Shown: piece after piece, positions 1 through 64,000 of the stretch
How positions within the stretch are numbered: the stretch's first letter is position 1
How the letters are laid out: every line of letters begins with the position of its first letter
From: Streptomyces sp. NBC_01237
GTDB lineage: Bacteria > Actinomycetota > Actinomycetes > Streptomycetales > Streptomycetaceae
Direction: 5' to 3'
DNA: 64,000 nucleotides
Assembly: GCF_035917275.1 (NCBI RefSeq)
Contig: NZ_CP108508.1
Span: 2,232,001-2,296,000, forward strand
Notes under the pieces: generated by a model
Database searches by the model: none
Seen by the model: the letters and a program-made list of their open reading frames with translations, nothing else
What the model was told of the DNA's origin: nothing
Translations under genes and position numbers: made by a program

Positions 1-2793
1 TTCAACGCCAAGTGCCGCGAGTCCGTGACCCGGCACACCGACGCCTTCGCCGAGCTGACGACCCGGATGGGGTACTGGGTCGACCTGGACGACGCGTACC
101 GCACGATGGACCCCGAGTACATCGACTCCGTGTGGTGGTCGCTGAAGGAGATCTTCAACAAGGACCTGCTGGTCCAGGACCACCGGGTCGCCCCCTGGTG
201 CCCGCGGTGCGGCACCGGGCTCTCCGACCACGAGCTGGCCCAGGGCTACGAGACGGTCGTCGACCCGTCGGTCTTCGTACGCTTCCCGCTGACGAGCGGC
301 CCGCTGGCCGGCGAGGCCGCGCTCCTGGTCTGGACGACCACGCCCTGGACCCTGGTCTCCAACACCGCCGTCGCCGTGCACCCCGAGGTCACCTACGTCG
401 TCGCGACGAACGGCGAGGAGAAGCTCGTCGTCGCGCGGCCCCTGCTGGAGAAGGCCCTCGGCGAGGGCTGGGAGACCACCGGCGAGTCCTTCACCGGCGC
501 CGAGATGGAGCGCTGGACCTACGAGCGCCCGTTCACCCTGCTCGACTTCCCGGCCGAGGCCCACTACGTCGTCAACGCCGACTACGTGACCACCGAGGAC
601 GGTACGGGTCTGGTCCACCAGTCCCCCGCCTTCGGCGCCGACGACCTCGTCGTCTGCCGCTCCTACGGGCTCCCGGTCGTGAACCCGGTCCGCCCCGACG
701 GGACCTTCGAGGAAGACCTGCCGCTGATCGGCGGCGTCTTCTTCAAGAAGGCCGACGAAGCGCTCACCGAGGACCTGGCCGCCCGCGGCAAGCTGTTCCG
801 CCACGTCCCGTACGAGCACAGCTACCCGCACTGCTGGCGCTGCCACACCGCGCTGCTCTACTACGCGCAGCCGTCCTGGTACATCCGTACGACCGCGATC
901 AAGGACCGGCTCCTCGAAGAGAACGAGAACACCAACTGGTTCCCCGAGTCGGTCAAGAACGGCCGCTTCGGCGACTGGCTGAACAACAACGTCGACTGGG
1001 CGCTGTCCCGCAACCGCTACTGGGGCACGCCGCTGCCCATCTGGCGCTGCGAGGACAACCACCTCACTTGTGTCGGCTCGCGCGCCGAGCTCGGTGAGCT
1101 GACCGGCACGGACCGGACGGACCTGGACCCGCACCGTCCGTTCATCGACGAGATCACGTTCACCTGCTCGCACGAGAACTGCCAGCTGGAGGCGTACCGC
1201 GTCCCCGAGGTCATCGACGCCTGGTACGACGCCGGTTCGATGCCGTTCGCGCAGTGGGGCTACCCGTACAAGAACAAGGAGATCTTCGAGAGCCGCTACC
1301 CGGCGCAGTTCATCTCGGAGGCCATCGACCAGACCCGCGGCTGGTTCTACACGCTCATGGCCGTGGGCACGCTGGTCTTCGACAAGTCGTCGTACGAGAA
1401 CGTGGTGTGCCTCGGCCACATCCTCGCCGAGGACGGCCGCAAGATGTCCAAGCACCTGGGCAACATCCTCCAGCCCATCCCGCTGATGGACCAGCACGGT
1501 GCCGACGCGGTGCGCTGGTTCATGGCGGCGGGCGGCTCCCCGTGGGCGGCGCGGCGCGTGGGGCACGACACCATCCAGGAGGTCGTCCGCAAGACCCTCC
1601 TCACGTACTGGAACACGGTCGCCTTCCAGGCCCTGTACGCCCGTACGTCGAACTGGGCCCCCTCCTCCGCCGACCCGGCACCGGCGGACCGCACGGTCCT
1701 GGACCGCTGGCTGCTCAGCGAACTCCACGCACTGGTGGACCAGGTCACCCAGGCGCTGGACGGTTACGACACCCAGCGCGCCGGCAAGCTGCTCTCCTCT
1801 TTCGTGGACGACCTGTCCAACTGGTACGTCCGCCGCTCGCGCCGCCGCTTCTGGCAGGGCGACAAGGCGGCGCTGCGCACGCTGCACGAGGTCATCGAGA
1901 CGGTGACCCGGCTGATGGCACCGCTGACCCCGTTCATCACGGAGCGGGTCTGGCAGGACCTGATCGTGCCGGTCGGCCCGGACGCCCCGGAGTCGGTGCA
2001 CCTCTCCACCTGGCCGAAGCCGGACCTGGCGGCGATCGACCCCGCGCTGTCCACGCAGATGGCGCTGGTGCGCCGCCTGGTGGAGCTGGGCCGGGCCACC
2101 CGCGCCGAGTCGGGCGTCAAGACCCGCCAGCCGCTGTCCCGTGCCCTGGTGGGCGCCACCGGCTTCGAGACCCTCTCCCCCGAACTCCGCGCCCAGATCA
2201 CCGAGGAGCTGAACGTCACCTCGCTGGCCTCCCTCTCGGACGTCGGCGGCTCGCTCGTCGACACGACGGCGAAGGCCAACTTCCGTGCCCTGGGCAAGCG
2301 GTTCGGCAAGGGCGTCCAGGCAGTGGCCAAGGCCGTCGCCGACACGGACGCGGCCGCGCTCTCCCTGGCCCTGCGCGAGGGTACGGCGTCGGTCGAGGTG
2401 GACGGCGAGAAGGTCACCCTCTCCCCCGACGAGGTGATCATCACCGAGACACCGCGTGAGGGCTGGTCGGTGGCCTCCGACTCGGGCGCCACGGTCGCCC
2501 TGGACCTGGAGATCACCCCGGAACTGCGGCGCGCGGGCCTGGCCCGTGACGCGATCCGCCTGATCCAGGAGGCCCGCAAGAACAGCGGCCTGGACGTGGC
2601 GGACCGGATCGCGGTGCGCTGGACGTCCACGTCCCCCGCCACGGTGGAGGCCCTGACCGAGCACGCGCCGCTGATCCAGGACGAGGTCCTGGCCCTGGAC
2701 TACGCGCAGGCCGAGGCGGACGACACGTACGGCACCCCGTTCGAGGACGAGGGCCTGTCCCTCACCTTCCGCCTCCGCAAGACGGAGCAGTAA
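1..2793 (+). CDS. ileS: Isoleucyl-tRNA synthetase, 3' part (5' end outside window)
   Basis: Charges tRNA-Ile with isoleucine in the cytoplasm. The reading frame is open from base 1, so the start, including the class I HIGH motif, lies upstream; about 930 residues remain. Visible landmarks are the KMSKHLGN nucleotide-binding loop (nt 1441-1464), the TRGWFYTL segment just before it, a long CP1 editing insertion, and WCPRC and CWRC pairs that look like zinc ligands. The C-terminal part has the anticodon-binding helices followed by the extra alpha/beta tail usual in actinobacterial IleRS. Identification is firm. It is followed by a hairpin terminator and a repeat-rich spacer, and is convergent with divIVA. 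Confidence 0.98.
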   Translation, partial: FNAKCRESVTRHTDAFAELTTRMGYWVDLDDAYRTMDPEYIDSVWWSLKEIFNKDLLVQDHRVAPWCPRCGTGLSDHELAQGYETVVDPSVFVRFPLTSGPLAGEAALLVWTTTPWTLVSNTAVAVHPEVTYVVATNGEEKLVVARPLLEKALGEGWETTGESFTGAEMERWTYERPFTLLDFPAEAHYVVNADYVTTEDGTGLVHQSPAFGADDLVVCRSYGLPVVNPVRPDGTFEEDLPLIGGVFFKKADEALTEDLAARGKLFRHVPYEHSYPHCWRCHTALLYYAQPSWYIRTTAIKDRLLEENENTNWFPESVKNGRFGDWLNNNVDWALSRNRYWGTPLPIWRCEDNHLTCVGSRAELGELTGTDRTDLDPHRPFIDEITFTCSHENCQLEAYRVPEVIDAWYDAGSMPFAQWGYPYKNKEIFESRYPAQFISEAIDQTRGWFYTLMAVGTLVFDKSSYENVVCLGHILAEDGRKMSKHLGNILQPIPLMDQHGADAVRWFMAAGGSPWAARRVGHDTIQEVVRKTLLTYWNTVAFQALYARTSNWAPSSADPAPADRTVLDRWLLSELHALVDQVTQALDGYDTQRAGKLLSSFVDDLSNWYVRRSRRRFWQGDKAALRTLHEVIETVTRLMAPLTPFITERVWQDLIVPVGPDAPESVHLSTWPKPDLAAIDPALSTQMALVRRLVELGRATRAESGVKTRQPLSRALVGATGFETLSPELRAQITEELNVTSLASLSDVGGSLVDTTAKANFRALGKRFGKGVQAVAKAVADTDAAALSLALREGTASVEVDGEKVTLSPDEVIITETPREGWSVASDSGATVALDLEITPELRRAGLARDAIRLIQEARKNSGLDVADRIAVRWTSTSPATVEALTEHAPLIQDEVLALDYAQAEADDTYGTPFEDEGLSLTFRLRKTEQ

Positions 2794-2811
2794 CCCCAGA
2801 GCCCCACCCCG

Positions 2812-2846
2812 AAGGGCCCGCCCGGACCACCCCCGGCCGGGCCCTT
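2812..2846 (+). terminator. Probable ileS terminator
   Basis: A 14-bp stem with one mismatch (left arm 2812-2825, right arm 2833-2846) and a 7-nt loop begins 19 nt after the ileS stop. A short pyrimidine run follows. It is a typical GC-rich actinobacterial hairpin terminator. Confidence 0.7.
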
Positions 2847-2863
2847 CCCCATCCCCACCCCGC

Positions 2864-3340
2864 CCGACAATCAAGGGCACACCTCACCCACCCGGCACTT
2901 AGGGACACCCCCACCCGGCACTTGAGGACACGCCCACCCCGCCCCGCACCCCAACCCGCCCGGCACTTGCGGACGCATCCCAGCCCGTCCCGCACCCCAA
3001 CGCGCCCGGCGCTTGAGGACACATCCCAGCCCGTCCCGCGCCCTCGCCCCGCCCGGCACTTGAGCGCGCATTTCAGCCGGATTGGCTCCCCCACCCTGCC
3101 CCTCGCCTGAGCGCGCATTTCACCCCGCCCCGCACCCCAAGCCCGCCCCGCACCTGGCCCCACCTCCAAGCCCATCCCGCACCCCAGCCCCGCCCGGCAC
3201 TTGAGGGCGCCCATTTCAGCCCGATTGGCTCCCCCACCCCGCCCCACACCCCCAGCCCGCCCGGCGATTGAGGGCGCTTTTCAGCCCGTCCGGCGATTGA
3301 GGACCGGGGCCTGGGGCAGCGCCCCAGTTTCGGGAAGGGG
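2864..3340. repeat. Degenerate array of Streptomyces intergenic repeats
   Basis: The 720-base ileS-divIVA spacer holds no convincing gene. It contains about eight imperfect copies of CCCGCCCGGCACTTGAGG or CCCGTCCGGCGATTGAGG (for example near 2891, 2914, 2955, 3001, 3051, 3191, 3255 and 3281). Several are separated by CATTTCAGCC-GATTGGCTCCC or CAGCCCGTCCCGCACCCC links. The last copy continues into a longer element with a CTGGGGC-AGC-GCCCCAG hairpin at 3311-3327 and a GGGGCGGGTAGGGG tract. The CCGTCCGGCG-TTGAGGAC element is, as I recall, a common dispersed intergenic repeat in Streptomyces. The bases from 3341 to 3437 are C-rich simple sequence. Confidence 0.75.
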
Positions 3341-3437
3341 CGGGTAGGGGACAGGCCCGCCGCAGGCGCCCCACCCCACCCGCACCCCCGCCCCACCCCA
3401 CGCACACCCCACACACCCCACACCCACCCACGACAAA

Positions 3438-3472
3438 GGGCCGGGCCCCGGGGAAACCCCAGGACCCGACCC
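3438..3472 (-). terminator. Probable divIVA terminator
   Basis: On the minus strand a stem of about 16 bp (including G-U pairs) with a TTT loop lies about 40 nt beyond the divIVA stop and is followed by TTTG. It would end divIVA transcription and lies between convergent genes. Confidence 0.7.
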
Positions 3473-3513
3473 TCAGCCTGCCGACGGCTACGCGCTCAGC
3501 GAGCGCAAACCGC

Positions 3514-4662
3514 TCAGTTGTCGTCCTCGTCGATCAGGAACCCACGCATCGGCGAAGGCGCCTGCTGCATCGGCTGCGGCGCCTGCGGCCGCACCGGTGC
3601 CATCGGCTGCGTCATCGCGGGCGACATCTGCTGCTGGCCACCGTACGAAGGCGCACCGCCCATGGACGCGTTGGCGCCCATCTGCTGGCTGTTGTGCCCG
3701 CCGTGGTTGCCACCACCCATGGGGTGACCCATGGCTCCCGCACCGGCCGGAGCCAGCGAGGGCGACGGCGGCAGCGAGGCCGTCGCCGGGGTCCGCGGCG
3801 GAGCCAGCGAGTCGTCGGCCTGGGTCTCCAGCTGACGCAGCTGGCTCTCCAGGTAGGACTTCAGACGGGTCCGGTACTCGCGCTCGAAGCCCCGCAGGTC
3901 CTCGACCTTGCGCTCCAGCGTCGCGCGGGCCGACTCCAGCGAGCCCATCGCCACGCGGTGCTTCTCCTGCGCGTCCCGCTCCAGCGCGTCGGCCTTGGCA
4001 CGCGCGTCGCGCTCCAGGCCCTCGGCACGGCTGCGCGCCTCGCCGACGATCTTGTTGGCCTCGGAACGGGCCTCCGCGATCGCCTGGTCGGCGGTCTGCT
4101 GTGCGAGCGAGAGGACACGGGCGGCACTGTCGCCACCGGGGCCCTGACCGGGCTGCTGCATCTGCGGCTGCTGCTGCTGTTGCATCTGCTGCATCTGCTG
4201 CTGCTGGGCGTGACCGCCCATGGGGCCGCCCATCGGGCCACCCATGGGACCGCCCTGCATCGGTCCGGGGCCGTGCGGGCCCTGCGGACCGGGACCGTGG
4301 CCACCCTGGGGGCCATGGCCACTGGGACCGGCGGGCAGCTGCGGCGCGCCACCGGGCAGTTGGGGCGGACCCATCTGCGGGGGCTGCTGCTGCACCGGCG
4401 GACCGGATATGGCGGCGGGAACGGGCGCACCGGGCCGGTCCTGCGGCTCCGGCTTGCGCATGCCCTGCTGCTGCTGGTTCTGCGCGGCGGCACGCGTCGC
4501 GGCGGCCAGCTTGGCGCGCAGGTCCTCGTTCTCACGGAGCAGACGGGTCAGCTCCGATTCGACCTCGTCGAGGAAGGCATCGACCTCGTCCTCGTCATAG
4601 CCTTCTCGGAGGCGGACGGTCGTGAACTGCTTGTTCCGCACGTCCTCGGGGGTCAGCGGCAT
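3514..4662 (-). CDS. divIVA: DivIVA polar growth coiled-coil protein
   Basis: Scaffold protein (382 aa) that binds curved membrane at hyphal tips and recruits the apical growth machinery; the mycobacterial orthologue is Wag31. The conserved N-terminus is MPLTPEDVRNKQF followed by GYDEDEVDAFLDEVESEL and a first coiled coil. Next comes a low-complexity linker rich in Pro, Gly, Met and Gln (PMGGPMGG repeats and QQQ runs), then a long second coiled coil (AEARSEANKIVGEARSRA), then a disordered tail ending LIDEDDN. I chose the ATG at 4662 because GAGGTG precedes it; the frame is open for 22 more codons upstream, but these are unlike the family. The long Q/P/G linker is typical of Streptomyces DivIVA. 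It is the last gene of the division cluster, 49 bases after ylmG. Confidence 0.96.
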   Translation of the reverse strand: MPLTPEDVRNKQFTTVRLREGYDEDEVDAFLDEVESELTRLLRENEDLRAKLAAATRAAAQNQQQQGMRKPEPQDRPGAPVPAAISGPPVQQQPPQMGPPQLPGGAPQLPAGPSGHGPQGGHGPGPQGPHGPGPMQGGPMGGPMGGPMGGHAQQQQMQQMQQQQQPQMQQPGQGPGGDSAARVLSLAQQTADQAIAEARSEANKIVGEARSRAEGLERDARAKADALERDAQEKHRVAMGSLESARATLERKVEDLRGFEREYRTRLKSYLESQLRQLETQADDSLAPPRTPATASLPPSPSLAPAGAGAMGHPMGGGNHGGHNSQQMGANASMGGAPSYGGQQQMSPAMTQPMAPVRPQAPQPMQQAPSPMRGFLIDEDDN

Positions 4663-4711
4663 CTCTTCTTCACCTCTACGTAGTCGTCGGCAGTCGGCAA
4701 GACCGTATCGC

Positions 4712-4996
4712 TCACAACCTGACCACAACTCGGATCAGGATGTAGACGATGATCATCAGAACGAAGAAGGACAGGTCGAGTGCCACGCCCCCGAGACGCA
4801 GCGGCGGAATGAACCGCCGCAGAAGCTTGAGCGGTGGATCGGTGACAGTGTAGGTGGCCTCAAGAACGACCACCATCGCCTTGCCGGGTTGCCATGAACG
4901 TGCGAACTGGAAGACATAGTCCATGACCAGCCGGAAGATCAGCACGATGAGGAAACACATCAGCGCGATATAGACCACATCCCGTGCGACGCCCAT
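4712..4996 (-). CDS. ylmG: YggT family membrane protein (YlmG)
   Basis: Small integral membrane protein of 94 aa. Two hydrophobic segments (about residues 8-30 and 70-92) flank a loop with the family pattern TDPPLKLLRRFIPPLRLGG. YggT/YlmG proteins sit beside sepF and divIVA in Gram-positive bacteria and cyanobacteria and are linked to septum or nucleoid organisation, but the biochemical role is not established. It lies between sepF and divIVA on the same strand and is probably co-transcribed with them. Family assignment is secure. Confidence 0.93.
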   Translation of the reverse strand: MGVARDVVYIALMCFLIVLIFRLVMDYVFQFARSWQPGKAMVVVLEATYTVTDPPLKLLRRFIPPLRLGGVALDLSFFVLMIIVYILIRVVVRL

Positions 4997-5085
4997 TCCC
5001 GCGCTTCCCTCTCCCCTGGCTCTCGTAGCTCCGGCCTCTCGGCCGGCACCGGCCTCGCGGCCGGGTTGTTCCCGGTGTCGTGTTC

Positions 5086-5709
5086 TCAGCTCTGGTTGAA
5101 GAATCCGCCCTCTGCGATACGGGCCTTGTCCTCCGCCGTGACATCGACGTTAGCAGGCGACAACAGGAACACCTTCTGCGTCACGCGCTCAATGCTGCCA
5201 TGGAGACCGAAGACGAGTCCTGCGGCAAAGTCGACAAGTCGCTTCGCATCCGTGTCGTCCATCTCCGTGAGATTCATGATCACCGGAGTGCCCTCACGGA
5301 AGTGTTCCCCGATGGTACGGGCCTCGTTGTAGGTCCTGGGGTGAAGCGTGGTGATGCGGTAAGGCTCCCGCTCGGACACAACCTTGGGCATGATCACCGG
5401 TGCGTTCTTCTCCATGTTCGGGCGTTCAGGTGTGATGGACGCCACGGGGGCGATTCGGGCGGGTCGTCCGCTTTCGGCGGGGAGCTGAACCGGCTCGCGC
5501 TGCGCGGGTGGTTGCACCACTCGCACCGGTTCGTCCCGTTCGCGCTCGCGCTCCCGCTCCACCTGGTGCGCGGGTTGATGCCGCCGCCGGTCCCGCTCGG
5601 GCTCCGGCTCGGGTTCGAATTCATCGTCGGGGTCGAACCCCGGACCGTCGTACCCATCGTCCTCCACGAGGCCGAGGTAGACCGCCATCTTGCGCATCGC
5701 GCCGGCCAT
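5086..5709 (-). CDS. sepF: Cell division protein SepF
   Basis: Cytoplasmic protein (207 aa) that tethers FtsZ polymers to the membrane; this matters here because actinobacteria lack FtsA. The N-terminal [18 protein letters not shown] is the amphipathic membrane-binding helix. It is followed by an acidic and then Arg/Glu-rich linker, and by the SepF fold from about residue 115 ([19 protein letters not shown], then [23 protein letters not shown] and [24 protein letters not shown]). The ATG at 5709 has GGAGGA at good spacing. It has its own 125-base upstream gap after yggS and precedes ylmG. Confidence 0.96.
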
Positions 5710-5834
5710 GCTCTGAGTCCTCCGCTCTGTGGTGGATCGGCATTCGTCACCAAGTGCCCGCGATCCACTGTGGTCTGCCCGTTCGGAGCGGGAATGACCA
5801 TATTTTCTGCTGTGGTCCGACTTGCTTCGCGACG

Positions 5835-6554
5835 TTACCCGAGCCTGGGTCGGACTCCGAGTACCGCCGTACCGACGCGTACATGTGTCGCTCCGGCCGC
5901 TACCGCGTCCTCGAGGTCCGCACTCATCCCCGCGGAGACCATGGTGGCAGCCGGACGGTCGGAGCGCAGGCGGGATGCGAATTCCATCAGCCGGTCGAAA
6001 GCGGCCCGTTGCCGCCCCGCGTACGGACCGGCGAGCGGCGCGACCGTCATCAGACCGCCGAGCCGGAGCCCCGGCGCGGCGTCCACCGCGGCGGCCAACT
6101 CCTCGATCGCGTCCGGCGCGACACCGCCGCGCTCACCGCGTTCGCCGCTGTCCGCGTCCAGGGCGACCTGGATGAGGCAGTCGAGTTCGCGTTCGCCGCG
6201 CACCGCGGCCGCGGACAGGGATGTGACCAACTTGGCACGGTCCACCGACTGCACGACATCGGCATAACTCGCCACAGAACGAACCTTGTTCGTCTGCAAT
6301 TGTCCGACAAAGTGCCACGTCAGCGACAGATCCGCACAAGCGGCGGCTTTGGGTGCCGCGTCCTGATCGCGATTCTCCGCGACGTGACGCACACCGAGTT
6401 CGTGCAAGATCCGCACATCGCTCGCGGGATAGGTCTTCGTGACCACAATGAGGGTCACTTCTTCCCTTTTACGACCGGCTGTTGCACAAGCGGAAGCAAT
6501 ACGTTCCTCCACCTGTGCCAGATTTTCGGCTAGTTGCGCCCTACGTTCCGTCAT
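5835..6554 (-). CDS. yggS: YggS family pyridoxal phosphate homeostasis protein
   Basis: A 239-aa alanine-racemase-fold protein that binds PLP and buffers its level; no enzyme activity is known for the family. The PLP lysine is in [18 protein letters not shown]. Other family motifs are [27 protein letters not shown], the [13 protein letters not shown] strand, GLMTVAPL and [29 protein letters not shown]. It starts 6 bases after pgeF, so the two are probably translated from one message. It is part of the conserved ftsZ-pgeF-yggS-sepF order of actinobacteria. Confidence 0.94.
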
Positions 6555-6560
6555 GCCCTA

Positions 6561-7319
6561 TCAGTCCAACCAGACATATCCGGCGAGCCGCCCCGTGGTG
6601 CGGTCGCGGCGGTACGAGAAATGGTCGCCCGATTCCAGGGTGCAGAACGGGGAGCTGTGCCGGTCGCTCACGCCGAGGGCGTCGAGCTGGGCATGCACTC
6701 CGGCGGTGACATCCACGGCCGGTGTTCCCCAACTGGTCTCGGACCAGGAGGCGGGAACGGTCTCCGCGACCTCCGCCCGCATACCCTCGGGGACTTCGTA
6801 GCACCGCCCGCACACGGCCGGGCCGGTGTGCGCGGTGATACGGGAAGGTTCGGCGCCGAGACCGATCATGGCCTCGATCGCGGCCGGTACGACTCCGGCG
6901 ACCAGACCGGGCCGCCCCGCGTGCGCCGCCGCGACGACTCCGGCGACCGGGTCGGCGAGCAGAACGGGCGTGCAGTCGGCGGTGAGAACCGCGAGCGGGA
7001 CCCCGCGACGGGCGGTCACCACCGCGTCCACGGCCGGGATTTCCGGGGTCTCGCCCCAGGGTCCGTCGACCACGGCCACGTCCCGCCCGTGCACCTGGTT
7101 CATCCAGACGACCTGCGCCGGGTCGAGACCGAGGTGACGGGCGGCGCGCTCGCGGTTCGCGCGTACGGCGGCGGGGTCGTCTCCGACCGCGCCGCCGAGG
7201 TTGAGCTCCTCGTACGGAGCGGCGCTCACTCCGCCCCACCTGTCGGTGAAGGCGAAGTGCGCGCGATCCGCGGAGGCCACCGCGTGAACCGCGGGTACTG
7301 CGTGACGCCGGCCTATCAC
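6561..7319 (-). CDS. pgeF: YfiH/YlmD-type polyphenol oxidase family protein (peptidoglycan editing factor PgeF)
   Basis: A 252-aa member of the multicopper-oxidase-like/purine nucleoside phosphorylase family. Homologues hydrolyse or oxidise small substrates and, in E. coli, prevent misincorporation at position 1 of the peptidoglycan stem. Metal and active-site motifs seen are [30 protein letters not shown] and [12 protein letters not shown]. The usual HAGWRG is HAGRPG here. The GTG start at 7319 overlaps the ftsZ stop in a GTGA, so it is translationally coupled to ftsZ. The exact substrate in Streptomyces is unknown. Confidence 0.9.
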
Positions 7320-8530
7320 TTCAAGAAATCCGGTACATCCAGCTCTTCGGCCTGGGTGTCCTGGTAGGGACGGGCCGGCGGGACGTGCGGAGCGGAGACC
7401 GGCGGAAGCTGGCTCTCGCTCGATGCCGGGGTGGGCTCGGCCTGGGCCGGGGCCTCCTCGCGCAGCGGCAGGGATCCCAGTCCGCTGGTCTGGCGCACGG
7501 GCTCGGCGGCCCGTACCGGCGCGGCCGGCTCCTCGCGCTTGCTGGAGTTGGCCCCCAGGACGTTCTCGCGACGGGCGGGCGGCTGCCCGCCGTCGAAGCC
7601 CGCGGCGATCACGGTGACCCGTACCTCGTCGCCCAACGCGTCGTCGATGACGGCGCCGAAGATGATGTTCGCCTCGGGGTGCGCCGCCTCGCTCACCAGC
7701 TGGGCGGCCTCGTTGATCTCGAAGAGACCGAGGTCGCTGCCGCCGGAGATGGAGAGCAGGACACCACGGGCGCCGTCGATGGACGCCTCCAGGAGCGGCG
7801 AGGAGATCGCCATCTCCGCGGCGGCCACCGCGCGGTCGTCCCCGCGGGCCGAACCGATCCCCATGAGCGCCGATCCCGCCTCGGACATGACCGACTTGAC
7901 GTCGGCGAAGTCGAGGTTGATCAGACCGGGGGTGGTGATGAGGTCGGTGATGCCCTGGACACCCGAGAGCAGTACCTGGTCGGCCGACTTGAACGCGTCG
8001 AGCACACTGACCTGGCGGTCCGAGATGGACAGCAGTCGGTCATTGGGAATGACGATGAGGGTGTCGACCTCTTCGCGGAGTTCGGCGATGCCGTCCTCCG
8101 CCTGGTTCGCGCGTCGCCGGCCCTCGAAAGTGAACGGGCGGGTGACCACACCGATCGTCAGGGCGCCGAGCGAGCGCGCGATGTTGGCGACGACGGGTGC
8201 GCCGCCGGTGCCGGTGCCGCCGCCTTCTCCGGCGGTGACGAAGACCATGTCGGCCCCCTTGAGGACCTCCTCGATCTCCTCACGGTGGTCCTCTGCCGCC
8301 TTGCGACCGACGGCCGGGTTTGCCCCGGCGCCGAGGCCACGGGTGAGTTCACGGCCGACGTCGAGCTTGACGTCGGCGTCGCTCATCAACAGGGCTTGCG
8401 CATCAGTGTTGATCGCGATGAACTCGACGCCCTTGAGACCGACCTCGATCATTCGGTTGATGGCATTGACACCACCGCCGCCGACACCGATGACCTTGAT
8501 GACTGCGAGGTAGTTCTGCGGTGCTGCCAC
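7316..8530 (-). CDS. ftsZ: Cell division GTPase FtsZ
   Basis: Tubulin-like GTPase of 404 aa that forms the Z ring and, in Streptomyces, the ladders of sporulation septa. Visible are the nucleotide-binding [13 protein letters not shown] (residues 15-27), the GGGTGTGG signature (103-110) and the T7 catalytic loop NLDFAD (205-210). After the globular core comes a disordered Pro/Glu-rich linker and the conserved C-terminal peptide ending DVPDFLK, which docks SepF. The GTG start at 8530 has GAGAGG upstream and gives the family-typical [13 protein letters not shown]; the longer open frame upstream is unlike FtsZ. A 276-base upstream spacer separates it from ftsQ and must hold its own promoters. Confidence 0.98.
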
Positions 8531-8806
8531 GTCGAAGGCCTCTCGCCTCGAGTTACGTGTCGCCGCTTCACGGGATTCCCGTGGCGACGACGGATGCCGA
8601 TGGGGACGGTCCGAACGCCGACCCAAACCCTAACGTTCAAGTTTAGGGTTACCAGTGTGTCCGCTTCTTGGACTCTTCCGAACAGGACACTAAGTCGACA
8701 AGTGGCGCACGTTCAACGAACACGCCGAACCTCCCGTTTTTCTTTTCACCCTATGTGATCACCCGTGTCGATGACCAACCAGGGTGCTGGCCAGGCCAAA
8801 TGTGCG
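8531..8806 (-). promoter_or_regulatory. ftsQ-ftsZ intergenic promoter region
   Basis: This spacer is unusually A/T-rich for the window. It holds a perfect 8-bp inverted repeat AACCCTAA (8626-8633) / TTAGGGTT (8643-8650), and GACAC sequences on both strands near 8657-8661 and 8686-8690, the short motif recognised by the sporulation regulator WhiA. In S. coelicolor several ftsZ promoters, one induced at sporulation, lie in the corresponding gap. The exact -10/-35 boxes cannot be assigned with confidence by eye. Confidence 0.55.
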
Positions 8807-9601
8807 TCAACTCACCGAAACCGCAGGGGCGGTGGGCGCACTGACGTCGAAGTGCCCCGCTTTGGGAGAGGCTTTCATGAGAGCGGCGAGGACTCTCGCC
8901 TTCACCGCGCCCTCTTCACCACTGCCCCAGGCCACCACGCGCCCCCGGGTCAGCTCCAAGGAGATCGAGTCGTACGAGGTGACCCGTACGACCCTGGTGT
9001 CCTTGGAAACGTTCTCCGGAAGATCGCCCGCGACCCGGACCGCTTCCCGCAACAGACGGTCACTGCCGAAGCGGCGCAGACTCGCTGACTGATCAGGTGT
9101 CAATTTCAGCAGAGGTACGCCCCGGGGCGCTTTGTCCACCGTCGCGAAGCGCACGCCTTTCGCGTCCACTTCAATGAACTTTGCGCCCTTTTTCACCAAC
9201 AGGACCGGCTTTCGTTCGGTCACTTTAAGGCCGATGCCGTGCGGCCATGACCGTACGACATCCACTCTGTCGATACGAGACAACTTCTGGCGCAACCTGT
9301 TCTCCATGGCGCCCGTGTCCACGGAAATCAGCGGAGCCCCGATCGGCACCGCCGCCGCCCGCTCCACCTCGGCACGGGTCAGCACGCCGACGCCGGTGGT
9401 GCTCACGCGCTCCACCCGCAGCCAGGACGATCCGTAGAGCACCCAGACGACGCCCGCGGTGAGCAGCGCCGCCGCGACGGCGATCAGGATCAGCAGTGTA
9501 CGGCGGCTCGGCCGGCGCCTCTCGGTGCCAATGTGCGGCGGGCGGGCCGGGGTGTCCGCCCGCTTGCCCGCACCGCGCTGGGCGGTCGTCCCTCCGGCCA
9601 C
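8807..9601 (-). CDS. ftsQ: Cell division protein FtsQ
   Basis: Bitopic membrane protein (264 aa) of the divisome, complexed with FtsB/FtsL-type partners. It has an Arg-rich cytoplasmic N-terminus, one transmembrane segment (TLLILIAVAAALLTAGVVWVL), then an extracellular POTRA domain (WLRVERVSTTGVGVLTRAEVERAA, through IDRVDVVRSWPHGIGLKVTERKP) and the FtsQ beta domain. I chose the GTG at 9601 because GGAG precedes it at 6 nt and no earlier start has a site. It follows murG by 49 bases. murC, which lies between murG and ftsQ in Mycobacterium, is absent. Confidence 0.93.
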   Translation of the reverse strand: MAGGTTAQRGAGKRADTPARPPHIGTERRRPSRRTLLILIAVAAALLTAGVVWVLYGSSWLRVERVSTTGVGVLTRAEVERAAAVPIGAPLISVDTGAMENRLRQKLSRIDRVDVVRSWPHGIGLKVTERKPVLLVKKGAKFIEVDAKGVRFATVDKAPRGVPLLKLTPDQSASLRRFGSDRLLREAVRVAGDLPENVSKDTRVVRVTSYDSISLELTRGRVVAWGSGEEGAVKARVLAALMKASPKAGHFDVSAPTAPAVSVS

Positions 9602-9650
9602 GCTCGCTCCTTCACCGGACCCGGGGCGCGCGCCCCGGGTCCGCACCGCC

Positions 9651-10745
9651 TCACGCCTGGCGGCGTGCGGCAATCGCTTCGTACACCATGCCGACGAGCA
9701 GGTCGTCGGCATCGCGCCGGCCGAACTCGGCGGCGGCGCGCGACATCTCGTACAGCCGGTGCGGATCGGACAGCACCGGAAGGACGTTGCCCTGCACCCA
9801 CTCGGGGGTGAGCGCCGCGTCGTCCACCAGCAGGCCGCCGCCCGCGTTGACCACCGGCTGGGCGTTGAGCCGCTGTTCGCCGTTGCCGATGGGCAGCGGG
9901 ACGTAGGCGGCGGGAAGCCCGACGGCGGAGAGTTCGGCGACGGTCATCGCGCCCGCGCGGCAGAGCATCATGTCGGCCGCCGCGTACGCGAGGTCCATCC
10001 GGCTCACATACGGTACCGGGATATAGGGCGGCATTCCGGGCATGTTGTCGATACGCGGCAATTCATTCTTCGGGCCGACCACATGAAGGATCTGGATTCC
10101 GGAGCGCTGGAGCAGCGGCGCGACGCGCTGGACCACCTCGTTGAGGTGCCGGGCGCCCTGCGAGCCGCCGGAGACCAGCAGCGTCGGCAGGTTGGGGTCC
10201 AGGCCGAAGGCGGCACGCGCCTCGGGGCGGACCCGGGCACGGTCCAGGGTGGCGATGGTGCGGCGCAGCGGGATGCCGATGTAGCGGGCGCCCCGCAGCT
10301 TGCTGTCCGGGGTGGAGACGGCGACGCCGTGCGCGTACCGCGAACCGATCTTGTTGGCCAGGCCAGGACGGGCGTTGGCCTCGTGGACGACGATCGGCAC
10401 TCCGGCGCGTTTGGCCGCGAGGTAGCCGGGCAGGGCGACGTAGCCGCCGAAGCCGACCACGCAGTCCGCCTTGGTGCGCTCCAGGATCTGCTCGGCGGCC
10501 TTGATCGTGCCGCGCAGCCGTCCCGGGACGGTGATCAGTTCGGGGGTGGGTTTGCGCGGCAGCGGTACGGCCGGGATGAGCGCCAGTTCGTACCCCCGCT
10601 CGGGTACGAGCCTGGTCTCAAGTCCGCGTTCCGTGCCGAGGGCAGTGATTCCCACGGTCGGGTCCTGCCTGCGCAGGGCGTCTGCGAGGGCAAGCGCGGG
10701 CTCGATGTGGCCAGCGGTCCCCCCGCCGGCGAGTACGACATGCAC
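9651..10745 (-). CDS. murG: UDP-GlcNAc:undecaprenyl-PP-MurNAc-pentapeptide GlcNAc transferase MurG
   Basis: Peripheral inner-membrane glycosyltransferase (364 aa) that converts lipid I to lipid II. GT-B fold motifs are clear: [20 protein letters not shown] at the N-terminus, [46 protein letters not shown], and the UDP-GlcNAc site [24 protein letters not shown] with [11 protein letters not shown]. The start is a GTG 6 bases after the ftsW stop, with GGAG inside the end of ftsW. Length and motifs are normal for the family. Confidence 0.97.
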
Positions 10746-10751
10746 CGAAAT

Positions 10752-12209
10752 TCACCGCTCTCCGGACGGACGCTTCTTGACGCGCCGTCTCATCGTCTTC
10801 CATCTCACCCCGGGCCTCCGCATGGCCAGGGCCGCCTTCGTGGCGGGATCATCTCGCGCGAAGGCGATCATCAGCCCGACAGCGAACATGGTCGGCAGCA
10901 GAGCCGACCCTCCGTAGGAGAACAGCGGGAGCGGGACCCCGGCGATCGGCAGCAGACCGAGCACCGCACCGATGTTGATCACAGCCTGCGCCGTGATCCA
11001 GGTGGTCACACCTCCCGCGGCGTACCTCACGAAGGGGTCCTCCGTGCGTCCGGCCACGCGGATACCCGCATAGCCTAGAGCCGCGAACAGGGCGAGCACC
11101 GACAGCGTCCCCGCCAACCCCAGTTCCTCACCGGTGATCGCGAAGATGAAGTCGGTGTGTGGTTCGGGCAGTTGACCCCATTTTTCCACACTCGCCCCCA
11201 GCCCGGAACCGAACCATCCGCCGGATGCCAGCGCGTAGATTCCGTGGACGGCCTGCCAGCAGGAGGCGTCCGGGCCGGGATCGCTGAACGCCGTGCATTC
11301 GAGCCGGGCCATCCGGTTCGGGCTGGTCTTGATCAGCAGGAATCCGATGACCCCGGCGAAGGCGAGTACCCCCGCGAACAGCCGGGTCGGCGCACCGGCC
11401 AGCCAGAGCAGGCCGAACAGGATCGCGGTGAGAATGATCGCAGTTCCCATGTCGCCGCCGAGCATGATCAGCCCGAGCAGCATGAAGGCGACCGGGACGA
11501 CCGGGACGAGCATGTGCTTCCACTGCGTCAGCAGCCGCTTGTCCTGTTTGCGGGCCAGCAGATCGGCGCCCCACAGGATGAGTGCGAGCTTGCCGAACTC
11601 GCTGGGCTGGAGCTGGAAGGGGCCGCCCAGATAGATCCAGTTCTGGTTGCCGTTGACCGACATCCCTATCCCCGGCACCTGGACCAGCACCATGAGGAAG
11701 ACCGTGCCCATGAGCAGGGGGTAGGCGAGCGCCCGGTGGAGCTTCACCGGCATCTTCGCGGCGATCAGCATCAGTCCGGCACCGATGACCGCGGCGAGGA
11801 ACTGCTTGCGGAAGAAGTAGGTGGCGGGCCGGTCGATGTCCAGCGCCTTGATCATCGAGGCGGAGTAGACCATCACGAGCCCGAGCACGGTGATCAGGAG
11901 GCTGGAGCCCAGGATCAGGTAGTACGCCGTCAGGGGCCGGTCCCAGGCCCGGCGTGCCTGCTCGTACAGCCGGCGCGGACCGCCGCCGCGCGGTGTCCGG
12001 GTGCCGCCGGGGCCACGGCCGCCGCCACGGGGCGCCGGGGGCCGCCGGGAGCCGGTGGCCAGCCGCCCGCGCAGGGCGAGGCCCCCGGGCAGCGGGGCGC
12101 CCGCGGGGGCGGGCGGGGCAAGGAGGCGCGGGGTGAGCGCCCGGCTGAGCGCCCCGCCCGCACGGGAGCGGTCCGGTCCGCGCACGGCGGAACTCTCGTC
12201 GGCCGGCAT
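10752..12209 (-). CDS. ftsW: SEDS peptidoglycan polymerase FtsW
   Basis: Polytopic SEDS protein (485 aa) that polymerises lipid II at the septum with its partner FtsI. After a basic, Gly/Pro/Arg-rich cytoplasmic N-terminus of roughly 110 residues there are about ten membrane segments starting LTAYYLILGSSLLITVLGLVMVYSAS. SEDS landmarks are NGNQNWIYLGGPFQLQPSEFGKLAL, a GGDMGTA loop, SGGWFGSGLGAS, TDFIFAITGEELGL and GIPLP-type VPLPLFSYGGSALLPTMFAVGL. The ATG at 12209 is preceded by GGAGGGG. The long N-terminal tail is common in actinobacterial FtsW, where it can interact with other division proteins. Confidence 0.95.
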   Translation of the reverse strand: MPADESSAVRGPDRSRAGGALSRALTPRLLAPPAPAGAPLPGGLALRGRLATGSRRPPAPRGGGRGPGGTRTPRGGGPRRLYEQARRAWDRPLTAYYLILGSSLLITVLGLVMVYSASMIKALDIDRPATYFFRKQFLAAVIGAGLMLIAAKMPVKLHRALAYPLLMGTVFLMVLVQVPGIGMSVNGNQNWIYLGGPFQLQPSEFGKLALILWGADLLARKQDKRLLTQWKHMLVPVVPVAFMLLGLIMLGGDMGTAIILTAILFGLLWLAGAPTRLFAGVLAFAGVIGFLLIKTSPNRMARLECTAFSDPGPDASCWQAVHGIYALASGGWFGSGLGASVEKWGQLPEPHTDFIFAITGEELGLAGTLSVLALFAALGYAGIRVAGRTEDPFVRYAAGGVTTWITAQAVINIGAVLGLLPIAGVPLPLFSYGGSALLPTMFAVGLMIAFARDDPATKAALAMRRPGVRWKTMRRRVKKRPSGER

Positions 12210-12325
12210 TGTCGCTGTCCCCTCCACTGCTCGTGCCCGGGGCTGGTGCCGGGCCCGGGAGCCTGCGGCGGTGCCGCGGGCGGCCCGGTGGCACCGGGAC
12301 ACCCGTGGCGCGGCGGCCGGGCCCG

Positions 12326-13768
12326 TCAGTCGCGCTCGTCCGCGAGTGCGCGGACCGCGTCCGCGAACGCCTCGCCCCGCTTGTTGTAGTTGGCGAACAT
12401 GTCCATCGAGGCGCAGGCCGGTGCCAGCAGTACGGTGTCGCCCGGCCGGGCGAGCCGTGCCGCTTCCCGGACCGCCTCGGACATCGCCCCAGTGTCGGTC
12501 CGGTCGAGGTCGACCACCGGTACCTCGGGGGCGTGTCGCGTCAGGGCTTCGCGGATCAGCGCCCGGTCGGCGCCCATCAGCACGACCCCGCGCAGGTGCT
12601 TGGCGGCACCGGTCACCAGCTCGTCGAACGTGGCGCCCTTGGCGAGGCCCCCGGCGATCCAGACGACCGGGTCGTAGGCCGCCAGGGAGGCTTCGGCGGC
12701 GTGGGTGTTGGTGGCCTTGGAATCGTCGACGTACACGACGTCCCCGACGTCCGCCACGTGCTCGATGCGGTGGGCGTCCGGGCGGAAGGCCCGCAGCCCG
12801 TCGCGGACCGCCGCGGGCTCCACACCGAAGGCGCGGGCCAGCGCGGCGGCCGCGAGGGCGTTGGCGATGTTGTGCGGGGCGGGCGGGTTGACGTCGCCGG
12901 TCTCCGCGAGTTCCTGGGCCTGCTTCTGCCGGTTCGCCACGAAGGCCCGGTCGACGAGGATGCCGTCGACCACGCCGAGCTGCGAGGGGCCGGGGGCGCC
13001 GAGGGTGAAGCCGATGGCACGGCAGCCCTCCTCGACATCGGCCTCGCGCACCAGGTGCTCGGTGGCCGGGTCGGCGACGTTGTAGACGCAGGCCACGGTG
13101 TTGCCCTCGTAGATCCGGCCCTTGTCGGCGGTGTACGCCTCCATCGAGCCGTGCCAGTCGAGGTGGTCCGGGGCCAGGTTGAGCACGGCCGCGGAGTGGG
13201 CGCGTACCGAGGGCGCCCAGTGCAGCTGGTAGCTGGAGAGCTCGACGGCGAGTACGTCGTACGTCTCCTCGCCGAGCACCGCGTCCAGCAGCGAGACGCC
13301 GATGTTGCCGACGGCCGCGGTGCGCAGCCCGGCCGCTTCGAGGATCGAGGCGAGCATCCGTACGGTGGTGGTCTTGCCGTTGGTCCCGGTGACCGCGAGC
13401 CAGGGAGCCGGCTCCCCGCCGTTCAGCCCGCGCAGCCGCCAGGCGAGTTCGACGTCGCCCCAGATGGGGACGCCCGCCTCGGCGGCTGCCAGGAAGAGCG
13501 GCTTGTCCGGCTTCCAGCCGGGGGCGGTCACGATGAGCTCGGTGGACTCGGGCAGGGTCGCGCCGTCGCCGAGGCGCACGGTGATGCCGTGCGCCTCCAG
13601 TTCGGCCGCCTGGGTACGGCTGCGCTCGTCGTCGCCGTCGTTGACGACGGTGACGAGCGCCCCGAGGCGGTGCAGGGCACGGGCCGCGGGGATACCGCTG
13701 ACGCCGAGTCCGGCGACCGTGACGCGCTTGCCCCGCCAGTCCACGTTGCTCACTTCTTGGCTGCCCAT
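12326..13768 (-). CDS. murD: UDP-MurNAc-L-alanine:D-glutamate ligase MurD
   Basis: Cytoplasmic Mur ligase (480 aa) adding D-Glu to UDP-MurNAc-L-Ala. Motifs: N-terminal Rossmann-like VTVAGLGVSGIPAARAL, ATP loop AVTGTNGKTTTVRML, the NIGVSLLDAV and ELSSYQLHW segments, NLAPDHLDWHGSMEAYTADKGRIY, and YVDDSKATNTHAAEASL. The start is uncertain: ATG 13768 overlaps the end of mraY by 19 bases, while GTG 13753 would overlap its stop as GTGA; neither has a strong Shine-Dalgarno. The protein core is unaffected. It is translated after mraY in the same operon. Confidence 0.95.
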   Translation of the reverse strand: MGSQEVSNVDWRGKRVTVAGLGVSGIPAARALHRLGALVTVVNDGDDERSRTQAAELEAHGITVRLGDGATLPESTELIVTAPGWKPDKPLFLAAAEAGVPIWGDVELAWRLRGLNGGEPAPWLAVTGTNGKTTTVRMLASILEAAGLRTAAVGNIGVSLLDAVLGEETYDVLAVELSSYQLHWAPSVRAHSAAVLNLAPDHLDWHGSMEAYTADKGRIYEGNTVACVYNVADPATEHLVREADVEEGCRAIGFTLGAPGPSQLGVVDGILVDRAFVANRQKQAQELAETGDVNPPAPHNIANALAAAALARAFGVEPAAVRDGLRAFRPDAHRIEHVADVGDVVYVDDSKATNTHAAEASLAAYDPVVWIAGGLAKGATFDELVTGAAKHLRGVVLMGADRALIREALTRHAPEVPVVDLDRTDTGAMSEAVREAARLARPGDTVLLAPACASMDMFANYNKRGEAFADAVRALADERD

Positions 13769-14820
13769 CCCGCGTAGAAGAGGCCGAGGCCGACGATCAC
13801 GCACATGCCCTGGATGATCCAGAAGCGGACCACGACAAGGACTTCGGACCACCCCTTGAGTTCGAAGTGATGTTGGAGCGGTGCCATCCGGAAGACCCGC
13901 TTGCCGGTCATCTTGAACGAACCGACCTGGATGACCACGGACATGGTGATCATCACGAAGAGGCCACCGAGGATGGCCATCAGGAACTCCGTACGGGAGC
14001 AGATCGCGAGCCCGGCCAGCGCGCCGCCGAGGGCGAGCGAACCGGTGTCACCCATGAAGATCTTGGCGGGCGAGGTGTTCCACCACAGGAAGCCGAAACA
14101 GGAGCCCATGAGGGCGGAGGCCACCACGGCGAGGTCGAGCGGATCTCGTACCTGGAAGCAGGCGCTGGGGTTGGTCAGGGTGTCCGCGTTGGCGCAGGAC
14201 TCCTGGAACTGCCAGAGGCCGATGAAGGTGTAGGCACCGAAGACCATCACCGAGGCACCGGTGGCCAGGCCGTCCAGACCGTCCGTCAGGTTCACGCCGT
14301 TGGACATCGCGAGGATCATGAACAGCGCCCAGACGCAGAACATCACCGGGCCGATCGACCAGCCGAAGTCCTCGACGAACGAGAGCCGGGTGGAGGCGGG
14401 GGTGTTGCCGCTGGAGTCGGCGAACTGGAGCGAGAGCACCGCGAAGGCGACACCGACGATCAGCTGGCCCGCCAGCTTCGCCTTGGCCCGCAGGCCCAGC
14501 GAACGCTGCTTGACGATCTTGATGTAGTCGTCGAGGAAGCCGACGAGCCCCATCCCGGCCATCAGGAACAGCACGAGGACGCCGGAGAAGCGCATGTCCT
14601 CGCCCGTGATCACCTTCGCCAGGACGTACGCGATGATCGTCGCCAGGATGAAGGCGATGCCGCCCATGGTGGGCGTGCCCTTCTTGCTGCCATGCGTGCG
14701 CGGGCCGTCGTCCCGGATGAACTGCCCGTATCCCTTGCGGGCCAGGAGCTTGATCAGCAGCGGGGTACCGACCAGGGTCAGAAAGAGCCCTATGGCCCCC
14801 GCGAAGAGGATCTGCCTCAT
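13750..14820 (-). CDS. mraY: Phospho-MurNAc-pentapeptide transferase MraY
   Basis: Polytopic membrane enzyme (356 aa, about ten helices) that links UDP-MurNAc-pentapeptide to undecaprenyl phosphate to make lipid I. Signature segments are RDDGPRTHGSKKGTPTMGG at the first loop, GLVGFLDDYIKIVKQRSLGL (the DDxxK catalytic aspartates), NGVNLTDGLDGLATG, FMGDTGSLALGGALAG and the HHFELKGWSE loop. The ATG overlaps the murF stop as ATGA. The gene was called murX in older Streptomyces annotation. Confidence 0.97.
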   Translation of the reverse strand: MRQILFAGAIGLFLTLVGTPLLIKLLARKGYGQFIRDDGPRTHGSKKGTPTMGGIAFILATIIAYVLAKVITGEDMRFSGVLVLFLMAGMGLVGFLDDYIKIVKQRSLGLRAKAKLAGQLIVGVAFAVLSLQFADSSGNTPASTRLSFVEDFGWSIGPVMFCVWALFMILAMSNGVNLTDGLDGLATGASVMVFGAYTFIGLWQFQESCANADTLTNPSACFQVRDPLDLAVVASALMGSCFGFLWWNTSPAKIFMGDTGSLALGGALAGLAICSRTEFLMAILGGLFVMITMSVVIQVGSFKMTGKRVFRMAPLQHHFELKGWSEVLVVVRFWIIQGMCVIVGLGLFYAGWAAKK

Positions 14821-16238
14821 CGGCCGGCGACCTCGCCCTCGGTCGAGTTCTCCAGCAGTGCCAGGGCGACCTTCTCCAGGCCGACCGACCGGGACGCCTT
14901 CACCAGCACGACGTCTCCCGGGCGCAGTTCACTGCGCAACAGGTCGACGGCCGCCTGTGCGTCGGACACGTGCACCGACTCCTCACCCCACGAACCCTCG
15001 TTATATGCGCCCAGTTGCAGCCAGGAGGCTTCTCTTCCTCCGACAGCGACGAGCTTGCTGACGTTGAGCCGAACGGCGAGCCGTCCGACCGCGTCGTGCT
15101 CGGCGAGTGACGCCTCGCCGAGCTCGGCCATCGGACCGAGCACCGCCCAGGTGCGCCCCCCTCCGGCCTGTCGGGCCTTGCCCATGGCAGCCAGCGCACG
15201 CAGTGCGGCTCTCATGGATTCGGGGTTCGCGTTGTAGGCGTCATTGACGATCGTCACACCGTCCGGACGCTCGGTGACCTCCATGCGCCAGCGGGAGAGG
15301 GTGCCCGCTCCGGAGAGCGCCTCGGCGATCTCAGTCACGGACATGCCCAACTCATGGGCGACGGCGGCCGCGGCGAGCGCGTTCGACACGTGGTGCTCAC
15401 CGTACAGGCGCAAGGTCACGTCGCTGCACCCGGAGGGTGTGTGGAGCTCGAAAGCGGGGCGGCCGTCCTCGGTCAGCCTGACCTTCTCGCCCCGTACGTC
15501 CGCATCCGGGGCTTCTCCGAAGAGAAGGACCCGGGCTTTTGTACGGGAGGCCATGGCGCGCACGAGGGGGTCGTCCGCGTTGAGCACGGCGACGCCCTCC
15601 TCGGGGAGAACCTCGACCAGTTCGCCCTTGGCCTGCGCGATGGCCTCCCGGCTGCCGAACTCGCCGATGTGGGCGGTGCCGACGTTGAGGACCAGACCGA
15701 TCCTCGGCGGGGTCAGGCCAGTGAGGTAGCGGATGTGGCCGACGCCGCGGGCACCCATTTCGAGGACCAGGTGCCGGGTCTCCGCGGTGGCGCGCAGCGC
15801 GGTGAGCGGCAGGCCGATCTCGTTGTTGAAGGAGCCCGGCGTCCAGACGGTGGGGGCCTTGCTCGCCAGGATCTGGGCGATCAGGTCCTTGGTGGAGGTC
15901 TTGCCCGCGGAGCCGGTGAGGGCGACGACGGCGGTGCCGAGGCGTTCCACGACGGCACGTGCGAGGGTGCCGAGCGCGGCTTCGACATCGTCCACGACGA
16001 TCGCCGGAACACCGACGGGGCGGGCGGCGAGCACCGCTGCCGCGCCCGCCTCGACGGCGCGCTGCGCGTAGTCGTGGCCGTCGACCTGCTCCCCGGCGAA
16101 CGCGGCGAACAGGCTGCCTTGCTCCACCTCTCGGGAGTCGATGACGACGGGGCCGCTGACGACTACTGCCTGATCCGGTATGTCGTGCGGCTGCCCGCCG
16201 ACGATTTCGGCGATCTCGGCGAGGGAAAGGGTGATCAC
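14817..16238 (-). CDS. murF: UDP-MurNAc-tripeptide:D-Ala-D-Ala ligase MurF
   Basis: Mur ligase (473 aa) that adds D-Ala-D-Ala to complete the stem pentapeptide. It begins VITLSLAEIAEIVGG and has VVIDSREVEQGSLFAAFAGE, ATP loop ALTGSAGKTSTKDLIAQIL, TPGSFNNEIGLPLTAL, LEMGARGVGHIRYL, NVGTAHIGEFGS and VNDAYNANPESMRAAL. The GTG at 16238, 4 bases after the murE stop, has AGGGA upstream; the frame is open for 87 codons further but that sequence is antisense-like shadow within murE. Cytoplasmic. It is coupled to mraY downstream. Confidence 0.95.
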   Translation of the reverse strand: MITLSLAEIAEIVGGQPHDIPDQAVVVSGPVVIDSREVEQGSLFAAFAGEQVDGHDYAQRAVEAGAAAVLAARPVGVPAIVVDDVEAALGTLARAVVERLGTAVVALTGSAGKTSTKDLIAQILASKAPTVWTPGSFNNEIGLPLTALRATAETRHLVLEMGARGVGHIRYLTGLTPPRIGLVLNVGTAHIGEFGSREAIAQAKGELVEVLPEEGVAVLNADDPLVRAMASRTKARVLLFGEAPDADVRGEKVRLTEDGRPAFELHTPSGCSDVTLRLYGEHHVSNALAAAAVAHELGMSVTEIAEALSGAGTLSRWRMEVTERPDGVTIVNDAYNANPESMRAALRALAAMGKARQAGGGRTWAVLGPMAELGEASLAEHDAVGRLAVRLNVSKLVAVGGREASWLQLGAYNEGSWGEESVHVSDAQAAVDLLRSELRPGDVVLVKASRSVGLEKVALALLENSTEGEVAGR

Positions 16239-16242
16239 TGGG

Positions 16243-17982
16243 TCATCCCTGACTGTTGTTCTCGTGGTGAGGGGCGCGGTCCGTGACGCTCGGGGGTGCG
16301 TCGTCGGCGCGTGCACGCCCCAGGGACCGTTCGATGGCTGCGTGCAGGACGAGGCGGTCGTCGAAGGGGCGTACCACCCCGTGGATGTCCTGGCCCTGTT
16401 CGTGTCCCTTGCCCGCGACGAGGACGGTGTCGCCGGGCTCGGCGCGGGCGACCGCGGCGGCGATGGCCGCGGCGCGGTCGGCGTCGACCAGGACGTCACC
16501 GCGTTCGTGGACGGGCACCTCGGCGGCGCCCGAGAGCATCGCGGCGAGGATCGCGAGGGGGTCCTCGGAACGGGGGTTGTCCGAGGTCAGTACGGCCGTG
16601 TCGGCGAGACGGGCCGCCGCGGCGCCCATCGGGCCGCGCTTGGTCGTGTCGCGGTCGCCGCCGCAGCCGAGCACGATGTGCACCCGGCCCTCGGTGACCT
16701 TCTGCAGCGAGCGCAGGACCGATTCGACGGCGTCGGTCTTGTGCGCGTAGTCGACGACCGCGAGGTAGGGCTGTCCCGCGTCCACCCGCTCCAGCCGGCC
16801 CGGGACACCGGGGACGGCCGCGATGCCGTCGGCGGCGGTCTGCGGGTCGACCCCCGCGACGGCCAGGGTGACGATGGCGGCGAGGGTGTTGGCGACGTTG
16901 AACGGGCCGGGCAGCGGGGCCTGGGCGGCGATCCGCTCACCCTGCGGGCCCACGGCCGTGAAGGTGCTGTCCTGCGGGCCGACTTCGACGTCCTCGGCGT
17001 GCCAGTCGGCGTCCGGGTGGCCCTCGGCGGAGAAGGTGACGACGGGTACGGTCGCCTCCTCGATCAGCCTGCGGCCGTACTCGTCGTCGAAGTTCACGAC
17101 TCCCCGCCGGCTGCGCTGCGGAGTGAACAGCTGCGCCTTGGCCTGGAAGTAGTCCTCCATGCCGGTGTGGAACTCCATGTGTTCCGGGCTGAGGTTGTTG
17201 AAGACGGCGACGTCGAAGACGCAGCCGTCGACCCGCCCGAGCACCAGGGCGTGGCTGGAGACCTCCATGGCGACCGCCTCGACGCCGCGTTCGCGCATGA
17301 CGGCGAACAGGGCCTGGAGGTCGGTGGCTTCGGGCGTGGTGCGCTCGGACTTGATGCGCTCGTCGCCGATCCGCATCTCGACGGTGCCGATCAGCCCGGT
17401 GCTGCGTCCGGCGCCGCGCAGTCCGCCTTCGACCAGATACGCGGTGGTGGTCTTGCCGGACGTACCGGTGATGCCGATCTGGAGCAGGCCGACGCCCGGC
17501 CGCCCGTAGATCTCGGCGGCTAGCTCGCCCATCCGGCCGCGCGGGTCCTCGGTGACCAGCACCGGAAGTCCGGTGGCGGCGGCGCGCTCGGCGCCCGCCG
17601 GGTCGGTGAGGACCGCGGTGGCACCGAGCCCGGCGGCCTGGGCGGCGAAGTCGGCGCCGTGGAAGCGGGCGCCGGGCAGGGCCGCGTACACATCGCCCGG
17701 CCGTACCGCGCGCGAGTCGTGGGTGATGCCCGTGACCTCGCCGGTTCGCGGTGCTTCGACCTGGAGCCGGGCTGCCAGCTCGCCGAGGGAAGTGGGCCGG
17801 AGCCGGTCCGGTCGGGGCGCTCCCGGATAGGTCACAGGCGCGTCCTTCTGGGTGGTTTGGGACTGATCAGCGTGGGGCACGGCGGTGAGCGTACCGGGCT
17901 GACCCGGCCTCTCGCGAAGCGAGGGACCCGGGTTGCGGTAGTTCTCGTTCCGGTTCCCGGGATCGGGGGTGATGGTTGTCAC
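16243..17982 (-). CDS. murE: UDP-MurNAc-dipeptide:diaminopimelate ligase MurE
   Basis: Mur ligase (579 aa) that adds diaminopimelate, LL-type in Streptomyces, to UDP-MurNAc-Ala-Glu. Motifs: THDSRAVRPGDVYAALPG, GITGTSGKTTTAYLV, TTPEATDLQALFAVM, EVSSHALVLGRVDG, FNNLSPEHMEFHTGMEDY, and DNPRSEDP, the diaminopimelate-recognition DNPR signature. About 75 extra N-terminal residues are low-complexity (PDPGNRNENYRNPGPSLRE) and probably disordered. The GTG at 17982 has GAGGGA at 8 nt spacing; a GTG further in (VPHADQSQTT) is a possible alternative. It lies 37 bases after ftsI. Confidence 0.94.
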   Translation of the reverse strand: MTTITPDPGNRNENYRNPGPSLRERPGQPGTLTAVPHADQSQTTQKDAPVTYPGAPRPDRLRPTSLGELAARLQVEAPRTGEVTGITHDSRAVRPGDVYAALPGARFHGADFAAQAAGLGATAVLTDPAGAERAAATGLPVLVTEDPRGRMGELAAEIYGRPGVGLLQIGITGTSGKTTTAYLVEGGLRGAGRSTGLIGTVEMRIGDERIKSERTTPEATDLQALFAVMRERGVEAVAMEVSSHALVLGRVDGCVFDVAVFNNLSPEHMEFHTGMEDYFQAKAQLFTPQRSRRGVVNFDDEYGRRLIEEATVPVVTFSAEGHPDADWHAEDVEVGPQDSTFTAVGPQGERIAAQAPLPGPFNVANTLAAIVTLAVAGVDPQTAADGIAAVPGVPGRLERVDAGQPYLAVVDYAHKTDAVESVLRSLQKVTEGRVHIVLGCGGDRDTTKRGPMGAAAARLADTAVLTSDNPRSEDPLAILAAMLSGAAEVPVHERGDVLVDADRAAAIAAAVARAEPGDTVLVAGKGHEQGQDIHGVVRPFDDRLVLHAAIERSLGRARADDAPPSVTDRAPHHENNSQG

Positions 17983-18019
17983 TGGGGCTTCCCTCGGGGC
18001 GTGCTCGCGCACCCCCTTG

Positions 18020-20026
18020 TCACTCGCCGGGCTTGAAGGACACCGGCAGCCGGGCGGGCTCGCTGCCGGACGGTGGGGTCTGGAGCGTCTTCAGCGCGAA
18101 CTCCATGACCTGCTTGTAGATCGGTCCGCAGATCTGGCCGCCGAAGTAGCTGCCACTGGTCGGGTTCTGGATCGCGCAGTAGACGGTGATCTGTGGATTG
18201 TCGGCGGGCGCGAATCCCGCGAAGGAGGCCGTGTAGCCCTTGTAGACACCACGTACCGGGTCGACGCGGTTGGCCGTACCGGTCTTGCCCGCGACCCGGT
18301 AGCCGGGGATCTTGGCCTTGGTCCCGGTACCTTCCTCGTTGCCGACGACGGACTCCAGCATGGACGCCAGTGTCTTGGCGGTCTTCGTGCTGACCACCCG
18401 GCTCCGCTCGGGGTCCGGGGCCGCGGTGTAGCGGCCGTCGGAGCCCTTGGTGCCGCGTACGAGGCTGGGGGCGACCCGGACCCCGTCGTTGGCGATCGTG
18501 GAGTAGACCGACGCGGCCTGTACGGCGTTGAGCGAGAGGCCCTGGCCGAACGGGATCGTGTACTGCTGCGAGGTCGACCAGTCCTGCGGCTCGGCGAGGA
18601 TGCCGGGTGACTCGCCCGGGTAGTCGAGCCCGGTCTTGCTGCCGAGCCCGAACTTGCGCAGGTAGGAGTGCAGGACCTTGTTGGACTCGGCCTGGGTCTT
18701 GCCGAGCTGTCCGGTGGCCAGGATGGTGCCGATGTTGCTGGACTTGGCCAGTACGCCGTTGAGCGTCAGGTACCAGGTGGGGTGGTCGATGTCGTCCTTG
18801 AAGAGCCGGTCGCCGCGGTGCAGCCGGTTGGGCACGGTGACGTGTGTGCCGGGCGTGGCGGCACCCTCCTCCAGCACGGCGGCCATGGACATGACCTTGC
18901 TGGTGGAGCCGGGTTCGTACACGTCCTGGAGGGCCGCGTTGCCCAGGGCCGCCCCGTTGACCTGCGAGAGGTCGTTCGGGTCGTAGCCGGGGGCGTTGGC
19001 CATGGCCAGCAGTTCGCCGGTCTTCGTGTTCTGCACGATCACATAGCCGCGGTCGGCCTTGGACTTCTTGACCTGGTCGGCGATGGCCCGCTGGGCGGCC
19101 CACTGGATGTCCCGGTCGATGGTCAGCTCGATGTCGGAGCCGGACACGGCCGGGATCTCCCGGGCACCCGCGGTGGGCACCCTGCGGCCGCCGGACTGGG
19201 CGTACCTGATCTTGCCGTCCTCGCCCGCGAGCTGTTTGTTCAGCTGCGATTCGAGTCCGCCGCCGCCCTTGCCGTCGGCGCTGACGAAGCCCAGTATCCC
19301 GGCGGCGAGGTCGCCGTTGGGGTAGACCCGCTTGGTGGTGGGCTCCTGGAGGACACCGGCGAGCACGTTGGCCCCCGGGCCGCCGCCGGCCTTGTCCTTG
19401 GCGGCCTTCTCCGCGAAGACGGACTTGAGGTCCTTGATCTGCTTCCAGACCTGCGGGGTCTGCCGGCGGGCCAGGACGGTGTAGCGGCTCTTGGGCGTCG
19501 ACAGCTTCTTGGTCAGCTCCTCGACGTCCTTGCCGAGGATGGGCGCGAGGAGGGCCGCCGCCTGCTGCGGCGCGTCGGCGGCCTTGCTGTCCTCGGGCGT
19601 GAACATCTTGGGGTCGGCGGTGATGTCGTGCGCGTCCACGCTGGTGGCCAGGGCGATGCCCCTGCGGTCGGTGATCTCGCCGCGCTCGGCGGCCACCGTG
19701 TACTCCAGGTAGCGGTTCTCGTCGGCCTTGGCCGCGTACGCACTGGCGTCGACGGCCTGGACCTGGAGCAGCCGGGCCACGAAGACCAGCATGACGACCG
19801 TCAGGCCGAGGCCGACCAGGCGCAGCCGGGGGCGGGGACTGCCCAGACGCAGCGTGCGCCGGGCACGGTTGCGATCGGCCTTGGTGCCCGGCCGCCGGGG
19901 AGCGGGGCGCGGGCGTCCGCCCTCGGGACGCACGGTGGACCGGGGGCGGCCGGAGCCGCCCGCTCCGTTCATGCGCGGGCGCGTGGGGCCGGGTACGCGG
20001 CGGCGCGGCGGTTCCTTGGGCGGCAC
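18020..20026 (-). CDS. ftsI: Septal penicillin-binding protein FtsI (class B transpeptidase)
   Basis: Class B PBP (668 aa) that cross-links septal peptidoglycan and pairs with FtsW. A basic, Pro-rich cytoplasmic tail of about 68 residues precedes one membrane anchor (LVGLGLTVVMLVFVARLLQV). The pedestal region starts RGEITDRRGIALATSVDAHDI. Transpeptidase motifs are EPGSTSK (nucleophile Ser near residue 374), AKSSNIG and VAGKTGTAN. The GTG start at 20026 has AGGTG upstream and lies just after the ftsL stop. No PASTA domains are present. Confidence 0.95.
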   Translation of the reverse strand: MPPKEPPRRRVPGPTRPRMNGAGGSGRPRSTVRPEGGRPRPAPRRPGTKADRNRARRTLRLGSPRPRLRLVGLGLTVVMLVFVARLLQVQAVDASAYAAKADENRYLEYTVAAERGEITDRRGIALATSVDAHDITADPKMFTPEDSKAADAPQQAAALLAPILGKDVEELTKKLSTPKSRYTVLARRQTPQVWKQIKDLKSVFAEKAAKDKAGGGPGANVLAGVLQEPTTKRVYPNGDLAAGILGFVSADGKGGGGLESQLNKQLAGEDGKIRYAQSGGRRVPTAGAREIPAVSGSDIELTIDRDIQWAAQRAIADQVKKSKADRGYVIVQNTKTGELLAMANAPGYDPNDLSQVNGAALGNAALQDVYEPGSTSKVMSMAAVLEEGAATPGTHVTVPNRLHRGDRLFKDDIDHPTWYLTLNGVLAKSSNIGTILATGQLGKTQAESNKVLHSYLRKFGLGSKTGLDYPGESPGILAEPQDWSTSQQYTIPFGQGLSLNAVQAASVYSTIANDGVRVAPSLVRGTKGSDGRYTAAPDPERSRVVSTKTAKTLASMLESVVGNEEGTGTKAKIPGYRVAGKTGTANRVDPVRGVYKGYTASFAGFAPADNPQITVYCAIQNPTSGSYFGGQICGPIYKQVMEFALKTLQTPPSGSEPARLPVSFKPGE

Positions 20027-20030
20027 TGCG

Positions 20031-20672
20031 TCACCTGCCGGGGCTCGTCGTGGGCGGGGTCGCCGCGGTGCGCGGCGGCACGGTCTCTGCTGCGGGGTCG
20101 GCGGGCCCGGCGGGCGCCTCGCGGGTTGTTCCGGTGGCGCCGCTCGCCAGGCCCCCGGGGGCTTCGGGGGCGGCGGGCGTGGGGCCGGCGGCCTCGGAGG
20201 CGTCGGGGGTGGGCGTGGCGCCCGGTGACGTGCCGTCCGAGGGCGCGGCCGGGACGGTGGGCTCGCTGGTCTCGGGCTCCGGCTCCGGGGTGGGGGACGG
20301 CTCGGTGGTGACCTCCGCGGGCACCCCGCGGACCGTACCGTCCGGGTCGAGGAAGGCGGGGCTGCCGCCGGGCACCATGCCGAGTTCCCGGGCGCGGCGC
20401 TCCAGCGCGTCGGGCTGGGAGTATCCGTCGACGTCCCGCTGGAGGGCCTGCTGCTCGTCCGTGAGCTCGGTGGTCTCCTTCTTGAGCTCGCTCAGCCTGA
20501 ACGATCCTTCGTTCAGTGCGGAGTTCAGCAGGAGAAGGCCGATGAGCCCGCCGCCCAGGAGCAGGACGACCAGCAGGACGAAGGGGGTGCGGGCCGCGTT
20601 GGTGGGCCCCGACGGCATCAGCCGGGCGAGCCGTCCGGCCCGCCCTTTCAACTGCGCGGCCGACTTGCTCAC
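20031..20672 (-). CDS. ftsL: FtsL-like divisome membrane protein
   Basis: Bitopic protein (213 aa) in the ftsL position between rsmH and ftsI. It has a short basic cytoplasmic N-terminus, one membrane segment (FVLLVVLLLGGGLIGLLLL), then a heptad-like stretch (LKKETTELTDEQQALQRDVDGYSQPDALERRARELGMVPG) typical of FtsL/DivIC. A Pro/Thr/Glu/Ala-rich tail of about 90 residues follows and is probably disordered and extracytoplasmic. The GTG at 20672 overlaps the stop of a 50-codon upstream frame as GTGA. The frame of ftsL is open further upstream, but that part is a shadow of the repeat smORF. Identification rests on position and topology, since FtsL sequence is poorly conserved. Confidence 0.85.
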   Translation of the reverse strand: MSKSAAQLKGRAGRLARLMPSGPTNAARTPFVLLVVLLLGGGLIGLLLLNSALNEGSFRLSELKKETTELTDEQQALQRDVDGYSQPDALERRARELGMVPGGSPAFLDPDGTVRGVPAEVTTEPSPTPEPEPETSEPTVPAAPSDGTSPGATPTPDASEAAGPTPAAPEAPGGLASGATGTTREAPAGPADPAAETVPPRTAATPPTTSPGR

Positions 20673-20821
20673 CGCATCGCCCCTGCCGCCTCGGCCGTCA
20701 CGCCGGTCACCGCCCCGCTCGCCGCACCCGTCACCGTCTCGGACGTCCGGCCGGTCACCGCATCGGACCTCCGGCCCGTCACGGCACCGGTCGCCGCCTC
20801 CGACGCTCCGGGAGCGCTCAT
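20669..20821 (-). CDS. 50-aa repeat-containing smORF between rsmH and ftsL (hypothetical)
   Basis: A 50-codon frame exactly bridges two dcw genes. Its ATG overlaps the rsmH stop as ATGA, preceded by GAGGAGGAGCG, the best Shine-Dalgarno in the area, and its TGA overlaps the ftsL GTG as GTGA. The product starts [12 protein letters not shown] and then has four imperfect octapeptides: [32 protein letters not shown], followed by AAGAMR. No membrane segment or known domain is seen. It could be a real small protein, or a translated coupler that carries ribosomes from rsmH to ftsL. I do not recognise a family. Confidence 0.6.
20690..20785 (-). repeat. Four imperfect 24-bp tandem repeats
   Basis: On the minus strand four 24-base units, each beginning G/A-C-G/C-GTGAC-G/C-GG, fill 96 bases. 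They encode the four octapeptides of the small frame above. The unit length is a multiple of three, so copy-number change would keep the frame. Confidence 0.75.
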
Positions 20822-21783
20822 CGCTCCTCCTCGCGGATGCGCTGGGCACCGCGCAGCCGGGCGGGGGCGGCGCGCCGGTTCTCGGCGACCTCCTCCTCGG
20901 TGGGCAGCTCCGCGCCCCGGGTGAGCAGCTTCAGCCGGGGCTGGTAGCGCTCGGGGACGACGGGCAGCCCGGGGGGCGCCGTGTTGGCGGCGCCGGCCGC
21001 GAAGACCTGCTTGACCAGCCGGTCCTCCAGCGAGTGGTAGGACAGGACCGCGATGCGGCCACCGACCGCGAGGCTCCGTACGGCGGCCGGGATGGCCCGC
21101 TCCAGGACGGTGAGTTCGCCGTTGACCTCGATGCGCAGGGCCTGGAAGGTGCGCTTGGCCGGGTTTCCCCCGGTGCGCTTGGCGGCCTGCGGCAGGGAGT
21201 CGCGGATCAGCTCGACGAGCCTGGCGCTGTTGCTGAACGGCTCCTTCTCGCGCTCGCGCACTACGGCGGAGACGATCCGCTTGGCCTGCTTCTCCTCGCC
21301 GTACGCGCGCAGGATCCGGACGAGTTCGCCCGGCGGGTAGGTGTTGAGCACCTCGGCGGCGCCGATGCCGGTCGTCTGGTCCATGCGCATGTCGAGCGGG
21401 GCGTCCTGGGCGTACGCGAACCCGCGGTCGGCCTCGTCCAACTGCATGGAGGAGACGCCGAGGTCGAACAGGATGCCCTGGACCTTGGGGACGCCCAGCC
21501 GGGCGAGCACCTCGGGGAGCTCGTCGTAGACGGCGTGCACCAGAGTGGCCCGGTCGCCGTACGGGGCGAGCCGTTCACCCGAGAGCCGCAGCGCTTCCTT
21601 GTCCCGGTCCAGGGCGATCAGCCGGGCGGTGGGGAAGGCGGAGAGCAGGGCCTCGCTGTGGCCACCGAGGCCGAGGGTGCAGTCGACGACCACCGGCGCC
21701 CCGGTGCTCGGGGTTTCCAGAGCCGGGGCCAACAGGTCCAGACACCGCTGGAGCATCACCGGGACATGTCGGGTCTGGCTCAA
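20818..21783 (-). CDS. rsmH: 16S rRNA (cytosine-1402-N4)-methyltransferase RsmH (MraW)
   Basis: SAM-dependent methyltransferase (321 aa) acting on C1402 of 16S rRNA. It begins [20 protein letters not shown] and has the motif I region [79 protein letters not shown] and [16 protein letters not shown]. The start at 21783 is a TTG preceded by GAGAGGG; the next in-frame ATG lies within the conserved N-terminus, so TTG is preferred. It is the first gene of the dcw transcript here; mraZ, usual upstream of it in other bacteria, is missing. Confidence 0.95.
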
Positions 21784-22208
21784 AGCGCCCTCTCAGGCTC
21801 AGTCCCGTGCGGCAGCGCGTGCGTCCTGGTCCCCGCCCGCCCTGAAGGGGAGGTCCGCCGGCGCCGGGGAAGGGGCGTCGGCCGACCGAGAGCGGGAGAG
21901 GGCCGGGCCGCACGTAACACCGCACAGCACGGGGAAAAACGGAACGTACGACATCTGTATCTATGGAATGCGCGATATGTGCGGGGTGTGTCGGTAACTT
22001 CGCGTCACTTTAGTCCACCCTGCCATTCGATCGATTCCCGATCAACGAACCGGGCAGCGCGTCGGCCCGCCGCCGGCACACCCCGGAGCTCACCCGACCG
22101 GGCGCATCTCCATGAGGCTTGTGGGTTACCTCACAACAAGCCTCGTTGACGTTCTTTGTCCACTCTCACAGCAGGCTTCGTCCAGCTGGGAGAGCTAACG
22201 TCATCTTC
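21784..22208. promoter_or_regulatory. Divergent promoter region, rsmH / carbonic anhydrase
   Basis: A 425-base gene-free region. It holds GTAAC-TTCGC-GTCAC at 21994-22008, a near-inverted repeat resembling BldD-type boxes (low certainty). A second inverted repeat, GAGGCTTG (22114-22121) / CAAGCCTC (22137-22144), has a 15-nt spacer. A TAACGT box at 22196-22201 lies 7 nt before the carbonic anhydrase ATG. The central part (about 21930-22030) is markedly more A/T-rich than its surroundings, as expected for a promoter of the division operon. Confidence 0.45.
22196..22201 (+). promoter_or_regulatory. -10 box for probable leaderless carbonic anhydrase mRNA
   Basis: TAACGT ends 7 nt before the ATG at 22209, and there is no properly spaced ribosome-binding site (GGGAGAG is 13 or more nt away). 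This arrangement predicts transcription starting at or next to the start codon. No clear -35 box is seen. Confidence 0.4.
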
Positions 22209-22772
22209 ATGTCGACTTCCGCGCACTCCCCCGCCGAACCCGTGACGACCGCCCCGGGCACGGCCAGTCCCGGCAGCACGGTCACCGACCGCCTGGTCGA
22301 GGCGAACGCCCGGTACGCGGACGAGTTCAGCGACCCGGGCATGGACGCACGGCCGGTGCTGCACGTCGCCGTGGTCGCCTGCATGGACGCCCGCCTCGAC
22401 CTGCACGACGCGCTCGGCCTCGAACTCGGCGACTGCCACACCATCCGCAACGCGGGCGGCGTGGTCACCGACGACGTGATCCGCTCGCTCACGATCAGCC
22501 AGCGGGCACTCGGCACCCGCAGCGTCATACTCATCCACCACACCAACTGCGGCCTGGAATCGCTCACCGAGGACTTCCGGCAGGAGCTGGAGCACGAGGT
22601 CGGCCAGCGGCCGGTCTGGGCGGTGGAGGCCTACTCGGACGCCGACCAGGACGTCCGCCAGTCGATGCAGCGCGTACGCACGTCGCCGTTCCTCCTGCAC
22701 ACCGACGACATCCGCGGCTTCGTCTTCGATGTCACCACCGGCCTGCTGCGCGAGATCCTTCCCGCTTCCTGA
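22209..22772 (+). CDS. Beta-class carbonic anhydrase
   Basis: Zinc enzyme (187 aa) interconverting CO2 and bicarbonate, supplying bicarbonate for carboxylases. The zinc and dyad residues are seen in ACMDARLDL (Cys58, Asp60, Arg62) and HHTNCG (His111, Cys114), with the family segment HTIRNAGGVVTDDVIRSL between them. The first 25 residues are low-complexity. The ATG at 22209 is chosen because it follows a -10-like box directly; the frame is open further upstream without a binding site. It is divergent from the dcw operon and monocistronic by spacing. Confidence 0.9.
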   Translation: MSTSAHSPAEPVTTAPGTASPGSTVTDRLVEANARYADEFSDPGMDARPVLHVAVVACMDARLDLHDALGLELGDCHTIRNAGGVVTDDVIRSLTISQRALGTRSVILIHHTNCGLESLTEDFRQELEHEVGQRPVWAVEAYSDADQDVRQSMQRVRTSPFLLHTDDIRGFVFDVTTGLLREILPAS

Positions 22773-22846
22773 CGGACCCGCCCCACCCCTCCTCCGGCGG
22801 CATCAGGACACCGAAACCCCGGCAACAGCCGACATATCGCACCCAC

Positions 22847-22855
22847 TTATCCACA
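22847..22855 (+). promoter_or_regulatory. Consensus DnaA box
   Basis: TTATCCACA is a perfect match to the classical DnaA 9-mer, in the 224-base gap before the MoxR gene. A single box is not an origin. It could be a regulatory DnaA site or chance. Confidence 0.35.
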
Positions 22856-22996
22856 GGCGAGTGACACGAAGCGGTAACGGCAACAAGAATGCGGGGGTGA
22901 CATCGCCCCGGGTCCTCCGGCGCGGTGTCCGAATTTCGGGGTGGGCCGGGGCGGAAGCGCACGCCGGCCCATGCGCAAAGGGCCGAGGAGGGCCGG

Positions 22997-24048
<1,052 letters not shown>

Positions 24049-24049
<1 letters not shown>

Positions 24050-25419
24050 TGGCGGCCGGGGAGCCCGGTGCCGTGGAGAGCGGCGACGACAAGGGCGGTC
24101 TGCGGGCGGCCCTGGGCGGGCTGACCACCCGGGGACGGTCCTTCCTCGCCGCCGGTGTCGCCGCCGCGGTCTGCGCCTATGTGCTGGGCCAGGGCGACCT
24201 GCTGCGGGTCGGGCTGCTGCTCGCCGTACTGCCGCTGCTGTGTGTGACGGTCCTCTACCGCACCCGCTACCGGGTCGCGGGCAGCCGGCGGCTGTCGCCG
24301 TCGCGGGTGCCCGCCGGTTCCGAGGCGCGGGTGCATCTGCGGATGGACAATGTGTCCGGGCTGCCCACCGGGCTCCTGATGCTCCAGGACCGGGTGCCGT
24401 ACGTGCTGGGGCCGCGCCCCCGTTTCGTACTGGACCGGGTGGAGGCGGGCGGCCGGCGCGAGGTGTCCTACAAGGTCAGGTCCGACCTGCGCGGGCGCTA
24501 CCCGCTGGGCCCGCTGCAACTGCGGCTCAGTGACCCCTTCGGTATGTGCGAGCTGACCCGCTCGTTCAGCGCGTACGACACCCTGATCGTGATCCCGCGT
24601 ACCGAACCCCTGCCCACGCTGCGGCTCGCGGGAGAGGCGTCGGGATACGGCGACGGGCGGCAGCGCTCGCTGGCCCTGGCCGGTGAGGACGATGTCATCC
24701 CGCGCGGCTACCGGCACGGCGACGATCTGCGCCGGGTCCACTGGCGTTCCACGGCGCGCTACGGCGAGCTGATGGTGCGGCGCGAGGAACAGCCGCAGCG
24801 GGCCCGGTGCACGGTGCTGCTGGACACCCGGCAGATCGGCTATCAGGGGGCCGGGCCCGACTCGGCCTTCGAGTGGGCGGTGTCGGGCGCGGCGTCCGCG
24901 CTGGTGCACATGCTGGAGCGCGGCTTCGCGGTACGGCTGCTGACGGACAACGGGGATTCGGTGCCGGGTGAGGGCTCCGACGGGTTCGCCGGTTCGACCC
25001 AGGAGTCCGCGGACTCGGCCGGGCTGATGCTGGACACCCTCGCGGTCGTCGAGCAGTCCGACGGCGGTGGCCTGTCGCGCGCCCACGACGTGCTGCGCGG
25101 CGGTGCCGAGGGACTGCTGATCGCCTTCTTCGGCGATCTCGACGAGGAGCAGACGGCGGTGGCGGCCCGGATGCGGCAGCGCAGCGGCGCGGCCGTCGCC
25201 TTCGTCCTGGACAGCGGGGCCTGGGTGCACGGCGGGGGCGAGCGGGGCGCGGGCGCCGACGAGCGGCTGCGGCTGCTGCGCGAGGCGGGCTGGATCGCGG
25301 TGCCGGTGCCCGCCGGGGCGGAACTCACCCGGCTGTGGCAGCAGGCGGGTCAGCTGCCCGACGGCACCCAGAGCGCCGGGAGCGGCGGTTCGACAGGTTT
25401 CTCGGGGGGATGGTCATGA
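24049..25419 (+). CDS. DUF58 domain-containing membrane protein
   Basis: A 456-aa protein with two hydrophobic segments near residues 30-70 (FLAAGVAAAVCAYVLGQG, LLLAVLPLLCVTVLY). An immunoglobulin-like region follows, then the DUF58 core containing DDVIPRGYRHGDDLRRVHWRSTARYGELMVRREE. The C-terminal half resembles a von Willebrand A-type fold, common in partners of MoxR ATPases. ATG 24049 overlaps the moxR TGA (TGATG); GTG 24046 is also possible. It forms a three-gene unit with moxR and the transglutaminase gene, overlapping both. Confidence 0.9.
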
Positions 25420-27809
25420 GCGGGCGGACCCGGCTGGCGCTGTGTGCCTTCGCGGCGACGCTGATGGCGGCGGGCGCTCTGCTGCCACTGGTGGAGTCGG
25501 CGGGGTGGCTGCCGCAGGCAGTGGTCCTGCTCGCGATCCAGGGCGGGGCGGGCGCGTTCGCCCGCCGGATGACGCCGGCCAGGTCGCTGACCGTGGCCGC
25601 TCAGGCGCTGGTCACCCTGTTGGTGCTGACCGTGGTGTTCGCCAGGGACCACGCGCTCTTCGGTGTCCTGCCCGGACCGGAGGCGGTCGAGCGGCTCGGG
25701 GCACTGCTCACGGCGGGCGCCGACGATGTCGGCACGTACTCCATTCCGGCACCGACGACGGACGGCATCCGGCTGCTGCTGATCGGCGGTGTGCTGCTGA
25801 TCGGGCTCGCGGTGGACGCCCTCGCGGTGACCTTCCGCAGCGCGGCCCCGGCCGGGCTGCCGCTGCTCGCGCTGTACTCGGTCGCCGCCGGGCTGGCCGA
25901 CGGCGGAGCGAGCTGGCTGTGGTTCCTGCTCGCCGCCTGCGGCTATCTCCTGCTCCTGCTGGCCGAGGGCCGCGACCGGCTGTCCCAGTGGGGGCGGGTC
26001 TTCGGCGGCGTCGCCCGGTCCTCGGACGGTCTGGCCGGGCTCGTCGGTTCCGGCAGCGGGGCGACGGCCCCGGTCCGCACCGGGCGGCGCATCGGCGCCA
26101 TGGCCCTGGGCATCGCCCTGGTCGTCCCCGCGGCTCTGCCCGCTCTCGACGGCGGTCTGCTGGGCGGTACGGGCACCGGGAACGGCAAGGGCAGCGGAGG
26201 CGGCACCATCTCCGCGGTGAATCCGCTGGTCTCGCTGCAGAACAACCTCAATCAGCCGGAGAACCGGGAGGTGATGACGTATCGCACCAACTCCGGGAAC
26301 CCCCAGGACCTCTATCTGCGGATCCTGGCCCTGGACCAGTTCAACGGTAGCGAGTGGCGGTCCTCGACCCGTCGGCTCAAGGATGTGCCCGAGCGCCTCC
26401 CCGATCCCACCGGGCTGAGCCCGGACGTCGCCGTGACCGAGATCAGGACGAACATCGCGGCGTCGCGTTCGTACCAGCAGACCTATCTGCCGCTCCCCTA
26501 CCCCGTGACCGAGGTCAAGGTCGGCGGGCGCTGGCGGTACGAGCCCGAGGGCCGCACCCTCGTCGGCGACGACGGCCAGACGACGCGTGGCGCCCGGTAC
26601 GAGGTCGGCAGTCTGGTGGTCGAACCGACCGCGGCCCAGCTCGCGGCGGCGGGTCCGCCGCCGGAGGCACTGGCACGGGAGTACACCCGGCTGCCCGGCT
26701 CGCTGCCGGACGTGGTGGCCGAGACGGCGGGGAAGATCACGCAGGGCTCGGCCAGCGACTACGAACGGGCCGTGAAGCTGCAGGACTGGTTCTCCTCCTC
26801 GGGCGGCTTCATCTACGACACGACGGTCACCTCGGGGACCGGATCGGCGGCGATCGGCCGGTTCCTCAAGGACAAGCAGGGCTTCTGCGTCCACTTCTCG
26901 TTCACGATGGCCGCGATGGCCCGGACGCTGGGCATCCCGGCCCGGGTCGCGGTGGGCTTCACGCCGGGCACCGTCCAGGCGAACGGGGCGTCCTCGGTCG
27001 GGCTGCGGGACGCGCACGCCTGGCCCGAGCTGTATTTCGAGGGTGTGGGCTGGACCCGGTTCGAGCCGACACCTACGCGGGGCACCACCCCGGCGTACAC
27101 CCGGCCCGACGCCCCCTCGGGCGACGCGGCCAACCCGGTGCAGCCGTCCACGAGCGCCTCCGCCGCGCCGAGCGCCGCGCCGTCCGCCTCGGAGAGCTGC
27201 CCGGCGCAGATGCGCCGCCAGGGTGAGTGCGGTGCCTCTGCGGCGCCGGGCGCGGTGGGCCCCACCGATCCGGGGACCCCCGCCGGCACGGTGACCCTGA
27301 TCGTTCTCGGCGCGTTGCTGGTGCTGCTGCTGCCTCTGCTGCCGCTGCTCTGGCGGGTCCGTGCCCGGACCCGGCGGCTGAGCTCGTCCGAGGGACGCAC
27401 GCCTGCGGACGCCAGGGCCCGCGTCCTGGCGGCCTGGCGGGAGATCACCGACTCGGCATGGGACCACGGCATCGTGCCGGACGAGTCGCTGACCCCGCGC
27501 AAGGCCGCGGCGCGCGTCGTGCGGCTGGGGCGGCTCGACTCCACCGCGGCTGCCGCGGTGCACCGGATCGCGGGGGCCGTGGAGCAGGTGCTCTACGCGC
27601 CGCAGCCCCGGCCGGCCTCCGGCCTCGCCGAGGACGCCCTCGCGGTACGGGCGGCTCTGCGGGCCTCCGTGGACCGCGCCGCACGGCTCCGCGCCACGCT
27701 CGCGCCCCGCTCGGCCGTCCGGGTGGTGTGGGCTCTCACGGAGCGCCGTGCGGAGTTCGCCCGCCACTGGTCCCGCCGACCGCGCAGGCCGTCGCGCCAG
27801 CACGGCTGA
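25416..27809 (+). CDS. TgpA-like membrane transglutaminase/protease-fold protein
   Basis: A 797-aa protein with an N-terminal membrane domain of about six helices (to about residue 250), an extracytoplasmic domain, and a transglutaminase-like core. The core holds the Cys of GFCVHFSFTMAAMARTLGIPARVAVGF (Cys491) and the His/Asp segment DAHAWPELYFEGVGWTRFEPTP. A Ser/Ala/Pro-rich linker, one more membrane helix (TVTLIVLGALLVLLLPLLPLLW) and a cytoplasmic DUF4129-like tail follow. TgpA/DUF3488 proteins are membrane papain-fold enzymes; the substrate is unknown. The ATG overlaps the DUF58 stop as ATGA. A very strong terminator follows. Confidence 0.92.
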   Translation: MSGRTRLALCAFAATLMAAGALLPLVESAGWLPQAVVLLAIQGGAGAFARRMTPARSLTVAAQALVTLLVLTVVFARDHALFGVLPGPEAVERLGALLTAGADDVGTYSIPAPTTDGIRLLLIGGVLLIGLAVDALAVTFRSAAPAGLPLLALYSVAAGLADGGASWLWFLLAACGYLLLLLAEGRDRLSQWGRVFGGVARSSDGLAGLVGSGSGATAPVRTGRRIGAMALGIALVVPAALPALDGGLLGGTGTGNGKGSGGGTISAVNPLVSLQNNLNQPENREVMTYRTNSGNPQDLYLRILALDQFNGSEWRSSTRRLKDVPERLPDPTGLSPDVAVTEIRTNIAASRSYQQTYLPLPYPVTEVKVGGRWRYEPEGRTLVGDDGQTTRGARYEVGSLVVEPTAAQLAAAGPPPEALAREYTRLPGSLPDVVAETAGKITQGSASDYERAVKLQDWFSSSGGFIYDTTVTSGTGSAAIGRFLKDKQGFCVHFSFTMAAMARTLGIPARVAVGFTPGTVQANGASSVGLRDAHAWPELYFEGVGWTRFEPTPTRGTTPAYTRPDAPSGDAANPVQPSTSASAAPSAAPSASESCPAQMRRQGECGASAAPGAVGPTDPGTPAGTVTLIVLGALLVLLLPLLPLLWRVRARTRRLSSSEGRTPADARARVLAAWREITDSAWDHGIVPDESLTPRKAAARVVRLGRLDSTAAAAVHRIAGAVEQVLYAPQPRPASGLAEDALAVRAALRASVDRAARLRATLAPRSAVRVVWALTERRAEFARHWSRRPRRPSRQHG

Positions 27810-27980
27810 TCCGGGGTCGGTGGCCATGGGCCGGGCCCACCCCTCGCGGGCGGACCCGGCCCATCGCCACGCCCGCCACACATGCCTCGCCCAGAGCCCC
27901 CGCCGCGCCCGCCGTACACGCGGCCACCCGCCCTCCGGCGAGCGCTGATCACCGAGCGTCGCCGGGTGCCGGACAGCGGG

Positions 27981-28026
27981 GATGGGTGAGGGGCGGCCGC
28001 AGAAATGCGGCCGCCCCTCACCCATC
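27981..28026. terminator. Bidirectional terminator: perfect 21-bp hairpin
   Basis: Left arm 27981-28001 and right arm 28006-28026 are perfect complements around a GAAA loop. The hairpin lies between the convergent transglutaminase gene (+) and DUF3040 gene (-), 171 bases after the former and 59 after the latter. The rest of the 27810-28085 spacer holds nothing recognisable. Confidence 0.85.
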
Positions 28027-28085
28027 AGTGTCCAGCGTTAAGTTCTCAGCCCGATTCCGGAACGACTTCCGGGAATCGGGAGTGT

Positions 28086-28490
28086 CTATTGGCCCTGTTC
28101 GTCGCGGCGGCGCTGCCACCGTTGCTCGATGCGGTTCATCATCGACCGGCGCTGCCGGGGCTGTCGGCGGGTGCCGCTGCCCCCGCTCCCTGCGGCCTCC
28201 TGCTGTTGTTCGCCGGGTTTGGGCGCTTTGCGCCACCCGGTGACCGCGAGCACGGCACAGCCCAGCATGACGAGGAACCCCACCACGCTGACCCAGATCT
28301 GCTGTGCGACCATTCCGGCCATGAGGAGCGCGATACCCACCAGAAAGCCAGCGACCGCCTGGTAGACCCGTCGTCGGGTGTACCTGCGCAGCCCGCTTCC
28401 CTCAAGCGCTGTAGCGAACTTGGGATCTTCGGCGTACAGCGCTCGCTCCATCTGCTCGAGCATTCGCTGCTCGTGCTCCGAGAGCGGCAC
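28086..28490 (-). CDS. DUF3040 small membrane protein
   Basis: A 134-aa actinobacterial protein. The N-terminus PLSEHEQRMLEQMERALYAEDPKFATAL is the DUF3040 signature. Two membrane helices (VYQAVAGFLVGIALLMAGMV and VSVVGFLVMLGCAVLAV) follow, then a basic, Gln/Arg-rich tail. The GTG start has GAGGAGGA upstream. DUF3040 genes sit near the dcw cluster in many actinobacteria (Rv2169c in M. tuberculosis), suggesting a division or envelope role, but no biochemical function is established. It has its own promoter candidate at 28541-28569. Confidence 0.9.
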   Translation of the reverse strand: MPLSEHEQRMLEQMERALYAEDPKFATALEGSGLRRYTRRRVYQAVAGFLVGIALLMAGMVAQQIWVSVVGFLVMLGCAVLAVTGWRKAPKPGEQQQEAAGSGGSGTRRQPRQRRSMMNRIEQRWQRRRDEQGQ

Positions 28491-28792
28491 GGAGTCCTCC
28501 TCGTCGTCGGCCGCGGGGGCGACCGGTATGCGGCCCTTCCAGGATAGGCAGGGATTCGTCCCCGTGAAACCCGCCCTCTAGCGTTTAGCCACTCCGGACC
28601 GCCATGTCGGCTCGGCTGCTGAGGCGTAGATTCCCCGACAGCCGATCCGTCATGCCGGATGGTGTCACCCGATCATACGGGGCCGGAGCGCCGTACGGGG
28701 GTCCTGGGCGGTACTCCGTCTGCGGCTGCGTTGCTGATCAGCCACGCTCCGGTCGCTCCGCGGCCATGCCTCGGCCGCGACCGCGCCACCCC
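28491..28792 (-). promoter_or_regulatory. Spacer upstream of DUF3040 gene, with promoter candidate
   Basis: In this 302-base gap the minus strand carries TTTCAC (28564-28569) and TATCCT (28541-28546) separated by 17 bases, a plausible housekeeping-type promoter for the DUF3040 gene. Nothing else is recognised between it and the end of the methyltransferase gene. Confidence 0.45.
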
Positions 28793-29551
28793 TCAGGCGC
28801 GCTTCTCGCCCAGAACGTGCAGCTGGGTCGCGACCGAGTGGAAGGCCGGCAGCTCGGCCACCGCCGCCTCCAGCTTGAGGAGCGCGTCCATGGCGCCCGG
28901 TTCGGTGTCCACCAGGACGCCCGGCACGAGGTCGGCGAAGACCCGTACGCCGTGGACGGCCCCGACCTCCAGGCCCGCCCCGGAGACCAGGTCGGAGAGC
29001 TGCTCGGCGGTGAACCTGCGGGGCACCGGGTCGCCCTCGCCCCAGCGGCCGGCCGGGTCGCCGAGCGCCTGCCGCGCCTCGGTGAAGTGCCCGGCGAGCG
29101 CCCTGGCCAGGACGGCCCCGCCGAGCCCGGCGGCCAGCAGGCTGAGCGCGCCCGACGGACGGAGCGCGTCGACCGCGTTCCGTACGCCCTCGGCGGGCTC
29201 GTCCACGTACTCCAGGACACCGTGGCAGAGCACCGCGTCGAAGCCGCCGCGCTCCACCACGTCGAACAGCCCGAGGATGTCGCCCTGGACCCCCCGGACC
29301 CGATCGGCGACCCCGGCCTCGGCGGCGCGGCGCTCCAGCGCGAAGAGCGCGTTGGGGCTGGGGTCGACGACCGTGACCCGGTGGCCGAGCCGGGCGACGG
29401 GCACCGCGAAGTTCCCGGTGCCGCCGCCGGTGTCCAGGACGTCCAGGGCGTCCCTGCCGGTCGCCTTGACCTGACGGTCGAGAGCGTCCTTGAGGACCTC
29501 CCAGACCACGGCGGTACGGAGGGAGGCGCGGGGGCGCAGCTGGTCCGACAC
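28793..29551 (-). CDS. SAM-dependent class I methyltransferase
   Basis: A 252-aa Rossmann-fold methyltransferase. Motif I is VLDTGGGTGNFAVPVARLG, motif II VTVVDPSPNALFAL, then GVQGDILGLFDV and DAVLCHGVLEYVDEPAEGVRNAVDALRPSG. The pattern resembles SmtA/CmoM-like enzymes (the tRNA carboxymethoxyuridine methyltransferase family), but substrate assignment from sequence alone is not safe. The GTG start has GAGGAG at 9 nt. It follows the HEPN-protein gene on the same strand with a gap of about 100 bases. Confidence 0.85.
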   Translation of the reverse strand: MSDQLRPRASLRTAVVWEVLKDALDRQVKATGRDALDVLDTGGGTGNFAVPVARLGHRVTVVDPSPNALFALERRAAEAGVADRVRGVQGDILGLFDVVERGGFDAVLCHGVLEYVDEPAEGVRNAVDALRPSGALSLLAAGLGGAVLARALAGHFTEARQALGDPAGRWGEGDPVPRRFTAEQLSDLVSGAGLEVGAVHGVRVFADLVPGVLVDTEPGAMDALLKLEAAVAELPAFHSVATQLHVLGEKRA

Positions 29552-29654
29552 GACAGATGACTCCTCGGCACGGTGCCGCCGCTGACGGCGGTGCGTGAAC
29601 AGTGCAGGTGACTACAGGTGCTCTCCACCCTATTGCCTCGCACCGCCGTCCCGG

Positions 29655-30182
29655 TCACCTCGCGTCGGGCCGCTCCTTCCTGGGCTGCGGGAGCACCGGC
29701 TGGAGCACCAGCAGGCGTTCGACCAGGCGCAGGAACATCGCCGCGTCACGGAGCAGATCATCGGCGTCACGGTTGCTGGCCGCGCCCGGCATGCCGGCCT
29801 CCGCCCGTGCCCGGCGGAGTGCTCCGGAGGCGAACAGCGCGCTCCACTCCGTGAGTTCGGGGGCTATCTCCGGGAGGACTTCCCATGCGCTGCGAATGCG
29901 CTCCCGGCGGCGCTTGTTCGTTTCGGGGCGGCCTCGGGCGGCGAGCACGGCGGCAGCCGTGCGCAGCGCGGCGAGGTGGGCGGTGGCATACCGCTCGTTC
30001 GGCACGTCGAGAACGGCGGCCTCGTCGAGGCCGGCACGGGCCTTGGCGAGCAGATCGAGAGCGGCCGGCGGCGCCGTGGTGCGGCGCAGTACAGGGTGGA
30101 CATCGCTTGCCGGACCGGTCAGTGAGGGGGCAGGGCTGACTGCGCGGCGCCGCGGGGCGGCGGCTGCGGACGAGCTGGCCAT
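29655..30182 (-). CDS. SAV_6107 family HEPN domain protein
   Basis: A 175-aa, mostly helical soluble protein. After about 35 low-complexity residues comes ALDLLAKARAGLDEAAVLDVPNERYATAHLAALRTAAAVLAARGRP, typical of the SAV_6107 HEPN family, and later NRDADDLLRDAAMFLRLVERLLVLQP. HEPN proteins are often RNA-binding or toxin-like, but the classical Rx4-6H catalytic motif is not evident here. The start has a perfect AGGAGG at 6 nt. It is divergent from the ABC/YhgE operon. Function unknown. Confidence 0.8.
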   Translation of the reverse strand: MASSSAAAAPRRRAVSPAPSLTGPASDVHPVLRRTTAPPAALDLLAKARAGLDEAAVLDVPNERYATAHLAALRTAAAVLAARGRPETNKRRRERIRSAWEVLPEIAPELTEWSALFASGALRRARAEAGMPGAASNRDADDLLRDAAMFLRLVERLLVLQPVLPQPRKERPDAR

Positions 30183-30375
30183 GACGAACCTCCTGCTGTC
30201 GTCGTGTGACGGCTCCGTGGCCGTATGTATCTATCGTGACGGTCCCCACTGACAATTCCGTCGAACCCACCTCCGACCTGGGCGTTCTTACCGAAGCCCT
30301 CCCTGGGAAGGGAGTTGCCGGCCCATGGGCACGGGCGTGGGGCGCACCGCGCGCAGCCCGCCGGACCGCGCGCTT

Positions 30376-30405
30376 TTGCGTTCGAGCGCAGGTTCGGGCT
30401 AACTT
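30376..30405 (+). promoter_or_regulatory. Promoter of the ABC-YhgE-TetR operon
   Basis: TTGCGT (30376-30381) and TAACTT (30400-30405) are separated by 18 bases and lie just before the operator at 30411-30424, placing the expected start point inside the operator. Confidence 0.5.
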
Positions 30406-30410
30406 TTTGC

Positions 30411-30424
30411 ACTGACCGGTCAGT
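30411..30424. promoter_or_regulatory. TetR-type operator ACTGACCGGTCAGT
   Basis: A perfect 14-bp palindrome whose sequence class (TGACCGGTCA core) is typical of TetR-family operators. It overlaps the predicted transcription start of the downstream operon, whose last gene encodes a TetR regulator. Repression by that regulator is the simplest reading. Confidence 0.7.
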
Positions 30425-30467
30425 TCAAAGAGAATCGTCCGAACATCAGAGGATCAGGGGAGGGCCT

Positions 30468-31211
30468 GTGGACAGCCCGCACGGCGCAGCTGTCGGCGCC
30501 GAGGACTTCGGACTCAAGGGACCGCGCGGCTGGGCCTTCCGGGGGGTGGACATCACCGCCGCCCCCGGAGCGCTCGTCGCGATCGAGGGACCGTCCGGAT
30601 CGGGCCGCACCTGCCTGCTGCTCGCGCTCACCGGCCGGATGCGCCCTTCCGAGGGCCACGCGGAGACCGGTGGCCTGAGCCTGCCTTCCAAGGCTGCCGC
30701 CGTCCGCAGGATCAGCGCTCTGGGGCCGGTCCCCGGGGTCAGCGAGCTCGACCCCGCCTTCACCGTCGCCGAACACCTGCGGGAGCGGGCCCTGCTCCAG
30801 CGGCGCTACGGCGGTTCCCTGCGCGCCCTGCTCCGCCCGCGCGCCGAGCGCGCCGCCGCGGCACGGGCCCGGATCGACGAGGCGCTGGACGCCGCCGGAC
30901 TCGACCCCGCCGCCCTGCCCAAGGCCGAGCGGACCTCCGTACGGGATCTGGAGCGGCTCGAATCACTGCGGCTGTCCATCGCCCTGGCACTGATCGGCCG
31001 ACCCCGGCTGCTCGCCGTCGACGACACCGATCTCAAGCTGTCCGACGCCGAACGCGCCGAGGCATGGGACCTGCTGCGTTCGATCGCCGCCGGCGGGACG
31101 ACGGTGCTCGCCGTGTGCAGCGAGGCCCCCGAGGACGCGCTCGTCGTGCGTACCGGCACCACCACCGAGGAGAGGACGGCCGATGCGTTCGCCGAAACTG
31201 GCCGCGCTTGA
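30468..31211 (+). CDS. ABC transporter ATP-binding-like protein, degenerate
   Basis: A 247-aa ABC nucleotide-binding-domain protein paired with the YhgE/Pip gene. The P-loop reads GPSGSGRT, with Arg47 in place of the catalytic Lys. The LSGGQ signature position reads SVRDLERLES, and Walker B is LLAVDD with Asp186 where the catalytic Glu is expected. So all three hallmark sites are altered, and ATP hydrolysis is doubtful. The GTG at 30468 has GGGGAGGG upstream. Its 3' end overlaps the next gene by 29 bases, indicating coupled translation. It probably forms a complex with the YhgE protein. Confidence 0.82.
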   Translation: MDSPHGAAVGAEDFGLKGPRGWAFRGVDITAAPGALVAIEGPSGSGRTCLLLALTGRMRPSEGHAETGGLSLPSKAAAVRRISALGPVPGVSELDPAFTVAEHLRERALLQRRYGGSLRALLRPRAERAAAARARIDEALDAAGLDPAALPKAERTSVRDLERLESLRLSIALALIGRPRLLAVDDTDLKLSDAERAEAWDLLRSIAAGGTTVLAVCSEAPEDALVVRTGTTTEERTADAFAETGRA

Positions 31212-33273
31212 ACTCAAGCGGTTCGGCAGGGGGAAGCTGCCGGCGGCCGCGCTGGTGGCCCTTCTGCTGCTGCCTCTGCTGTACGGAGCCCTGTACCTCT
31301 GCTCGTTCTGGGATCCGTACGGGCGCCTCGACAAGCTGCCCGTCGCCCTGGTCAACAACGACAAGGGGGCGAGTGCCGGGGGCAAGCGCATCGCGGCGGG
31401 TGACGAGATCACCGGCAAGCTGCGGGACTCCGAGATCTTCCAGTGGCACGAGGTCAGCTCCGCCGAGGCCCACAAGGGCGTCGAGGACGGGACGTACTAC
31501 CTCTCGCTGACCATGCCGTCCGACTTCAGCAGCAGGATCGCGTCCAGCGGCGGGGACTCCCCCGAGACGGGCGCCCTTCAGGTTCGGACGAACGACGCCA
31601 ACAACTACATCGTCGGGCAGATCTCCCGCTCGGTGTTCTCCGAGGTGCGCACCGCCGCCTCCACGAACGCCTCGCGGGGCTTCCTGGACCGGATCTTCAT
31701 CAACTTCTCCGACCTCCACGGTCAGACCGAGAAGGCCGCCAAGGGCGCCGACGACCTCAAGGGCGGTATCTCCAAGGCCAAGAAGGGCTCCAAGGACCTC
31801 GCGGACGGCCTCAAGGACTCCAAGGCGGGCAGCAAGCGGCTGTCCGACGGGATCGTCACGCTCAACCAGGGCGCGAGCGACCTCGAAGCGGGCTCCCGGC
31901 AGGTCGCCGACGGCACCCAGGCACTCGCCGACAAGGTCAACGGCATCGCCGGCGACGTCCGCCCGTTCCTGAAGGACAACGGAAAGGCGATCGGCGACAC
32001 GGCCCGGCTGGTCGCCGACTCCTCGCAGACCGTACGGGACAACCTCGACCTGCTCGTGGAGGCCGCCCCCACCGCGGCCGGCGCCGCCCACACGGCCTCC
32101 GACGACCTCGCCGAGGTCTACCGCGCCCGGTGCGAGGAACAGCCGCTCCCCGACGACCCCACGGTCTGCCCGCCGCTGAAGCGGGCCAGGACCGCGGCGG
32201 CCGATGTGGCGAAGGTCGCCGACGACGTGAACGCACTGGTCACCCATCAGAACGGGGACCTCAAGAAGCTGCGCGGACAGCTGGCCACCCTTCAGGAGCA
32301 GGCCGACGCGCTCGCGAAGCGCTCACCGACCCTGGACACGGACCTGGAGTCCGCCGTCACGAAGATCAACGCGCTCAACACCGGTGCCCACAAGGTCGCC
32401 AAGGGCGCCGACGCGCTGCACACCGGACTGGGCACGGCCAAGACCGGATCCGCCGATCTGGACACCGGCGTCGGCAAGCTCAAGACGGGTGCGGACAACC
32501 TGGACGGCGGGCTGTTCCGCCTCGGCGACGGATCGGCGACGCTGGCCCAGGGGCTGAACGACGGCGTCGGCAAGATCCCGGACTACGACAAGAAGGACCG
32601 CGACGCGCGTACGGGGGTCATGGCCGACCCCGTGCAGCTGGCCTCCAAGTCGCTGCACGCGGCCCCGAACTACGGCACCGGGTTCGCCCCGTACTTCATC
32701 CCGCTCTCCCTCTGGGTCGGCGCGATGGTGGCGTACATGCTGATCCAGCCGCTCAACCGACGGGCGCTCGCCGCCGGAGCCTCCGCCTGGCGGATCGCCT
32801 TCGCCGGCTGGCTTCCGGTCGCCGCGATCGGCGTGCTCCAGGTCGCCGCGCTGATGTCCGTCCTGCACTGGGGCCTCGGCCTCCAGATGGCCCACGCGGC
32901 CGGGACGATCGGCTTCCTGGCCCTGGTGACCTGCTGCTTCGCCGCGATCGTGCAGTGGCTGAACGCCCGCTTCGGCGCGGCGGGGCGGATCCTCGTCCTG
33001 GCGGTGCTGATGCTCCAGCTCACCTCGGCGGGCGGGACGTACCCCGTCGAGACCAGCCCCGGTTTCTTCGGCGCGATCCACCCGTACCTGCCGATGAGCT
33101 ACGTCGTCGACGCACTGCGCAGGCTGATCACCGGCGGCGGGCTCGGCCCGGTGTGGCAGGGCTGCGCGGTCCTGCTGGCCTTCACCGCGGGCGCGCTGGC
33201 CCTGACCGCCCTCTCCGCGCGCCGCAAGCAGGTGTGGACCCTGGACCGGCTGCATCCGGAGCTGAGCCTGTGA
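31183..33273 (+). CDS. YhgE/Pip family membrane protein
   Basis: A 696-aa membrane protein. The first helix (LPAAALVALLLLPLLYGALYL) is followed by the family motif FWDPYGRLDKLPVALVNNDKG, a large extracytoplasmic domain with many Gly-Ala-x-x-Leu heptad-like repeats (KGADDLKGGISKAKKGSKDL and similar), and a C-terminal block of about five helices from residue ~510. The family is related to ABC-2-type permeases and phage infection protein (Pip), and to type VII-like EsaA proteins. It probably exports or moves an envelope substrate. The stop overlaps a possible GTG of the tetR gene. Confidence 0.9.
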   Translation: MRSPKLAALELKRFGRGKLPAAALVALLLLPLLYGALYLCSFWDPYGRLDKLPVALVNNDKGASAGGKRIAAGDEITGKLRDSEIFQWHEVSSAEAHKGVEDGTYYLSLTMPSDFSSRIASSGGDSPETGALQVRTNDANNYIVGQISRSVFSEVRTAASTNASRGFLDRIFINFSDLHGQTEKAAKGADDLKGGISKAKKGSKDLADGLKDSKAGSKRLSDGIVTLNQGASDLEAGSRQVADGTQALADKVNGIAGDVRPFLKDNGKAIGDTARLVADSSQTVRDNLDLLVEAAPTAAGAAHTASDDLAEVYRARCEEQPLPDDPTVCPPLKRARTAAADVAKVADDVNALVTHQNGDLKKLRGQLATLQEQADALAKRSPTLDTDLESAVTKINALNTGAHKVAKGADALHTGLGTAKTGSADLDTGVGKLKTGADNLDGGLFRLGDGSATLAQGLNDGVGKIPDYDKKDRDARTGVMADPVQLASKSLHAAPNYGTGFAPYFIPLSLWVGAMVAYMLIQPLNRRALAAGASAWRIAFAGWLPVAAIGVLQVAALMSVLHWGLGLQMAHAAGTIGFLALVTCCFAAIVQWLNARFGAAGRILVLAVLMLQLTSAGGTYPVETSPGFFGAIHPYLPMSYVVDALRRLITGGGLGPVWQGCAVLLAFTAGALALTALSARRKQVWTLDRLHPELSL

Positions 33274-33302
33274 GCGCGCCGGGACCTGTGAGAATCGACC
33301 GT

Positions 33303-33914
33303 ATGGAAAGCAGTAGCACCACGCGCCGCCAGGCCACCCGGCAGAAGCTCTACGAGGCGGCGGTGACCCTCATCGCGGAGAAGGGCTTCTCCGCGACCAC
33401 CGTGGACGAGATCGCCGAGCGCGCCGGGGTCGCCAAGGGCACGGTCTACTACAACTTCAAGAGCAAGACCGAACTCTTCGAGGAGCTGCTGCGCCACGGC
33501 GTCGGGCTGCTCACGGCCTCGCTGCGGTCCGCCGCCGAGGAGACCGAGGAACGCGGCGGCAGCAAGGTGGAGGCGCTGGACGCGATGATCAGGGCCGGTC
33601 TGGCCTTCATCGACCGCTACCCGGCCTTCACCCAGCTGTACGTCGCCGAGCTCTGGCGCACCAACCGTGCCTGGCAGGCCACTTTGCTGGTGGTGCGGCA
33701 GGAGGCGGTGGCCGTGGTCGAGGACGTGCTGCGGGGCGCCGTGAAGAACGGTGAACTGAGCGAGGAGATCGACATTCCGCTGACGGCCGCCGCGCTCGTC
33801 GGGATGGTGCTGGTGGCGGCTCTCGACTGGCAGGCGTTCCAGCCGGAGCGGTCGATCGACGAGGTGCACTCGGCGCTGTCCCTGCTGCTGCACGGGCGGG
33901 TCAGCGGGCGCTGA
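33303..33914 (+). CDS. TetR/AcrR family regulator
   Basis: A 203-aa repressor. The N-terminal helix-turn-helix is RQKLYEAAVTLIAEKGFSATTVDEIAERAGVAKGTVYYNFKSKTELFEELL. The C-terminal half is a ligand-binding and dimerisation domain. It is the last gene of the ABC-YhgE operon and is the likely binder of the palindrome at 30411-30424. The start is ambiguous: ATG 33303 fits homologues, but GTG 33270 (GTGA overlap with the YhgE stop, GGAG at 8 nt) would add 11 residues. Confidence 0.92.
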   Translation: MESSSTTRRQATRQKLYEAAVTLIAEKGFSATTVDEIAERAGVAKGTVYYNFKSKTELFEELLRHGVGLLTASLRSAAEETEERGGSKVEALDAMIRAGLAFIDRYPAFTQLYVAELWRTNRAWQATLLVVRQEAVAVVEDVLRGAVKNGELSEEIDIPLTAAALVGMVLVAALDWQAFQPERSIDEVHSALSLLLHGRVSGR

Positions 33915-34010
33915 GCGGGCCGTACGCCTCCCGCGGCCATGTGGCAGGCGCTGACCGGGACCGTACGCATCCGACGGCCATATGACGGGCGCTGAGCGGA
34001 GCCGTGCGTT
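33907..34010 (+). repeat. Two and a half tandem copies of a ~41-bp repeat
   Basis: Units start GGCGCTGA-G/C-CGG at 33907, 33947 and 33988. Each continues CCGTACGC-TCC-CGGCCAT with a few differences; the third is cut short. The first unit overlaps the tetR stop codon. It is a local duplication with no obvious function. Confidence 0.7.
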
Positions 34011-34035
34011 CCCGGCAGCCCCGGCGCACACGAAG

Positions 34036-34087
34036 ACGCCGGTCCGGCGGAGTTCGATCGTCTCGAACTCCGCCGGACCGGCGTTTT
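34036..34087 (+). terminator. tetR terminator: 22-bp perfect stem plus TTTT
   Basis: Arms 34036-34057 and 34063-34084 are perfectly complementary around TCGTC and are followed directly by TTTTCC. It is a strong intrinsic terminator about 120 bases after tetR. The remainder of the 33915-34364 spacer shows only the 41-bp repeats and the -10 box at 34352. Confidence 0.85.
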
Positions 34088-34351
34088 CCGTGCTGCCGGA
34101 GAACCTTTTCCCCGTGACCCCGATCTCCCCCGTGGTCCCCCGGGCTCTCCGTCGCGCACCCCCGCTCCGTCAGGGGTGCCGCGCCGTTCCGCCGCCCCGT
34201 GTCGGCGGTCCTGGCGCCGCGCCCCTTCCGTGGCCACCACTCTGCCGTCCGCGCAGGTGGGGGCCTATCCGCGCAGCTACTCATCTCGCTCACTAGGTAC
34301 GGATACTCAGAGCTGCGCACCCGGGCCCACCCCGGCCGGGCCGGCTCTGGC

Positions 34352-34357
34352 TACGAT
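34352..34357 (+). promoter_or_regulatory. -10 box for probable leaderless DUF4126 mRNA
   Basis: TACGAT ends 7 nt before the GTG at 34365, with no ribosome-binding site between. No clear -35 is seen. Confidence 0.35.
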
Positions 34358-34364
34358 CGCGTCC

Positions 34365-34982
34365 GTGTCCGTACTCCCCCTGGTGTTCACGAGTGGCTGG
34401 GCGAGCGGGATCAACGCCTACGCGGTGGTCCTGCTCCTCGGCATCTTCGGCGCGACCGGCGTGAGCGACGAGGTGCCGGCGTCGTTGCAGCGCACCGATG
34501 TCCTCGTCGTCGCCGCCGTCCTGTTCCTGTGCGAGGCGGTGGCCGACAAGATCCCGTACGTCGACTCGGTCTGGGACACGGCGCACACCGTGATCCGGCC
34601 GCTCTCCGGAGCGGTCGTGGCGGCGCTGCTGGCCGGTGAGAGCGGATCACTTCCGGAGCTCGCGGCCGGGGCGGTCGGCGGTTCCACGGCGCTGCTGAGC
34701 CACCTGGTGAAGGCGGGCACCAGGATGGCGGTCAACACCTCCCCCGAACCGTTCAGCAACATCGGGGTGAGCACGGCCGAGGACCTCGGTGTCGCCGCGA
34801 TCATCACGTTCGCCATATTCCATCCGCTGGCGGCCGCCGTCATCGCCGCTGTCCTGCTGCTGCTCGGACTGCTGATACTGGTCTTCCTGGCCGCGCGGAT
34901 CCGCCGGTTCCTGCGCCGCAGGGCCCAGCGCCGCGAGGAGAAACGCCTTGCCGGGGCGGGTGGGCACCAGCCTCCTGGATGA
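34365..34982 (+). CDS. DUF4126 family membrane protein
   Basis: A 205-aa integral membrane protein with about five helices. The N-terminal VLPLVFTSGWASGINAYAVVLLLGIFG is the family signature. Later come ADKIPYVDSVWDTAHTVIRPLSGAVVAALLAG and GAVGGSTALLSHLVKAGTRMAVNTSPEPFSNIGVSTAEDLGV. The end is a basic cytoplasmic tail (RRFLRRRAQRREEKR). I chose the GTG at 34365; the upstream open frame lacks family similarity. Function unknown. It is followed within 31 bases by the CrtI-like gene. Confidence 0.85.
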   Translation: MSVLPLVFTSGWASGINAYAVVLLLGIFGATGVSDEVPASLQRTDVLVVAAVLFLCEAVADKIPYVDSVWDTAHTVIRPLSGAVVAALLAGESGSLPELAAGAVGGSTALLSHLVKAGTRMAVNTSPEPFSNIGVSTAEDLGVAAIITFAIFHPLAAAVIAAVLLLLGLLILVFLAARIRRFLRRRAQRREEKRLAGAGGHQPPG

Positions 34983-35013
34983 GTTGTCGGTGGCGGTCGA
35001 TAAGGTCACCGGC

Positions 35014-36525
35014 ATGGCACGAATTGCGGTGATCGGCGCCGGGACGGGCGCGATGGCGGCGGCCGCCCGGCTCGCCGTGGCAGGCCACCGGGTGACGGTG
35101 TACGAGCGCTCGGCGACGTACGGCGGCTCGGTCGGCCGGTATGCCCATGAGGGCTTCGCCTTCGACACCGGGCCGACGCTGCTTCATCTCCCCGCGGTCC
35201 AGCGCGACTTGTTCGTGAAGACCGGCAAGGAGTCCCTGGAGCAGAGCGTCACGCTGTCCCAGGTCGATCCGGCGAGCCGCCATCTCTTCGCGGACGGCAC
35301 CGCGGTGTCCCTGCCCAACGCCTCGCGCTCCAAGGTGGCCGCAGCCCTGGACGGAGCGCTCGGACCCGGCTCGGGAGCCCGTTGGAGCGGCTTCCTGGAC
35401 CGGGCCCGCGATGCCTGGGACCGGTCGCGGCGGCCGTTGCTGGAGGAGCCGCTGGGCCCCGACCGGCAGGCGCTCGCCCGCGACCCCTACCCCTCGGTCC
35501 GGCAGCGCCGGCTGCTGCGCGGTGCCCGGCAGGCGGGCACCGTGACGGAGGTCGGCGCCTGGGAGCTGGCGGATCCCCGGCTGGCCGCCCTGCTCGACGG
35601 GTACGCCCTGTCGTACGGCCTCGATCCGCGCCACGCCCCGGCGGCGGCCGCCCTGTTGCCGTACATGGAGGAGACCTTCGGCAGCTGGTACATCACCGGA
35701 GGGATGCGGGAGCTGGCCCGCGCGGTGTACGAGCGGTGCCTGGCACGCCGGGTGGAGTTCGTCTTCGGCGCCGAGGTGGTCCGGGTGGTCGAGAAGGACG
35801 GCCGTGCGGCGGGCGTGGAGCTGGCGGGCGGCGAGGTGGCGGAGGCCGACCGGGTGGTGCTCGGCGCCCAGCCGCGCCCCGGTCTGGTGCCGGGTCAGGA
35901 GCCGTGGGGGGACGTGGCGGTGCGGTCACGTCCCGGGGGCGGTGACGTGCCGGGCCGGTTCGTGGTTCTGCTGTCGCTGCGCGGCGCCCGGGAGGCCGGT
36001 GCCGTGCACCGGACCGTGGTGCACGCGGCGGACGGGGCGGCGGAGCTCGACGCGGTGTTCCGGGGCCGGGTCGCCGAACGGCCCACGGTCACGGTGCTGC
36101 GTCCCGACGATCCCTCGACGCGCCCGGACGAGGCGCACGAGGCCGTGACGCTGATGGCGACGGTGGCTCCGCAGGGCCCGGTCGACTGGACGGACGCGGC
36201 GCTGCGCGAGCGGTATGCCGACACACTGATCTCGTCGGCCGCGGAGGCCGTTCCCGGTCTGCGGGAGCGGATCCTGCACCGGGAGGTGCGTACGCCCGTC
36301 GAGACCGCCGCCGAGACGGGAGCCGAGGGGGGTTCGGTGCCCGCGCCCGCGCTGGCCGGGGCCGGGGGCGCGTATCTGCATCCGGCGAACCGCACCCGGC
36401 TGCCGGGACTGTATCTGGCGGGCGGCTGGTCGCATCCGGGCGGCGGACTGGCGCACGCCGGGATGTCGGGGACGCTCGTCGCCGGACTCATCGTGGAGGG
36501 CGACGACTTCCGCGGCTCCCGCTGA
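35014..36525 (+). CDS. CrtI-like FAD-dependent oxidoreductase (phytoene desaturase family)
   Basis: A 503-aa flavoprotein. The FAD-binding dinucleotide fold is IAVIGAGTGAMAAAARLAVAGHRVTVYERSATYGGSVGRY. GFAFDTGPTLLHLPAV and GSWYITGGMRELARAVYERCL are the amine-oxidase/CrtI-type substrate and second FAD segments. The C-terminal ADP loop is LPGLYLAGGWSHPGGGLAHAGMSGTLVAG. No carotenoid genes lie nearby, so the substrate need not be phytoene. The ATG at 35014 follows AAGG. Probably co-transcribed with the DUF4126 gene. Confidence 0.85.
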   Translation: MARIAVIGAGTGAMAAAARLAVAGHRVTVYERSATYGGSVGRYAHEGFAFDTGPTLLHLPAVQRDLFVKTGKESLEQSVTLSQVDPASRHLFADGTAVSLPNASRSKVAAALDGALGPGSGARWSGFLDRARDAWDRSRRPLLEEPLGPDRQALARDPYPSVRQRRLLRGARQAGTVTEVGAWELADPRLAALLDGYALSYGLDPRHAPAAAALLPYMEETFGSWYITGGMRELARAVYERCLARRVEFVFGAEVVRVVEKDGRAAGVELAGGEVAEADRVVLGAQPRPGLVPGQEPWGDVAVRSRPGGGDVPGRFVVLLSLRGAREAGAVHRTVVHAADGAAELDAVFRGRVAERPTVTVLRPDDPSTRPDEAHEAVTLMATVAPQGPVDWTDAALRERYADTLISSAAEAVPGLRERILHREVRTPVETAAETGAEGGSVPAPALAGAGGAYLHPANRTRLPGLYLAGGWSHPGGGLAHAGMSGTLVAGLIVEGDDFRGSR

Positions 36526-36540
36526 GCGGTGAGCGGCTCA

Positions 36541-36590
36541 AGAGCTGAAGAGCTGAAGGACTGAGCAGCTGAAGGGCTGAAGGGCTGAAC
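36541..36590 (+). repeat. Short tandem repeat of AGCTGAAG
   Basis: About six imperfect 8-10-base units of the type AGAGCTGAAG / GGGCTGAAG follow the oxidoreductase stop. It is a simple-sequence tract just ahead of a terminator hairpin. Confidence 0.6.
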
Positions 36591-36598
36591 GAAAGGAT

Positions 36599-36633
36599 CG
36601 GCGGCCGGAGGCGTCTGCGCGCCCCGGCCGCCG
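36599..36633. terminator. Hairpin between convergent genes
   Basis: CGGCGGCCGG (36599-36608) and CCGGCCGCCG (36624-36633) form a perfect 10-bp stem with a 15-nt loop, 16 bases before the stop of the minus-strand gene at 36649. Confidence 0.6.
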
Positions 36634-36648
36634 TACGGACAGCCGTGC

Positions 36649-37572
36649 TCAGTAGCGGTAGGGCTCGTTCTGGCCGGTGTCGTTGCCGTTGCCGTACGGG
36701 GCGGGCCGCACGGGCTGTTCCGGCGGCATCGGCGGGAACTGCTCGGCATCGCGCTGCTGCGGGACCCAGACGCCCCCGGGCGGGGTGTCCGGGTTGTCGT
36801 ACTGCTGCGGGTAGGGGTCGGCGTACTGCTGCTGCCCCCCGAAGCTGTCGTAGCCGTTGCCGTAGCCGTCGTACGAGGCGTAGGGCGCGGCCCCGCCCGC
36901 GGGGCCGGTGCCGATGTACGGATCGGAGTAGGCCGCGTAGCTCTGCTGCTGGCCCGTGCCGTAGTCGTACTGCCCGGCGTAGGTGTCCTGTGCGGCGGCG
37001 GGCCGGTCGTAGTCGCCGTAGGGGGGGTACGCGCCGTACTGCGGCTGCGGTTCGGCCCCGTGCTGCTCGGGGTGTCCGGAGCCGGGGCCGGGGTCGTTGC
37101 CGTCGTCCTGCCGGCCGTTCCCGGGGTACGCGTTGTCGTTGTAGACGCCGTACTGCCCGGTGTCGTCGGGCAGCGGCTGCGGCTCGTAGACGGAGGCGGC
37201 GGGCACGGCCGCGGTCTCCCCGAGGGGCTGCTCGTACTCCAGGTCCGAGACCTGCAGCGTGGGCTCCTTGGTGGCCGCCCGCTCGCCGCCGCCACGGCGA
37301 CGGCGGCTCTCACCGGGGCTGCCCCCGATGGCCCAGCCGGTCGAGAAGCCCCGCCGGAAGGAGAGCGTCACATACGTCTGGCCGGTGGCGAAGGCGATCG
37401 CCCCGACCACGATGACCGGCACGGACGCGATCAGCACGCCCATGACCACGGTGAGGAACCCGCCGAAGGCGAGCAGCCGCCAGCGCAGCCGTGCCTTGTA
37501 CTGCAGCAGCACCTCGCCCAGCAGCCACAGCGCCACAAAGCCGAATGCGATGTAGAGGACCGTCCAGCCCAC
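36649..37572 (-). CDS. Membrane protein with long Tyr/Gly/Gln-rich disordered tail
   Basis: A 307-aa protein. Two to three membrane helices fill the first ~75 residues (VLYIAFGFVALWLLGEVLL, LLAFGGFLTVVMGVLIASVPVIVVGAIAFATG). Then comes TYVTLSFRRGFSTGWAIGGSPG, and a tail of over 200 residues rich in Tyr, Gly, Gln, Pro and Asp (QYGAYPPYGDYDRP, QQQSYAAYSDPY). The GTG start has AGGAGG. The tail is of the kind that phase-separates or scaffolds. Some actinobacterial division proteins share this layout of a small membrane part with a disordered tail, but I cannot assign a family by eye. Confidence 0.75.
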   Translation of the reverse strand: MGWTVLYIAFGFVALWLLGEVLLQYKARLRWRLLAFGGFLTVVMGVLIASVPVIVVGAIAFATGQTYVTLSFRRGFSTGWAIGGSPGESRRRRGGGERAATKEPTLQVSDLEYEQPLGETAAVPAASVYEPQPLPDDTGQYGVYNDNAYPGNGRQDDGNDPGPGSGHPEQHGAEPQPQYGAYPPYGDYDRPAAAQDTYAGQYDYGTGQQQSYAAYSDPYIGTGPAGGAAPYASYDGYGNGYDSFGGQQQYADPYPQQYDNPDTPPGGVWVPQQRDAEQFPPMPPEQPVRPAPYGNGNDTGQNEPYRY

Positions 37573-37622
37573 GCCCGCCCCCTCCTACGGCCACCGCCCC
37601 GGTTGGTGGCGGGTACGGCCGG

Positions 37623-38540
37623 TCACGACTGCTTGTGCAGTCCGAGATTCTCGTAGATTTCGAGCGTTGCCGTCGAGTTGTTGAGCGTGATGAAGTGAAG
37701 TCCGGGCACACCTTCGGACAGCAGCTTCGCGCAGAACTTCGTTGCGAACTCGATGCCAATGGAGCGTACAGCGGCTGGATCGTCCTTGACGGCGAGGATG
37801 CGTTCTTTCAACGAAGCGGGGAGGGTCGCGTTGCTGAGCTGCGCAAATCTTTCCAACTGTTTCACGCTGGTGAGGGGCATGACCTCGGGAATGATCGGGG
37901 TGTCGCAACCCGCCGCGACCACGCGGTCACGCATCCGGAGATAGTCATCCGGATTGAAGAACATCTGAGTGATCGCATAATCGGCTCCGGCGCGGCACTT
38001 GTCCACGAAATGCCCGATGTCGGTCTCCCAGTCGGACGACCGCGGGTGCATTTCGGGAAAGGCGGCGACGCCGACACAGAAGTCGCCGGATTCCTTGATG
38101 AGCCGGACGAGGTCGGCGGCGTACCGCACGCCCTGCGTGTGCTCGACCCACTCGCCCATCGGGTCGCCGGGCGGGTCGCCCCGCACCGCGAGGATGTTCC
38201 TGATTCCGGCGTCGGCGTACTGCCCGACCATGTTGCGCAGTTCCGCGACGGAGTGGTTGACCGCGGTGAGGTGGGCGACCGGGGTGAGCGTGGAGTCGGC
38301 GGCGATCTGCTGCGTCGCCCTGACCGTCCCGGAGCGCGTGGAGCCGCCGGCGCCGTACGTCACCGAGACGAAGCTCGGGCGCACCGCCTCGACCCGGCGC
38401 AGCGCGTTCCAGAGGTTCCGCTCACCCTTCTCGGTCTTGGGCGCCCAGAATTCGAAGGAATACGAGGTCGTGCCGGTCGCGAGCAGGTCACGCACGGTGC
38501 GTGCACGGTCTGTCCTGGTGGAAGGTGTGCCAAGGGCCAT
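37623..38540 (-). CDS. metF: Methylenetetrahydrofolate reductase MetF
   Basis: FAD enzyme (305 aa) reducing 5,10-methylene-THF to 5-methyl-THF for methionine synthesis. TIM-barrel motifs: [95 protein letters not shown] and [20 protein letters not shown]. The promoter is unusually clear and suggests a leaderless message. There is no SAM or cobalamin riboswitch upstream. Confidence 0.95.
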
Positions 38541-38546
38541 ACCGTG

Positions 38547-38575
38547 AGGTTAACCAGGGCTCGGCGGTCGCCCAA
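38547..38575 (-). promoter_or_regulatory. metF promoter, leaderless geometry
   Basis: On the minus strand TTGGGC (38570-38575) and TAACCT (38547-38552) are 17 bases apart, and the ATG follows 6 nt after the -10. No Shine-Dalgarno is present, so transcription probably begins at the start codon. Confidence 0.55.
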
Positions 38576-38617
38576 CCGGGCCGGCGTTTTTTGTCTGGAA
38601 TGGCCTGATTGTTGTCC

Positions 38618-38711
38618 ACCCCTCGGACATCACGCGTGCGTGGCCTTCGAACATCACTCGGCCGTGCCTCCGCGAACATCACGCGGGCAGGCCCCCTCGG
38701 GCATCCCTCGG
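38618..38711. repeat. Four imperfect ~25-bp repeats
   Basis: Cores of the type CG-A/G-ACATCACGCGG recur with a 24-25-base period (near 38625, 38649, 38674 and 38699) in the gap between the thiE stop and the metF promoter. They are not perfect palindromes. Function unknown. Confidence 0.55.
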
Positions 38712-39371
38712 TCATGCCCCTCGGACGGAGCGTGCCCGCACCCGTCGGGCGAGTGCGGCGGCGGCCGCGGCCGGGTCGGCGGCCTCGGTGATCGCGCGGA
38801 CGACGACGACCCTGCGGGCTCCCGCGTCCAGCACCTCGTCCAGATTGCCCTCGTCGATCCCGCCGATGGCGAACCAGGGGCGCGGCTGGTCGAGCGAGGC
38901 GGCGTAGCGCACGAGCCCGAGCCCGGGGGCGTGCCGGCCGGGCTTGGTGGGGGTGGGCCAGCAGGGGCCGGTGCAGAAGTAGTCCACGCCCGCCTCGGCG
39001 ACGGCCGCGTCGACCTCGGCCTCGGCATGCGTGGAGCGGCCGGTCAGCACGTCCGCGCCGATGATCGCGCGAGCGGCGGGCACCGGCAGGTCGCCCTGGC
39101 CCAGGTGCAGCACGTCCGCACCGATGGCATGGGCGACATCGGCGCGGTCGTTCACGGCGAGGAGCCTGCCGTGGCGCTTGCAGGCGTCGGCGAACACGGC
39201 GAGGTGTTCCAGCTCCTCCGCCGCCTCCATGCCCTTGTCCCGCAGCTGGACGATGTCCACACCGGCCCGGAGCACGGCGTCGAGGAACGCGGGGAGGTCG
39301 CCCTGTCGCCTGCGGGCGTCCGTGCACAGATAGAGCCGGGCGTCGGACAGCAGCTCGCGAGGCGTGGGCAT
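38712..39371 (-). CDS. thiE: Thiamine-phosphate synthase ThiE
   Basis: TIM-barrel enzyme (219 aa) that joins HMP-PP and thiazole phosphate to thiamine monophosphate. Motifs: [87 protein letters not shown], and the phosphate loop [28 protein letters not shown]. The ATG at 39371 has GGGGGAAA ahead. It lies on the opposite strand from, and 2.3 kb away from, the thiOSG operon that makes its thiazole substrate. No TPP riboswitch is seen before thiE itself. Confidence 0.95.
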
Positions 39372-39447
39372 GGCGAATTTCCCCCGTCGGTACGGCGGGC
39401 GTACGGGCCGTGCGGGACGGCCCGTACCCCGCATGTGGTTGTCTCGG

Positions 39448-39813
39448 TCAGACGGCGAGCGCCTGGGCGCGGCGCTTCACCTCCGTACCGCGATTCTCAC
39501 TCAGAGCCTGCGCGGGGGTGCCCGGCAGGGTCGGGTCGGGAGTGAAGAGCCAGTCCAGCATCTCCTGGTCGGAGAAGCCGTCGTCCCTCAGGAGCGTCAG
39601 GGTCCCCGCGAGGCCCTTGACGACCTTGTCGCCGTCGATGAAGGCGGCAGGCACCTGGAGGGTCCGGTTCTCACCGCGTCGTACGGCGATGAGCTGGCCT
39701 TCCTTGACCAGCTGCCGCACCCGCGTCACCTGGATGTCGAGCAGTTCCGCGATGTCGGGAAGGTGGAGCCAGGCAGGTACTAGAGCATCGATCTTTGCGT
39801 CAATCTCGGTCAC
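39448..39813 (-). CDS. Rv2175c family DNA-binding protein
   Basis: A 121-aa winged-helix-type protein. [49 protein letters not shown] is the MerR-like DNA-binding part. The C-terminal half ([33 protein letters not shown]) is the Rv2175c-specific helical part. In M. tuberculosis Rv2175c is phosphorylated by the adjacent kinase PknL, which switches off DNA binding. Here a serine/threonine kinase lies 4.3 kb away on the other side of the thiamine genes. The start is a GTG with no good ribosome-binding site. Confidence 0.88.
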
Positions 39814-39883
39814 GAGGACAAGCGTGCCATCTGGGACCGACAGCCGGAAGCCGGGCCCGACCGTACGGGGGTCGGGCCGCGTC

Positions 39884-41128
39884 TCACAGAGCCGTCGACT
39901 TCAGCGGTACGGAGGGGTCCGCCACCCGCGCCGGGTCGAGTGCCGCCCCCGATTCGATGAGCTTGCGCCCCTGCGCCAGATCCCGGGGACGGCCCACGGC
40001 GAGGACCGCCACGAGCGCGTTGTCCCGCAGCCAGCACACCGACCAGGCGGGATCGGCCGGGTCACCGCGCCACAGGAGGTCGTCGGCATGGGCGTGGTGG
40101 CCCGCGTACTGCACGAAGCGGCCGAACTGCTCGGACCAGAAGTACGGCACGGGGTCGTACACGCCGGGGCGGCCGTCCCCGTCGAGTGCGGCGATGTCCG
40201 CGGCGACGGTCCGGGGGCCCTGGAGGGCGTTGTCCCAGTGGTGGACCAGCAGGCGTGCGCCGTAGCGGGCGGACGGGAAGGAGGCGCAGTCGCCGACCGC
40301 GTACACATCGGGCAGCGAGGTGCGCAGCGCGCTGTCGGCGGTGACCGAGCCGTCCGGGCCGAGCGCGATGCCGGAGCCGGCCAGCCAGCCGGTGGAGGGC
40401 CGGGCGCCGATCCCGACGACCACCGCACCGGCCGGGAGCACCCGGCCGTCCGCCAGGGTCACGGCGCCCGGTTCGACGCGGGAGACCCGGGCGCCGGTGA
40501 GGAGTTCGGCGCCGCTCTCGGCGTACCAGTCGGCCATGGGGGCGGCGACCTCGGCGGGCAGGGCGCCGGCGAGGGGGCGTTCGGCGGCCTCGACGACGGT
40601 GACCGCGCAGCCCGCGGTGCGGGCCGCGGTGGCGAACTCGGCGCCGATCCATCCCGCCCCGACGACCACCACGTCGTGCTGCCGTTCCAGGACGGGCCGC
40701 AGCCGGGCGGCGTCGTCGAGGGTGCGCAGCAGATGCACGCCGGGCACGCCCTCGGAGCCGGGCAGCCGAACGGGTTCGGCCCCGGTGGCGATGACCAGGG
40801 CGTCGTACGGAACGGGGCCGTCCGGTGTGTCCAGTTCATGGGCGCCGGGGCGCAGGCCGCTCACGTCCACTCCCAGGCGCAGGGTGATGTCCAGCGCCTC
40901 GAAGTCGATGTCGAAGGCGGAGTCCTCGGCCTTGCCGAGCAGGACGGCCTTGGACAGCGGTGGCCGGTCGTAGGGCTGGTGCGGTTCGGCGCCGATCAGG
41001 ACCACCGGTCCGGTGAAGCCGCGTTCGCGCAGGGCGACGGCGGTCTGCACGCCCGCCATGCCCGCTCCGACGATCACGACACGGCGCGCCGACTGCCGCG
41101 CTGACTGTTGTTCCGTCTGCTCGCTCAC
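39884..41128 (-). CDS. NAD(P)/FAD-dependent reductase (ferredoxin reductase type)
   Basis: A 414-aa flavoprotein with two dinucleotide folds: VVIVGAGMAGVQTAVALRERGF (FAD) and VVVVGAGWIGAEFATAARTAG (NAD). PYDRPPLSKAVLL, ATGAEPVRLPG and YAVGDCASFPS are typical of rubredoxin or ferredoxin reductases of oxygenase systems. The C-terminal domain holds VPYFWSEQFGRFVQYAG, as in reductases with the extra C-terminal fold. No ferredoxin or oxygenase gene adjoins it. The GTG at 41128 is 6 nt after a TATGGT box. The frame runs open for 631 codons upstream, but that is a shadow antisense to thiO and thiS. Confidence 0.88.
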   Translation of the reverse strand: MSEQTEQQSARQSARRVVIVGAGMAGVQTAVALRERGFTGPVVLIGAEPHQPYDRPPLSKAVLLGKAEDSAFDIDFEALDITLRLGVDVSGLRPGAHELDTPDGPVPYDALVIATGAEPVRLPGSEGVPGVHLLRTLDDAARLRPVLERQHDVVVVGAGWIGAEFATAARTAGCAVTVVEAAERPLAGALPAEVAAPMADWYAESGAELLTGARVSRVEPGAVTLADGRVLPAGAVVVGIGARPSTGWLAGSGIALGPDGSVTADSALRTSLPDVYAVGDCASFPSARYGARLLVHHWDNALQGPRTVAADIAALDGDGRPGVYDPVPYFWSEQFGRFVQYAGHHAHADDLLWRGDPADPAWSVCWLRDNALVAVLAVGRPRDLAQGRKLIESGAALDPARVADPSVPLKSTAL

Positions 41129-41134
41129 CCGTAC

Positions 41135-41161
41135 ACCATAAACACCTGACGGACCGTCAGG
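41135..41161 (-). promoter_or_regulatory. Promoter/operator of the FAD reductase gene
   Basis: TATGGT (minus strand, 41135-41140) lies 6 nt before the GTG. Just upstream is a perfect 17-bp palindrome, CCTGACGG-A-CCGTCAGG (41145-41161), which also contains the stop codon of the preceding gene. Its one-base centre suits a dimeric repressor better than an RNA hairpin. Confidence 0.45.
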
Positions 41162-41498
41162 GAATGAGCTCTTCCACCACGCTCGTCCCGCTGCCCTCCT
41201 GGGACTCCCACTCCCACCGCTCGTCCAGCCGCACCCGGCCGTCGGGGCATGCGCCGACCGTGGACACACAGTGTCCGGAGGAGGTCGTTCCGTCCTGCTT
41301 GAGCTGGACGTACCGGAAATCGAGCGTGTCCGCGGTCCGGGTGCCGACGAGATGGCCGCGCACCACGTCACCACCCTCGTACTCGGCCCAGATCCGGCCG
41401 TCCCGCTCGTGGTACGTGAAGCGGGTACGGGTGCCGACCTGGCCGGGGGCCTGGTCGGCGACCGGCGAGAGGACGAGGCCGTCGAGCGAACGGGCCAT
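41157..41498 (-). CDS. Small conserved beta-rich protein, function unknown
   Basis: A 113-aa soluble protein with alternating strand pattern: LVLSPVADQAPGQVGTRTRFTYHERDGRIWAEYEGGDVVRGHLVGTRT, then LDFRYVQLKQDGTTSSGHCVSTVGACPDGRVRLDERWEWES. This looks like a small calycin or lipocalin-like barrel, but I recognise no functional motif. The ATG has AAGGGAG upstream. It lies back-to-back with the thiamine riboswitch and ends inside the palindrome before the FAD reductase gene, so the two minus-strand genes may be co-transcribed. Confidence 0.75.
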   Translation of the reverse strand: MARSLDGLVLSPVADQAPGQVGTRTRFTYHERDGRIWAEYEGGDVVRGHLVGTRTADTLDFRYVQLKQDGTTSSGHCVSTVGACPDGRVRLDERWEWESQEGSGTSVVEELIP

Positions 41499-41511
41499 GG
41501 TGGTTGCTCCC

Positions 41512-41541
41512 TTACTGACCGTGGGCGACTGGGTTTAGGGT
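41512..41541 (+). promoter_or_regulatory. Promoter of thiO-thiS-thiG
   Basis: TTACTG (41512-41517) and TAGGGT (41536-41541) are 18 bases apart and place the RNA start just before the TPP aptamer. Confidence 0.4.
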
Positions 41542-41555
41542 GGCAGACGTAAAAC

Positions 41556-41650
41556 ACTCGCGGGAGCCCGGGCGTACCGGGCTGAGAGGGAGGCTGGACG
41601 GCCTCCGACCGTACGAACCTGATCCGGGTCATGCCGGCGAAGGGAGGGGC
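41556..41650 (+). ncRNA. TPP riboswitch (thi box)
   Basis: The conserved blocks of the thiamine pyrophosphate aptamer are all present: CGGGAGCCC, GGGCTGAGAGGG, a variable hairpin (AGGCTGGACGGCCT), CGAACCTGATCCGGGTCATGCCGGCGAAGGGA. The final AGGGAGGGG overlaps the region that must serve as the thiO Shine-Dalgarno (41641-41649, ATG at 41660), so ligand binding probably blocks translation initiation. It controls the thiazole-forming operon. Confidence 0.95.
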
Positions 41651-41659
41651 TGGACGCCC

Positions 41660-42837
41660 ATGCGTTCTTCCACGAACGGCGACGGATCCGACGTCCTCGT
41701 CATCGGGGGCGGAATCATCGGTCTGGTGACCGCCTGGCGGGCCGCCCAGCGCGGGCTGCGGACGACGGTGGCCGACCCCGACCCGGGGGGCGGGGCCGCC
41801 CGGGTCGCGGCCGGAATGCTGGCCGCCGTCACCGAACTCCACTACGGCGAACAACTGCTGCTCGGTCTCAACGTCGCCTCCGCCGCACGCTATCCGGAGT
41901 TCGCCGCCGAGCTGTCCGCCGCGAGCGGACAGGACATCGGCTTCCGCGCCTGCGGCACGCTCGCCGTCGCGCTGGACTCCGACGACCGCGCCCATCTGCG
42001 CGAACTGCACGCCCTGCAACAGCGTTCGGGGCTGGAGTCCGAGTGGCTCAGCGGACGCGAGTGCCGCCGCCTGGAACCGATGCTGGCGCCCGGGGTCCGC
42101 GGCGGGCTGCGCGTCGACGGCGATCACCAGGTGGACCCCCGGCGGCTCGCCTCGGCGCTCCTGACCGCCTGCGAGCGGGCCGGGGTGGTCCTGCGCCGGG
42201 GCTGGGCCGAGCGGCTGTCGGTCAGGGGCGGCCGGGCCGTCGGAGCCGTGCTGGCCGACGGTACGGAGCTCGCCGCCGACCAGGTCGTGCTCGCCGCGGG
42301 CAGTCTCAGCGGCCGGCTCGCGGGCGTGCCCGAAGAGGCCGTGCCGCCGGTCCGCCCGGTCAAGGGCCAGGTACTGCGGCTGACCGTGCCACCCGCGTAC
42401 GCCCCCTTCCTCAGCCGGACCGTGCGCGCCGTGGTCCGCGGCAGCCATCTCTATCTCGTCCCGCGCGAGAACGGCGAACTGGTCGTCGGCGCCACCAGCG
42501 AGGAGCTGGGCTGGGACACCACGGTCACGGCCGGCGGGGTGTACGAGCTGCTGCGCGACGCGCACGAACTGGTGCCCGGCATCACCGAACTGCCCCTCAC
42601 CGAGACCCGGGCGGGCCTGCGCCCCGCCTCCCCCGACAACGCCCCGCTGCTGGGCCCCACCGCACTGCCCGGCCTCCTGCTCGCCACCGGCCACCACCGC
42701 AACGGGGTGCTGCTGACCCCCGTCACCGGCGACGCGATGGCGGACGTGCTGACCTCCGGCGAACTGCCCGAGGTGGCCCGCCCCTTCGCGCCGGGCCGTT
42801 TCGCATCCGCCGCCCCCGTACCCCAGGAGCAGCCCGC

Positions 42838-42841
<4 letters not shown>
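41660..42841 (+). CDS. thiO: Glycine oxidase ThiO
   Basis: FAD-dependent glycine oxidase (393 aa) making the iminoglycine used by ThiG for the thiazole ring. FAD fold: VLVIGGGIIGLVTAWRAAQRGLRTTVADPDPGGGAARVAAGMLAAVTE. DAO family segments: VDGDHQVDPRRLASALLTACERAG, QVVLAAGSLSG, VRPVKGQVLRL and TGHHRNGVLLTPVTGDAMADVL. The ATG directly follows the TPP riboswitch. It overlaps thiS by ATGA. Confidence 0.95.
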
Positions 42842-43967
<1,126 letters not shown>

Positions 43968-44070
43968 CGTGCCCCACCGCACCCCTGCCACGAGCGTGTC
44001 CCTGTCACGGATCGGCTGCAGTACCGCTCCGGGACCGCCCCGGCCCGTCCGTCCTGTCCGTGGCGGCTCG

Positions 44071-44076
44071 TAGACT
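44071..44076 (+). promoter_or_regulatory. -10 box for probable leaderless kinase mRNA
   Basis: TAGACT ends 6 nt before the GTG at 44083, with no Shine-Dalgarno. No obvious -35. Confidence 0.4.
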
Positions 44077-44082
44077 CATCGG

Positions 44083-46005
44083 GTGGATACGACCCTCCAG
44101 GACCCTCTCGTCGGGCAGCTGCTCGACGGCCGGTATCGCGTCGAGGCACGCATCGCCGTCGGCGGCATGGCCACGGTCTACCGGGCCGTGGACACCCGTC
44201 TCGACCGGGTGCTCGCCCTCAAGGTGATGCACCCGGCGCTCGCGACCGACGCCTCGTTCGTCGAGCGCTTCATCCGCGAGGCCAAGTCGGTGGCCCGGCT
44301 CGCGCACCCCAATGTCGTCGCGGTCTTCGACCAGGGCGCCCAGGGCGCGTACGTCTATCTCGCGATGGAGTACGTCGCGGGGTGCACGCTGCGCGATGTG
44401 CTGCGCGAGCGCGGAGCCCTGCAGCCACGGGCCGCGCTGGACATCCTGGAGCCGGTCCTGGCCGCGCTCGGCGCCGCGCACCGGGCGGGCTTCGTGCACC
44501 GCGACATGAAGCCGGAGAACGTCCTGATCGGGGACGACGGCCGGGTGAAGGTCGCCGACTTCGGTCTCGTACGGGCCGTGGGCACCGTCACCGACACCAC
44601 CGGGTCGCTCCTGGGCACCGTGTCGTACCTCGCCCCGGAGCAGATCGAGCACGGCACCGCCGACACCCGCGCCGATGTGTACGCCTGCGGTGTCGTGCTC
44701 TACGAGATGCTCACCGGCGCCAAGCCGCACACCGGCGACACCGCGGCCCAGGTCATCTACCAGCATCTCCACGAGGACGTCCCGGCCCCCTCGGCCGTCG
44801 TCCCCGGGCTCCCCGTCGCGCTGGACGGCCTGGTGGCGAGCGCGACCGTCCGTAACGCCGAGGTCCGCCCGCACGACGCGGTCGTGCTGCTCGCCGAGGT
44901 CCGGGAGGCTCGCGCCGGGCTCACCGACGAACAGCTGGACGCCGTACCGCCGCAGGCGCTGACAACGGCCCACGACGCCGGCGAGGACCGTACGAGCGTG
45001 ATCCCGCGGGCCCTGCCCGTGGACCAGGGCACCGCCCACCACACGAGCCGGCTGGAGATGCCGCCGCCCGTGCCGCCGGGGCCGGAGCGGCCGCGGCGGC
45101 GGGGACCGTTCGGCGGCCCGCACCGCGTGCTGTTCGCGGCGCTCACCGCGCTGGTGCTGGTCCTGGGGGTCGGCGCGGGCGTCTGGTACATCAACTCCGG
45201 ACAGTTCACCCGGGTCCCCTCCCTCCTGGGCCAGACCCAGAAGACCGCCGAACAGCGGCTCTCGGACGCCGGCCTGGATCTGAAGGGCGTCGAGAAGGCG
45301 TACAGCGACACGGTGGACCGCGGCGCGGTGATCGACAGCGACCCCGCTTCCGGCGAGCGGATACGGGGCAACGGCTCGGTGAAGCTGGTCGTCTCGCGCG
45401 GCCCGGAGATCGTGAAGGTGCCCGACGCCGAGGGGCTCGGCCTCGGTGACGCCCGGCGCGCCCTGACGAAGGCGGGTCTGGTCCCCGGGATGGTGACCAA
45501 GGAGTTCAACGAGGATGTCGCGCGGGGCGAGGTGATCCGTACGGACCCCGAGGCCGGTACCGAGCGCCACCCCGACTCGGCCGTCGCGCTGGTCGTCAGC
45601 AAGGGCAGCCCGGTGGACGTGCCCGATGTCCGGGGGCTCTCGGTCGAGGACGCCACCGCCGAGCTGGACGGGGAGGGGCTGAAGGCCGAGGTGCTGCCCG
45701 ACCGGGTCAACTCCCCCGAGGTCGCGGGCGACATCGCCCACCAGACGCCGGGCGAGGGCGCGCAGGCGGCGGAGGGTGACACGGTCCAGCTCACGGTCTC
45801 CAAGGGCCCCCGGATGCTGGACGTCCCCGACGTCACCGGCAAGGACGTCGACGAGGCCAGGAGCACACTGGAGGAGGCGGGCTTCGAGGTCGAGGTCGAC
45901 CGTCCGTTCCTCTCCTTCAGCGACACCATCGACAGCCAGTCGGTCGACGGCGGCGAGAAGGCCGCCGAGGGCTCCACGATCACCATCAGGACCAAGGGAC
46001 TCTAG
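44083..46005 (+). CDS. Membrane Ser/Thr protein kinase with four PASTA domains
   Basis: PknB-type kinase (640 aa). Kinase motifs: GGMATVYRAVD, catalytic Lys47 (LALKVM), HRDMKPEN (139-146), DFG (159-161), GTVSYLAPEQ. A Pro-rich juxtamembrane linker leads to one membrane helix (about 348-370), then four extracellular PASTA repeats (376-640) with motifs such as VPDVRGLSVEDATAELDGEGL. PASTA kinases sense muropeptides or lipid II and phosphorylate division and cell-wall proteins. The position after an Rv2175c gene and before an aroG-type gene matches mycobacterial pknL, though as I recall PknL lacks PASTA domains. The start is GTG with leaderless geometry. Confidence 0.95.
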   Translation: MDTTLQDPLVGQLLDGRYRVEARIAVGGMATVYRAVDTRLDRVLALKVMHPALATDASFVERFIREAKSVARLAHPNVVAVFDQGAQGAYVYLAMEYVAGCTLRDVLRERGALQPRAALDILEPVLAALGAAHRAGFVHRDMKPENVLIGDDGRVKVADFGLVRAVGTVTDTTGSLLGTVSYLAPEQIEHGTADTRADVYACGVVLYEMLTGAKPHTGDTAAQVIYQHLHEDVPAPSAVVPGLPVALDGLVASATVRNAEVRPHDAVVLLAEVREARAGLTDEQLDAVPPQALTTAHDAGEDRTSVIPRALPVDQGTAHHTSRLEMPPPVPPGPERPRRRGPFGGPHRVLFAALTALVLVLGVGAGVWYINSGQFTRVPSLLGQTQKTAEQRLSDAGLDLKGVEKAYSDTVDRGAVIDSDPASGERIRGNGSVKLVVSRGPEIVKVPDAEGLGLGDARRALTKAGLVPGMVTKEFNEDVARGEVIRTDPEAGTERHPDSAVALVVSKGSPVDVPDVRGLSVEDATAELDGEGLKAEVLPDRVNSPEVAGDIAHQTPGEGAQAAEGDTVQLTVSKGPRMLDVPDVTGKDVDEARSTLEEAGFEVEVDRPFLSFSDTIDSQSVDGGEKAAEGSTITIRTKGL

Positions 46006-46011
46006 ATCCAC

Positions 46012-46875
46012 ATGCGCAACCCAGTAGGCGGTCACGTTCCGGTGGCCGGTGGCCTCGCCAAGGTCGGTCTCGAATACGCGCGCGAGCTGGCCGCGGAGAC
46101 CGTTCAGGTCTTCGTCGCCAATCCGCGCGGATGGGCGACGCCCGACGGGAATCCGGCTCAGGACGAGCTGTTCCGCTCCGCGTGCGCGGCCGCGTCGATC
46201 CCGGCGTACGTCCACGCCCCGTATCTGATCAACTTCGGCTCGCACACCGAGGCCACCGTCGAGAAGTCGGTGGAGTCACTGCGCCACTCGCTGCGCCGGG
46301 CCAGGGCGATCGGCGCGCTCGGAGTCGTGGTGCACACCGGCTCGGCGACCGGCGGACGTCCCCGCGCCGAGGCCCTCGCCCAGGTGCGTACGCATATGAG
46401 GCCGCTGCTGGACGAGCTGACCCATGACGACGATCCGGATCTGCTGCTGGAGTCGACCGCCGGCCAGGGCTCCTCGCTCTGCTCGCGGACCTGGGACTTC
46501 GGACCGTACTTCGAGGCGCTGGACTCCCACCCCAAGCTGGGCGTCTGCCTCGACACCTGCCACATCTACGCGGCGGGACACGATCTGGCCGGTCCTGCGG
46601 GTATGCGGCAGACCCTCGATCTTCTGGTGGACACGGTCGGCGAGGGCCGGCTGAAGCTGATCCACGCCAATGACTCCAAGGACGTCGTGGGCGCCCACAA
46701 GGACCGTCACGAGAACATCGGCGCAGGTCACATCGGTGCCGAGCCCTTCCGGGAGCTGTTCTCGCACCCGGCGACCGACGGGGTCCCGCTGATCATCGAG
46801 ACCCCGGGCGGGACGGCGGGACACGCCGCGGACGTGGCACGGCTGAAGGAGCTGCGCGCCTCCGCCACCGCCTGA
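46012..46875 (+). CDS. nfo: Endonuclease IV (deoxyribonuclease IV)
   Basis: AP endonuclease of base excision repair (287 aa). It is a TIM barrel with the trinuclear zinc ligands of the family: VHAPYLINFGS, VVHTGSATGG, LLLESTAGQGSSL, VCLDTCHIYAAGHDL, LIHANDSKDVVGAHKDRHENIGAGHIG and PLIIETPGG. Start ATG 46012, 6 bases after the kinase stop, so probably co-transcribed with it. Length is normal. Confidence 0.93.
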   Translation: MRNPVGGHVPVAGGLAKVGLEYARELAAETVQVFVANPRGWATPDGNPAQDELFRSACAAASIPAYVHAPYLINFGSHTEATVEKSVESLRHSLRRARAIGALGVVVHTGSATGGRPRAEALAQVRTHMRPLLDELTHDDDPDLLLESTAGQGSSLCSRTWDFGPYFEALDSHPKLGVCLDTCHIYAAGHDLAGPAGMRQTLDLLVDTVGEGRLKLIHANDSKDVVGAHKDRHENIGAGHIGAEPFRELFSHPATDGVPLIIETPGGTAGHAADVARLKELRASATA

Positions 46876-46949
46876 GGACCACCCCTCGGACCACTCCACG
46901 GACCGGGTCACCTACCGGACCACCGGGGCCGCGCACCGGGACCGCCGGG

Positions 46950-47582
46950 TCAGAGCTCGGGGCCGTCCCCGGGCTCCTCCTGGTAGGAGTAGCGCTGTTC
47001 GCTCCAGGGGTCGCCGATGTTGTGGTAGCCGCGCTCCTCCCAGAATCCGCGCCGGTCGGCCGTCATGTACTCGACGCCCCGGACCCACTTCGGCCCCTTC
47101 CAGGCGTACAGGTGCGGAACGACCAGGCGCAGCGGGAAGCCGTGCTCGGCGGTGAGGAGTTCGCCGTCCTTGTGGGTGGCGAAGAGCGTACGGTCCGAGG
47201 CGAAGTCGGAGAGCCGCATGTTCGAGGAGAAGCCGTACTCCGCCCAGACCATCACATGGGTGACATCGGACGCGGGCGGCGCGAGTTCGAGGACGTTCCT
47301 GGCGAGCACTCCGCCCCATTCGGCGCCGAGCATGCTGAATTTCGTCACGCAGTGCAGATCGGAGACGACCGAGGAGAACGGCAGGGCGGAGAAGTCCTGG
47401 TGGTTCCAGCAGTGCTTGTCACCGTCCGCGGTGGCCCCGAAGACCCGGAACTCCCAGCGGTCGGGCTTGAATTTCGGAACGGGCCCGTAGTGGGTAACCG
47501 GCCAACCGCGCTGCAGTCGCTGTCCCGGCGGAAGCTCGGACTGCTCTGATTCGCGGTATTCCCGGCTTTCCGGCTGACCCAT
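46950..47582 (-). CDS. Sulfite-oxidase-like molybdopterin oxidoreductase
   Basis: A 210-aa protein with only the molybdopterin domain of the sulfite oxidase fold. The molybdenum-ligand Cys78 is in SDLHCVTKFSMLGAEWGGV. Other family parts are VTHYGPVPKFKPDRWEFRVFG, VMVWAEYGFSSNMRLSDF, LTAEHGFPLRLVVPHLYAWKGPKWVRGVEYM and RGYHNIGDPWSEQRYSYQEEPG. There is no signal peptide, dimerisation domain or heme domain. It is like the cytoplasmic YuiH-type group, substrate unknown. It is divergent from bfr. Confidence 0.88.
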   Translation of the reverse strand: MGQPESREYRESEQSELPPGQRLQRGWPVTHYGPVPKFKPDRWEFRVFGATADGDKHCWNHQDFSALPFSSVVSDLHCVTKFSMLGAEWGGVLARNVLELAPPASDVTHVMVWAEYGFSSNMRLSDFASDRTLFATHKDGELLTAEHGFPLRLVVPHLYAWKGPKWVRGVEYMTADRRGFWEERGYHNIGDPWSEQRYSYQEEPGDGPEL

Positions 47583-47736
47583 GGCTCCATGGTGACAGAC
47601 GGCCGAGGGTGGTCATGACCAGGGCGAAGGTGATTCGGGCAACTCGTACTAAGCATGTACTTACTGGACGGCCGGGAAGTGCGATGCGAGGATGCGCGCA
47701 ACTTGCCCCGTTCACCGGTTGGAAGGAGCCTCTGCC

Positions 47737-48216
47737 ATGCAGGGCGACCCCGAGGTCCTCGAGTTCCTGAACGAACAGCTGACCGCCGAATTGACCGCCA
47801 TCAACCAGTACTTCCTGCATGCAAAGATGCAGGACAACTTCGGCTGGACCAAGCTCGCCAAGTACACCCGGGCCGAGTCCTTCGACGAGATGAAGCACGC
47901 CGAGATCCTGACCGACCGGATCCTGTTCCTCGACGGACTGCCCAACTACCAGCGGCTCTTCCATGTCCGGGTGGGGCAGACGGTCACCGAGATGTTCCAG
48001 GCCGACCGCCAGGTCGAGGTGGAGGCGATCGACCGGCTCAAGCGGGGCATCGAGGTGATGCGCGGCAAGGGCGACATCACGTCCGCAAACATCTTCGAGT
48101 CCATCCTGGAGGACGAAGAGCATCACATCGACTACCTCGACACCCAGCTGGAACTGGTCGAGAAGCTCGGCGAGCCGCTCTACATCGCCCAGCTCATCGA
48201 GCAGCCGGAGAGCTGA
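47737..48216 (+). CDS. bfr: Bacterioferritin
   Basis: Iron-storage protein (159 aa) forming a 24-mer with heme. The ferroxidase ligands are in the canonical places: Glu18, Glu51, His54 (ESFDEMKHAE), then the EAIDRLKRGIEV and ILEDEEHHIDYL helices. The heme ligand Met52 is present. The ATG has GGAAGGAG. It is convergent with the ferredoxin gene that serves it. No iron box was seen directly before bfr. Confidence 0.96.
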   Translation: MQGDPEVLEFLNEQLTAELTAINQYFLHAKMQDNFGWTKLAKYTRAESFDEMKHAEILTDRILFLDGLPNYQRLFHVRVGQTVTEMFQADRQVEVEAIDRLKRGIEVMRGKGDITSANIFESILEDEEHHIDYLDTQLELVEKLGEPLYIAQLIEQPES

Positions 48217-48276
48217 CCTGCGGGAACGGTTCTCCCGTACGTCCGCATGAGGTACGGAGCGGCCGGAACAGCCGGG

Positions 48277-48546
48277 TCAGGCGGCGTCGGACAGCCGGAT
48301 GTCCGGCAGCGCGGTCATGGCCACCGGCGCGGCGACCGAGCCGGTGGCCGGTTCCTGACGCTGATCGAGCAGCTCACGGCGCGGGCACTCGCCACGCCCG
48401 AGGAGTGCCTGGATCCTGCGGACGCAGCCGCCGCAGTCCGTACCGGCCTTGCAGGCGGAGGCTATCTGGCGGGGCGTGCACGCTCCGGCGTCCGCATGCT
48501 GCTTGACCTGCTGTTCCGTAACGCCGAAACACGAGCAGACGTACAT
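48277..48546 (-). CDS. bfd: Bacterioferritin-associated ferredoxin (Bfd-like, [2Fe-2S])
   Basis: An 89-aa protein with the Bfd four-cysteine pattern: CSC in MYVCSCFGVTEQQVKQHADAGA and CxxC in IASACKAGTDCGGCVRRIQALL. It reduces iron in bacterioferritin to release it. A C-terminal extension of about 35 residues (ATGSVAAPVAMTAL) is not part of the fold. ATG 48546 is chosen because GGAGGTGA precedes it; a GTG nine bases earlier lies in that site. An iron box lies 48 nt upstream, so it should be made under iron starvation. Confidence 0.92.
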   Translation of the reverse strand: MYVCSCFGVTEQQVKQHADAGACTPRQIASACKAGTDCGGCVRRIQALLGRGECPRRELLDQRQEPATGSVAAPVAMTALPDIRLSDAA

Positions 48547-48593
48547 GCGGTTCACCTCCCGACGGGATCGGTCGCTGGCGCCGTCCCGATCTA

Positions 48594-48612
48594 TTCGGTG
48601 AGGCTAACCTAA
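48594..48612 (-). promoter_or_regulatory. Iron box (DmdR1/IdeR type) before bfd
   Basis: The 19-mer TTCGGTGAGGCTAACCTAA matches the consensus TTAGGTTAGGCTAACCTAA at 17 of 19 positions. It lies 48 nt upstream of the bfd start, a normal place for a DtxR-family repressor site. Confidence 0.8.
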
Positions 48613-48653
48613 CCTTACCCGTCCCTCAAGGCGGGTAAAAGCCCCGGAACGCA

Positions 48654-48690
48654 CTGTGGGGCACGGATCACATCGATCCGTGCCCCACAG
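48654..48690 (-). terminator. DAHP synthase terminator: perfect 16-bp hairpin
   Basis: Arms 48654-48669 and 48675-48690 are fully complementary around ACATC, starting 21 bases beyond the stop of the minus-strand DAHP synthase gene. Confidence 0.8.
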
Positions 48691-48710
48691 AGGCGACTGC
48701 CCGGTGGTCC

Positions 48711-50063
48711 TTACTGGTCGCGGTACATCTCGGCGACGAGGAAGGCCAGGTCGAGGGACTGGCTGCGGTTCAGACGCGGGTCGCAGGCCGTCTCGTACCG
48801 CTGGTGCAGGTCGTCCACGAAGATCTCGTGGCCGCCGCCGACGCACTCGGTGACATCGTCACCGGTCAGCTCGACGTGGATGCCGCCCGGGTGCGTACCG
48901 AGGCCCTTGTGCACCTCGAAGAAGCCCTTGACCTCGTCCAGGACGTCGTCGAAGCGTCGCGTCTTGTGGCCGGAGGCCGCCTCGAAGGTGTTGCCGTGCA
49001 TCGGGTCGGTCACCCACACCACGGTGGCGCCGGAGGCGGTGACCTTCTCGACCAGATCGGGGAGCTTGTCGCGGACCTTGTCGGCGCCCATGCGGACGAT
49101 GAAGGTCAGCCGGCCGGGCTCGCGCTCGGGGTCCAGCCGCTCGATGTAGCCGAGCGCCTCGTCGACGGTGGTCGTCGGGCCGAGCTTCACACCGATGGGG
49201 TTGCGGATCTTCGAGGCGAACTCGATGTGCGCGCCGTCCATCTGGCGGGTGCGCTCACCGACCCAGATCATGTGGCCGGAGGTGTCGTACAGCTCCCCGG
49301 TACGCGAGTCGGTGCGGGTCAGCGCCGACTCGTAGTCCAGCAGCAGCCCCTCGTGCGAGGAGTAGAACTCGACCGCCTTGAACTCGGCCGGGTCCGTGCC
49401 GCACGCCTTCATGAAGTTCAGCGCGTTGTCGATCTCCCGGGCCAGGGCCTCGTAGCGCTGGCCGGAGGGCGAGGACTTCACGAAGTCCTGGTTCCAGGCG
49501 TGCACCTGGCGCAGGTCCGCGTAGCCGCCCGTGGTGAAGGCGCGCACCAGGTTCAGCGTGGAAGCGGATGCATGGTACATCTGCTTCAGCCGGTCCGGGT
49601 TCGGGATCCGGGCTTCCTCGGTGAAGGCGAAGCCGTTGACGGAGTCGCCGCGGTAGGTCGGCAGCGTCACACCGTCGCGGGTCTCGGTCGGCTTGGAGCG
49701 CGGCTTGGAGTACTGGCCGGCGATCCGGCCCACCTTCACCACGGGCACGGAGGCCGCGTACGTGAGGACGGCGCTCATCTGGAGCAGCGTCTTCAGCTTG
49801 GCCCGGATGTGGTCGGCGGACACGGCGTCGAAGGCCTCGGCACAGTCGCCGCCCTGCAGCAGGAACGCCTCGCCCTTGGCGACGGCTCCCAGTCGGGCGC
49901 GCAGCTGGTCGCACTCGCCCGCGAAGACGAGTGGCGGATACGACGCGAGGTCCGCGAGTGCATCGCGCAGGGCCTCGGAGTCGGGATACTCGGGCTGCTG
50001 CGCCGCGGGAAGGTCTCGCCAGGTGTGGCCACCGGCGACGGAGGTATTGGCGTTCACGGTCAC
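48711..50063 (-). CDS. aroH: Class II 3-deoxy-7-phosphoheptulonate synthase
   Basis: First enzyme of the shikimate pathway (450 aa), plant/actinobacterial class II type. Motifs: PPLVFAGECDQLRARLGAVAKGEAFLLQGGDCAEAF, VVKVGRIAGQYSKPRS, YRGDSVNGFAF, EFYSSHEGLLLDYESALTRTD, HMIWVGERTRQMDGAH, NPIGVKLGPTTTVDEAL, RMGADKVRDKLP, VTDPMHGNT and GIHVELTGDDVTECVGG. The GTG at 50063 follows a TAATGT box by 7 nt; a GTG two codons later is possible. It is divergent from the Trp-attenuated anthranilate synthase gene, so both arms of aromatic synthesis share one promoter region. In M. tuberculosis this gene is called aroG. Confidence 0.95.
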   Translation of the reverse strand: MTVNANTSVAGGHTWRDLPAAQQPEYPDSEALRDALADLASYPPLVFAGECDQLRARLGAVAKGEAFLLQGGDCAEAFDAVSADHIRAKLKTLLQMSAVLTYAASVPVVKVGRIAGQYSKPRSKPTETRDGVTLPTYRGDSVNGFAFTEEARIPNPDRLKQMYHASASTLNLVRAFTTGGYADLRQVHAWNQDFVKSSPSGQRYEALAREIDNALNFMKACGTDPAEFKAVEFYSSHEGLLLDYESALTRTDSRTGELYDTSGHMIWVGERTRQMDGAHIEFASKIRNPIGVKLGPTTTVDEALGYIERLDPEREPGRLTFIVRMGADKVRDKLPDLVEKVTASGATVVWVTDPMHGNTFEAASGHKTRRFDDVLDEVKGFFEVHKGLGTHPGGIHVELTGDDVTECVGGGHEIFVDDLHQRYETACDPRLNRSQSLDLAFLVAEMYRDQ

Positions 50064-50070
50064 GCGGACA

Positions 50071-50076
50071 ACATTA
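50071..50076 (-). promoter_or_regulatory. -10 box for probable leaderless DAHP synthase mRNA
   Basis: TAATGT on the minus strand ends 7 nt before the GTG start, with no Shine-Dalgarno. A CTCAA-TAG-TTGAG inverted repeat lies at 50106-50118 between the two divergent genes. Confidence 0.4.
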
Positions 50077-50147
50077 CGGGGTCGCGGAGGGTGCCCATTC
50101 GCCCGCTCAATAGTTGAGACACACGCTCCGGGGCCGCCGACGTCCGC

Positions 50148-50153
50148 TAGGGT
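50148..50153 (+). promoter_or_regulatory. -10 box of the trp leader transcript
   Basis: TAGGGT lies 7 nt before the ATG of the leader peptide, suggesting the attenuated transcript starts at or near that ATG. A close GGAG makes this less certain. Confidence 0.4.
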
Positions 50154-50160
50154 TCGGAGC

Positions 50161-50229
50161 ATGTTCGCGCAGCAGACCCGGATCTCGATTCAGAACTGGT
50201 GGTGGACCGCTCATCCGGCGGCCCGCTGA
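50161..50229 (+). CDS. trpL: trp leader peptide (three tandem Trp codons)
   Basis: A 22-codon frame with three consecutive Trp codons in ISIQNWWWTAHPAAR, ending at TGA 50227-50229. It is followed 23 nt later by a strong terminator hairpin (50253-50276). Ribosome stalling at the Trp codons under Trp shortage should disrupt the terminator and allow transcription into the anthranilate synthase gene. An attenuator of this kind before a fused trpEG has been described in Streptomyces venezuelae. Confidence 0.92.
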   Translation: MFAQQTRISIQNWWWTAHPAAR

Positions 50230-50252
50230 CTCGACGCGCGTACAGACTTCGC

Positions 50253-50276
50253 GAAGGCCGCCCGAGGGCGGCCTTC
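50253..50276 (+). terminator. trp attenuator hairpin
   Basis: Perfect 11-bp arms GAAGGCCGCCC and GGGCGGCCTTC around GA, followed by TCTGTG, between the leader peptide and the anthranilate synthase gene. Confidence 0.85.
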
Positions 50277-50325
50277 TCTGTGTCCCGGGGCCGTTCCTCC
50301 CTCCTCCATCCGGAAGGAACACCCC

Positions 50326-52212
50326 ATGTCCGACCGCGTCACCGAACTCGTCCGACGGCTGCTCCAGGACGACTGCCCGCCGTTCGCACTGCTGCGCCGG
50401 CGCACCCCCGGCCATGACCACGATCTCGTCGAGCTGCTGATCGGCGAGGTGCGGGAGGCGGACCGGCTGGCCGATCTGCCGGTCGGCGGGTCCCCCTCGC
50501 TGGCCCTGGTGCCGTTCCGGCAGATCGCCGAGCGCGGCTTCGACGTCCGCGACGACGGGACCCCGCTGTCCGTGCTGGTCGCGGACGAGACGTACGAGCT
50601 GCCGCTGGACGAGGTCCTGTCGCGGCTGCCCGCCCATGAGGTGCGGGTCGACAACGGCGCCTTCGACGTCCCGGACGAGGAGTACGCGGGGATCGTCCGG
50701 CGGGTCATCGAGGACGAGATCGGGCAGGGCGAGGGCGCGAACTTCGTGATCCGGCGGACCTTCCGCGGCGAGATCCCCGGATTCGGGCGGGCGGACGCGC
50801 TGGCGCTGTTCCGGCGGCTGCTGGCCGGGGAGCGGGGCGCGTACTGGACGTTCGTCGTGCACACCGGGGACAGGACACTGGTCGGTGCCAGCCCCGAGGT
50901 GCATGTGCGGATGTCCGGCGGGACGGTCGTGATGAACCCGATCAGCGGCACCTACCGCTACCCGGCCGAAGGCCCCACCGCCGAGAGCCTGCTGGCCTTC
51001 CTCGGGGACCGCAAGGAGACCGAGGAGCTCTCCATGGTGGTCGACGAGGAACTGAAGATGATGTGCACCGTCGGCGACATGGGCGGCGTGGTCATCGGCC
51101 CCCGGCTCAAGGAGATGGCCCACCTCGCGCACACCGAGTACGAGCTGCGCGGCAAGTCCTCCCTCGATGTGCGCGAGGTGCTGCGGGAGACCATGTTCGC
51201 GGCGACCGTCACCGGTTCCCCGGTGCAGAACGCCTGCCGGGTCATCGAGCGGTACGAGCCCGGCGGCCGCGGCTACTACGCGGGCGCGCTGGCCCTGCTG
51301 CGGCGGGATGCGAACGGGTCGCAGACCCTGGACTCGCCGATCCTGATCAGGACCGCCGACATCTCGGCCGACGGGCAGCTGAAGGTGCCGGTCGGCGCGA
51401 CGCTCGTACGCCACTCGGATCCGGCGAGCGAGGTCGCCGAGACCCATGCGAAGGCGGCCGGGGTGCTGACGGCGCTGGGTGTGCGGCCGGGGCGGCCGGA
51501 CGCGGAGGCGGCCCGTCCGCAGCTGGCTTCCGATCCGCGGGTGCAGGCGGCGCTGGACGACCGGCGCGGTGGGCTCGCACCGTTCTGGCTGCGGATGCAG
51601 GAGCGTACGCGGGAGCTGAGCGGCCATGCGCTGGTGGTGGACGGCGAGGACACGTTCACCGCGATGCTGGCCCATCTGCTGCGCGCCTCGGGACTGGAGG
51701 TATCGGTGCGCCGCTACGACGAGCCGGGGCTGCGGGAGGTCGTACGGGCGCACCGCGGCCCCGTCGTGCTGGGTCCCGGCCCCGGCAATCCTGGCGACCT
51801 CACGGACCCGAAGATGCGGCTGCTGCGCGAGTTCGCGGCCGAGCTGGTGCGCGACCACCGGCACGGGCTGCTGGGGGTCTGTCTGGGACATGAGCTGATC
51901 GCGGCCGAGCTGGGGATGGAGGTCGTGCGCAAGACCGTGCCGTACCAGGGGGCGCAGACCCGGATCGAGCTGTTCGGCCGGCCGGAGACGGTCGGCTTCT
52001 ACAACAGCTTCACCGCGCGCTGCGACGGGGCGAGCGCCGCCGAACTGGCCGCGCACGGCATCGAGGTGAGCCGGGACGAGGCCACCGGTGAGCTGCACGC
52101 GCTGCGCGGTGAGGGTTTCGCGTCGGTGCAGTTCCACCCGGAGTCGGTACTGACGATCCGGGGGGCCGCGATCGTGACCGAACTGCTGGCGGGGCTGCCG
52201 GTCCTCAGCTGA
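50326..52212 (+). CDS. trpEG: Fused anthranilate synthase (TrpE-TrpG)
   Basis: A single chain (628 aa) converting chorismate and glutamine to anthranilate. The TrpE part (about 1-420) holds GQGEGANFVIRRTFRGEIP, TFVVHTGDRTLVGASPEVHVRM, MNPISGTYRYP, ELSMVVDEELKMMCTVGDMGG, GSPVQNACRVIERYE and GGRGYYAGALALL. The TrpG part (about 430-628) holds VVLGPGPGNPGDL, the nucleophile Cys519 in GVCLGHE and VQFHPESVLT. The residue after GVCLGH is Glu rather than the usual Gln. The fusion and the TrpE subtype resemble PhzE-like enzymes, but the Trp attenuator shows a role in Trp supply. Confidence 0.94.
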   Translation: MSDRVTELVRRLLQDDCPPFALLRRRTPGHDHDLVELLIGEVREADRLADLPVGGSPSLALVPFRQIAERGFDVRDDGTPLSVLVADETYELPLDEVLSRLPAHEVRVDNGAFDVPDEEYAGIVRRVIEDEIGQGEGANFVIRRTFRGEIPGFGRADALALFRRLLAGERGAYWTFVVHTGDRTLVGASPEVHVRMSGGTVVMNPISGTYRYPAEGPTAESLLAFLGDRKETEELSMVVDEELKMMCTVGDMGGVVIGPRLKEMAHLAHTEYELRGKSSLDVREVLRETMFAATVTGSPVQNACRVIERYEPGGRGYYAGALALLRRDANGSQTLDSPILIRTADISADGQLKVPVGATLVRHSDPASEVAETHAKAAGVLTALGVRPGRPDAEAARPQLASDPRVQAALDDRRGGLAPFWLRMQERTRELSGHALVVDGEDTFTAMLAHLLRASGLEVSVRRYDEPGLREVVRAHRGPVVLGPGPGNPGDLTDPKMRLLREFAAELVRDHRHGLLGVCLGHELIAAELGMEVVRKTVPYQGAQTRIELFGRPETVGFYNSFTARCDGASAAELAAHGIEVSRDEATGELHALRGEGFASVQFHPESVLTIRGAAIVTELLAGLPVLS

Positions 52213-52261
52213 GGACCGGACGGCCCGCACGGCCCCCCGAGGAGCCGGCGGTCCGGGACCG

Positions 52262-53266
52262 TCAGCTCTTCGGGGGCGCCGGGACCAGGACGTTGTCGCT
52301 GGTGCGGCGGGCCAGGTAGTCGGCGACGTTCTGCACGGTGGCGTCGACGATCTGGCCCACGGCGTCCTCGGTGTAGTACGCCTGGTGCGAGGTCACGATG
52401 ACGTTCGGGAAGGTGACCAGCCGGGCCAGGGTGTCGTCGTCGACGCCCTCCAGGGACTTGTCCAGGAAGAAGAGCCCGGCCTCCGCCTCGTACACGTCCA
52501 GTCCGACGCCCAGGAAGCGGCCCGCGCGCAGCTCGCTGACCAGGGCGGTGGTGTCGATAAGGCCGCCCCGGCTGGAGTTGACCAGGATCGCGTCGTCCTT
52601 CATCGCGGTCAGGGCGGCCTTGTCGATGAGGTGGTGGGTGGAGGGGAGCAGCGGTACGTGGAGGCTGATCAGGTCGGCCTCGGCGAACAGCTGCTCCTTC
52701 TCGACGTACCGCATGCCCAGTTCGGTGCAGGCCGGGTTCTCGGCGACGTCCCAGCCCAGCAGCTTCATGCCGAAGCCGTGGGCGATGCGGGTGAACGCCT
52801 CACCGATCTTGCCGGTGCCGACCACGCCGACGGTGCGCCCGCGCATGTCCCGTCCGAGGAGGCCGTCGAGGCGGAAGTCGAAGTCCCGGGTGCGGCTCGC
52901 GGCGCGGATGATGCGCCGGTTGACCGCCATGGCGAGGGTCCAGGCGAATTCGGCCACGGAGTACGGGGAGTAGTACGAGACCCGGGCGACGCGCAGGGCG
53001 AGGCGCTCGGCGACGTCCAGGTCGATGTTGTTGAAGCCGGTGGAGCGCTGGGCGATCATCTGGGTGCCGCCCGCGGCGAGGGTCTGGAGGACCTTGCTGC
53101 CGAGGTCGGCGTTGACGCTGGTGGAGATGACCTCGTAGCCCGCCGCGATGGGGGCGGTGTCCCGGTTCAGGAAGACGTCCAGGCAACGGACCTCGTGCTG
53201 TCCGGCGAAGGCCTTCTCGATCAGGGGCTTCTCGTCGGACTGCACGCCGAATGCCAGGATTTCCAC
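52262..53266 (-). CDS. D-2-hydroxyacid dehydrogenase (D-lactate dehydrogenase type)
   Basis: NAD-dependent enzyme (334 aa) of the LdhA group. NAD fold: VGVVGTGKIGEAFTRIAHGFGMKLLGWD. Catalytic segments: NSSRGGLIDTTAL (Arg), GLDVYEAEAGLFFLDKS (Glu) and VIVTSHQAYYTEDA (His). The N-terminus starts VEILAFGVQSDEKPLIEKAF. The GTG at 53266 has GGGAG. Pyruvate/D-lactate is the probable substrate pair, which would fit redox balancing under low oxygen. It is convergent with trpEG. Confidence 0.9.
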   Translation of the reverse strand: MEILAFGVQSDEKPLIEKAFAGQHEVRCLDVFLNRDTAPIAAGYEVISTSVNADLGSKVLQTLAAGGTQMIAQRSTGFNNIDLDVAERLALRVARVSYYSPYSVAEFAWTLAMAVNRRIIRAASRTRDFDFRLDGLLGRDMRGRTVGVVGTGKIGEAFTRIAHGFGMKLLGWDVAENPACTELGMRYVEKEQLFAEADLISLHVPLLPSTHHLIDKAALTAMKDDAILVNSSRGGLIDTTALVSELRAGRFLGVGLDVYEAEAGLFFLDKSLEGVDDDTLARLVTFPNVIVTSHQAYYTEDAVGQIVDATVQNVADYLARRTSDNVLVPAPPKS

Positions 53267-53378
53267 AGTTGCTCCCGCTCTGTACGCGTTCCAGGGTGAT
53301 GGGCCGGATATCGCGAATATACGGCCCCTCACCCCGCCCTGCCGCCCGCCCCCCGCGGGAGCCGGTCCGGCCGCCGGG

Positions 53379-54071
53379 TCACACGTCGTCGAGGCCGCGC
53401 TCGATGGCGTACCGCACGAGCTCCACCCGGTTGTGCAGCTGGAGCTTGCCGAGGGTGTTCTGGACGTGGTTCTGCACGGTGCGGTGCGAGATGACCAGCC
53501 GCTCGGCGATCTGCTTGTACGAGAGTCCCTTGGCCACCAGCCGCAGCACCTCGGTCTCGCGCTCGGTGAGCTGCGGCGCCTTCGGTTCGTCGGACGCGGC
53601 CGGGGCCGGGTCGGACGCCAGTCTGCGGTACTCGCCGAGCACGAGCCCGGCGAGACCGGGGGTGAAGACCGGGTCGCCGACGGCGGTGGAGCGGACGGCG
53701 TCGGTCAGCTCCTGGGTGCTGGCGGACTTCAGCAGATAGCCGGTGGCGCCGGACTTCACCGCCTCCAGGACATCGGCGTGCTCGCCGCTCGCGGAGAGCA
53801 CCAGGACGCGCAGCCCGGGGTGGGAGCCGACCAGCTCCTTGCAGACCTGGACACCGGGCATCCCGGGCAGATTCAGGTCCAGGACGAGGACGTCGGGGTC
53901 CGCGGCCCTCGCGCGGCGCACGGCCTGCGGGCCGTCCCCGGCGGTCGCCACGACGTCGAATCCGGACTCGGCGAGGTCGCGGGCGACCGCGTCGCGCCAC
54001 ATCGGGTGGTCGTCGACCACCATCACCTTGATGGGCCGCTCGGCTCCACCCGGCTCGTTCTGTGTACTCAT
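53379..54071 (-). CDS. macR: NarL/FixJ family response regulator (MacR-like)
   Basis: A 230-aa two-component regulator. The receiver domain has Asp20/Asp21 (MVVDDHPMWRDAV), phospho-acceptor Asp65 (VLVLDLNLPGMPG), and Lys in GYLLKSAS. The LuxR-type helix-turn-helix is LTERETEVLRLVAKGLSYKQIAERLVISHRTVQNHVQNTLGKLQLHNRVELVRYAI. The ATG overlaps the kinase stop as ATGA. Gene order near trpEG and glkA matches the MacRS system of S. coelicolor, which controls membrane-protein genes, antibiotic production and morphology; the symbol is given on that basis. Confidence 0.88.
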   Translation of the reverse strand: MSTQNEPGGAERPIKVMVVDDHPMWRDAVARDLAESGFDVVATAGDGPQAVRRARAADPDVLVLDLNLPGMPGVQVCKELVGSHPGLRVLVLSASGEHADVLEAVKSGATGYLLKSASTQELTDAVRSTAVGDPVFTPGLAGLVLGEYRRLASDPAPAASDEPKAPQLTERETEVLRLVAKGLSYKQIAERLVISHRTVQNHVQNTLGKLQLHNRVELVRYAIERGLDDV

Positions 54072-55294
54072 CCGGCTGATTCTGCCTTCCCCCGGGAAAC
54101 CTTCGGAACCTTCAACTCGACCTCGGTGCCCTGTCCCGGCACCGAGATCAGCTCTGCCGTGCCGCCCAGATCGCGCAGCCGGCCGCGGATGGACAGGGCG
54201 ACCCCGAGCCGCCCCTCGCCCTCCGCCTGGGCCAGGCGCCCCGCCGGGATACCCGGGCCGTCGTCCCGGACCGTGACGATCACCTCGTCCGGCTCGTCCT
54301 CGACCAGGATCCACGCCTGCGCGTCCTGACCCGCGTGCACCCGGACATTGTCCAGGGCGGCACTGACGGCGGCGGCCAGCTCCCGAGCGGCCTCGGGCGG
54401 CAGCAGCACCGGAGCCCCCGGCTCCGCGAAACTGGTCCGGGAACCCGCGTGCGGGGCGAGCAGCGCGCGCAGGTCGCACACGGCCGCCGGGCCCGACCAC
54501 TCGTCGTCGACCTCGACGGTACGGACGACGGCGCCCTCGGCCGCGTCCTCGGAGACCCGGGACGTGGGCACCAGGCCGCTGGAGACGAGGGTGCGCAGGG
54601 CGATCTCCTGCTCCCCCGCCATCCGGCCGAGCTCGGCCGCCTCGCCGCCGATCGCCGAGCCCCGGCGCTGCACCATCGCGAGGACCTGGAGCACGCTGTC
54701 GTGGATGTCGCGGGCCAGCCGCTCGCGCTCACGGGTGGCGGCCTCGATCTCCAGGGCGCGGGCCAGGGTGCGTTCACTGGCGCGGGCGACCTCGACGACG
54801 TACCCGATGGCGATCGAGGCGACCCAGACCAGCAGGACGTTGTGGAAGGTGTCCCGGCTGGGCTCGCCGCGCTCGATGATGTTGGCGACGGCGACGAAGG
54901 TGGAGGCGAAGGCCGCCCACCGCCAGCCGCCCTTGATCGCGAAGGCCAGCACGGAACCGGCCGTCCAGATCGACGGCAGGGTCGGGCCGTCGATGTGCTG
55001 GGCGTCGAAGTCGGCGAGCGGGGTGAGCAGGATCCCGGCGAGGGCGACGACGAGATCCGCGCCCAGGAAACGCTTCGTGCAGCTCACCGCGCCCGCGACC
55101 TTGGGAAGCGTGAGGAGTGTCCACAGGACCATGACCACCAGGAAGACGACGGCGACCCAGGGCCGTTCGTACTTGTCCCGGCCGAAGACCGCGAGCAGCA
55201 CGGCGTAGATCATCGTCAGTACGCGGTACGCCGTCAGCGCCCGCCACAGCGGCTGCTCGACCGACATCCGTACGACCCGCTCGCGCTTGGCCAT
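54068..55294 (-). CDS. macS: Membrane sensor histidine kinase (MacS-like)
   Basis: A 408-aa sensor kinase. About five membrane helices fill residues 15-165 (LTMIYAVLLAVFG, WVAVVFLVVMVLWTLL, LVVALAGILLTPLA and others). The HisKA_3 dimerisation box is RERERLARDIHDSVLQVLAMVQRRG with the phospho-His. The HATPase part has ELAAAVSAALDNVRVHAG, VRDDGPGIP and GRLGVALSIRGRLRDLGG. There is no large extracellular sensor loop, so it probably senses within the membrane. ATG 55294 follows GGGGGGTGG. Operon with the regulator gene. Confidence 0.92.
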   Translation of the reverse strand: MAKRERVVRMSVEQPLWRALTAYRVLTMIYAVLLAVFGRDKYERPWVAVVFLVVMVLWTLLTLPKVAGAVSCTKRFLGADLVVALAGILLTPLADFDAQHIDGPTLPSIWTAGSVLAFAIKGGWRWAAFASTFVAVANIIERGEPSRDTFHNVLLVWVASIAIGYVVEVARASERTLARALEIEAATRERERLARDIHDSVLQVLAMVQRRGSAIGGEAAELGRMAGEQEIALRTLVSSGLVPTSRVSEDAAEGAVVRTVEVDDEWSGPAAVCDLRALLAPHAGSRTSFAEPGAPVLLPPEAARELAAAVSAALDNVRVHAGQDAQAWILVEDEPDEVIVTVRDDGPGIPAGRLAQAEGEGRLGVALSIRGRLRDLGGTAELISVPGQGTEVELKVPKVSRGKAESAG

Positions 55295-55325
55295 CAACCC
55301 ACCCCCCGGACGGACAACGACGCCA

Positions 55326-56096
55326 CTACGCGCCGGACCGTTCCGTTCCCTCGTCGTCCGCCCCGTGTCCCTGCTTCTGCGCGCGCTTGACGGCCTCGGC
55401 CCGTCGTTTGGCCTCGTCGGCGATCCGGCGCTTGGCCGCGGTGGCGTAGATGTCCACGTACTCCTGGCCGGAGAGCTTCATGATCTCGTACATGACCTCG
55501 TCGGTCACCGAACGCAGGATGAAGCGGTCTCCGTCCATGCCCTGGTAGCGGCTGAAGTCGAGCGGCTTGCCGATCCGGATGCCGGGGCGCATCAGCTTGG
55601 GCATCACCTGGCCGGGGGGCTGGATCTTCTCCGTGTCGATCATCGCGACCGGGATGACGGGCGCTCCGGTGGCCAGGGCCACCCGCGCGAGACCGCCGGG
55701 CTTGCCCCGGTAGAGCCGGCCGTCGGGCGACCGGGTGCCCTCCGGGTAGATACCGAAGAGGCCGCCGCTCTCGATGACCTGGATGCCTGCCCTGATGGCC
55801 GCCTCGCCGGCGCCCCTGGCACCGGAGCGGTCGACCGGGAGCTGCCCGACGCCCTTGAAGAAGGCGGCGGTGAGCTTGCCCTTCACGCCGGGCGCGGTGA
55901 AGTACTCGGCCTTCGCGATGAAGGTGACCTTGCGGTCCAGGACGGCCGGCAGGAAGAACGAGTCGGAGAACGACAGATGGTTGCTCGCGAGAATCGCCGG
56001 CCCCTGCTCGGGGATGTTCTCCAGGCCCTCCACCCACGGCCTGAAAGCGAGCTTCAGAGACCCGCCGATGGAGAACTTCATTGCGCCGTAGATCAA
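55326..56096 (-). CDS. 1-acyl-sn-glycerol-3-phosphate acyltransferase (PlsC family)
   Basis: Membrane-associated acyltransferase (256 aa) of phospholipid synthesis. Motif I is SNHLSFSDSFFLP (HX4D), motif III GIYPEGTRSPDGRLYRGKPG, motif IV VIPVAMIDTEKI. The tail is Lys/Arg/Glu/Ala-rich. The start is a TTG at 56096, since AGGAGG lies 8 nt before it; the first ATG is five codons in. In M. tuberculosis the syntenic gene is Rv2182c. It lies 28 bases upstream of the sensor kinase gene on the same strand. Confidence 0.92.
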   Translation of the reverse strand: MIYGAMKFSIGGSLKLAFRPWVEGLENIPEQGPAILASNHLSFSDSFFLPAVLDRKVTFIAKAEYFTAPGVKGKLTAAFFKGVGQLPVDRSGARGAGEAAIRAGIQVIESGGLFGIYPEGTRSPDGRLYRGKPGGLARVALATGAPVIPVAMIDTEKIQPPGQVMPKLMRPGIRIGKPLDFSRYQGMDGDRFILRSVTDEVMYEIMKLSGQEYVDIYATAAKRRIADEAKRRAEAVKRAQKQGHGADDEGTERSGA

Positions 56097-56303
56097 CTCG
56101 GGTGCCTCCTGTATGCGGTCGGTCAGACCTTAGCCTGTGGGGTCGCCCGCCCTCCCGCCCGGCACGGGGCGGTGGTTCCGGCCGGTGGCGGTGGTGCGGG
56201 CGGTGACGACCCTGGTCGGTGTCAGCCCGGTCGCGTACGGTGAAGTAATCCTTCTCGCACTCCCCCTTGCACGCCCGCCCAGCCTCACGAACAGGAGACC
56301 TTG

Positions 56304-57083
56304 GTGCCGGTCCTCCCTGGAGCCGAGCCGTTCCGCCACGAGGGCGGAGAGGTCGGCGTCCTCCTCTGTCATGGATTCACCGGATCGCCGCAGTCACTGC
56401 GCCCCTGGGCCGACTATCTGGCCGGGCGCGGACTGACCGTCTCGCTGCCGCTGCTGCCCGGCCACGGCACCCGCTGGGAGGACATGGCGGTCACCGGCTG
56501 GCAGGACTGGTACGCGGAGGTGGACCGGGAGCTGCGGGCCCTGCGTGAGCGGTGCGGCCAGGTCTTCGTCTTCGGCCTCTCCATGGGCGGCGCGCTGACC
56601 CTGCGGCTCGCGGCGAAGCACGGGGACGCGATCAGTGGTCTGGTGCTCGTCAACCCGGCGAACAAGGTGCACGGCCTGTCCGCGTACGCCCTGCCGGTCG
56701 CCCGTCATCTGGTGCGTACGACGAAGGGCCTGGCCAGCGACATCGCGCTGGAGGGCAGCACGGAGGTCGGCTACGACCGGGTGCCGCTGCACGCGGCCCA
56801 TTCGGTGCGGAAGTTCTTCCGGCTGGTCGATGCCGAGCTGCCCCAGGTGACCCAGCCGATCGTGCTGCTGCACAGTCCGCAGGACCATGTGGTGCCGCCC
56901 GCCGACTCGGCCCGGATCCTCAGCCGGGTCTCCTCCACGGATGTCGAGGAGATCCTGCTGGAACAGAGCTACCACGTCGCGACGTTGGACCACGATGCGG
57001 AGCGGATCTTCGATGAGAGCTACCGGTTCATCGGCCGTCTCGCACCCAGCGTCGGGAAGAAGGGGAGCACGTCCGGTGGCTGA
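56304..57083 (+). CDS. Alpha/beta hydrolase, Est30-like carboxylesterase
   Basis: A 259-aa serine hydrolase. Nucleophile elbow FVFGLSMGGALTLRLA, oxyanion strand VLLCHGFTGSPQSLRPWADYLA, Asp in VLLHSPQDHVVPPADSARI, and His in EQSYHVATLDHDAERI complete the triad. Such enzymes resemble monoglyceride lipases or carboxylesterase Est30. GTG 56304 is 6 nt after AGGAG; a TTG one codon earlier is possible. Divergent from plsC, with which it may share lipid-related roles. The stop overlaps the next gene. Confidence 0.9.
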   Translation: MPVLPGAEPFRHEGGEVGVLLCHGFTGSPQSLRPWADYLAGRGLTVSLPLLPGHGTRWEDMAVTGWQDWYAEVDRELRALRERCGQVFVFGLSMGGALTLRLAAKHGDAISGLVLVNPANKVHGLSAYALPVARHLVRTTKGLASDIALEGSTEVGYDRVPLHAAHSVRKFFRLVDAELPQVTQPIVLLHSPQDHVVPPADSARILSRVSSTDVEEILLEQSYHVATLDHDAERIFDESYRFIGRLAPSVGKKGSTSGG

Positions 57084-57765
57084 GCAGGACGCGGAACGCA
57101 CAGGCAGCGAAGAGGAGCGTGAGCCGCGCCCCACGGAGAGCGCGGCCGTCCCCGGGGGCGCCGAGGCGCCCGAGGGGGCACGGAGCGGCGGGCCGGTCGA
57201 CGAGGACGCGGCGTGGGAGGCGATCGTCGCGGGGTACGGCGAGGAGCCGCCGGATCCGCCGGGCGCCAAGCCGTTCAAGTCCATCGAGGACCTGGCCCTG
57301 CTGGAGGACGACCAGCTCAATGTCCTGGGACCGGACGCGGGTCCCTCGGACGCGGCGGACAAGGGGTCGGGGAAGAGGCCCCCGAAGCCGCCGGAGAAGA
57401 AGTCGCTCGGCAGCTCGGTCGTCTTCGCCCCCGGCGTCGGCGGTCCCCGTGACTACGAGATGGCGGAGCCCAAGGACGGTGACATCGACGATCCGGACGA
57501 CGGCGAGGAGGGCCACTTCGTGCCCCCGGAGCCGCCGCCGCTGCCGGAGGCCGACGTCACGGCGAAGTTCGCGTGGCTCGCGGTCGTCGGCGGCCCGGTC
57601 CTGATGCTCCTCGCGGTGCTGCTGCAGTGGGAGATGACGTGGTGGCTCACCACGCTCTGCATCGGCGGTTTCCTGGGCGGCTTCGCGACGCTGGTGGCCC
57701 GGATGCCCCATGACGACGACGATGCCGACGGGCACGGCGATCCGGGGCGCGGCGCGGTGGTGTGA
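57076..57765 (+). CDS. Acidic protein with C-terminal two-helix membrane anchor, function unknown
   Basis: A 229-aa protein. The first ~160 residues are acidic and Pro-rich with little order, apart from a conserved-looking patch DEDAAWEAIVAGYGEEPPDPPGAKPFKSIEDLALLEDD and then FVPPEPPPLPEADVTAKFAW. Two closely spaced hydrophobic helices follow (LAVVGGPVLMLLAVLLQW, WWLTTLCIGGFLGGFATLVA), then an Asp/His-rich end. The GTG at 57076 has GGGGAG and overlaps the esterase stop by 8 bases, so the two are coupled. I recognise no named family. Confidence 0.8.
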   Translation: MAEQDAERTGSEEEREPRPTESAAVPGGAEAPEGARSGGPVDEDAAWEAIVAGYGEEPPDPPGAKPFKSIEDLALLEDDQLNVLGPDAGPSDAADKGSGKRPPKPPEKKSLGSSVVFAPGVGGPRDYEMAEPKDGDIDDPDDGEEGHFVPPEPPPLPEADVTAKFAWLAVVGGPVLMLLAVLLQWEMTWWLTTLCIGGFLGGFATLVARMPHDDDDADGHGDPGRGAVV

Positions 57766-57769
57766 GCCG

Positions 57770-57800
57770 CCGGGCGGTGCCGTGTCACGGCACCGCCCGG
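57770..57800. terminator. Perfect 15-bp inverted repeat between convergent genes
   Basis: Arms 57770-57784 and 57786-57800 are complementary around a single T. The repeat overlaps the last codons of the minus-strand nuclease-fold gene and begins 5 bases after the plus-strand stop, so it can terminate both. Confidence 0.75.
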
Positions 57801-58567
57801 CCGTCGTCGGACGCGGGCACCCGGAGCGCCGCCAGCAGTGGCAGATGGTCCGTGGCCGCCCGCAGGTCCGCCTCGCTGATGCCCGGCAGTCCCGCCGGGA
57901 CGCCGCACCCGAGGACCTCGATGCCCCGCGTCGCGAAGACCGCGTCGATGCGTCGGCGCGGGTCGTCCGGGGTGAAGGTGAGCTCGCCGCCCCACGGCGC
58001 CGTGGCCCAGCAGTCCTGCAGCCGCCCGGCGAGGCGCGTGAACGCCTTCCCCGTCGGTACGTCGTTGAGGTCGCCCGCCGCCACGGCGTGCGGCACGTCC
58101 ATCGTCTCCAGCCGCTGGAGGAGCAGCTCGCTCTGGGCCAGACGCTCCTCGCGCTGGAGGCTCAGATGACAGCTCAGCACGCCGATCCTGGTCCCGGCGA
58201 TCCGTACGACCGCCGTGGCGAAGCCCCTGCGGTGCAGCCCGGGGGTGCGCGGCAGCAGGACGTCCTCGGTGCGCTCCACCGTGACCCGCAGCGAGCACAG
58301 CAGCAGCGGCCCGGCCGCGGGGGCGCCGCCGCCGAGGACCACGAGACCGCTGCGTTTGGCGAGCCGGGCGGCCGCCTTGCGCCAGCGGAAGAAGCGCGGG
58401 GCCTCCTGGACGAACACCAGGTCGGGTTCGCAGGCGCGGATGACCCGGGCCAGTGCCGCGGTGTCGTCGCGCATCGAGCGGATGTTGTAGCTGAGCACGC
58501 GGACCACGGCCGAACCGTCCGGCTCGGTGCGGGAGTCGGGCAACGGCGTCAGGACCATGCGGGCCAC
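57785..58567 (-). CDS. Endonuclease/exonuclease/phosphatase family protein
   Basis: A 260-aa DNase I-fold phosphohydrolase. Motifs: VVRVLSYNIRSMRDDTAAL (Asn), PDLVFVQEAP (Glu), IGVLSCHLSLQREERLAQSELLL, AVAAGDLNDVPTGKAFTRL (Asp/Asn), RRRIDAVFATRGI and ATDHLPLLAALRV (His). The substrate (nucleic acid, phospholipid or inositol phosphate) cannot be told. The start is a GTG at 58567, with an ATG three codons on; neither has a clear ribosome-binding site. Downstream of glkA on the same strand, but two hairpins lie between. Confidence 0.88.
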   Translation of the reverse strand: MARMVLTPLPDSRTEPDGSAVVRVLSYNIRSMRDDTAALARVIRACEPDLVFVQEAPRFFRWRKAAARLAKRSGLVVLGGGAPAAGPLLLCSLRVTVERTEDVLLPRTPGLHRRGFATAVVRIAGTRIGVLSCHLSLQREERLAQSELLLQRLETMDVPHAVAAGDLNDVPTGKAFTRLAGRLQDCWATAPWGGELTFTPDDPRRRIDAVFATRGIEVLGCGVPAGLPGISEADLRAATDHLPLLAALRVPASDDGRAVP

Positions 58568-58574
58568 GATACGA

Positions 58575-58646
58575 CGGACGCCCGCCGCGGCCCCGAAGGG
58601 CGCGACGGGCGTCCGGTCAGTCCTGCGGAGCCGGTGGACCGGCTCC
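58575..58646 (-). terminator. Tandem hairpins after glkA
   Basis: GGAGCCGGT (58627-58635) / ACCGGCTCC (58638-58646) and, further downstream, CGGACGCCCG (58575-58584) / CGGGCGTCCG (58606-58615) are two perfect stems in the 94-base gap after the glkA stop. Together they should end glkA transcription. Confidence 0.65.
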
Positions 58647-58661
58647 CGCGCGGTCGGCCGC

Positions 58662-59603
58662 TCAGCCCTGGCGGGCCAGGTCGGCCGCGCCCACCAGACC
58701 GGCCTTGCCGCCCAGTTGGGCCGCGAGGACCTGGGCGTGCGGGCGCCACTCGCCGCCGATCAGCCAGCGCCGGAACGACTTGCGGATCGGGTCCAGGACG
58801 AGTTCGCCCTCGTCCGAGACGCCGCCGCCGACGATGAACGCGGACGGGTCGAAGAGCGAGGCGAGGTCGGCGAGTCCGGCGCCGGCCCAGCGGGCCAGCT
58901 CGCGGAACGAGTCGACGGCCACCGGGTCGCCCTGCCGGGCGGCCTCGCTGATGTGCTTGCCCTCGATGCCCTCCACGGTGCCGTCGCCGAGCGCGAGCAG
59001 GACGGCGGCGTTCTCCGGGGTGGCGTTGGCGCGCTGCCTGGCGTACCGGACGAGCGCGCGGCCGGAGGCGTACTGCTCCCAGCAGCCCTGGCTGCCGCAG
59101 CCGCAGAGCAGGCCGTCCGGGACGACCCGGATGTGGCCGAACTCGGCGGCCACGCCGAAGCGGCCGCGGCGCAGCTTGTTGCCGATGATGATGCCGCCGC
59201 CGAGGCCGGTGCCCAGCGTGATGCAGATGACGTCGTCGTGGCCCTGCCCGGCGCCGAAGCGGTATTCGCCCCAGGCCGCGGCGTTGGCGTCGTTCTCGAC
59301 GACGACCGGCAGGCCGACGCGCTGCTCGACCTTGTCCTTGAGCGGCTCGTGGCGCCAGTTGATGTTGGGCGCGAACAGCACGGTGGCGCGCTTGTCGTCG
59401 ACGTATCCGGCCGCACCGATGCCGACCGCCTCGACGTCGTGCCCCTCGCTCGCGCCGGCCACGGCCGAGCAGATCGCGTCGACGATGCCTTCGGCCGTCG
59501 GCGGGGTCGCCACCTTGAACGTCGAGAGGATCCGGCCCTCTTCGTCGACCACTCCAGCCGCGATCTTCGTGCCGCCGATATCGACGCCGATGGTGAGTCC
59601 CAT
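58662..59603 (-). CDS. glkA: ROK family glucokinase
   Basis: Phosphorylates glucose with ATP (313 aa) and, in Streptomyces, also mediates carbon catabolite repression. ATP loop: GVDIGGTKIAAGVV. Also seen are ENDANAAAWGEY (catalytic Asp105), TLGTGLGGGIIIGNKL, EFGHI, and the ROK zinc motif CGCGSQGCWEQY (Cys167, Cys169, Cys174). There is no N-terminal DNA-binding domain, so it is a kinase and not a ROK repressor. The ATG has GAGGG. It follows the small regulator-like gene known to sit before glkA in Streptomyces. Confidence 0.96.
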   Translation of the reverse strand: MGLTIGVDIGGTKIAAGVVDEEGRILSTFKVATPPTAEGIVDAICSAVAGASEGHDVEAVGIGAAGYVDDKRATVLFAPNINWRHEPLKDKVEQRVGLPVVVENDANAAAWGEYRFGAGQGHDDVICITLGTGLGGGIIIGNKLRRGRFGVAAEFGHIRVVPDGLLCGCGSQGCWEQYASGRALVRYARQRANATPENAAVLLALGDGTVEGIEGKHISEAARQGDPVAVDSFRELARWAGAGLADLASLFDPSAFIVGGGVSDEGELVLDPIRKSFRRWLIGGEWRPHAQVLAAQLGGKAGLVGAADLARQG

Positions 59604-59729
59604 GAATCCCTCAGTTTCGGTCGAGCCCCGCTACGGCCAACCGTACCCGAGGCGGGGGCCGGTCCGTCCGGCCGGTCCACCGGCCGGTACGCCCCGGTCG
59701 ACGCGTCCGGCCACTCCCTTCGGCCCGGG

Positions 59730-60209
59730 TCAGTCCAGGTCGATGTGTTCGCTCCCGGAGGGGCCCTCGTCCCTCGGGTCGGACGGGTCCTCGGCCGCCT
59801 TCTTCGACGTGCCGGCGGCACTGTCGGCGCCCCCGGCGCCCTCCGTGGACCGGGTCCAGCGGCTCTCCTGGCCCTCGACGGCCGAGCGGTAGGCGGCCAG
59901 CAGCTCGTTGCCCGCCGCCGCGAGGTGGTCGAAGAGGTCCGGGTTGCGCTCGATGACGGGCTCGACGGCCGTCTTCGCCTGCCGGATGACCTGCTGCACG
60001 GCACCCTGGGCCGCCACGCCGAGCAGCGGCGACTGGAGCGAGGCGACCTTGTCGGCCACGGCGTCGACCAGTCTGCGCAGTTCCTCGGCGGCGGAGCCGG
60101 GCGGCGGGCCGTACTCGGCGCGGCGGCGGGCCTTCTCGGCTGCCAGGTCCTCGGCGCAGGCATCGGCCCACGCGTCGCCGTCGACGGGACGATCGGTGGC
60201 TTCACTCAT
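59730..60209 (-). CDS. DUF5304-type protein upstream of glkA
   Basis: A 159-aa soluble, mainly helical protein: DAWADACAEDLAAEKARRRAEYGPPPG, then AAEELRRLVDAVADKVASLQSPLLGVAAQGAVQQVIRQAKTAVEPVIERNPDLFDHLAAAGNELLAAYRSAV, and an acidic Ser/Gly-rich tail. In S. coelicolor and S. peucetius the gene in this position (SCO2127) has been reported to stimulate glucose uptake and kinase activity; I apply that by synteny only. The ATG has AGGAG. 126 bases separate it from glkA, leaving room for a separate glkA promoter. Confidence 0.8.
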   Translation of the reverse strand: MSEATDRPVDGDAWADACAEDLAAEKARRRAEYGPPPGSAAEELRRLVDAVADKVASLQSPLLGVAAQGAVQQVIRQAKTAVEPVIERNPDLFDHLAAAGNELLAAYRSAVEGQESRWTRSTEGAGGADSAAGTSKKAAEDPSDPRDEGPSGSEHIDLD

Positions 60210-60292
60210 GGCGGACTCCTGCGACGCGGATTGTCGGCGACGGGCCGTACGGAACACGTACTACCGACGTTACCCGAACGGTGGTACGCCGT

Positions 60293-61492
60293 TCAGGAGG
60301 TGCGCGGCCAGAGGGCCGGGTCGGGGGTGAACCGGACACGCAGTACGCCGTCGCTGAGTGCCGCTCCCGCGACGGTGCAGCGCCGGAGTCCGGAGTCGAG
60401 GCGCAGGATCCGGTGGAACGGGCCGACGGTGAGCAGCAGTTCGTCGCCGCGGCGGACGAGCCGGAGATCGGTCTTGGCGGCTCCGGGCAGCGGCAGGCAC
60501 CAGACGAGCTCCCGGTCGCCGTCGCTCCCGGCGGGGGCTTCCTCGATCCACCAGGGGTGCTCCGCCCGGCCCGGTGTCCGGTCGTCCGGCCCGGTGAGGC
60601 CGAGGGCGTCGAGGTCGTCGAGGCCCCGCGGGTCGCGGCCGAGGTGGGGTGCCTCGCACACGGGGGTGCCGGGGGCCCAGTCGGCGCGCCAGTGGTCCAG
60701 GCACTTGTCCTGCTGGGCCGCGAGGTCGGCGAACCAGGGGTCGCAGGAGTGCCGGGGCAGCACCCGGGCGGCCACCAGGGCGTCGGCGCGCAGTCCGTGC
60801 AGGGCCAGGCCGGTACGGGCGGCGCGCAGGGCGTCCTCGGCGGCCGGGCCCGGTTCGGCGACCAGCCGGACCGTCGTCGCGCGGTCCTCGATCAGTGCCT
60901 GGACCGCGGCCAGCTCGGCGTCCTTGCGGGCGGCCGCCTCGTACAGCCACTGGGCGGGCATCGGGACCCCGGCGAGCTGGGCGAGCATCGGGCGCAGCGC
61001 GCGGGCGGCCTGCCGCTCCTGGGGCAGCAGGCGGCGCAGATAGCGGCGCAGCTGCTCCGGCAGGGCGAGGAGGGCGAGCGCCTCGCGCAGGGGTGGCAGG
61101 TCGACGACGAGGACGTCGTAGCCGCCCTCGGGTGACGCCCAGTCGCCCTCGGCCGCGCGGCGCAGGGTGTGCAGGAGGGCGAGCGGTGCGCTGCCGGGCA
61201 GCTCGGTGAGTTCCTCGCCGTCCAGCCGGTTGGCGCCGAGGAGGTCGAGGACGCCCGAGGCCCGGTCCTGGAGTTCGAGGAGTTCGCCGCGGAAGTGGGC
61301 GCCGGAGTCGATGCGGGCGCTGTGCAGGTGGTCGGTGACCTCGGTGGGTTCCGTACCGGTGGGGAAGGAGGGGATGGCGTCGGCGGAGATCAGGAGGGTG
61401 CGGCGGCCGCTGCGGGCGGCTGCCAGCGCGGTCGCCGCCGCGACGGTGGTACGGCCTGCGCCGCCGGAGCCGGTGACCAGGACCGTACGCAC
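60293..61492 (-). CDS. ArsA/GET3-like ATPase homologue with altered P-loop
   Basis: A 399-aa protein of the anion-transporting ATPase family. The nucleotide loop is GSGGAGRTT (residues 8-16) where active relatives have KGGVGKTT, so both the signature Lys and the P-loop Lys are replaced (Ser9, Arg14). DVLVVDLPPLREALALLALPEQLRRYLRR is the switch II/Walker B-like region. The C-terminus (LRLVRRGDELLLTVGPFHRILRLD) resembles the alpha-crystallin-like tail of actinobacterial ArsA homologues. In M. tuberculosis the syntenic gene is Rv2184c. GTG start 4 bases after the SRPBCC gene. The target is unknown. Confidence 0.85.
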   Translation of the reverse strand: MRTVLVTGSGGAGRTTVAAATALAAARSGRRTLLISADAIPSFPTGTEPTEVTDHLHSARIDSGAHFRGELLELQDRASGVLDLLGANRLDGEELTELPGSAPLALLHTLRRAAEGDWASPEGGYDVLVVDLPPLREALALLALPEQLRRYLRRLLPQERQAARALRPMLAQLAGVPMPAQWLYEAAARKDAELAAVQALIEDRATTVRLVAEPGPAAEDALRAARTGLALHGLRADALVAARVLPRHSCDPWFADLAAQQDKCLDHWRADWAPGTPVCEAPHLGRDPRGLDDLDALGLTGPDDRTPGRAEHPWWIEEAPAGSDGDRELVWCLPLPGAAKTDLRLVRRGDELLLTVGPFHRILRLDSGLRRCTVAGAALSDGVLRVRFTPDPALWPRTS

Positions 61493-61496
61493 CGGG

Positions 61497-61946
61497 TCAG
61501 CCCTGCGGGACGGACTCGACGCGCTTCTTCAGACCGGCCAGGGCGCGGTCGATGATGACCTTCTCCGCCTTGCGCTTGATCATGCCCAGGAGCGGGATCT
61601 TGACGTCGACCGCGAGCCGGTAGGTGACTTCGGTGCGGTCGCCGCCGCCGATGGGCGCCAGGGCGTACGTACCGTCCAGGGCCCGCAGCATCTGGGACTT
61701 CACCAGGCTCCAGCTGACCTCGTTCTCGCCGGTCCAGGTGTAGGCGAGGACATGGTCGTCCTTGATCGCTCCGGCGTCCAGGACCAGCCGGACCCGCTCG
61801 GCGCGGCCGCGGTCGTCGGTGGCCAGCACCTCGGCCTCCTTCACCTCGCCGGTCCACTCCGGGTAGCGGGCGAAGTCGGCGATCACACCCATGACGTCGG
61901 CCGGTGCCGCCTCGATCGTGATGCTCGAGCTGGTGTGTTCAGCCAT
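61497..61946 (-). CDS. SRPBCC family protein (polyketide cyclase/dehydrase-like)
   Basis: A 149-aa START-like barrel: SSSITIEAAPADVMGVIADFARYPEWTGEVKEAEVL at the N-terminus, YTWTGENEVSWSLVKS in the middle, and IPLLGMIKRKAEKVIIDRALAGLKKRVES as the long closing helix. These proteins bind hydrophobic ligands. In M. tuberculosis the syntenic homologue is Rv2185c (TB16.3). Immediate coupling to the ArsA-like gene, as in mycobacteria, suggests they act together. ATG start. Confidence 0.88.
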   Translation of the reverse strand: MAEHTSSSITIEAAPADVMGVIADFARYPEWTGEVKEAEVLATDDRGRAERVRLVLDAGAIKDDHVLAYTWTGENEVSWSLVKSQMLRALDGTYALAPIGGGDRTEVTYRLAVDVKIPLLGMIKRKAEKVIIDRALAGLKKRVESVPQG

Positions 61947-62053
61947 CGCCGTGGCCCTCCAGTGCGGTGTACCGGTCGCGTTCGGCAGGAGCCTGCCGGT
62001 TGCAGGCTATCGCGTGCCCGCCCCCGCCCCGTCCACGCCCCGGGCCGCCGGGT

Positions 62054-62863
62054 TCACCAGGTGAGGGCCCAGGGCTTCCCGGTCGAGGCGAAGTGCCCGA
62101 CGTTGACGCATTCGGTGACGCCGATCCGCATCCGGCGCACCAGGGGCTGGTGAACATGGCCGAAGAGCGCGTACCGGGGGCGGGTCCTGCGGATGGCGTC
62201 CAGGAGGGCCGGGCTGCCGCGTTCGAAGCGGCGCGCGACGGTGTCGTACGTCAGCTCCGGCACCTCGGGCGGGATGTGCGAGCAGAGCACGTCGACCGGG
62301 CCGAGCGCCTCGACCTTGGCGGCGTACTCCTCGTCACTGATCTCGTACGGGGTGTTCATCGGGGTCTTCAGCCCACCGCCGACGAAGCCGAAGACCCGGC
62401 CGCCGATCTCGACGCGCTCGCCGTCCAGGACGGTGGTGCCCGGGCCCGCGTACTCGGGCCAGAGGGAGGGGATGTCGACGTTGCCGTAGGTGGCGTACGT
62501 CGGGGTGGGGAAGGCCGCGAACAGGGCGGCGTACTGCTTGCGCACAGCACCGAGGATCGCGGTGTTGCGGTCCCGGCCGGCCCAGAGCTCGCGGCCGAAC
62601 TCGCGGGCCTCCTCGAAGCGCCGTGCGGTGCGCAGCTCGACGATGCGGTCCGCGTTCTCCTTCCCGAAGAGGTCGGGGAAGATGCCGCGCGAATGGTCGG
62701 CGTAGTCGAGGAAGAGGACCAGGTCACCCAGGCAGACCAGGGCGTCGGCGCCGTCTCCGGCGCGGGCCAGCGCTTCGGTGTTGCCGTGCACATCACTCAC
62801 CACGTGCACGCGCGTGGTGCGCCGCGCGCTGGTGCCCCGACCGTCCGGTTCGCTGCCTCGCAT
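62054..62863 (-). CDS. Metallophosphoesterase
   Basis: A 269-aa calcineurin-like phosphoesterase. Metal motifs: VHVVSDVHGN (Asp, His), VCLGDLVLFLDY, TYGNVDIPSLW (Asn, with Val-Asp where GNHE/GNCD is usual), VLCSHIPPEV and ALFGHVHQP. The start is ATG 62863, 7 nt after a TAGGGT that could be either a -10 box or, as AGGGTGG, the ribosome-binding site. The substrate is unknown. Divergent from the acyl-CoA ligase gene. Confidence 0.88.
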   Translation of the reverse strand: MRGSEPDGRGTSARRTTRVHVVSDVHGNTEALARAGDGADALVCLGDLVLFLDYADHSRGIFPDLFGKENADRIVELRTARRFEEAREFGRELWAGRDRNTAILGAVRKQYAALFAAFPTPTYATYGNVDIPSLWPEYAGPGTTVLDGERVEIGGRVFGFVGGGLKTPMNTPYEISDEEYAAKVEALGPVDVLCSHIPPEVPELTYDTVARRFERGSPALLDAIRRTRPRYALFGHVHQPLVRRMRIGVTECVNVGHFASTGKPWALTW

Positions 62864-62870
62864 GCGAGCC

Positions 62871-62876
62871 ACCCTA
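62871..62876 (-). promoter_or_regulatory. Possible -10 box of the phosphoesterase gene
   Basis: TAGGGT on the minus strand, 7 nt from the ATG. The overlapping AGGGTGG could instead be a Shine-Dalgarno, so the reading is ambiguous. Confidence 0.3.
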
Positions 62877-63142
62877 GGCCGCCCCCGGAGCCCTGGGTAG
62901 GGGCTGCCGGACCTGCGGTTACTTCCGAGTCGTGACACGGGTGGACTACTCTGCGCGAAAGGACCACCCATGTGTGTGATGCATAAGACATCTGGCCGGA
63001 ACCCCCTATCGGGAACCACGTACCGATGGGTAACGTCCGGGCAGTCCAGTCGTGCTCACCCCACGGAGCACCGCCAGTCTTGGACCGCAACCGGTGCGTC
63101 GCACGGAGCCGTGGCACCGGAGCCCGATGAGGAGCAGCAGTC

Positions 63143-64000
63143 TTGCGCGAGTTCAGCCTTCCGGCCCTGTACGAGGTCCCTACGGACGGCAACCTGACGG
63201 ATCTCATCCGCCGCAATGCCGCTCAGCATCCGGATGTCGCGGTGATGAGCCGCAAGGTGGCCGGCGTCTGGACGGATGTCACCGCCACCCGGTTCCTGGC
63301 CGAGGTGAGAGCCGCCGCCAAAGGGCTGATCGCCTCGGGCGTGCAGCCGGGCGACCGGGTCGCCCTGATGTCGCGCACCCGCTTCGAGTGGGTGCTGCTG
63401 GACTTCGCGATCTGGAGTGCGGGCGCGGTGACCGTGCCGGTGTACGAGACCAGCTCCGCCGAGCAGGTCCAGTGGATCCTCGGTGACTCCGGCGCGGTCG
63501 GGGTGCTCGTGGAGAGTGACGCGCACGCCGGGGCCGTCGCGTCCGTACGGGACCGGCTGCCGGAGCTGTCGCACGTCTGGCAGATCGACCGGGGCGCGGT
63601 CGACGAGCTGACCGCCCTCGGCGGCGGGGTCTCGGACGAGACCATGGATCTGCGCATGGTGAGCGCCAAGGCCGACGACCCGGCCACCATCGTCTACACC
63701 TCCGGCACCACGGGCCGCCCCAAGGGCTGTGTGCTGACGCACCGCAGCTTCTTCGCGGAGTGCGGCAACGTGGTGGAGCGGCTGAAGCCCCTCTTCCGTA
63801 CGGGTGAGTGCTCGGTGCTGCTCTTCCTGCCCGCGGCCCATGTCTTCGGCCGGCTGGTCGAGGTGGCCTCGGTGATGGCCCCGATCAGGCTCGGCTGTGT
63901 GCCGGACATCAAGAACCTCACCGATGAGCTGGCCTCGTTCCGGCCGACGCTGATCCTCGGCGTGCCCCGGGTCTTCGAGAAGGTCTACAACTCGGCGCGG
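63143..64000 (+). CDS. Long-chain fatty acid-CoA ligase (AMP-binding), 5' part
   Basis: First 286 codons of an adenylate-forming enzyme that activates fatty acids to acyl-CoA; it runs off the window. Visible are LIRRNAAQHPDVAVMSRKVAGVWTDVTA, VALMSRTRFEWVLLDFAIWSAGAVTVPVYETSSAEQVQWIL, the ATP loop IVYTSGTTGRPKGCVLTHRSF, and LPAAHVFGRLVEV. A TTG at 63143 with GAGGAG is the start: an in-frame TGA lies five codons before it and no ATG or GTG follows until well inside the conserved region. It is of FadD15 type, matching Rv2187 by synteny. No promoter could be assigned in the 280-base divergent gap. Confidence 0.93.
   Translation, partial: MREFSLPALYEVPTDGNLTDLIRRNAAQHPDVAVMSRKVAGVWTDVTATRFLAEVRAAAKGLIASGVQPGDRVALMSRTRFEWVLLDFAIWSAGAVTVPVYETSSAEQVQWILGDSGAVGVLVESDAHAGAVASVRDRLPELSHVWQIDRGAVDELTALGGGVSDETMDLRMVSAKADDPATIVYTSGTTGRPKGCVLTHRSFFAECGNVVERLKPLFRTGECSVLLFLPAAHVFGRLVEVASVMAPIRLGCVPDIKNLTDELASFRPTLILGVPRVFEKVYNSAR

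Follow-up and report, generated by a model that had tools for sequence, protein, structure and literature searches.

The leader ORF tap of plasmid R1 repA is a short ORF that has to be translated for ribosomes to reach the next start codon. It would resemble in this respect the ORF described below, although tap is a regulated plasmid leader and not a spacer between structural genes. The MIRU elements of mycobacteria are another inserted element of interest here, and their original description is said to be that of Supply et al. in 1997. In mycobacterial coupled small ORFs, RTGA overlaps the downstream start and the linkage but not the peptide is sometimes conserved; according to that study, ribosome delivery is independent of the peptide sequence (Shell et al. 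2015, PMC4633059). Both ribosome delivery by short ORFs and MIRU insertions with −4 coupling are described in a 2025 review (PMC12548453). Adjacent genes may also be coupled directly. With a gap of 38 nt, two of the E. coli pairs assayed by Huber et al. (2023, PMC10666635) lost 80–90% of their reinitiation and another lost all of it; one Haloferax pair lost all of it at 22 nt. The commonest overlaps in that work were −4, −1 and −8.

The window, i.e. the entire 64,000-nt stretch of DNA that was analysed, corresponds to 2.23–2.30 Mb of its contig in a 10.19-Mb genome. The relatives for which names were available belong to Streptomyces; one of these records bears the label [Kitasatospora] papulosa. 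A 145-bp spacer between rsmH and ftsL is filled by a 50-codon ORF, which we refer to as the relay ORF. The features of this locus are as follows.

18020..20026, minus strand: ftsI, the next gene of the operon (Pfam PF00905, E 1e-73)
20031..20672, minus strand: ftsL, the downstream gene (PF04977 DivIC, E 7e-7, 29.4 bits with a cut-off of 28.9, and position between rsmH and ftsI)
20669..20672, minus strand: GTGA, 4-nt overlap of the ftsL start with the relay stop (relay TGA 20671-20669, ftsL GTG 20672-20670)
20669..20821, minus strand: relay ORF, 50 codons, ATG start, TGA stop (ORF list and comparison with relatives)
20680..20684, minus strand: AGGGG, weaker Shine-Dalgarno-like site for ftsL within the relay ORF (best duplex upstream of ftsL, −8.0 kcal/mol)
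20686..20782, minus strand: 24-bp tandem array of 4 units coding for four octapeptides (Tandem Repeats Finder)
20818..20821, minus strand: ATGA, 4-nt overlap of the relay start with the rsmH stop (ATG 20821-20819, rsmH TGA 20820-20818)
20818..21783, minus strand: rsmH (mraW), the upstream gene (Pfam PF01795, E 7e-110)
20826..20832, minus strand: GAGGAGG, Shine-Dalgarno site for the relay start within the rsmH end (4 nt before the ATG; duplex −11.7 kcal/mol)

Duplex energies are for pairing with the anti-Shine-Dalgarno tail. The elements from which the sequence-only reading had started, i.e. the ATGA and GTGA overlaps at the two ends, the GAGGAGG site and the four 24-bp units with their octapeptides, were all found on the minus strand as it had described. 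Tandem Repeats Finder reported a period of 24, 4.0 copies, a 72% match and no indels, and a second check of the register gave unit spacings of 24, 24 and 24. A noncoding RNA was rejected, as no Rfam match reached the gathering score in 19900-21900. RNA structure prediction for the window's sequence at the ftsL start gave no signal either (z −0.39).

The relay ORF falls within the definition of a coupled small ORF used for mycobacteria (5–50 codons, with a TGA overlapping a downstream RTGA start; Shell et al. 2015), and like those ORFs it is short, its end meeting the next start in RTGA. The mycobacterial ORFs whose enrichment was tested in that study (PMC4633059) start where leaderless transcripts start, whereas the relay start sits on the rsmH stop, which speaks against a leaderless origin. 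The relay also differs in lying between two genes, in being coupled upstream as well, and in having a spacer that changed length, became chained or was lost. The likeness to MIRUs consists of an inserted repeat whose ORF is coupled to its neighbour gene by a −4 overlap, which the window ORF has at both ends, so that the insertion would do little harm. MIRUs are repetitive and apparently mobile according to the review (PMC12548453), whereas spacers at the rsmH–ftsL junction differ between species and the 145-bp spacer matches one place rather than several, with no second copy elsewhere in the 10.19-Mb genome; the 24-bp unit by itself was searched within the window. The pairs of Huber et al. (PMC10666635) share with this locus the −4, −1 and −8 overlaps and a steep loss of coupling with distance, but they consist of two genes joined directly and no relay ORF is mentioned in the passages considered, whereas rsmH–ftsL has one. 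Titles and abstract starts of the literature matches listed contained no description of a relay between rsmH and ftsL, most subscription papers lying outside this scope. Judged from sequence comparison, the relay belongs to the known class of coupled short ORFs but has what appears to be a new form: placed between structural genes, coupled at both ends, repeatedly gained or lost, sometimes chained and with an apparently free peptide.

The sequence-only reading had argued that the fit at both ends is hard to explain by chance. A simple script based on codon usage was used to call genes in the window and in a further 800 kb of its genome (864 kb in total), and the null consisted of random small deletions in spacers. 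Among the 251 junctions between co-directional genes with 10–250 nt between them, 8 had the double 4-nt geometry, and 6.6 ± 2.0 were expected. One of the eight is the ftsI–murE junction two genes downstream. By itself the geometry is thus no proof, and the argument from fit was insufficient within one genome; it gained force once relatives were compared. A genome-wide relay rule was rejected on the same counts.

The sample was made up of 80 named loci and of further loci from genomes of the window's genus. We kept 157 loci, leaving out 12 outgroup loci (L145-L156), duplicates, L126 and L139, for which the script gave no start, and L183, whose start was unclear. L113 and L163 were reset by hand to direct overlap and the L185 start to +133, and for the remaining loci a script chose, among the in-frame starts, the one closest to the aligned ftsL start. 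rsmH and ftsL overlapped directly (GTGA or ATGA) in 66 of the 157 loci, and a spacer of 13–322 nt was present in 91. The survey null deleted 0–2 random bases from each spacer in 200 rounds. Overlaps of 4 nt alone bridged 75 of the 91 spacers (68 by a single ORF and 7 by ORF chains), compared with 31.7 ± 4.6 and a maximum of 44 in the null. When overlaps of 1, 4 and 8 nt were allowed, 86 spacers were bridged (78 by a single ORF and 8 by chains; null 37.7 ± 4.4), the 8-nt class having been added only after its appearance in the data; since the rows are related, both simulation counts overstate independence. Five of the 91 spacers contained no relay by this looser rule (L047, L093, L095, L110 and L165). 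Counted per genome, 91 were drawn, of which 4 had no ftsL match and 1 weak match was set aside; among the other 86, a relay was found in 44, direct overlap in 35 and neither in 4, with 3 unclear. Single ORFs with 4-nt overlaps spanned 6–109 codons, some exceeding 50. Single relay frames of exceptional length were present in the spacers of L064 (107 codons) and L135 (109 codons).

An ATG or GTG was present on the rsmH stop in 89 spacer loci. The frame opened by this codon ended exactly at the ftsL start in 77 loci and stopped early in 11, compared with about 2 to 1 in the nulls. It overshot the ftsL start in 1 of 89 loci vs 51–53% in the nulls. Early stops (11 of 89 vs about 16% in the nulls) showed no clear depletion. 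Chaining after an early stop was not above the null (8 of 11 vs 51%, P = 0.12), and chains were rejected as independent evidence on this basis. Outside the genus, 12 of 32 genomes were examined. An in-frame RTGA start was present on the rsmH stop in 7 of the 12 outgroup loci (L147, L148, L149, L150, L151, L153 and L155), several of which also have other possible ftsL starts, and was absent in 5. This distribution is consistent with direct overlap at rsmH–ftsL being the older arrangement, and direct overlap may be ancestral.

A tree of rsmH and ftsL was built from 158 rows by a quick method without bootstraps, in which 44 of 155 inner branches were open. The window's clade comprised 52 rows with SH-aLRT support of 100. 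A relay was present in 50 of these rows, with every gap length equal to 1 modulo 3; in the other two, the sister rows L041 and L060, the spacer has been lost and rsmH overlaps ftsL directly. Parsimony assigned 15 length changes to the clade. Fourteen fell among the 50 relay rows and were all multiples of 3, and the fifteenth, leading to L041 and L060, has a size not divisible by 3 and restores the direct overlap. Frameshifts or lost overlaps in close relatives, the outcomes that the sequence-only reading had named as speaking against it, were thus both absent from the 50 spacer-bearing clade loci. Over all 157 rows the direct or spacer state changed at least 14 times, indicating that spacers were gained or lost repeatedly.

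The ftsI–murE junction of the same loci was used as a control. It was kept for 91 of 158 loci, the rest being short of ftsI or murE, and in some loci the ftsI stop offers a further in-frame candidate for the murE start. Relay geometry with 4-nt overlaps was found there in 25 of 91 loci vs 22.6 ± 3.8 under the null used for rsmH–ftsL. Both junctions were covered in 34 clade loci; among these, ftsI–murE underwent 10 length changes with 9 changes of modulo-3 class, compared with 10 length changes and 1 class change, the L041 direct overlap, at rsmH–ftsL (Fisher P = 0.001); these parsimony events were counted on one quick tree and are not fully independent. In the window, ftsI–murE contains a frame of 14 codons that begins and ends in a GTGA overlap (17979-18023, minus strand), which is likely to be a chance frame because relatives do not preserve it. 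ftsI–murE was rejected as a second relay for this reason. The ftsL–ftsI junction was not useful as a control, its gap being mostly 4 or 5 nt.

The last codon of rsmH was CGA in 40 and CGG in 10 of the 50 clade relay loci, which gives ATGA or GTGA. Elsewhere in rsmH of those loci CGA makes up 4.6% of the Arg codons, and third-position C in clade rsmH is 57%. The synonymous CGC, the commonest Arg codon, would destroy the start and was found in none of the 50. Over all 91 spacers the codon overlapping the rsmH stop was ATG in 48, GTG in 41 and absent in 2, L103 and L165, in which rsmH ends in TAG. Strong Shine-Dalgarno sites for ftsL itself (−11.1 to −12.2 kcal/mol) were present in all five spacers that lack a relay, and ftsL sites were stronger in no-relay than in single-relay loci (P = 0.005), a contrast that is partly a clade effect because relay loci of the 27-row clade containing L095 and L110 also have strong ftsL sites (median −9.9). 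The ftsL site in relay loci was stronger than in shuffled spacers (−9.4 vs −5.9 kcal/mol); ftsL thus keeps its own site in relay loci and may also start independently. RNA structure at the ftsL start did not distinguish relay loci from shuffled spacers (0.40 vs 0.39; 40 of 86 relay loci).

Codon positions were compared in 22 same-length pairs in which the spacer difference was above 0 and at most 0.45 and the rsmH difference below 0.10, each locus being used once. Differences at codon positions 1, 2 and 3 numbered 68, 33 and 437 in 13,200 bases of rsmH and 68, 51 and 274 in 6,600 bases of ftsL. The corresponding numbers for the relay ORF were 59, 85 and 54 in 960 bases, a pattern without a sign of purifying selection on the peptide. 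GC content at the three positions was 0.73, 0.85 and 0.89 in the relay ORF vs 0.73, 0.50 and 0.94 in ftsL, and the clade's relay peptides consist mostly of Gly, Arg, Ala, Thr, Pro and Ser. A protein search of 739 candidates returned one match at E <= 1, of 42 residues and identical except for one missing 8-residue unit, and no Pfam match above the cut-off was obtained for the relay peptide. Overall, the relay peptide looks free of sequence constraint. We also considered an N-terminal extension of FtsL through the spacer. This candidate was rejected, as an alternative in-frame ATG, GTG or TTG between the preceding stop and the ftsL start is missing from 62 of the 91 spacer loci, and from 38 of the 50 in the window's clade, and such an extension cannot be general; the window itself has an alternative in-frame ftsL start in the spacer.

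With start, stop and frame kept and the peptide apparently free to change, the frame is likely to be a peptide-independent termination-reinitiation relay that keeps rsmH–ftsL coupling across the insertion, and most likely not a conserved small protein. The sequence-only reading had offered both a small protein and a relay. Persistence of the frame and overlaps while length and sequence change supports the second, whereas the lack of constraint, the range of 6–109 codons and the absence of a family tell against the first. A small division-associated protein with octapeptide repeats would account for the ATG, the strong Shine-Dalgarno site and an open frame that is preserved, yet the three codon positions change at similar rates, lengths vary from 6 to 109 codons, the only homologue at E <= 1 among 739 candidates stands alone with no Pfam match above the cut-off, and the 66 direct-overlap loci have no spacer and hence no such frame. 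We consider such a protein very improbable. Chance would operate through GC-rich spacers that are open in most frames and through RTGA being common. It is adequate for the window genome (8 of 251 junctions vs 6.6) and for ftsI–murE, where the window also has the geometry and 25 of 91 loci compare with 22.6 expected. It does not explain 75 of 91 vs 31.7 at rsmH–ftsL or 14 of 14 in-frame length changes among the clade relay rows, and the matched ftsI–murE control, which follows no frame rule, argues against chance in the clade, provided that the tree is not seriously in error; the probability of chance is very low.

Avoidance of interference is an alternative of another sort. Here the old start would stay because its strong Shine-Dalgarno site lies in the coding end of rsmH, and the frame would end at or before the ftsL start without delivering ribosomes. 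Since ribosomes must not read out of frame into ftsL, this explanation accounts for the near absence of overshoot (1 of 89 loci; 51–53% in the nulls), of which most of the frame signal consists, and accommodates premature stops near the null rate (11 of 89 vs about 16%). Early stops would be rare anyway within the clade (6–8% in the nulls), so that the 50 exact endings in 50 loci there do not discriminate. However, a synonymous CGC would remove the start at once and occurred in 0 of 50 clade loci, in 40 of which the rare CGA supplies an ATG. The 77 to 11 ratio of exact to early endings, about 2 to 1 in the nulls, and the stronger ftsL Shine-Dalgarno sites of no-relay spacers relative to single-relay loci also disagree with avoidance. 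What chiefly favours ribosome delivery is that a rare codon keeps the start in place. Avoidance of out-of-frame reading explains part of the frame signal; as the whole explanation it is unlikely.

The termination-reinitiation relay that we favour would work as follows. In much of Streptomyces and in 7 of the 12 outgroup loci, ftsL could start inside the rsmH stop (RTGA), and ribosomes ending rsmH would reinitiate at this overlapping start. The junction would then have gained DNA, both in the window's clade and repeatedly in other parts of the genus; tandem duplication would have supplied it in some lineages, and we infer that the direction was from direct overlap to spacer. The start at the rsmH stop, retained with its GAGGAGG-like site, would now open a short frame ending exactly at the displaced ftsL start, converting one long gap into two short overlaps. 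Ribosomes would translate this frame and reinitiate at ftsL, the peptide itself having no role, and loss of coupling would be expected to lower FtsL. Because coupling is lost with distance in reporter assays, most rsmH–ftsL spacers should break it, whereas a relay ORF provides two short overlaps. Judging from the comparison, Streptomyces may rely on coupling to rsmH for its FtsL supply. A bolder proposal, which we put forward tentatively and hold to be possible but doubtful, is that the junction is selected for unbroken ribosome passage such that gained DNA must become a translated conveyor. Relays would in that case have arisen repeatedly, and tandem duplications could provide the material for them, either leaving the frame intact or contributing a further link, with link number and length tuning the FtsL:RsmH ratio between species. 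A ribosome profiling dataset exists for S. griseus (PRJNA575265, genome NC_010572, as given in PMC8914203); going by L024 and L020, two loci with that species label, its relay would be 14 or 18 codons long. Many bacterial short ORFs lack a conserved sequence and are hard to judge; the relatives examined here separate constraint on frame, start and stop from constraint on the product. A working test for other operons would combine indels that keep the frame, overlaps retained at start and stop, three codon positions that change at similar rates, and a neighbouring junction as control.

Changes of copy number in multiples of 24 had been predicted for the repeat, and this was borne out in both copies seen. 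P0001 has one 24-bp unit fewer than the window ORF, and the spacer of G019, a genome with the same species label, is 48 bp shorter, i.e. two units fewer. Other spacers at the rsmH–ftsL junction contain repeats of different lengths. That of L088 is an array of 30-bp units that takes in the rsmH end with its Shine-Dalgarno site. L098 has 33-bp units, among which a decayed copy of the ftsL Shine-Dalgarno and start region is recognisable at 88%. The L099 spacer contains an exact 32-bp duplication; its unit holds GTGA in a phase such that duplication adds one chain link rather than a break (one case). Tandem periods are not always multiples of 3, as shown by 32 in L099 and by 16 and 17 in L102.

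Further frames and repeats were observed elsewhere in the window. A 25-codon frame with GTGA at both ends lies between co-directional genes with a gap of 70 (39810-39887, minus strand). A 216-nt spacer (38496-38724, minus strand) has imperfect 24–25-bp tandem repeats at its upstream end (38619-38724) and a 75-codon frame with 8-nt overlap geometry; the gene after it presumably encodes a protein resembling methylenetetrahydrofolate reductase. An imperfect, C-rich tandem array of about 7 copies of 46–47 bp is located at 2909-3244.
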